Origin: a virus | DNA length: 22,007 bases | Direction: 5' to 3' (one strand) | Virus record (IMG/VR): IMGVR_UViG_3300025759_000793 | Location: 1 to 22,007 of that record | Shown here: piece by piece, positions 1 through 22,007 of the stretch | How the letters are laid out: each line of letters starts with the position of its first letter | Numbering within the stretch: the first letter of the stretch is position 1 | Made by a program: the position numbers and the translations under genes | The notes under the pieces: model-generated | Told to the model about the DNA's origin: nothing | What the model saw: the letters and a program-made list of their open reading frames with translations, nothing else | Databases searched by the model: none

Positions 1-1
1 G

Positions 2-415
2 CACCTGCCTGCCGCTGCAGTGAAGCGCGGGCATAAGTCGCTTAAGACTATTAATCCAGAGCTCTTATATAACCTCGAGGACCTGAAGAAAAACCACGGC
101 CTGCTCACCGATGAGATATGGCACAGGGCCCTGACCAAGATCGGCGAGGATCAACGTGATTACCTTATCGCTGTGCTAAAGCGCGGCGCGAAACTTGGCT
201 CACGGCCCCCGATTCAACTGTCCACGATCCACGGAGCAAAGGGCGGCGAGGCTGACAATGTTCTACTGCTCACGGACCTCAGTCCAAAATTTGCAAAAGA
301 TTATGCGAAAAACGCCGATGACATAAACCGACTGCTTTATGTAGGCGTCACGCGAACCAAACACGCGCTGCACATAGTGCTACCAAAAAACGAAGAGAAA
401 GGATTTAGATTTTGA
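2..415 (+). CDS. UvrD/Rep-like superfamily 1 helicase, C-terminal end (partial)
   Basis: The frame is open from the first bases of the window, so this is the 3' end of a longer gene; an internal GTG at 20 is not needed as a start. Two C-terminal motifs of superfamily 1 helicases are present: STIHGAKGGEADNVLLL (motif V) and RLLYVGVTRTKHALHIV (motif VI with the arginine finger region). In this family these motifs couple ATP hydrolysis to 3'-5' movement on single-stranded DNA. The N-terminal motifs (Walker A/B) lie outside the window. The stop overlaps the TTG start of the polymerase, so the two are probably translated together as a replication pair. The family call is firm; whether the enzyme acts in replication or recombination is open. 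Confidence 0.88.
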   Translation, partial: HLPAAAVKRGHKSLKTINPELLYNLEDLKKNHGLLTDEIWHRALTKIGEDQRDYLIAVLKRGAKLGSRPPIQLSTIHGAKGGEADNVLLLTDLSPKFAKDYAKNADDINRLLYVGVTRTKHALHIVLPKNEEKGFRF

Positions 416-2280
416 ATAAGACAGCGTCAATGTTTCCTAGTGTTAGCGAATGGCTACCTCCCCAAAACTTTCCAGACTTGTCGGGCGCTAAAGAAATAGC
501 TATCGACCTCGAGACCTGCGATCCGAACATGGAAAAGTTCGGGCCCGGTTGGCCACGCAACGACGGGTTTATCGTCGGGTATGCGGTGGCCGTGGACGGG
601 TGGTGCGGGTATTACCCCATCGCGCACCAAGGCGGCGGTAACCTCGATAAGCGGATTGTAGAATCATGGATCAAGGACATACTGCTCTTGCCATGCCCTA
701 AGGTTATGCACAACGCAGCGTACGACCTTGGGTGGCTACTGGCCTCAGGCTTTGAGGTTAAGGGCAAGATCATCGATACGATGATTGCGGCAGGCCTCGT
801 CGATGAGAACCGCTTCAGCTTTGCGCTTAACTCTCTCGGCTTTGACATGCTCAAAGAGGTAAAGTCAGAAGAGGCACTTAAGCAAGCAGCGGCAGACTTC
901 GGCGTACATCCCAAGAAAGAGCTCTGGAAACTGCCTGCAATGTACGTCGGCGCGTACGGGGAACAGGATGCCGCGCTTACGTTGAAGTTATGGCATCACC
1001 TCGAGACCATGTTGCGCTCAGAAGAAGTCGAGTCAATCTTCGAGCTCGAGACCAAGATGCTCCCCATCCTGACCAATATCACCCGTAAGGGCATACGCTT
1101 TGACCGACCTAAGGCTGAGGAGCTCATTGAGAAGCTTAAAAAAGACGAGCAGAAACTGCTCGCCGGTATCCAGAAAGAGGCGGGCGTACCCGTCGACATG
1201 TGGGCCGCTGCGAGTATCGCTAAGGCGTTTGACAAGCTAGGCATAGACTATCCGTCAACTGCCACGGGCCAACCGAGCTTTACGCGCTCATTCTTAGAGG
1301 GGTGCGATCATAAGCTTGCCAAGGCCATCGTTGCGGCGCGTGAGATAAATAAGACACACAACACGTTCCTGCAGCCCTACCTCGAGGCAAGTGAGTCCGA
1401 CGGGCGGATTCATTCCCACATAAACCAACTGCGCGGTGAAGGCGGCGGCACGGTTACCGGCCGACTGTCCATGAACCAACCGAACCTACAGCAGGTGCCT
1501 GCACGTCATCCTGTAATTGGTCCAATGGTCCGCAGCCTGTTCCTGCCTGAAGAGGGAGAGCTATGGGCCGCTAACGACTTCAGCTCACAGGAGCCGCGCC
1601 TGCTCGTACACTACGCAAGCATGCTGCAACTGCAGGGCGCCGAGACAATGGCCGACGCATACAACGAAGACCCTGACACTGACTTTCACCAAATGGTTGC
1701 CGACATGGCAGGTATCTCACGTAAGCAGGCGAAGACTATCGGGCTCGGGCTGATGTACGGCATGGGAAAAGGCAAGCTAGCGGTACAACTGGACCTCGAG
1801 GCGGACGAGGCCGGCGAGCTAATCCAGACATTCCACTCAAAGGTCCCGTTCCTGAAAGGCACGATCAGCGCCGTACAGAAGCGAATCGAGTACCCCGCCT
1901 CGGGCGGTTCGATTCGTACCCTGCTAGGCCGAAAATGCCGGTTCCCACTGTGGGAGCCCATGCAGTGGGGCATCAATAAGGCCCTTCCGTACGAAGAAGC
2001 TTACGCAAAATACGGCGCACGTATCCGCCGGGCGATGACGTACAAAGGCCTTAACCGGTTAATCCAAGGCAGCGCCGCAGACCAGACCAAGGCTGCAATG
2101 CTCAAGCTGCATGAAGCAGGCTACAACATCCTTCTGCAGGTCCATGACGAGGTTGCGCTGAGTGTAAAGAATCGTGAAGAGGCCGAGGCGGCCGCTGAAA
2201 TCATGCGCGATGCGGTGCAATTAGAGGTGCCCAGTAAGGTTGATGTTGAGATTGGTCCCTCATGGGGAGAAGCAGAGTAG
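412..2280 (+). CDS. polA: Family A DNA polymerase with 3'-5' exonuclease
   Basis: The 622-residue replicative polymerase has a DEDDy proofreading exonuclease followed by the polymerase domain, with no 5'-3' exonuclease domain, as is usual in phages. Exonuclease residues are D32 and E34 (AIDLET), D105 (HNAAYD) and Y182/D186 (YGEQD). Polymerase motif A carries D389 (NDFSSQEPR), motif B carries R437, K441, L445 and Y449 (RKQAKTIGLGLMYG), and motif C carries H578, D579 and E580 (VHDE). TGRLSMNQPNLQQVP precedes motif A. Residue 445 aligns with E. coli Pol I Phe762 and is Leu here, a known variant in marine viruses. The chosen start is TTG at 412, with AAAGGA eight bases upstream and a TTGA overlap with the helicase stop. 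ATG at 430 has no Shine-Dalgarno sequence. Confidence 0.96.
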   Translation: MNKTASMFPSVSEWLPPQNFPDLSGAKEIAIDLETCDPNMEKFGPGWPRNDGFIVGYAVAVDGWCGYYPIAHQGGGNLDKRIVESWIKDILLLPCPKVMHNAAYDLGWLLASGFEVKGKIIDTMIAAGLVDENRFSFALNSLGFDMLKEVKSEEALKQAAADFGVHPKKELWKLPAMYVGAYGEQDAALTLKLWHHLETMLRSEEVESIFELETKMLPILTNITRKGIRFDRPKAEELIEKLKKDEQKLLAGIQKEAGVPVDMWAAASIAKAFDKLGIDYPSTATGQPSFTRSFLEGCDHKLAKAIVAAREINKTHNTFLQPYLEASESDGRIHSHINQLRGEGGGTVTGRLSMNQPNLQQVPARHPVIGPMVRSLFLPEEGELWAANDFSSQEPRLLVHYASMLQLQGAETMADAYNEDPDTDFHQMVADMAGISRKQAKTIGLGLMYGMGKGKLAVQLDLEADEAGELIQTFHSKVPFLKGTISAVQKRIEYPASGGSIRTLLGRKCRFPLWEPMQWGINKALPYEEAYAKYGARIRRAMTYKGLNRLIQGSAADQTKAAMLKLHEAGYNILLQVHDEVALSVKNREEAEAAAEIMRDAVQLEVPSKVDVEIGPSWGEAE

Positions 2281-2282
2281 AT

Positions 2283-2315
2283 TTGTATCATAAATTAAGC
2301 TAGTCTTATGATACA
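2283..2315 (+). promoter_or_regulatory. Promoter overlapped by a perfect 10-bp dyad (candidate operator)
   Basis: TTGTAT (2283-2288) and TATGAT (2307-2312) form a sigma70-like pair with an 18-base spacer. The perfect inverted repeat TGTATCATAA (2284-2293) / TTATGATACA (2306-2315), with a 12-base centre, covers both boxes. A protein bound there would block polymerase. The next gene encodes a ribbon-helix-helix-like protein, so autoregulation is a reasonable inference. There is no T-tract, so a terminator is less likely. Confidence 0.6.
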
Positions 2316-2335
2316 TTCACAGAAAGGAGACTTGA

Positions 2336-2653
2336 ATGAGCGAAGGCAATCCTAAAAAAGCCCGTGCTAAACGGCGTCGAGGGGGTATCCCCGGCGCTAC
2401 GTACAAGCGGCCTGCGTCGCCTCGCGCGCGCACCAAACCATGGCTCACGGTCATAATCAGAGCCGAACACTACGCAATGCTCAGGGAGCTCGGAAAGTAT
2501 TATCGCGTGCCCATCGGGAAGATGGCGTCGTCGTTAATCTTGAACCGATTCCTGACTCTTTTACGAGAAAGCGATCCAGAAGCCGCAAAGCAATTAGAAG
2601 AGGAGCACCGTAGTGATAAAGACATTTCAGACATCCTTGACCTTGGACGTTGA
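2336..2653 (+). CDS. Basic ribbon-helix-helix-like DNA-binding protein
   Basis: The protein has 105 residues. The first ~35 are very basic (KKARAKRRRGG, KRPASPRARTKP) and should touch nucleic acid. Residues ~36-72 read as a short beta strand (WLTVIIRAE) and two helices (HYAMLRELGKYYRVPIGKMA, then SSLILNRF), the order found in CopG/Arc-type ribbon-helix-helix repressors. The C-terminus is acidic. AAAGGAG sits six bases before the ATG. The gene is preceded by a promoter covered by a perfect dyad, which fits an autoregulated repressor. The fold is assigned by pattern only, so the call is tentative. Confidence 0.6.
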   Translation: MSEGNPKKARAKRRRGGIPGATYKRPASPRARTKPWLTVIIRAEHYAMLRELGKYYRVPIGKMASSLILNRFLTLLRESDPEAAKQLEEEHRSDKDISDILDLGR

Positions 2654-2822
2654 GGTAGAGTACGACATGCTTCCTGCAGAGTTCGGATTACCCGAACAGG
2701 TAGACATCACTGCAGTTAACCTGATGGTAGTAGGAAAGGGAGGCAGACGTCGCAAAGTAAACTTAGTCGACTCTCTCGACGAGTCGGAAATCATGAGGCT
2801 TGAAGATGATACAGGAGAATGA
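2613..2822 (+). CDS. Hypothetical small protein (69 aa)
   Basis: It starts at GTG 2613 inside the end of the preceding gene (41-base overlap), with GAGGAG about eight bases upstream. The protein begins with an alternating beta-type segment (FQTSLTLDVEVEYDMLP) and contains ITAVNLMVVGKGGRRRKVNL, then an acidic tail. I do not recognise the family with certainty. Its tight coupling to the preceding gene suggests co-translation. Confidence 0.7.
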   Translation: MIKTFQTSLTLDVEVEYDMLPAEFGLPEQVDITAVNLMVVGKGGRRRKVNLVDSLDESEIMRLEDDTGE

Positions 2823-2823
2823 A

Positions 2824-2970
2824 GTGGCCGTTTATAAGATAGGACCCAACTGGTACAAAGCGATGGTAACCGTAAACAAGACCAAGCACACGTTCTTTGG
2901 TTATTCCAGAGAAGAAGTGCAGGGCCGAGCGTTACGCGAGCTCGAGAAGAAGGGGGCATTTAAATCATGA
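2824..2970 (+). CDS. Hypothetical small protein (48 aa)
   Basis: This short gene starts at GTG 2824, six bases after the CAGGAG of an ATACAGGAGA ribosome binding site (2809-2818), and ends in an ATGA overlap with the next gene. The product starts VAVYKIGPNWYKAMVTV and continues with NKTKHTFFGYSREEVQ. This beta-rich pattern with a conserved Trp and a helix entry recalls small AP2/Arm-type DNA-binding folds, but the match is too weak to name. ATG 2819 in another frame stops after seven codons. Confidence 0.68.
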   Translation: MAVYKIGPNWYKAMVTVNKTKHTFFGYSREEVQGRALRELEKKGAFKS

Positions 2971-3233
2971 GCGATTTTGTGCTGATCTTCGATTACAAGG
3001 TGGCCGGAATCCCGTGCCAGATCGGTGTGCTAGACTATGAGTATTACCCGCCAGTGTCGGCAGACCCCCGCCAGTGCCACAGTGATCTTGAATTCTACGG
3101 ATATTCAGAGGCTGACTATGTGGTCCTAGATCGTCGTGGGCGGCCGGCAGAGTGGCTGCAACGTAAGCTCATTGACGATTCAGACATCCTTGAAGAAATT
3201 CACGATAGGTTTAAGAGAAGATATGATTTTTAA
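2967..3233 (+). CDS. Conserved hypothetical phage protein (88 aa)
   Basis: The 88-residue protein contains IPCQIGVLDYEYYPPVSADP, then LEFYGYSEADYVVLDRRGRP and AEWLQRKL. Its richness in aromatic and proline residues with alternating beta segments suggests a compact soluble domain. I have the impression that similar proteins occur in many tailed phages, but I know of no function. It starts at an ATGA overlap with the preceding stop. Confidence 0.75.
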   Translation: MSDFVLIFDYKVAGIPCQIGVLDYEYYPPVSADPRQCHSDLEFYGYSEADYVVLDRRGRPAEWLQRKLIDDSDILEEIHDRFKRRYDF

Positions 3234-3417
3234 GAGACTAAAAGCCCTGCTATTGGGCCAGAAGCCGCTAGACGACGAGGAGATTCTTCTTGTCTATATG
3301 GAAGCGGCCAAGCAAATGAAGACCGCGGACCTGTTTGCTAAGGACTTTGTACGCCTTGTAGAGGCAAAGCATGGCATCGTCGGCAAGTATAAAGTGGAGC
3401 CGATGCGTTATGACTGA
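3223..3417 (+). CDS. Hypothetical small protein (64 aa)
   Basis: I chose ATG 3223 (MIFKRLKALL), which overlaps the end of the preceding gene by 11 bases, rather than an upstream in-frame start at 3136 that would put 98 bases inside that gene. A purine run (AAGAGAAG) precedes the start as a modest ribosome binding site. The protein looks all-helical and charged (DDEEILLVYMEAAKQMKTADLF...VRLVEAKHGI). No family recognised. Confidence 0.65.
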   Translation: MIFKRLKALLLGQKPLDDEEILLVYMEAAKQMKTADLFAKDFVRLVEAKHGIVGKYKVEPMRYD

Positions 3418-3607
3418 TGACCTAAGCCGCAAGCCTTGCACCTGTGGCAAAGAAATGGTGGAGATAATCGGCTTTTCGGAGCCTGATGAGCACAGGCAGG
3501 AACGCTATCCAATACGAAAAGGATGGTTTTGTTTTGACTGCAGGCACTGGGAAGATGCTATCCTAAGGGAAAGGACGGTGGATATTTCGAGGTGGTTGAA
3601 GCGATGA
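3410..3607 (+). CDS. Small putative zinc-ribbon protein (65 aa)
   Basis: Starting at ATG 3410 the protein reads MTDDLSRKPCTCGKEM, with a CxC pair near the N-terminus and a CFDC pair (CxxC) around residue 48. Four cysteines spaced this way usually bind one zinc ion. The middle (SEPDEHRQERYPIRKGW) is charged and may contact nucleic acid or protein. GGAG lies about ten bases upstream, and the start overlaps the preceding stop region. No family assigned. Confidence 0.68.
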   Translation: MTDDLSRKPCTCGKEMVEIIGFSEPDEHRQERYPIRKGWFCFDCRHWEDAILRERTVDISRWLKR

Positions 3608-3849
3608 AATCCTTTGAAGATTTTAGTGAGTCAGTAGTAGACCTGTACGACGCCATACAGGCCGCTGTAGAGCACGTTGAAGACAATCAGGACGTAACCT
3701 ACCCAGAGCTCATGTGCGTGCTCAGCTCGCTGCTATGCAACGCTGCCGTGGAGGTTGGCATGAGCCGCGAAGAGTTCATGATCACCATGCGATTAAATTT
3801 TGACCATGCCGATAATTCGTCTGTACCTGCAAGTGAAATAGTTCATTAA
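3604..3849 (+). CDS. Hypothetical acidic helical protein (81 aa)
   Basis: ATG 3604 overlaps the preceding TGA (ATGA) and has GAGGTGG nine to ten bases upstream; a GTG at 3592 would use the same bases as its own start and is less likely. The protein is acidic and helical (SFEDFSESVVDLYDAIQAAVEHVEDNQD...PELMCVLSSLLCNAAVEVGMSREEF). It is the last gene of the run that begins at 2336 and is followed directly by a promoter cassette. Function unknown. Confidence 0.7.
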   Translation: MKSFEDFSESVVDLYDAIQAAVEHVEDNQDVTYPELMCVLSSLLCNAAVEVGMSREEFMITMRLNFDHADNSSVPASEIVH

Positions 3850-3852
3850 AAT

Positions 3853-3930
3853 AGTAAAAAGTAGTTGCACGTAGTCTCGATATATGAGACGATGTGTTTG
3901 TCGGGTTGGCCGACACCATACAGGAGACAG
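3853..3930 (+). promoter_or_regulatory. Promoter/leader cassette 1
   Basis: An A-rich tract and AAAAGTAGTTGCAC carry a -35 box TTGCAC (3865-3870). An imperfect dyad GTCTC (3874-3878) / GAGAC (3886-3890) fills the spacer, and the -10 region 17 bases on is weak (GACGAT). A hairpin TGTCGG/CCGACA (3899-3915) follows, then ATACAGGAGA (3918-3927). The same order occurs in cassette 2, at 4527-4612. Confidence 0.65.
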
Positions 3931-3932
3931 AC

Positions 3933-4124
3933 ATGGTAATTCACAACACAGATCAAGGTCCTGTCATAGAGACTAGCAACCCCTCGAGGCCTTTTAGAAT
4001 CTGTAAGGATGGGCGCATTCGCTCATTCAAGACCCTTGATGCAGCGATCAAGGCTCAAGAGAAAAACATTAAATCAATTCATGCAGACGTTAAGGCACTG
4101 CGAGAATCAGGAATAGCTTGCTAG
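3933..4124 (+). CDS. Hypothetical small protein (63 aa)
   Basis: ATG 3933 stands six bases after CAGGAG of the repeated ribosome binding site. The protein (MVIHNTDQGPVIETSN...FRICKDGRIRSFKTLDAAIKAQEKNIKSI) has a beta N-terminal half, with a phrase like 'ICKDGRIRSFKTLDAA' typical of small substrate-domain folds, and a helical C-terminus. An in-frame extension upstream to 3894 would translate the leader hairpin and is rejected. Function unknown. Confidence 0.75.
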   Translation: MVIHNTDQGPVIETSNPSRPFRICKDGRIRSFKTLDAAIKAQEKNIKSIHADVKALRESGIAC

Positions 4125-4151
4125 ATAATCAACCCATACAGGAGAATGAAC

Positions 4152-4526
4152 ATGGCTTTTAACCTCGCACAAATCATGAACTCACGCTACGGCGGCAGCA
4201 AGCTTTCTGCGTCGTACGGCAAAGAAGACATTACTCTGGACCTCGCAAGCGCCGGAGTCGAGCTGCCCAAGCACTACGCTACTCACGAGCCCAACGAACA
4301 GCGACCCCTGTACAAGTTTGTTTACCGACCGCAGTTCGGGTATCACCTCGAGCCCGTAGAGCGCCCTGAGGGCGTTGTAGGGCCTATGTTCGACGGTGTC
4401 TATGCCGTAGTGCCGTCAACGGTCATAAGGGCCCTAGAGAAAATTGTAGGGGAGCGAGTCCCTGACGCGATGAGGGTCATGGATCGCTTCGAAACTCAAG
4501 AGATGTACGATTTCTTGAGTAGGTAG
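4152..4526 (+). CDS. Hypothetical protein (124 aa)
   Basis: The preferred start is ATG 4152 (MAFNLAQIMNSRYGG), seven bases after CAGGAG; ATG 4146 is only one base from that element. The protein has a beta-rich middle (YKFVYRPQFGYHLEPVERPEGVVGPMFDGVYAVV) and a helical C-terminus (PSTVIRALEKIVGERVPDAM). It starts with MAFN[LI]A like the product of 11424-11645, which may reflect shared leader-proximal sequence rather than homology. No family recognised. Confidence 0.75.
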   Translation: MAFNLAQIMNSRYGGSKLSASYGKEDITLDLASAGVELPKHYATHEPNEQRPLYKFVYRPQFGYHLEPVERPEGVVGPMFDGVYAVVPSTVIRALEKIVGERVPDAMRVMDRFETQEMYDFLSR

Positions 4527-4612
4527 AAAAAAGTATAAAAAAGTAGTTGCAAATGGTCTCGTAGTATGAGACCATTCTCTTGTCGGGTTGGCCGACACCA
4601 TACAGGAGAAAG
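4527..4612 (+). promoter_or_regulatory. Promoter/leader cassette 2
   Basis: AAAAAAGTAGTTGCAA contains the -35 box TTGCAA (4547-4552). A perfect 8-bp dyad ATGGTCTC (4553-4560) / GAGACCAT (4568-4575) occupies the spacer and the -10 position. A hairpin TGTCGG/CCGACA (4581-4597) and ATACAGGAGA (4600-4609) follow. It is nearly a copy of cassette 1, and its better dyad suggests a real operator. Confidence 0.68.
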
Positions 4613-4614
4613 AG

Positions 4615-4827
4615 ATGATTGATTTAGTTAAAGAAGTTCGAGAGTATGCCGAAGCGAATTACGAAAAAGGCGGATGGGATTATATTGTTGAGTGTTGGTC
4701 AGACGAGGATATTGCAGAGGCAATCGTAGGAGCAAAGTCTAAGTTGGGAGCAATACGTAAGCTATCACGTATTGTGAAAGTTTTTGCAGATCGTCAGGCG
4801 GAAGCAGATTCTTATAGGGATTATTAG
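4615..4827 (+). CDS. Hypothetical small protein (70 aa)
   Basis: ATG 4615 follows the repeated ribosome binding site by the usual spacing. The acidic helical protein contains EKGGWDYIVECWSDEDIAEA and then GAIRKLSRIVKVFADRQ. The 'GGWDYIVE.WSDEDI' phrase looks conserved, and I believe it recurs in small proteins of marine phages, but no function is known to me. An in-frame upstream start at 4588 would read through the leader hairpin and is rejected. Confidence 0.75.
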   Translation: MIDLVKEVREYAEANYEKGGWDYIVECWSDEDIAEAIVGAKSKLGAIRKLSRIVKVFADRQAEADSYRDY

Positions 4828-4838
4828 CCTTTAATCAC

Positions 4839-4854
4839 GGCTCCTTCGGGGGCC
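4839..4854 (+). promoter_or_regulatory. UUCG-capped hairpin before a ribosome binding site
   Basis: GGCTCC - TTCG - GGGGCC forms a six-pair stem with one G-U pair and a UUCG tetraloop, two bases before ATACAGGAGA (4857-4866). There is no T-tract. It could protect the 5' end of processed mRNA or separate translation of the two genes. Confidence 0.65.
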
Positions 4855-4871
4855 ACATACAGGAGAAAGAG

Positions 4872-5093
4872 ATGATTGATTTTATTGGGTTTGTTGATTA
4901 CGTCATGGATTTTTACGGTCCCGGCGGTGTTTATGATTTCGGCGCTAAGAAAGCCGATGTGGCGATTGCTACTTGTTACGTGATGAACAAGGGCGATATT
5001 CCTTTCGATGGCGACTCTATTGATAGAGAGCGCGTCAGGGATGTTTTGCTTGACAAAAAATACTTCAACTACGAGTGGAGGAATGCAGCCTAA
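4872..5093 (+). CDS. Hypothetical small protein (73 aa)
   Basis: ATG 4872 follows CAGGAG by six bases. The product begins MIDFIGFVDYVMDFYGPGG and contains KKADVAIATCYVMNKGDIPFDGDSIDRERVRDVLL. The last part looks like a helix carrying residues for a small winged or HTH-like fold, but nothing can be assigned. It begins with MID like the preceding gene, without further similarity. The stop overlaps the next ATG. Confidence 0.72.
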   Translation: MIDFIGFVDYVMDFYGPGGVYDFGAKKADVAIATCYVMNKGDIPFDGDSIDRERVRDVLLDKKYFNYEWRNAA

Positions 5094-5209
5094 TGGCAAA
5101 GTACAACAAAGAAGCCGTGGACAAGGCCATTAAGAAAGACCCACGGATCAAGGCCAAAGAAGCTAAGTTAATCCATCGATTATTAAAAGGTAGGAGTAGT
5201 AAAAAGTAG
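5093..5209 (+). CDS. Very small basic phage protein (38 aa)
   Basis: This 38-residue product, MAKYNKEAVDKAIKKDPRIK followed by AKEAKLIHRLLKGR, starts in a TAATG overlap with GGAGG eleven bases upstream. The pattern 'KEAVDKAI..D.RI..KEAKLIHRLLKGR' looks to me like a small protein seen in other tailed phages. It is lysine-rich and helical; function unknown. Its 3' end overlaps the start of promoter cassette 3. Confidence 0.65.
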   Translation: MAKYNKEAVDKAIKKDPRIKAKEAKLIHRLLKGRSSKK

Positions 5210-5274
5210 TTGCACTTATCGCTCAGTGTGTTAGTATTACGTTGTAGTTTTAATTAACCGATACAGGAGAAAGA
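5196..5274 (+). promoter_or_regulatory. Promoter/leader cassette 3
   Basis: AGTAAAAAGTAGTTGCAC has the -35 box TTGCAC (5210-5215), a 16-base spacer and TAGTAT (5232-5237). ATACAGGAGA is at 5261-5270. Cassette 3 lacks the GC hairpin and has a TTTTAATTAA sequence in its place. Confidence 0.65.
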
Positions 5275-5276
5275 AA

Positions 5277-5714
5277 ATGTCAGCCTATCTATGCAACCCC
5301 GAAGACTTCGCCCTGCTTGCAGCGTACGCCCTCAAGCCCGGCGCGCCACGTCACTTCGTCAACCTTGCCAAGAAAGAGTACATCGCCGTCGAGAACGCGG
5401 CCGACATCGCTCTGATACTTGCCAAGGAAAACATCAACTCTCTCGAGGCGCTCTATCCCAAGTACGGTCCTGCCGGTGGGTTCCTCTGCGGCACTCTCGA
5501 AGAGTTCCTAGCCGAGGTCAAACTCGCTGCTGCTAAGCGTTATGACTACCACGATCTTGTTGAGGTTAAAAAGGTCCTATTCTGCTACGACTATCAGGCC
5601 TGCGAACACCCTGACTACCTAAAGTCAGACGCCTACAACCTAGTGTTAGGACTCAAGGATCAGTTGCTCAGAGACTTTGCTGATCGATACGAATTCATAA
5701 AAGAGGCTGCGTAA
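5277..5714 (+). CDS. Conserved hypothetical phage protein (145 aa)
   Basis: Starts at ATG 5277 after the repeated ribosome binding site. The helical protein opens MSAYLCNPEDFALLAAYAL and has many Tyr and acidic residues (YDYHDLVEVKKVLFCYDYQACEHPDYLKSDAYNLVLGLKDQLL). The 'CDYQACEH' type phrase looks conserved, and I believe relatives occur in marine phage genomes. The stop TAA overlaps the ATG of the HD-domain gene, so the two are probably made together. No catalytic motif seen. Confidence 0.75.
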   Translation: MSAYLCNPEDFALLAAYALKPGAPRHFVNLAKKEYIAVENAADIALILAKENINSLEALYPKYGPAGGFLCGTLEEFLAEVKLAAAKRYDYHDLVEVKKVLFCYDYQACEHPDYLKSDAYNLVLGLKDQLLRDFADRYEFIKEAA

Positions 5715-6136
5715 TGAAAGTAAATGTTTTACTGGCTAAATTGATCGCCCGTGTTTACCACGCGGGCGACACCGACCGAGCCGGTGTTGATTACTACAAA
5801 GGTCACTTGACCAATGTAGCCAAAGCCGTCAAGGCCAAAGGTCACGACCCTACTGTTATTGCCGTTGCTTACTTGCACGACGTCGTCGAAGACACTGCCG
5901 CTACTGTGGGCATGCTTCGAAAGTTGTTCGGCAACGAGATTGCCGACGCTGTTGCTGTTCTGACTAGGGCTCCCGGTGAGCCCTACATGGACTACGTGAT
6001 GAAGGTAAAGAAAAGCGGCAATGCCATCGCTAGAGCGGTAAAGATAGCGGACCTTGAAGACCACTTAGTCGACACAACTGCTATCCCTGACGAGCTCATC
6101 AAAAGGTACAGGAAAGCGCTTAAGTTAATTGCGTGA
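5714..6136 (+). CDS. Small HD-domain phosphohydrolase, (p)ppGpp hydrolase-like
   Basis: The 140-residue protein has the metal-binding pattern of the RelA/SpoT hydrolase domain: H31 (HLTNVA), H55-D56 with E59-D60 (YLHDVVEDT), and D113 in RAVKIADLEDH. This is the order seen in Mesh1-type small alarmone hydrolases, which remove pyrophosphate from (p)ppGpp. The usual Asn after the last Asp motif (ADxxDN) is His117 here. No synthetase, TGS or ACT domain is attached. It is co-translated with the preceding gene (TAATG). Substrate is inferred from the family; other HD phosphohydrolase activities remain possible. The C-terminal RelA/SpoT-like domain of 16468-19098 is a possible functional partner. Confidence 0.8.
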   Translation: MKVNVLLAKLIARVYHAGDTDRAGVDYYKGHLTNVAKAVKAKGHDPTVIAVAYLHDVVEDTAATVGMLRKLFGNEIADAVAVLTRAPGEPYMDYVMKVKKSGNAIARAVKIADLEDHLVDTTAIPDELIKRYRKALKLIA

Positions 6137-6151
6137 TACAGGAGAAATAGT

Positions 6152-6316
6152 TTGTTAATCAAATCTTATCTTGTCTTAGCCGTTCTGGTTGTAGCTTTTG
6201 GGCTCGCCGGCAACGCTGATAAAGAGGAAGCCGAGCGCCACGCTGAGCAATATTGTGAGTTCGTGGCAGACGGGACATGGCCCGACTATGACCCTTCAAT
6301 TAACTGTGAGGAGTAA
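6152..6316 (+). CDS. Small exported or membrane-anchored protein (54 aa)
   Basis: This gene uses a TTG start at 6152, six to seven bases after CAGGAG of a repeated ribosome binding site (6136-6145). Residues 1-22 form a signal peptide or membrane anchor (LIKSYLVLAVLVVAFGLAGNA). The remaining ~32 residues are acidic with two cysteines (QYCEFV..., INCEE) that could form a disulphide outside the cytoplasm. It ends just before the GAGGAG of the next gene. A role at the envelope (superinfection exclusion or lysis accessory) is possible but unproven. Confidence 0.65.
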   Translation: MLIKSYLVLAVLVVAFGLAGNADKEEAERHAEQYCEFVADGTWPDYDPSINCEE

Positions 6317-6318
6317 AA

Positions 6319-6531
6319 ATGAAGATCGAAAAAAATGTTCCATTGCCCGAGTCTACTCGCGCACGTAAATACCCGTTCCTTGACATGGACATTGGCGACA
6401 GCGTTTACTTCGAGGATGAAACGATCAACGGCCGCGCTTACCGCGCAGCTATGACCACTGGCCGACGTTGGAATCAAAAGTTCGTCGCCCGTAAAGAGAA
6501 CGAAGGCATCCGCATTTGGAGAGCAGAATGA
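6319..6531 (+). CDS. Conserved hypothetical phage protein (70 aa), paralogue of 12757-13023
   Basis: GAGGAG lies five bases before ATG 6319. The core pattern is RKYPFLDMDIGDSVYF, a central helix with GRAYRAAMTTGRR, then KFVARKENEGIRIWRAE. The gene at 12757 shares R-Y-P-F-x2-M-x-[IV]-G-D, K-F-x-[AV]-R and E-G-[IV]-x-I-x-R. The fold looks like a small alpha/beta domain with basic edges, possibly nucleic-acid binding; no function is known to me. Confidence 0.78.
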   Translation: MKIEKNVPLPESTRARKYPFLDMDIGDSVYFEDETINGRAYRAAMTTGRRWNQKFVARKENEGIRIWRAE

Positions 6532-6734
6532 CAGAGCACGAAAAAGATATTCAGGAAATGGCCGCCGAGCATTTTGATTTAATGAAGCTCGTCGACAAGA
6601 TTAAAATTATCGACGCCCTGAAACATGCTCTCGATGATCCTGATAAAACCATTAAAGACTTAGTCGAGCTCAACTACGAAGCTCGTGTCTCTGCTTTTAA
6701 ACTGGGAAGGCCTGATGCTGAGAAAATTAACTGA
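6528..6734 (+). CDS. Hypothetical charged helical protein (68 aa)
   Basis: ATG 6528 lies in an ATGA overlap with the preceding stop, with GGAG about seven bases upstream. The protein is all-helical and charged (MTEHEKDIQEMAAEHFDLM...KIKIIDALKHALDDPDKTIKDLVEL) with a coiled-coil look. Function unknown. Confidence 0.7.
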   Translation: MTEHEKDIQEMAAEHFDLMKLVDKIKIIDALKHALDDPDKTIKDLVELNYEARVSAFKLGRPDAEKIN

Positions 6735-7152
6735 GCTTAACGTCGGACTGATCGAAGACGATCCGGTCCGCTCGCCCTTTCTATTCGGTGATGCACGTCG
6801 CCGATTTCAAGAGCCCTTCTTGGTGTACGGGTGGATCGAGGACGAAGACATACAGGCCGTGGCCTGTTTAGCCTTTGCCGAGTTCCTGCCCGAAACCGAA
6901 GCGGACCTGATCACCATCGCTAACGATACGATAGCCGGTGACATCATCGTTCCCTACTCGCTGTGGTCCTATAAACAAGGTGCGGGTAGTAAACTGATTC
7001 AAGCTCTGCTTGAATTGGCATCCAAGACTCACGAACCACGGGTCATAACTATGTCACCTAAAACCAAGATGGCAGAAAGATTCCACACGAAAAACGGCGC
7101 AGTGACTCTTTCAGTTAATGAAGAGTCGGTCAATTATGCGTACCCATTATGA
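6715..7152 (+). CDS. GNAT-like acetyltransferase-type protein (145 aa)
   Basis: Preferred start ATG 6715 with GGAAGG just upstream; an in-frame GTG at 6685 lies deeper in the preceding gene. The N-terminus reads LNVGLIEDDPVRSPF. The middle beta sheet (VYGWIEDEDIQAVACLAFAE) and the helix YKQGAGSKLIQALLELA match the GNAT plan, where a Q/R-x-x-G-x-G/A loop binds acetyl-CoA. A later segment (VITMSPKTKMAERFHTKNGA) has the 'A..F..K.GA' phrase of the GNAT C-terminus. The acetyl-CoA loop is only partly canonical, so catalytic activity is uncertain; substrate unknown. Confidence 0.68.
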   Translation: MLRKLTELNVGLIEDDPVRSPFLFGDARRRFQEPFLVYGWIEDEDIQAVACLAFAEFLPETEADLITIANDTIAGDIIVPYSLWSYKQGAGSKLIQALLELASKTHEPRVITMSPKTKMAERFHTKNGAVTLSVNEESVNYAYPL

Positions 7153-7162
7153 GAGCAGTTAC

Positions 7163-7351
7163 ATGATGACAAAGATCGACGTTCCAACGCCAAAGGATAA
7201 AGAGAAACTCCGCGAAGAAATTAAAAGGCAGACCAAAGAGTTTCTCGCTAAGGGCGGAACGATAACTAAACTCGCAGCCGGTGAGAGTGCTCACAAAGGC
7301 GACATCAATTATCTAATAAGACCAGAAGGATCGATCTATGGGAAAGGGTAG
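7163..7351 (+). CDS. Hypothetical small protein (62 aa) with FLAKGGTI motif
   Basis: Starts at ATG 7163 (or 7166), eleven bases after the preceding stop; earlier in-frame ATGs at 7118 and 7136 lie inside the GNAT-like gene. A charged helix (KDKEKLREEIKRQTKEFLAKGG) is followed by TITKLAAGES. The 'FLAxGGxI' turn resembles the C-terminal part of the SutA family, small proteins that bind RNA polymerase, but the resemblance covers only a few residues. Overlaps the next gene by 14 bases. Confidence 0.62.
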   Translation: MMTKIDVPTPKDKEKLREEIKRQTKEFLAKGGTITKLAAGESAHKGDINYLIRPEGSIYGKG

Positions 7352-7514
7352 CAAGCAACGCCCACTTAGCGTGAGCAAAGAAAAGTTCGACGAGAATTTT
7401 GACCGAATATTCGGGAATAAAAAAGAAACCGTCACGGTCAGCGTATCGGGGACCACGGGCCAAGGTCACACCTTAAGCTCGAAGAATTTATCCGTAACCA
7501 TTACACCTAAATAA
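7338..7514 (+). CDS. Small conserved phage protein MGKGSKQRP type (58 aa)
   Basis: ATG 7338 has AGAAGGA seven bases upstream and overlaps the preceding gene. The N-terminus MGKGSKQRPLSVSKEKFDEN followed by FDRIFG is a pattern I recognise from many tailed phages, where very short proteins begin MGKGxKxRP and contain KFDxNWDxIF. The C-terminal half (VTVSVSGTTGQGHTLSSKN) is Ser/Thr-rich and beta-prone. Function unknown. Confidence 0.72.
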   Translation: MGKGSKQRPLSVSKEKFDENFDRIFGNKKETVTVSVSGTTGQGHTLSSKNLSVTITPK

Positions 7515-7516
7515 TT

Positions 7517-7726
7517 ATGACGATTATTTTTGATAAGTTTAAAGACGCGCTCGAAGAGGCTAAGTGGTGCGCCGATGATGAGCGCGTACGTCAATTTATT
7601 TTTCTGCTGAAGGATGGCAGATACAAGGTAACTCCAAAGTACAACAGCCTGCGACCAAAACAGGCCGTCGTTGAAGTTGGAATCACCCCACGAAAATACA
7701 GTCAACGCAGGTTGGGGCAAAAATGA
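7517..7726 (+). CDS. Hypothetical small protein (69 aa)
   Basis: ATG 7517 lies two bases after the preceding stop and has no Shine-Dalgarno sequence; an in-frame stop at 7508 leaves no earlier start, so translation probably depends on coupling. The protein begins MTIIFDKFKDALEEAKWCAD and ends basic (PRKYSQRRLGQK). It overlaps the next gene by ATGA. No family recognised. Confidence 0.65.
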   Translation: MTIIFDKFKDALEEAKWCADDERVRQFIFLLKDGRYKVTPKYNSLRPKQAVVEVGITPRKYSQRRLGQK

Positions 7727-8226
7727 AAACACGAATACACGTCAATCAGCACCACATCCGCGCCAACGCTAAGGGTGCTGACCTTCCCGTGCTTACGGTT
7801 AAGACCTACAAAGAAAATCGCAAGTGTAATCGGGTCTCGATTCAGGGCCCAAGCACCGTAGTTTACAGCCCCGAAAAACCGCTTTCTTGCGGGGCGAAGG
7901 TGTGGATTGAAACAGAAGCCGAGGTGACGGTAGACGAAGAGCCGCCTGCTGCTAAAGATCTCGAAGAAATATTTTTTCTTATAAAAACCACAACTACCGC
8001 GTTAAACGCGCTGGCCCTTGCGGGTAGAAGATTAGACGCTGATGAGCTTGCCGAAATTACGGAAGAAGCGGACGCTGTAGCTTTAATCGCTGAGCGTTTT
8101 TATGGTATTGACGTAGATTTCAGCGAGCAGTTGTCCAAGATAAAAATAAGGGTTGACGAACCCCGGAAGTTTAGCGAATGGGTGCTTGGAGAGGAAAAAC
8201 CGGCAGACTGGCCGGAGGAGAAATAA
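7723..8226 (+). CDS. Conserved hypothetical phage protein (167 aa)
   Basis: Two parts are visible. Residues 1-70 form a beta-rich domain with RIHVNQHHIRAN, VLTVKTYKENRKCNRVSIQG, VVYSPEKPLSCGAKVWIETE and EVTV. I have the impression that this N-terminal block is common in tailed phages as a protein of unknown role. Residues ~75-167 are helical and acidic. No catalytic motif is evident. The gene sits directly before the SNase nuclease with an intact GGAGGAG for the latter near its end. Confidence 0.78.
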   Translation: MKTRIHVNQHHIRANAKGADLPVLTVKTYKENRKCNRVSIQGPSTVVYSPEKPLSCGAKVWIETEAEVTVDEEPPAAKDLEEIFFLIKTTTTALNALALAGRRLDADELAEITEEADAVALIAERFYGIDVDFSEQLSKIKIRVDEPRKFSEWVLGEEKPADWPEEK

Positions 8227-8634
8227 ATGTACGAGTACAACTGTAAGATTGTGAGGGTAATAGATGGTGACTCAATCGTCGTTGATATTGATCTTGGCTT
8301 TGATACTTGGCGTCGTGGTGAGCGTATTCGTCTTTACGGCGTGGATACTCCCGAGTGCCGCTCGAGAAGCGCTATCGAAAAAAAGGCGGGGCTACTTGCC
8401 AAAGGATTCGTGATGCAGATGCTGCACGAAGGCGGCACCTACAAGCTCACCACGAAAGAGAAAGGAAAATTCGGCCGGTACCTTGGCACGATCAAGATCG
8501 ACGGCGAGCTCACGATTAATGCAGCGTTGATCACAGAAAACCTCGCGGTCCCGTACAGCGGACAGAACAAAAAAGAAATCGAAGCCGCGCACAAAGCTAA
8601 CTACAAAATTTTAAAAGAAAGGGGAATGCTATGA
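8227..8634 (+). CDS. Staphylococcal-nuclease-like (SNase/TNase) protein
   Basis: The 135-residue protein is a complete SNase (OB-fold) domain. RVIDGDSIVVDIDLG carries the first metal-site region with D20, and RIRLYGVDTPE carries R35, D40 and E43, the catalytic positions. KFGRYLG carries R84, equivalent to the second catalytic arginine. There is no signal peptide, so it acts in the infected cell, probably cutting host DNA or RNA to supply nucleotides. GGAGGAG precedes ATG 8227, and the stop overlaps the next ATG (ATGA). Confidence 0.92.
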   Translation: MYEYNCKIVRVIDGDSIVVDIDLGFDTWRRGERIRLYGVDTPECRSRSAIEKKAGLLAKGFVMQMLHEGGTYKLTTKEKGKFGRYLGTIKIDGELTINAALITENLAVPYSGQNKKEIEAAHKANYKILKERGML

Positions 8635-8795
8635 CGCACGATGAATACAAAATCTTACTCACCACGGTCTCGGCCGTGGCCCTGCACGCACTGCTTGCAA
8701 AACACAGTCGCTCTACGGACCAACTGGCCAGAGAGGCGGTGGTAGTTGCTGAGCAACTGCTCGACGAAGTCGAAGCATCAATCGAGCACCGCTGA
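8631..8795 (+). CDS. Hypothetical small helical protein (54 aa)
   Basis: This gene links the nuclease and the endolysin by overlaps at both ends (ATGA at 8631, TGATG at 8795). The product has a moderately hydrophobic helix at residues 8-23 (ILLTTVSAVALHALLA), then an amphipathic acidic helix (STDQLAREAVVVAEQLLDEV). The position next to an endolysin raises the idea of a holin, but one short segment containing His is a weak membrane anchor. Function unknown. Confidence 0.7.
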   Translation: MTHDEYKILLTTVSAVALHALLAKHSRSTDQLAREAVVVAEQLLDEVEASIEHR

Positions 8796-9229
8796 TGTTT
8801 ACCTCCGCTCTGATGTGTCTCGCTACCGCGATCTACTTCGAGGCACGCAACCAAGACCTGCAGGGTCAGCTCGCCGTGGCACAGGTGGTGCTCGAGCGAG
8901 TCTACGATCCACGCTTTCCCGACACTGTTTGTGGTGTTGTCACCGCCGGCGGCGAGACCCGGCACCGCTGCGCCTTTTCGTTCTACTGCGACGGCCTGCC
9001 CGACACGCCTACCGACCAAAGAGCCTTTCTAGTGGCTAAATGGATCGCTTCAGGGGCCATGGGAGGCTTCATAAGCGACGTTACAGGCTACGCAACCCAT
9101 TACCATGCCTACTACGTACAGCCCGACTGGGCGCGTTATATGCGGCCCACGGCCGTCATTGGGGACCACATATTCTACCGGGATGTGCCGAGCGACGAGG
9201 ACCACGGGCCATGGGATACTTGGGAGTAA
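8795..9229 (+). CDS. SleB-type cell-wall hydrolase (endolysin)
   Basis: The 144-residue protein matches the Hydrolase_2/SleB catalytic domain. CLATAIYFEARNQDLQGQLA holds the catalytic glutamate E16, followed by AVAQVVLERV, a RCAFSFYCDG segment and the ATHYHAYYVQPDWA block. SleB enzymes are lytic transglycosylases that cut peptidoglycan glycan strands. The domain is complete and there is no signal peptide, so export probably needs a holin. It is the last gene before promoter cassette 4. Confidence 0.88.
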   Translation: MFTSALMCLATAIYFEARNQDLQGQLAVAQVVLERVYDPRFPDTVCGVVTAGGETRHRCAFSFYCDGLPDTPTDQRAFLVAKWIASGAMGGFISDVTGYATHYHAYYVQPDWARYMRPTAVIGDHIFYRDVPSDEDHGPWDTWE

Positions 9230-9322
9230 AAATAAGTAAAAAAAAGTGGTTCCCAGGTATTGTTTTGTTCCCTGGATGTGCTACTATTCGTTTGTAGGTT
9301 AGTTAATCAATACAGGAGACAG
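9228..9322 (+). promoter_or_regulatory. Promoter/leader cassette 4
   Basis: TAAAAATAAGTAAAAAAAAGTGGTT is followed by TTGTTT (9260-9265), a 16-base spacer and TACTAT (9282-9287) with an upstream TG (extended -10). CCAGG/CCTGG flanks the -35. ATACAGGAGA is at 9310-9319. The A-rich start is shared closely with cassette 5. Confidence 0.65.
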
Positions 9323-9324
9323 AC

Positions 9325-9906
9325 ATGATCAAAGTTACTTATTACCAAGTCCAAGCTTATCATCCTAACAACTGGGAAAGCGGCGAGTGGAAACCTGCTA
9401 ACCAATGCAAGTGGGAATGGGTGGGGTGCGAAAGAAACAAGTTCACTGATCTTGCCGAGGCGGAGGAGTGCTTAGCCAAGGAAGAGGCAGAGTGGTGTAA
9501 GTTCCTCGCCGAAACAAATCCTGAGGGTGAAGAGGCCATTGCCCACATCGCCGCTCTCAAGGCTAAGAAGGCCTACAGGATCGTCGAGGACGTTGTCGAA
9601 TATAAGTACGCTTGCCACTATATGTACACTGATGTCGACGCCTATGAGATCGTTAAGGTGATCAGCGACAAGACTATCGAAGTCAGGAAGATGGATAGTG
9701 AACACAACATCGCTCACCTGAAGCAGTACGTCGGCGGTTTCTTCGGACATGTGGCCAACCAGAGGGACCAGAAAGTCACTTACGCAAGCAATCCCGATAA
9801 CGGAGTGATCAGGATCAGGAAGAAGAAAAACGGCGACTGGGGATACAAGGGCTTAAGGTTCGGCCTGAGCGAAAAGCCTTACGCCTTCTACGATTTCAAC
9901 TTCTAA
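9325..9906 (+). CDS. Conserved hypothetical phage protein (193 aa)
   Basis: The N-terminal ~90 residues are Trp- and Glu-rich (NWESGEWKPANQCKWEW...). The C-terminal ~95 residues are basic and beta-rich (DAYEIVKVISDKTIEVRKMD, QYVGGFFGHVANQRDQKVTY, RIRKKKNGDW, EKPYAFYDFNF). The C-terminal block with GGFxGH and a final YxFYDxNF looks like a family I associate with many tailed phages, with no known function. The gene stands alone in its transcription unit, with its own cassette upstream and a hairpin after the stop. Confidence 0.8.
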   Translation: MIKVTYYQVQAYHPNNWESGEWKPANQCKWEWVGCERNKFTDLAEAEECLAKEEAEWCKFLAETNPEGEEAIAHIAALKAKKAYRIVEDVVEYKYACHYMYTDVDAYEIVKVISDKTIEVRKMDSEHNIAHLKQYVGGFFGHVANQRDQKVTYASNPDNGVIRIRKKKNGDWGYKGLRFGLSEKPYAFYDFNF

Positions 9907-9912
9907 TCAACC

Positions 9913-9928
9913 GGCCCCTTCGGGGGCC
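9913..9928 (+). terminator. UUCG-capped GC hairpin after the gene
   Basis: GGCCCC - TTCG - GGGGCC is a perfect six-pair stem with a UUCG loop, seven bases after the stop. No clean T-tract follows, so termination would be weak or the hairpin may protect the mRNA 3' end. Confidence 0.55.
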
Positions 9929-9988
9929 AACCCTCAAAAAACTGCACATAATTTTGTCCATGGCCTGTAAGCTGTTGAATTTATTAAG

Positions 9989-10093
9989 GTAAAAATAAGT
10001 AGAAAAAAGTGGTCGAAAGTGTTGTTTTTTAGAATTAGATCGATTAAGCTGTAGTTGTTGTCGGGGAGTGGCCCCGCCGGATACAGGAGAAGG
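9989..10093 (+). promoter_or_regulatory. Promoter/leader cassette 5
   Basis: TAAAAATAAGTAGAAAAAAGTGGT is followed by TTGTTT (10022-10027), with a weak -10 TAAGCT (10045-10050) after 17 bases. A hairpin CGGGG/CCCCG (10062-10076) and ATACAGGAGA (10081-10090) precede the ATG. Confidence 0.6.
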
Positions 10094-10095
10094 AC

Positions 10096-10329
10096 ATGAT
10101 CAAACTCATTAAAAAACAAGACGCAGAATGGCTCGGAAACGGACTGGGTAACCAAGCAGCGCAATGGGTAGTAAAAGGCGCCGAGCATATTGAATTATGG
10201 AAAGGTTCAACCGAGTGGAATATTACTAACACTCAAACAGGCGAAAGAATCGGTAGATGGTTAGACACTCGCGCCATGGCAGTTACATTACTCGAGGCTC
10301 TTGTAGCTGAAGGCGAACTTTCAATCTAA
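10096..10329 (+). CDS. Hypothetical small protein (77 aa)
   Basis: ATG 10096 follows the repeated ribosome binding site. The protein has a beta-rich first half (VVKGAEHIELWKGSTEWNIT) and the phrase NTQTGERIGRWLDTRAMAVT, ending in a helix. This resembles small beta-hairpin domains built on aromatic residues; no family assigned. Confidence 0.75.
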   Translation: MIKLIKKQDAEWLGNGLGNQAAQWVVKGAEHIELWKGSTEWNITNTQTGERIGRWLDTRAMAVTLLEALVAEGELSI

Positions 10330-10352
10330 CCAACCCCATACAGGAGAAAGAC

Positions 10353-11081
10353 ATGCTGAAAATCATCGCTAACGCTGAGTACCGCCCCGGTGCACCAAAC
10401 TCAACTCCTAAGGCTTACCAGAAGAAAGCACAGAAGCTCTTCGCTGAGCTCGGTGAGAATGTCGAAATCGTCAAGATCAAGTGCAACTACAACAGCAAAA
10501 AATACCACCTGTTCGCTTTCGGTGAAGACGTCAGCAAGCCCCTCTACCGACAGCAGGGCCGAATCGAGGTCAGCGAGAAACAGCGCGCTCTCCACGGACC
10601 TGACTACATGGATGGTGCGGATCACTTCTACGCCGTTTGGTCTGACTGGCAAGATGGCACTGGCTACACTGAGTACCAAGCTCAGGCCCAAGCCGCTATC
10701 AAAAAACACCGTCAAGAGAAGCAGGCCAAGGAGGCACGGCCTGCAGTCGGCCGCCGGGTAGAATTCTGGGCCAACCAAGCTTGGAGAGAGGGCGAAGTCC
10801 TAGCGACTATCGAGGACCGCGCCCTAATCGCCTACCGCATGCCTGCCGGTGCTGTGTACATGGTCATAGTGGCTCACGATCCCAACACAGGAGCCTCTGA
10901 GCGACAATGGCGGCACAATACTAGCTGCGTCCGGGGTTACCGTTACGGCAGCTACAAATCAATCTCAGCCAACGCCCTGAAGAAAAACGCCAAGTGGCTT
11001 GCTGAGGTCCAGAAGGTAGAAGGCTTTGAGGAGGGGAACGTGGACCAAGGTCTCGAGTATCTTGGGGAGGACCTAGAATAA
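10353..11081 (+). CDS. Hypothetical protein (242 aa)
   Basis: Starts after ATACAGGAGA (10338-10347), same transcript as the previous gene. Residues 1-130 are basic and mixed alpha/beta (KAYQKKAQKLFAELGENVEI, HFYAVWSDWQDGTGYTEY) with a charged helix KKHRQEKQAKEAR. From ~130 an SH3-like beta domain is plausible (GRRVEFWANQAWREGEVLAT). The C-terminus is acidic. It is the largest protein of the accessory region without recognisable family; a DNA- or ribosome-binding role is possible but not shown. Confidence 0.75.
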   Translation: MLKIIANAEYRPGAPNSTPKAYQKKAQKLFAELGENVEIVKIKCNYNSKKYHLFAFGEDVSKPLYRQQGRIEVSEKQRALHGPDYMDGADHFYAVWSDWQDGTGYTEYQAQAQAAIKKHRQEKQAKEARPAVGRRVEFWANQAWREGEVLATIEDRALIAYRMPAGAVYMVIVAHDPNTGASERQWRHNTSCVRGYRYGSYKSISANALKKNAKWLAEVQKVEGFEEGNVDQGLEYLGEDLE

Positions 11082-11105
11082 AATTGAAACAATTTAAAAC
11101 CAATT

Positions 11106-11205
11106 AAATAGAAAAAAGTAGTGAAAAGTAGTTGACCGTAACCCTGACTTCGAGTATTCTACAGTTGTTGTCGGGGAGGGGCCCCGACCAGATACAGGAG
11201 AAAGA
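11106..11205 (+). promoter_or_regulatory. Promoter/leader cassette 6
   Basis: AGTGAAAAGTAGTTGACC has a near-consensus -35 TTGACC (11132-11137), a 17-base spacer and TATTCT (11155-11160). A perfect 7-bp hairpin GTCGGGG/CCCCGAC (11170-11188) and ATACAGGAGA (11192-11201) follow. This is the best sigma70 match of the six cassettes. Confidence 0.72.
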
Positions 11206-11207
11206 CC

Positions 11208-11378
11208 ATGGAAAACATTAAAAACAAAATCGAGCCTTACAACTTCGACGACGAAAATCCAGTCGTAGCTACTTTCCTAAATGCCGAGGGTGAAGTAATC
11301 GGCGAAATGCGAAGGAACGATACTTGCGAGTATGAAGGTGGTAGCTTCTGCGTCGGCCTGCTTTACGAGTACGACTAA
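11208..11378 (+). CDS. Hypothetical small protein (56 aa)
   Basis: ATG 11208 stands seven bases after CAGGAG of cassette 6. The acidic product (MENIKNKIEPYNFDDENPVV..., EVIGEMRRNDTCEYEGGSFC) has two Cys and a beta-hairpin look. It opens the transcript that continues to 12178. Function unknown. Confidence 0.7.
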   Translation: MENIKNKIEPYNFDDENPVVATFLNAEGEVIGEMRRNDTCEYEGGSFCVGLLYEYD

Positions 11379-11389
11379 CCACGGACCAC

Positions 11390-11405
11390 GGCCCCTACGG
11401 GGGCC
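11390..11405 (+). promoter_or_regulatory. UACG-capped hairpin before a ribosome binding site
   Basis: GGCCCC - TACG - GGGGCC is a perfect six-pair stem with a UNCG-class loop, two bases before ATACAGGAGA (11408-11417). It has the same geometry as 4839-4854 with a different loop and stem base, and no T-tract. Confidence 0.65.
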
Positions 11406-11423
11406 CCATACAGGAGAAAGCCC

Positions 11424-11645
11424 ATGGCTTTTAACATCGCAAAATTCAAAACTGCCCTTGGCAAGAAACGCTTTGCCAAGATCGCCGACATCCTCGACGA
11501 CGGCCAAGTGGTTGAGGTAGAGCTTTACAATGGTTGTTATGATTTCTGGGAGTATGCTTACGACGAATATACTTTCGCCGAAATCGTTGCCCACGCCAAG
11601 CAATTCATTGATGACGACGGCTTTGGTGGAGCCGGCCAAGACTAA
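11424..11645 (+). CDS. Hypothetical acidic protein (73 aa)
   Basis: ATG 11424 follows the repeated ribosome binding site by seven bases. MAFNIAKFKTALGKKRFAKI is followed by a beta segment (GQVVEVELYNGCYDFWEYAY) and an acidic C-terminus. An acidic protein of this size could mimic DNA, but composition alone does not prove it. No family recognised. Confidence 0.72.
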   Translation: MAFNIAKFKTALGKKRFAKIADILDDGQVVEVELYNGCYDFWEYAYDEYTFAEIVAHAKQFIDDDGFGGAGQD

Positions 11646-11668
11646 CCAACCCCATACAGGAGACAGAC

Positions 11669-11872
11669 ATGAAAATTATCGAGACACTTCAGATTGGTGA
11701 CAATGGTGATGGTACTTACAAGGTGTGGAGTAAAAGCCACGATGAAGTTTGGGGCTGTAACTCTTATGCAGAAGCGTTAAAGATACTTGAACAATGCGTT
11801 TGGGGTATTCAGGATGTATACAATGATGCCGTTGTTGAAAGCGAAGCATCACGCGCAGGTTGGTACGATTAG
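11669..11872 (+). CDS. Hypothetical small protein (67 aa)
   Basis: ATG 11669 follows ATACAGGAGA (11654-11663). The protein reads as two beta strands (TLQIGDNGDGTYKVWS) and a helix (SYAEALKILEQCVW), the order of a small substrate- or nucleic-acid-binding fold. Function unknown. Confidence 0.72.
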   Translation: MKIIETLQIGDNGDGTYKVWSKSHDEVWGCNSYAEALKILEQCVWGIQDVYNDAVVESEASRAGWYD

Positions 11873-11884
11873 TTAATCCGCCGC

Positions 11885-11912
11885 GATTCGGGCCCTAATC
11901 GAGGCCCGAATC
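11885..11912 (+). promoter_or_regulatory. Perfect 10-bp hairpin between genes
   Basis: GATTCGGGCC (11885-11894) and GGCCCGAATC (11903-11912) pair perfectly around an 8-base loop in the 78-base space before the next gene. No T-tract follows. It holds the place that GC hairpins occupy in other leaders. Confidence 0.6.
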
Positions 11913-11950
11913 CAGTAAACGACACCTCTTCATCAATACAGGAGACAGAC

Positions 11951-12178
11951 ATGAAAGCGACAATCAAAAATCTCAACGCCTACATACAGGCACGTTACCC
12001 AGACCTCGACCTCGAGTTCGTCAAAGGAGAAGGCTATTTCTATTTCGCCGGCGACCCCTACGTCGAGTCAATCTACGTCTACGCACTCAACCAGTGTGGC
12101 TATGACAAGTGGTGCGAAATGATCGACGGAGCGCTCGAGAGAGCGTTCAAAACGGAGGAAATGGCACTGGGTTTCTGA
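11951..12178 (+). CDS. Hypothetical small protein (75 aa)
   Basis: Starts after the last ATACAGGAGA copy (11936-11945). The product (MKATIKNLNAYIQARYPDLD, EFVKGEGYFYFAGDPYVES..., MIDGALERAF) has an alpha/beta/alpha order; the phrase 'LDLEFVKGEGYFYF' looks conserved in type, and I believe similar small proteins occur in phages. It is the last gene before the non-coding switch region. Confidence 0.74.
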   Translation: MKATIKNLNAYIQARYPDLDLEFVKGEGYFYFAGDPYVESIYVYALNQCGYDKWCEMIDGALERAFKTEEMALGF

Positions 12179-12283
12179 CGTTAATTTCTACATTACGTTG
12201 CATTACGTTACCGGAAACTACACCCGTTTTTGGCCATTACACTGAATTTTGACGTAATGAGGCGTAATGGCAACGGGGTGAAT

Positions 12284-12322
12284 GCCTGAAAGGCCCGTGG
12301 AGAGCGGCTTTCAGGCGTTTTT
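12284..12322 (+). terminator. Rho-independent terminator
   Basis: GCCTGAAAG (12284-12292) pairs perfectly with CTTTCAGGC (12308-12316), followed by GTTTTTG. It would end + strand transcription of the early gene block. Confidence 0.72.
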
Positions 12323-12368
12323 GCATGGAAATAGGGGTGAAGGTATTACGGCGAGATTTTCGTTGCTG

Positions 12369-12402
12369 TAAGGGCCTGTATGGCGCTCTAGGCCTTATTT
12401 TA
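12369..12402 (+). terminator. Second candidate terminator
   Basis: TAAGGGCCT (12369-12377) pairs with AGGCCTTA (12390-12397) with one bulged G, followed by TTTTAT. A weaker backup to the terminator at 12284. Confidence 0.45.
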
Positions 12403-12457
12403 TGCGGGTTCGAGTGGCATGGACCACGGACCACGGGTCAGATTGAAGGAAAAGCCC

Positions 12458-12720
12458 TTATAGAGGTGTAATCTGAAAAAAAAGAGTTTTATTTTTTTAT
12501 GTACGTATAACACCTCTATAGACGTAATGGTGTAGATGTTATTTAAAATCAATAGCTTATCTATTACGTTAGTATTACGTCTATGTTTTAACAGACGTAA
12601 TGGTGTAATGATGTAAATTTTAGATTCATCGCGCGCGGTCTATTTCAGTAGTGAAAAATATTTTTTTGTAGATTACACCTCTATAGAAGCGTTGAATTTG
12701 ACTGTAAACACCCCTATAGA
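12458..12720. repeat. Repeated ACACC(T/C)CTATAGA promoter-like motif
   Basis: The motif occurs on the + strand at 12510-12522, 12675-12687 and 12708-12720. On the - strand it is at about 12458-12470 (TATAGAGGTGTAATC at 12459-12473, last base differing). Upstream bases are also similar (GATTACACC in two copies). The last + copy forms a sigma70-like promoter, TTGAAT (12692-12697), 17 bases, TATAGA (12715-12720). The other copies lack a good -35, so the whole motif may be the recognition site. Confidence 0.62.
12692..12720 (+). promoter_or_regulatory. Probable promoter of the packaging/virion operon
   Basis: TTGAAT and TATAGA are separated by exactly 17 bases, 36 bases before ATG 12757, with TTAGGAGG as ribosome binding site in between. 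The -10 box lies inside the ACACCCCTATAGA repeat. Confidence 0.68.
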
Positions 12721-12756
12721 GTACATTCCCTGCCCTAACACCCTTAGGAGGACCTG

Positions 12757-13023
12757 ATGCCTAAACTCTACGACGAGCCCTGTACGACGACGGGGATAGT
12801 GCCCAAGCAGCACACCCTGTCAAAGCTTGTATCGGGACGAATCCAACGCTATCCATTCTCGGGCATGCTAGTCGGAGACTTTCTCGTTCTCATGAGCCCT
12901 GAGGACGCGCAGAAGGCCAGAAACGCCCTTAAGACATTCTACCGAAACGCTCGAAGTGTCGGCCGTAAGTTTACGGTACGGCCTAACCGAGAAGGCGTTT
13001 GGATTTGCAGGAGAGTCGCATGA
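12757..13023 (+). CDS. Conserved hypothetical phage protein (88 aa), paralogue of 6319-6531
   Basis: AGGAGG lies five bases before ATG 12757. The first ~30 residues (MPKLYDEPCTTTGIVPKQH...) are unique. From ~31 the protein shares the pattern of the 6319 gene: QRYPFSGMLVGDFLVL, a central helix KARNALKTFYRNARSVG, and RKFTVRPNREGVWICRRV. It opens the packaging operon directly before the small terminase (ATGA overlap). The basic helix and position fit a DNA-binding role, but that is inference. Confidence 0.78.
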   Translation: MPKLYDEPCTTTGIVPKQHTLSKLVSGRIQRYPFSGMLVGDFLVLMSPEDAQKARNALKTFYRNARSVGRKFTVRPNREGVWICRRVA

Positions 13024-13916
13024 GCAAGCGAATGAAAGAGCTGTTCAACACTGTGCCGGTGAAGTCGGCGAAAATGGACAAAATGGAAGAGCGTTTGGCG
13101 CAGCCGGTGAAACCTTTGAAGGAACAGGAGAACGCAGTCTCACCGCAGCAGTGGAAGTTCGTGCAAGAGCTCGTCGCAGGCGACGGGAGCGTTACTCTGA
13201 GAGAGGCAGCCATACGGGCAGGCTACCCTGAGAAAAACGCTCAGGCGCAAGCCAATAAGCTTACGAACCCAAAATACTACCCGCAGGTAGTCGCAGCGAT
13301 CCAAGAGTATCGGCGTGAGCTATCTGCAAAGTACGTGACGAACTTCGACAGGCATATGCGCGATCTTCAGATCATTCGTGACGCCGCTTTGGACGCCGGC
13401 AACTACAGCGCCGCAGTAGCGGCCGAGTATCGTCGAGGCCAAGCACTAGGGACCATCTACATTGACCGCAAAGAAATCAGGCACGGCACTATCGACTCGA
13501 TGAGCAAGGACGAAGTAAGGCGCAAGCTTGAAGAAATTAAAGCCCTATACGGCGCCCCGCCGCAGACTTTGATTGACGTCACGCCAGATGAGCTCGAGGA
13601 AAAGCCTAAAACGATGATTGAGGAGATGCGTGATGGCCAGAGGTCCAGAGAGTCTGTTGTACCAGAAAGTGAAGGAGAACTTGCCGAAATCGATGATCAC
13701 GAGACTGGAGAGTCGGGTGGGACTGGGGATACCGGACTGCATAGTGGGGCTGCTCGGTCAGAGGTTCGTGATGATAGAGCTGAAGGTAGTGAAGAGCGGC
13801 CGCAGGGTGAAGTTGAGCCCGCACCAGATAGCTTTCAACCTGAGCCATGGGATGGAGGACCTGCCGGTATTCATCCTAGTGCTGCACCAGAAGACGGGCA
13901 CGACGAAAGCCAGTGA
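13020..13916 (+). CDS. terS: Terminase small subunit with long overlapping C-terminal frame
   Basis: Start ATG 13020 has AGGAG upstream and an ATGA overlap. Residues ~41-100 carry the helix-turn-helix block of small terminases (SPQQWKFVQELVAGDGSVTL, REAAIRAGYPEKNAQAQANK, LTNPKYYPQVVAAI), which binds the packaging start site and recruits the large subunit. Residues ~105-170 are the oligomerisation-type helices. From ~205 to 298 the frame runs 284 bases inside the nuclease gene and encodes only a low-complexity Glu/Gly/Pro/Ser sequence. The conserved protein probably ends near residue 205. No slippery heptamer was found. Confidence 0.85.
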   Translation: MSKRMKELFNTVPVKSAKMDKMEERLAQPVKPLKEQENAVSPQQWKFVQELVAGDGSVTLREAAIRAGYPEKNAQAQANKLTNPKYYPQVVAAIQEYRRELSAKYVTNFDRHMRDLQIIRDAALDAGNYSAAVAAEYRRGQALGTIYIDRKEIRHGTIDSMSKDEVRRKLEEIKALYGAPPQTLIDVTPDELEEKPKTMIEEMRDGQRSRESVVPESEGELAEIDDHETGESGGTGDTGLHSGAARSEVRDDRAEGSEERPQGEVEPAPDSFQPEPWDGGPAGIHPSAAPEDGHDESQ

Positions 13917-14049
13917 CGCTAAGCTGCTGCTTTACCACGGCCGCCAAAGCCAAGACCTCTACGGCCAAGGCGTCGACGCTGAGCCGCTTGCTTGGTGGCC
14001 TTACGACGACGTTGACTGGCATGAGCTGAGGTATAAGCTCATAAAGTAG
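13633..14049 (+). CDS. VRR-NUC type PD-(D/E)xK nuclease
   Basis: ATG 13633 has GAGGAG seven bases upstream. The 138-residue protein has P34-D35 (LGIPDCIVG), E49-x-K51 (FVMIELKV) and Q65 (LSPHQIAF), the active-site series of VRR-NUC nucleases, with a glutamate-bearing first helix (ESLLYQKV). Related phage enzymes are thought to trim branched DNA before packaging, which fits the place between the terminase genes. The C-terminus PLAWWPYDDVDWHELRYKL recurs, diverged, just downstream (14057-14125). The gene begins inside the small terminase frame. Confidence 0.85.
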   Translation: MARGPESLLYQKVKENLPKSMITRLESRVGLGIPDCIVGLLGQRFVMIELKVVKSGRRVKLSPHQIAFNLSHGMEDLPVFILVLHQKTGTTKASDAKLLLYHGRQSQDLYGQGVDAEPLAWWPYDDVDWHELRYKLIK

Positions 14050-14056
14050 CTGTCGC

Positions 14057-14125
14057 CCCCTTGACGAGTGGCCTCACGATAGCGTTAACTGGGAGGCGTT
14101 ACGCGAGCAGTTGTCGCGTATGTAA
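14057..14125 (+). pseudogene. Relic of a second nuclease-gene 3' end
   Basis: Read in the frame ending at TAA 14123-14125, this stretch gives PLDEWPHDSVNWEALREQL followed by SRM. It aligns without gaps to the end of the VRR-NUC protein (PLAWWPYDDVDWHELRYKLIK): PL, WP, D, V, W, LR and L agree. It is 73 bases further on and out of frame with the intact gene, and has no start. It looks like the tail left by replacement or tandem duplication of a nuclease gene. Confidence 0.72.
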
Positions 14126-14147
14126 CTCCCTTGAGAAGTAACGTATT

Positions 14148-14177
14148 GGCCCGGCGCCCACACGCCGGGCCTTTTTT
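14148..14177 (+). terminator. Strong Rho-independent terminator
   Basis: GGCCCGGCG (14148-14156) pairs perfectly with CGCCGGGCC (14163-14171), followed by six T. It ends the transcript carrying the small terminase and nuclease. Confidence 0.88.
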
Positions 14178-14504
14178 GTGTCACGAGTGGCGAATTTCGC
14201 CAACTATTGGTAAATCTCGCCACCTGCATCGTATGATGGCTGAGAGCTCGCAGGAGCGACGCTAGGCGTGAGCCTTCCTTACCCACTGCCTCGGAGAGAA
14301 CGTGACGTGAGCGCCCTGTACGTAAACTAGGAAAGGGGGCTCGGGCAGGGCCGGCCCCGGTGGATTTCGGCCCGACCCCGCCCCTCGGCGCGTGGGCCAT
14401 GACCCGAGGGTGACCATCCCCGAACCATGGCGAACACAAGATGTAGTGATTTGCGCGGTTCGCGGGCCTCGGAAACAGCTAAGTGCTTGATTTTAAACGA
14501 ATCA

Positions 14505-14536
14505 CTAATTCCGGTAATTATGATTACCGGAATTAG
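14505..14536. repeat. Perfect inverted repeat, 14-bp arms
   Basis: CTAATTCCGGTAAT (14505-14518) and ATTACCGGAATTAG (14523-14536) are exact reverse complements around TATG. There is no T-tract. Possible roles are operator, terminase recognition or recombination site. Confidence 0.8.
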
Positions 14537-14675
14537 CGGGTCCCTTGGTGCCGATTCGGATCGTCAAACGAACGCTCGTTCGACGGGGGGCGCGAATCCC
14601 GGCCGCGGCGTCTGGCGGCGCCTCTTTAGCCCGATTTCGTATAAATAGTTTGGCCCAAAACAGTTTTGCCCTTTT

Positions 14676-14691
14676 TGTTTCACGTGGAACA
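14676..14691. promoter_or_regulatory. Consensus parS (ParB-binding centromere) site
   Basis: TGTTTCACGTGGAACA matches the bacterial chromosomal parS pattern TGTTYCAC-GTGRAACA in both half-sites. Its reverse complement, TGTTCCACGTGAAACA, is the consensus parS known from Bacillus subtilis, to my knowledge without mismatch. ParB dimers bind this sequence and spread as a CTP-dependent clamp. No parA or parB is visible, so a host ParB would have to act. A 16-base match by chance in 22 kb is very unlikely. Confidence 0.82.
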
Positions 14692-14770
14692 TCCTTGCAA
14701 CCCACCCCCTTTTGTTTAAGAATCAAATCGCTCAAAATTTTTTTGCAAATTTTTTGAAAATGGGTTTTGC

Positions 14771-14953
14771 ATGGAAGAGTACAACTACACCCAGTTAATA
14801 CTGGCAATACTGAAATACACTCGAGGCCGATATAGCGTAGAAGAGGTCATGGAAACCGTGGCCTTTATCGAGACCTATGAGGAAGAAGAGCAAGAAGCTG
14901 CTATACTAAGCATAGTCAAACAGAAAGAAGAACAGGAACCACATGCTACCTAA
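14771..14953 (+). CDS. Hypothetical acidic helical protein (60 aa)
   Basis: The 60-residue product (MEEYNYTQLILAILKYTRGR, then YSVEEVMETVAFIETYEEEE) is acidic and helical. Its 3' end overlaps the large terminase start by 11 bases and contains that gene's GGA-rich ribosome binding site, which supports a real coupled gene. No clear Shine-Dalgarno precedes its own ATG. Function unknown; position suggests a packaging accessory. Confidence 0.6.
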   Translation: MEEYNYTQLILAILKYTRGRYSVEEVMETVAFIETYEEEEQEAAILSIVKQKEEQEPHAT

Positions 14954-16424
14954 CGCTGCCCCTGAGGACATCGAAGCCGAACGTCTTCGACTAGAGTACC
15001 GCCTAGCTATGCTAGAGGGCCAAGAGAAAGCACAAAATACTTTTCTTGGTTTTTCACGCTACGTATGGCCTGAAGCCATCCTGTCTAGCCACCACGAAAA
15101 GATGGCCGCGGCGTTTGACCGTATTGCCAACGGCACGTTGAAGCGCTTGATTATCAACATGCCGCCTCGACACACGAAATCTGAATTTGCATCCTACTTG
15201 CTTCCGGCCTACATCATGGGCCGTCGTCCAAGCACCAAGATCATTCAGGCAACGCACACCGGCGAGCTCGCTGTCCGCTTCGGCCGTAAAGTGCGTAACC
15301 TCATGGACCTCGATAAATACAAAGAAGTATTTCCTGAAGTTGCCTTGAAGGCCGATAGTAAAGCCGCCGGAAGGTGGGACACTAACGATGGTGGTGAATA
15401 TTTTGCCGTGGGCGTCGGAGGTGCAATGACGGGCCGCGGTGCGGACATGTTGATCATCGACGATCCCCACTCTGAGCAGGACGCGGCGTCTCAGCTAGCT
15501 CTGGACAATGCGTGGGACTGGTACACCTCTGGCCCTAGAACTCGATTGCAGCCGGGCGGCGCTATTGTTATTGTGATGACTAGGTGGGGAACCAAGGACC
15601 TAACGGCCCGACTACTCAAAGCTCAGTCTAACAGCAATGCGGACCAGTGGGAGGTTATCGAGTTTCCTGCCGTCTTCGATGAGGGCGAACCTAACGAACG
15701 TGCCCTTTGGCCGAGTTTCTGGCAACTTGACGAGTTGCGCGCGGTCCGTGCTTCTATGTCCATTCAGAAGTGGAACGCGATGTATCAGCAGCGGCCCACG
15801 GCGGATGAAGGCGCAATCCTGAAACGTGAGTGGTGGCGTGTCTGGGAAAAGGACTACATGCCGCGGCTCGAGTACATCATCCAATCCTACGATACTGCCT
15901 ATTCGAAAAAGGAGACGGCGGACTTCTCTGTCATTACGACGTGGGGCGTTTTCTATCCGACCGAGGACGACGGACCAAGCATCTTGTTAATTGATGTGCG
16001 TAAGGGTCGTTGGGACTTTCCTGAACTCAAACGTATTGCCAAGGACCAGTATGACTACTGGCAGCCGGATAATGTGTTGATCGAGGCAAAGGCAACGGGG
16101 ATCACGCTTCAGCAAGAACTGCGTAGGCTAGGTATTCCTGTCACCATGTATTCACCCGGCGGGCGCCGTGCAGGTCAGGACAAAGTCTCACGGGCCAACT
16201 CTGTTGCACCTATTCTCGAGTCCGGTATGGTCTGGGCACCTGAAACGCAGTGGGCGGAAGAGCTCATCGAAGAGTGTGCTGCATTCCCAAATGGCGACAA
16301 CGATGACTTAGTGGATAGTACCACTCAGGCGTTGATGCGATTTCGTGCGGGTAACTTCATTCAGTTGCATGACGACGAGGATGAAGATGATGAAACTGAG
16401 GGACTTGTGCCAGAGTATTATTAG
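14943..16424 (+). CDS. terL: Terminase large subunit
   Basis: The 493-residue protein is the packaging motor. The N-terminal ATPase has a Walker A-type loop at residues 73-80 (MPPRHTKS) and Walker B at 170-174 (LIIDD) followed by PHSEQ. The C-terminal RNase H-like nuclease has D317 (QSYDTAYSKKETADFS), E381 (LIEAKATG) and the D454/D455/D458 group (DNDDLVDS). It cuts concatemeric DNA and drives it into the prohead through the portal. Length and motif order are complete. The C-terminus is strongly acidic (DDEDEDDETEG). It lies 893 bases after the small subunit because of the nuclease and non-coding block. Confidence 0.95.
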   Translation: MLPNAAPEDIEAERLRLEYRLAMLEGQEKAQNTFLGFSRYVWPEAILSSHHEKMAAAFDRIANGTLKRLIINMPPRHTKSEFASYLLPAYIMGRRPSTKIIQATHTGELAVRFGRKVRNLMDLDKYKEVFPEVALKADSKAAGRWDTNDGGEYFAVGVGGAMTGRGADMLIIDDPHSEQDAASQLALDNAWDWYTSGPRTRLQPGGAIVIVMTRWGTKDLTARLLKAQSNSNADQWEVIEFPAVFDEGEPNERALWPSFWQLDELRAVRASMSIQKWNAMYQQRPTADEGAILKREWWRVWEKDYMPRLEYIIQSYDTAYSKKETADFSVITTWGVFYPTEDDGPSILLIDVRKGRWDFPELKRIAKDQYDYWQPDNVLIEAKATGITLQQELRRLGIPVTMYSPGGRRAGQDKVSRANSVAPILESGMVWAPETQWAEELIEECAAFPNGDNDDLVDSTTQALMRFRAGNFIQLHDDEDEDDETEGLVPEYY

Positions 16425-16467
16425 CCCTAAACTAGCGAAACAATAACTCTTTTTCGAGGGCCTCCGC

Positions 16468-19098
16468 ATGGCCAACCAATCTGCACGAGAAATGCTTTCA
16501 CGGCTTCCTGTTCGTATGGCCGACGGAGGCTCAGTCGCCTCTGCTAACCAAAGCGTATTGGATTTTATTAATAGCAATCCTAATGCCTCGTTGGAAGCTA
16601 TTGCTACTAAAATCAATACCACTGGCGCAGACCTAGGCTCTCTTGCGGACTCACTCGGTATTTCAAGGGACGTAGCAAATCAGGCCTACGCTGAGGCCAT
16701 GGCCACCAATAACGCCCTTTTGGCTGCTGAAGAGCGAATTCTTGGTGAGATCGCCGAGGACCCTTCTTCGTGGGACCCCGCCAAGGCCTACAACGCCATT
16801 TTGGAATCAGGCGTTACTGTAGAAGATGCTCTTGATGCAGGCGTAAAGCAATCTACTATTGATGCGATTTTCACCTCCGGCGCCCCGCTTCCTGTTACTG
16901 CGTTCTCTACTCCATCAACGGTAGCCTCTGCATATGAATCCGCCCCGTTTGTAGGGAAGGACATGCAGCCTTTCTACACTCAGGCACAGAACTACGTCGC
17001 AGGACTCATGGCCGACGGCGTAATAGACGAGAATGAACGCCGTGAAGCGCAGGCCCTTGCTATTCAGGGAGGTTACACATTCCAAGACATATTAGCGGCG
17101 GGCGTTGATCCGAGTATCCTGTTCAACGTGCCTGCTGCAAAGGAGCCGGACCCACCAGTTATTGTTGACCCGTTCCCCCAAACTCAGTTCCCTCAGACAC
17201 AACCTGAGTACGTGCCGCCTACTGTTTATCAGCCGATTGACTTTGATCCAAGCGTGTTTGCTCCCGGCGAGCCTGCTTTGGATGTAGCATTCAGGGAAAG
17301 CGCACCAAGGACCGAGGTCCTTGATCAGTATGGCAACCTTGTTGGTTTTGACTACACGCCTGCTGCTAAGTTGCTCTCGGCCACCGGATCAGGATTCAGT
17401 TGGACACCGCCTACAGTCACTGGCCGACCTCGTTCGTTGATGTCTACTGGCACGCTAGGCCGTTATACCCAAGGCCGTGCAGCGCAGGACTTGCGTCAGT
17501 TGGTTGGTGGTAACGAAGAAGCGTATCAAGCGTTTGCGCCACTTCTGTCTCAAACAGGCAGCTACGGTGGTGGCCTGTCACGCTCACAGCTTTTTGCACT
17601 GATGCAACAGCAGGCGAATCAGCAAGGGCAACAGGAAGCGTCTAACTACGCACAGTTCGGCACGCGGTTCGGGGCTCGCCCTGCGGGGACCACGGGCTAC
17701 AGTGAGATTGCCGAAGAAGTGCCTATGTACGCTGAGGACATGCGAGGCGTTAATGTTTCAACAGGTTCGCTGAACGACCCGATGACCGTAAAGCCTGTCG
17801 ACTTTAGGTACGGCAGACCTTACGCGGAGGGCGGCGAAGTAAAAAAGCTTGAGGGCAGTGAAGAGCTTACTGCCGAGGGTGACACTGAAAGTGCAGGCAT
17901 GCTAGCGAACCTGCTTCGCGGCGCTAAAGGAATCCCCTCTAGCATTTATGGCTATGGCAAGGATGTATTCCAGAGCCAGTCGCCTTCTGCAAAAGTACTA
18001 ACAGATATTTTTGGCCTTGGCGGGGCTATACAGGAAAGCGCCGGAGAAGACCCCATAGGCTTTGCCTTGGACATGGCGCCTGTAACAGGTGAGATACGTT
18101 CAGGCATGGACGTTGATAAGTATTCTGATCTTGCCGACGAGGCCCGCGCTGCGGGGGACACGGAATCTGCTAGGATGTACGAGCAGATAGTCGCGTTGTC
18201 CATGGCGGGTGCAGTGCCGTTAGCCGGCATGGGAGCTCGAGCAGCTAAGCGCACTGCTAAGGCAGGCATCGAAGCGGCAGAAACAGCCGCGACTCAGTCC
18301 GCACGCATGTTGGATGAGATAGCGCCGACCACGGCCCAAGTGCCAGAATCTCCTGTAAGGGTCCCAGAGTCAGGAGCACCTGTAAAAGCTCAGGAATTTG
18401 TAAACTTAGAAGACCGCTCAGGTAAATTCAAACAAGTCTACAAAGGCATCTACCCTCATCAAGGGGATATTAAAACTCCTGAAGAAATGGTGGCTAGGGC
18501 AGAAAGGATTGGTCCAAGCTTCCAAGATGAGATTCGTGAGGTAACGAATAAATTAGGTCTTGAGAAGATAGAGACGTTTGGAGTTAAGGGGCTGAAGAGC
18601 CTTAAAGATAAAATTAACCGAAATTACGAGCTAGAGACTATTACCGACCCTATCCGTACTCGAATCTTAATTAACACTGCAGAAGAAGCAGAAAACGCTG
18701 CACGAATGATTGCGGACAAGATGCCTTCTGTAGACAGAGGCTTCCAAGTTATTCCCGGCAATGGTTACTTTGATAGAAAGCTTAATGTAATGTACACAGG
18801 ACCTAACGGTGAGCGTCTGCTAGGTGAAATTCAGCTTGTCACACCAGAAATGGTTAGAGCATCTGAAGGACAAGGCCATAGGTTGTACGAAGTTGAGCGA
18901 AAGTTAATTGAAAGGTATGGAGGAAAAGAAAACATTCCTCAGACTCATATTCGCAGATTTGAAAACATGCAAGAAGCGCAACGCCAACTTTACGGAGGCG
19001 TTGCGGATCAGGCCGATCCTAAGATAGTAGAAGAGCTTATCCCTAAGTTTAAAAGGGGAGGCTACGTAGCTAAAGTAGGCAAAGCAGGTAAGTCTTGA
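16468..19098 (+). CDS. Large virion-type protein with C-terminal RelA/SpoT-like domain
   Basis: The 876-residue protein starts at ATG 16468 after GAGGG. Residues 1-230 hold helical repeats (ESGVTVEDALDAGVKQSTID; GGYTFQDILAAGVDPSILF), and 230-450 are Pro/Gln-rich. Residues 480-640 are Ala/Gly-rich with a possible membrane-active segment (IVALSMAGAVPLAGMG). About 670-830 match the RelA/SpoT nucleotidyltransferase plan: KGLKSLKDKINR, TDPIRTRIL (D727, R730, R732), GNGYFDRKLNVMY and GEIQLVTPEM (E787), then GHRLYEVER. D727 and E787 align with catalytic Asp and Glu of (p)ppGpp synthetases. GGxV motifs occur at 20, 455 and 864. The last ~700 bases are clearly AT-richer. An ejection or injected effector role is inferred. 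Confidence 0.78.
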   Translation: MANQSAREMLSRLPVRMADGGSVASANQSVLDFINSNPNASLEAIATKINTTGADLGSLADSLGISRDVANQAYAEAMATNNALLAAEERILGEIAEDPSSWDPAKAYNAILESGVTVEDALDAGVKQSTIDAIFTSGAPLPVTAFSTPSTVASAYESAPFVGKDMQPFYTQAQNYVAGLMADGVIDENERREAQALAIQGGYTFQDILAAGVDPSILFNVPAAKEPDPPVIVDPFPQTQFPQTQPEYVPPTVYQPIDFDPSVFAPGEPALDVAFRESAPRTEVLDQYGNLVGFDYTPAAKLLSATGSGFSWTPPTVTGRPRSLMSTGTLGRYTQGRAAQDLRQLVGGNEEAYQAFAPLLSQTGSYGGGLSRSQLFALMQQQANQQGQQEASNYAQFGTRFGARPAGTTGYSEIAEEVPMYAEDMRGVNVSTGSLNDPMTVKPVDFRYGRPYAEGGEVKKLEGSEELTAEGDTESAGMLANLLRGAKGIPSSIYGYGKDVFQSQSPSAKVLTDIFGLGGAIQESAGEDPIGFALDMAPVTGEIRSGMDVDKYSDLADEARAAGDTESARMYEQIVALSMAGAVPLAGMGARAAKRTAKAGIEAAETAATQSARMLDEIAPTTAQVPESPVRVPESGAPVKAQEFVNLEDRSGKFKQVYKGIYPHQGDIKTPEEMVARAERIGPSFQDEIREVTNKLGLEKIETFGVKGLKSLKDKINRNYELETITDPIRTRILINTAEEAENAARMIADKMPSVDRGFQVIPGNGYFDRKLNVMYTGPNGERLLGEIQLVTPEMVRASEGQGHRLYEVERKLIERYGGKENIPQTHIRRFENMQEAQRQLYGGVADQADPKIVEELIPKFKRGGYVAKVGKAGKS

Positions 19099-19298
19099 CC
19101 AATTACACCAAAGTTTTTTTCAAAGGTGTCTTTGTCCATTTCACTACCGGCATTAAAGAACTCAAGGATGCCAAGAGGCGTAGCCCTGCTCCATTCGCCT
19201 TTGGTATTTAAAAAGAACCCTGTAGCCTCAGTATCGTTGACATTACCAACAACTGCGGCTGTATTGTTCCACTCAAAATAGTGAGTAATGTTAAACAT
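19062..19298 (-). CDS. Reverse-strand gene (78 aa), moron or candidate immunity protein
   Basis: This is the only convincing - strand gene. AAGGAG lies six bases before its ATG (19298), and its own promoter TTGTCT/TAAAAT (18-base spacer, 19357 to 19328) precedes it. The protein begins MFNITHYFEWNNTAAVVGNV and continues TEATGFFLNTKGEW and LGILEFFNAGSEMDKDTF; no family recognised. It converges on and overlaps the RelA/SpoT-like gene end by 37 bases, and shares its low GC. A separately expressed gene inside a virion operon is the definition of a moron; facing a possible toxin domain it may be its immunity protein. That last point is inference. Confidence 0.72.
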   Translation of the reverse strand: MFNITHYFEWNNTAAVVGNVNDTEATGFFLNTKGEWSRATPLGILEFFNAGSEMDKDTFEKNFGVIGQDLPALPTLAT

Positions 19299-19311
19299 TT
19301 AATTCTCCTTT

Positions 19312-19353
19312 CTTTTATTCAGGGTGTATTTTAATATACTTCACGAATAAAAG
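19312..19353. promoter_or_regulatory. Nested 42-bp dyad in the divergent promoter region
   Basis: CTTTTATTC (19312-19320) / GAATAAAAG (19345-19353) and GTAT (19326-19329) / ATAC (19336-19339) share one centre at TTAA (19331-19334). The dyad overlaps the - strand promoter and lies 20 bases before the portal ATG, so a bound regulator could affect both genes. Confidence 0.6.
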
Positions 19354-19373
19354 ACAATAAAACGGATAGTGTT

Positions 19374-21725
19374 ATGCCAATAGACAAGGTTGTAAATCTA
19401 GCTCCGGTAACCGACATCAACGAAATGATGGGGGATGAGACGGACATCGAGGTCATTCTTGAGGATGATGGTAGCGCTGTCGTTGAAATAAGTGAAGATG
19501 ATGACGTTGATTTTTACAGCAACCTTGCCGAGGTTATCGACGAAGACGAGCTAAACCAGATTTCTCTGGACCTTTTGGCGTTATTCGAGGCGGATAAGTC
19601 TTCGCGTTCTGACTGGGAAGACATGTACTCCAAGGGTATGGAGCTTCTGGGCCTTAAGATCGAAGACCGCACACGTCCGTTCCGTGGTGCTGCAGGCGCG
19701 GTCCACCCGATGCTTACAGAGTCTATCGTTCAATTCCAAGCGCAGGCATTTAAAGAGCTTATGCCCGCCGGCGGCCCTGTCCGCACGCAAACTTTGGGCA
19801 AAGAAACGCTCGATAAGGTCCAACAGGCCTCGCGTGTTCAAGATTTTATGAACTATCAGATCACTTCGGTCATGAAAGAGTACACGCCGGAATTCGATCA
19901 GCTACTTTTCTACGTCGGATACGGCGGTTCTGCGTTTAAAAAGGTTTATTATGATGAACAACTTGGCCGTATGGTCAGTCGTTTGGTTCTTCCTGACGAT
20001 CTTTATATCCCTTACAACGGCTCGAGCGTCATTTCTCAGTGCCCAAGAATTACCCACCGCATTTCTATGGACTCAAATGAGTTCAGAAAGCGTGTTGTGG
20101 CCGGCGAATACCGCGATGTGACTGTTGAGCCAAGCGAAAATCCGCTTGGTGGCGATCAAATCCGCTATTCTATTGACAAAGTTACTGGTTTAGTCGAGAC
20201 AGGCGAGCCCGAAGAGATATTTTTGCTCGAGTTCCAGATAGATTTGGACATTTTGGGCTTTGAAGACACAGATGAAAGTGGCGAACCGACTGGAATTAAG
20301 GTTCCTTACGTCGTTACATTGGACGAAAACAGCGGCCAAGTAGTCAGCGTCCGCCGTAACTGGCTAGAAGACGACGAATACAAGTGCCGACGCGAGTATT
20401 TCGTGCATTATGTGCTTGTAGAAGGACCCGGAGCCTACGGTTTGGGCTTTGTACACCTAATTGGTGGCCTTTCTAAGACCGCAACCTCTGCACTGCGTCA
20501 ACTTCTTGACGCCGGAACGCTAGCTAACCTCCCTGCGGGCTTCAAAGCCAAGGGAGCGCGCATTGCAGACGAGGATGGGCCTATTCAGCCGGGCGAATGG
20601 CGGGATATTGACGCCGGCGGCGCTGAATTGACGTCTTCTTTGCTGCCATTGCCCTATAAAGAGCCCTCCCAGACGCTATTTACCCTTCTTGGCTTCACTG
20701 TAGACGCGGGAAGACGCCTTGCAGGCATTGCTGATATGCAGGTAGGTGATGGAAATCAACAGGCTGCTGTTGGTACTACACTGGCTTTGCTTGAGCGTGG
20801 CTCTATGGTGATGTCAGCGGTTCATAAGCGCCTTTACTACGCTCAGACGCAAGAATTTGAGATGTTGGCGCATGGATTTGGGCAATATTTACCCGATAAT
20901 TACCCATATGACGTGCCCGGAGCGTCTAGATGTGTAAAAAAGGCAGATTTTTCCCACATGGTCGCTGTATTGCCCGTAGCGGACCCCAATGTATTCTCTG
21001 CTGCTCAACGCATTACTCTCGCACAGACTCAACTGCAGCTAGCGCAAAGTGCGCCGCAGATGCACAACATGTATGAGGCGTATTACCGCGTCTATCAGGC
21101 AATGAACGTGCGTGACATTGACGGCATTCTTAAAGTCCAAACTAACCAGATGCCTAAGGACCCTGCTAGCGAGAATATGGAAGTGGCCGATGGCAAAGAG
21201 CTCAAAGCCTTTGCCGGTCAACAGCATGACGCCCATATTGCCTCTCACTTAATGATGGGCTTATCTCCTCTTATGCAGGCCAACCCTTTAGCCGCGGCAG
21301 AACTGCAAAAACACATCTTGCAGCACATTCGTTTGAAAGCGGAAGAGGCCACTGAGGCAGAACTGTTTATGGAGTACGGTGAAGACCCAGACAGAATGAT
21401 TTCTGACTTGCAACGTGAGGCAATGATCTCTATTAAGGTCGCCGAGTACATGATCGAGATGAAGTCTGTGCAAGGTCAGCTTTCTGGAGAAGGCCAAGGC
21501 GAAGACCCAGTTGTGGCGCTCAAAGCACAAGAGCTTCAGCAACGCGCTGTTAAGGACCAAGCAGACATTCAGGCCAAACAACAGAGCCTGCAGCTAGATC
21601 AACAACGTATTGCTGCTAATCAGCAGGCCAACGAAGCGCGTATTCAAGGCCAGAAAGACATTGCTGATCAGCGCGCAGCCGTTGCCATGGAGCGAATCTA
21701 TGCTCCTAAACAAGGAGGCCGCTAA
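19374..21725 (+). CDS. Portal protein
   Basis: The 783-residue protein has an acidic N-terminus, then [51 protein letters not shown] and a region running through [20 protein letters not shown] and [10 protein letters not shown]. The order matches large portal proteins of the P22-like/connector type. [32 protein letters not shown] and [20 protein letters not shown] match the portal core and clip region. The last ~75 residues form a Gln/Ala-rich helix (barrel-like extension). It forms the twelve-fold ring through which terminase packs DNA. Only a weak GGA precedes ATG 19374. The stop overlaps the next ATG. Confidence 0.85.
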
Positions 21726-21940
21726 TGCCTTTGAAAAAAGGTTCTAGCCAAAAAACTATTTCTAGCAATATCCGCACTGAGATTGCCGCGGGTAAGCCTA
21801 AAAAGCAGGCGATTGCAATCGCCTTAAACACTGCAGGCAAGAGTAAGCCTGTTAAGAAAAAAGCCGGAGGCTCTGTGAAGAAGCCTGCGGTTAGAACCGT
21901 CAAGAAGCGTGACGGTAACAGACCCGTTAAGATTTATTAA
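21725..21940 (+). CDS. Small basic protein, DUF6496-like (71 aa)
   Basis: AAGGAGG lies about six bases before ATG 21725, which overlaps the portal stop (TAATG). The N-terminal half [40 protein letters not shown] matches the small DUF6496-type proteins with 'PLKKGxSxKTIxxNIxxE...GKPxKQAxAIAL'. The C-terminal half is lysine-rich with a GGSV motif. It probably binds DNA or packs in the capsid; no experimental role known to me. Confidence 0.82.
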
Positions 21941-21994
21941 CGCAAGCCTTCCAGATGGTGGCACTAAACCGTCTGCTTACATGGAAACACGACC

Positions 21995-22007
21995 ATGCTT
22001 GAGTTCG
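21995..22007 (+). CDS. Possible start of the next virion gene (partial)
   Basis: ATG CTT GAG TTC opens a frame cut by the window end, with GGA about nine bases upstream. Only four codons are visible, so the product cannot be named; a capsid or scaffold gene would be usual here. Confidence 0.35.

Follow-up and report, generated by a model that had tools for sequence, protein, structure and literature searches.

An orphan chromosomal-type parS site between the terminase genes of a phage family, with probable recruitment of host ParB

The window, which is the whole stretch of DNA analyzed here (22,007 nucleotides, positions 1 to 22,007 of IMG/VR virus record IMGVR_UViG_3300025759_000793), contains the terminase and portal genes of a phage. 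A non-coding gap of about 720 bp extends from the terS and nuclease-like genes to a 60-aa ORF overlapping the terL start, and a parS-type site lies within it. The features are as follows:

12999..13916, plus strand: terminase small subunit, terS (PHROG 51, E=7e-11)
13618..14049, plus strand: small nuclease-like protein (PHROG 2165, E=1e-9, PHROG family label 'DNA helicase'; 'nuclease-like' was judged by the look of the sequence)
14148..14171, plus strand: terminator-like hairpin, end of the upstream terS/nuclease-like operon
14505..14536, no strand assigned: inverted repeat, 14 bp perfect, with a 4-nt loop, CTAWTTCCGGTAAT-N4-ATTACCGGAAWTAG
14545-14757, plus strand, and 14505-14807, minus strand: longer frames crossing the site, mechanical ORFs within the gap
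14623..14650, plus strand: conserved block upstream of parS, consensus GCTTTAGCCCGATTTCACACAAATAATT
14676..14691, no strand assigned: parS-type 16-bp site TGTTTCACGTGGAACA, a near-palindrome, identified by exact sequence and conservation in relatives
14694..14713, plus strand: conserved block directly downstream of parS, CTTGCAACCCACCCCCTTTT (alignment)
14734..14753, plus strand: conserved A/T block AAAATTTTTTTGCAAATTTT, ahead of the first gene
14771..14953, plus strand: 60-aa ORF, the first downstream of parS, overlapping the terL start (no Pfam or PHROG match)
14943..16424, plus strand: terminase large subunit, terL (Terminase_6C, E=1.9e-12; PHROG terminase, E=7e-111)
16468..19098, plus strand: large protein, syntenic with the DSL-LC04 'PcfJ-like protein' (no Pfam or PHROG match)
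19374..21725, plus strand: portal protein (PHROG 1216, E=7e-32)

The 16-mer at 14676-14691 matches TGTTYCACGTGRAACA, which identifies it as a chromosomal-type parS, and besides its own palindromic reverse it is the sole match in the window at up to three mismatches. The background at this threshold was 0.23 matches per window (shuffled window), and by simple arithmetic the exact 16-mer is expected about 1e-5 times per window. The preliminary description of this DNA, made from the sequence alone, had placed a full parS match in non-coding DNA between the terminase genes, and both the identity and the position of the site were confirmed.

The window phage is water-borne and looks lytic. By terL identity, its nearest annotated relatives are Phage DSL-LC04 (78%), 023Pt_psg01 (61%), HTVC027P (57%) and HTVC023P (56%), with genomes of about 58-62 kb. 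The window represents a 22-kb fragment of a genome of about 60 kb, so that the remainder was judged through relatives only. The window phage is similar to the HTVC023P-type pelagiphages and DSL-LC04 (proposed Dishuiviridae) in terL, portal and gene order; DSL-LC04 and HTVC023P are without parS, whereas HTVC027P has one, within a coding frame that lies between its two terminase genes. HTVC027P, a cultured pelagiphage infecting Pelagibacter, is obligately lytic according to its description (PMC12753301); for DSL-LC04, a lytic lifestyle and a Pseudomonas host were predicted (PMC10611076). The parS carriers are best explained as a family of lytic podovirus-like phages. Host assignment from MAG and single-cell contigs was dropped, as the relatives were found in bins of many phyla, mostly metagenome bins.

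Relatives were gathered by terL alone and not by parS, which yielded 80 loci and, after removal of near-duplicates, 47 upstream regions. In 37 of these 47 terL-selected relatives, the 600 bp preceding terL contained parS (at most three mismatches to TGTTTCACGTGAAACA), and the conservation in related phages that the preliminary description had proposed to check is therefore established. Three more, L133, L156 and L204, retain GTTCCACGTGGAAC or the CATGTG form at four mismatches, which would raise the count to 40 of 47. In a wider 67-row set, which contains parS-selected loci and serves as background, its observed count being no rate, shuffles gave a mean of 0.05 and the reversed control gave 0 at up to three mismatches. 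Exactly one GTTYCACGTGRAAC was found in 20 of the 34 terL-selected whole records and none with the reversed control, and L201 has parS at -536, -488 and -447 from terL, three copies in a span of about 100 bp. The site is common among close relatives of the window and rare in more distant ones: among distant relatives collected without bias from bacterial genome assemblies (terL identity about 50-66%), parS was within 600 bp of terL in 3 of 63 loci (L208, L217 and L260).

The substitution pattern of the site follows that of known parS. Positions 3, 6, 7, 9, 10, 11, 14 and 15 are invariant across the parS of the relatives, positions 2, 4 and 13 each vary once, and changes cluster at 1, 5, 8, 12 and 16; setting aside the C8>T (CATGTG) form of one subclade, the variation is limited to positions tolerated in known parS (PMC4368675). 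Known variants also occur among the phage sites, with TGTTCCACGTGGAACC corresponding to Pseudomonas aeruginosa parS1/4 and TGTTCCACGTGGAACA to parS2/3 (PMC4368675). Mean pairwise identity among 30 near relatives was 0.86 in the parS columns, compared with 0.40 in the left flank and 0.64 in the right flank, and parS ranked second in conservation among the 16-column windows of the gap, within about 0.001 of the first, which is the parS window shifted by one base. Chance occurrence of parS is ruled out by this conservation, and nothing counted in its favor.

The right flank includes conserved blocks in the alignment, namely CCACCCCCTTT and an A/T stretch, so parS belongs to a conserved region that resembles a control region. 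The inverted repeat at 14505-14536, which lies upstream of the parS block, is kept with compensatory changes in most of the near clade (L126-L180) and is missing from the far clade. The GCTTTAGCCCGATTTCACACAAATAATT block is a single copy in every genome scanned, and its role as a repeated late promoter was rejected on this ground; its surroundings showed no sigma-70-like promoter. This block is retained in parS-less relatives such as DSL-LC04, where, as in several others, the surrounding block is kept and parS is gone, and because some relatives keep the block without it, parS is not essential. Similarly, the flanks of L183 match those of parS-bearing sisters (e.g., L181), and the site itself has been replaced. 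Parsimony on the terL tree gave eight presence/absence changes, which were scattered and without significant clustering, so that clustered inheritance of parS on this tree was unsupported. The site thus comes and goes within a stable region.

A link of the site to the packaging region is also evident where the gene order has changed. The gap is lost in L157, where terS, the nuclease-like gene and terL adjoin one another; there the entire block including parS has shifted to the head of the packaging operon, about 120 bp ahead of terS, and the site is at -1272 from terL. In eight contigs sharing a terS family, parS is directly after terS; these contigs were chosen for parS, so that the place is informative and the frequency is not, and in seven of them parS is 0.4-0.8 kb before terL or terL is at the contig edge, the distance being 1.3 kb in L062. 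In L198, parS is just after terL, with which promoter control fits less well, and in the distant relatives L044, L054, L107 and L108 it follows the portal match by 67-220 bp. Across all whole parS-bearing contigs, enrichment at terL was weak (6 of 33 within -600 to +30, against 2.2 expected), so the claim on position rests on the family of the window and not on all phages. The conserved place can reflect descent alone.

The preliminary description had also stated that no ParA or ParB is encoded nearby, and had proposed a search for parAB elsewhere in the genome. HTH_ParB, ParA and integrase are absent from the 22-kb window record, in agreement with that statement, and the search was extended to 50 phage records, of which 16 were chosen for parS and the other 34 were terL-selected. 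ParB_N was found in none of the 50, and HTH_ParB, ParA-type ATPase and tyrosine integrase in none of the 34, with positive controls in bacterial genomes matched in each case. A phage-encoded ParB was rejected, with neither a CTPase-domain nor an HTH-domain match in the records searched, and an integrated lifestyle was rejected because no integrase was present in the 34 records. Neither parA and parB accompanying the site, as in a complete ParABS system, nor the integrase, ParA or ParB of a plasmid prophage was found in the records searched. In 50 other parS-bearing viral records, many of them fragments, ParB_N was detected in two, one of which was under the cut-off.

For Pelagibacter, the phage site could be compared with that of the host. 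Of 61 genomes from one genus of Pelagibacteraceae, 48 have exactly one GTTTCACGTGAAAC, and it sits in an rsmG-like gene beside parA in the one genome inspected (genes named by sequence). HTVC027P (L207) carries the same 14-mer GTTTCACGTGAAAC at 16413-16426, in the coding frame between terS and terL (FHVKH), which is unannotated and resembles the nuclease-like gene of the window. The orphan site of HTVC027P thus matches the parS of its host at the genus level; the probability of a 14-mer match over the four named relatives together (240 kb) is about 0.004 by simple arithmetic.

In the IMG/VR database, exact matches to TGTTTCACGTGGAACA were found in at least 120 stretches of viral contigs, some of which may be host or plasmid DNA, vs. 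one for its reverse; the reverse of TGTTTCACGTGAAACA likewise occurs once in viral contigs. As TGTTTCACGTGGAACA is far commoner than its reversed control, the phenomenon may extend beyond the family of the window. A 116-kb viral contig (L300) has twelve parS sites about 200-1100 bp apart within 5 kb (8906-13878), and one of ten neighboring ORFs scanned had Pfam matches, being polynucleotide kinase/phosphatase-like. Clusters of three to five perfect TGTTTCACGTGAAACA were observed in L031 (2657-3444), L084 (10535-11462) and L097 (240-961), each with a distant terL (about 27% identity) close by; the portal of L084 is SU10-like, and ParB_N was not found in these three partial records.

Considering the above results, we propose that the function of the site is to recruit host ParB, with a probability of roughly 0.6 on the sequence evidence. 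No proteins that read parS were found in the relatives searched, and so they probably recruit those of the host. Host ParB would be expected to bind the site during infection, given that the site agrees in sequence with known ones, P. aeruginosa parS1-4 among them (PMC4368675). This part of the earlier interpretation, an orphan parS with recruitment of host ParB, stands as the best explanation. Two outcomes that the preliminary description had named as refuting, loss of the site from all close relatives and a phage-encoded ParB, were not observed. The other part, segregation as an extrachromosomal prophage, is less supported, given the missing integrase and the lytic lifestyles described for HTVC027P (PMC12753301) and predicted for DSL-LC04 (PMC10611076).

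How bound ParB might act is less certain. Control of the packaging genes is the best fit to the position of the site and is unproven; a local effect on expression of the packaging module is a speculative suggestion, possible rather than probable. P. aeruginosa ParB represses the downstream genes at the intergenic parS3 and parS4, and on a test plasmid parS placed ahead of the repA promoter silences it (PMC7022226). Local action is favored because of this repression and the position of the phage site. Loss of ParB alters few parS-near genes in Bacillus subtilis, Vibrio cholerae and Streptococcus pneumoniae (PMC7022226). In a possible model, parS at the start of the packaging operon would serve as the loading site for host ParB, and the ParB CTP clamps would slide across the terminase-portal module. 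This module would be tightly covered while phage copies are few, and the cover would weaken once replication outnumbers the host ParB pool. Host ParB could then serve as a copy-number timer, with the packaging operon silent at few genomes and opened by ParB dilution, so that a host centromere protein would couple packaging to replication; we regard this timer as doubtful.

Alternatively, ParB together with ParA and SMC might position, condense or distribute the whole replicating phage genome, the proximity to terL being inherited and irrelevant. We consider this rather unlikely; it is in line with the stabilization of unstable plasmids by parS with parAB (PMC7022226, PMC4368675), with the use of SGI1 parS mimics in such a manner (PMC10954446), and with sites located after terL (L198) or after the portal gene (L054, L107 and L108), but under it neither the association with the start of the packaging operon nor the relocation in L157 would be expected. 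Titration, in which many phage genomes would absorb host ParB and block chromosome segregation or division of the host, is unlikely. The single parS in most Pelagibacter genomes means that a replicating one-site phage would outnumber the host site, but a sponge would profit from more than the one site usually present per phage genome, and several bacteria can do without ParB.

Plasmid-like maintenance, in which the site would aid segregation of a carrier-state or extrachromosomal prophage, has a precedent in plasmids provided with chromosomal parS and parAB (PMC7022226). It is improbable here, as integrase, ParA and ParB were not found in the records searched, no lysogeny family was among the 25 Pfam families listed, out of 35, for one 62-kb relative, and HTVC027P is obligately lytic as described. 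Equally improbable is that the site is a parS look-alike recognized by a phage protein, either the terminase small subunit or a regulator: the site does lie in a conserved gap beside the terminase genes, but the relatives reproduce the parS consensus with its tolerated positions, the flanks survive without the site, the motif recurs by other, distant terminases, and no gene was present in all parS-bearing and absent from all parS-less genomes compared, several records being partial. Recruitment of host ParB remains the preferred reading.

P1 and N15 are extrachromosomal prophages with their own partition systems, including their own ParA and ParB. The RedRock-type mycobacteriophages are likewise extrachromosomal prophages with their own partition systems (PMC7157519). 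The window phage shares with all of these a phage genome with a ParB-binding centromere, here a putative one; in contrast, they encode ParA and ParB, and here neither was found, nor was integrase. Compared with the chromosomal ParABS of Bacillus, Pseudomonas and Pelagibacter, the 16-bp motif is the same and the tolerated variants are mostly the same, whereas the site described here is on a phage, single, beside the terminase genes and without parAB. SGI1 comes closest among the known systems: its parS mimics bind the ParB of IncC, stabilize SGI1 and destabilize the plasmid (PMC10954446). It is likewise a mobile element with an orphan parS, and it uses the ParAB of another replicon, as the phage may do; however, SGI1 is an integrative element with a helper plasmid and a KorB-type site, and here a lytic phage carries chromosomal parS. 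In searches of the open-licence literature, no description was found of a lytic phage that carries an orphan chromosomal parS or exploits a chromosomal system.

If host ParB is recruited as proposed, lytic phages of an abundant aquatic group would exploit a bacterial centromere without partition genes of their own, and ParB would become a host factor of phage development. Furthermore, tests in culture would become feasible with HTVC027P and Pelagibacter HTCC1062.
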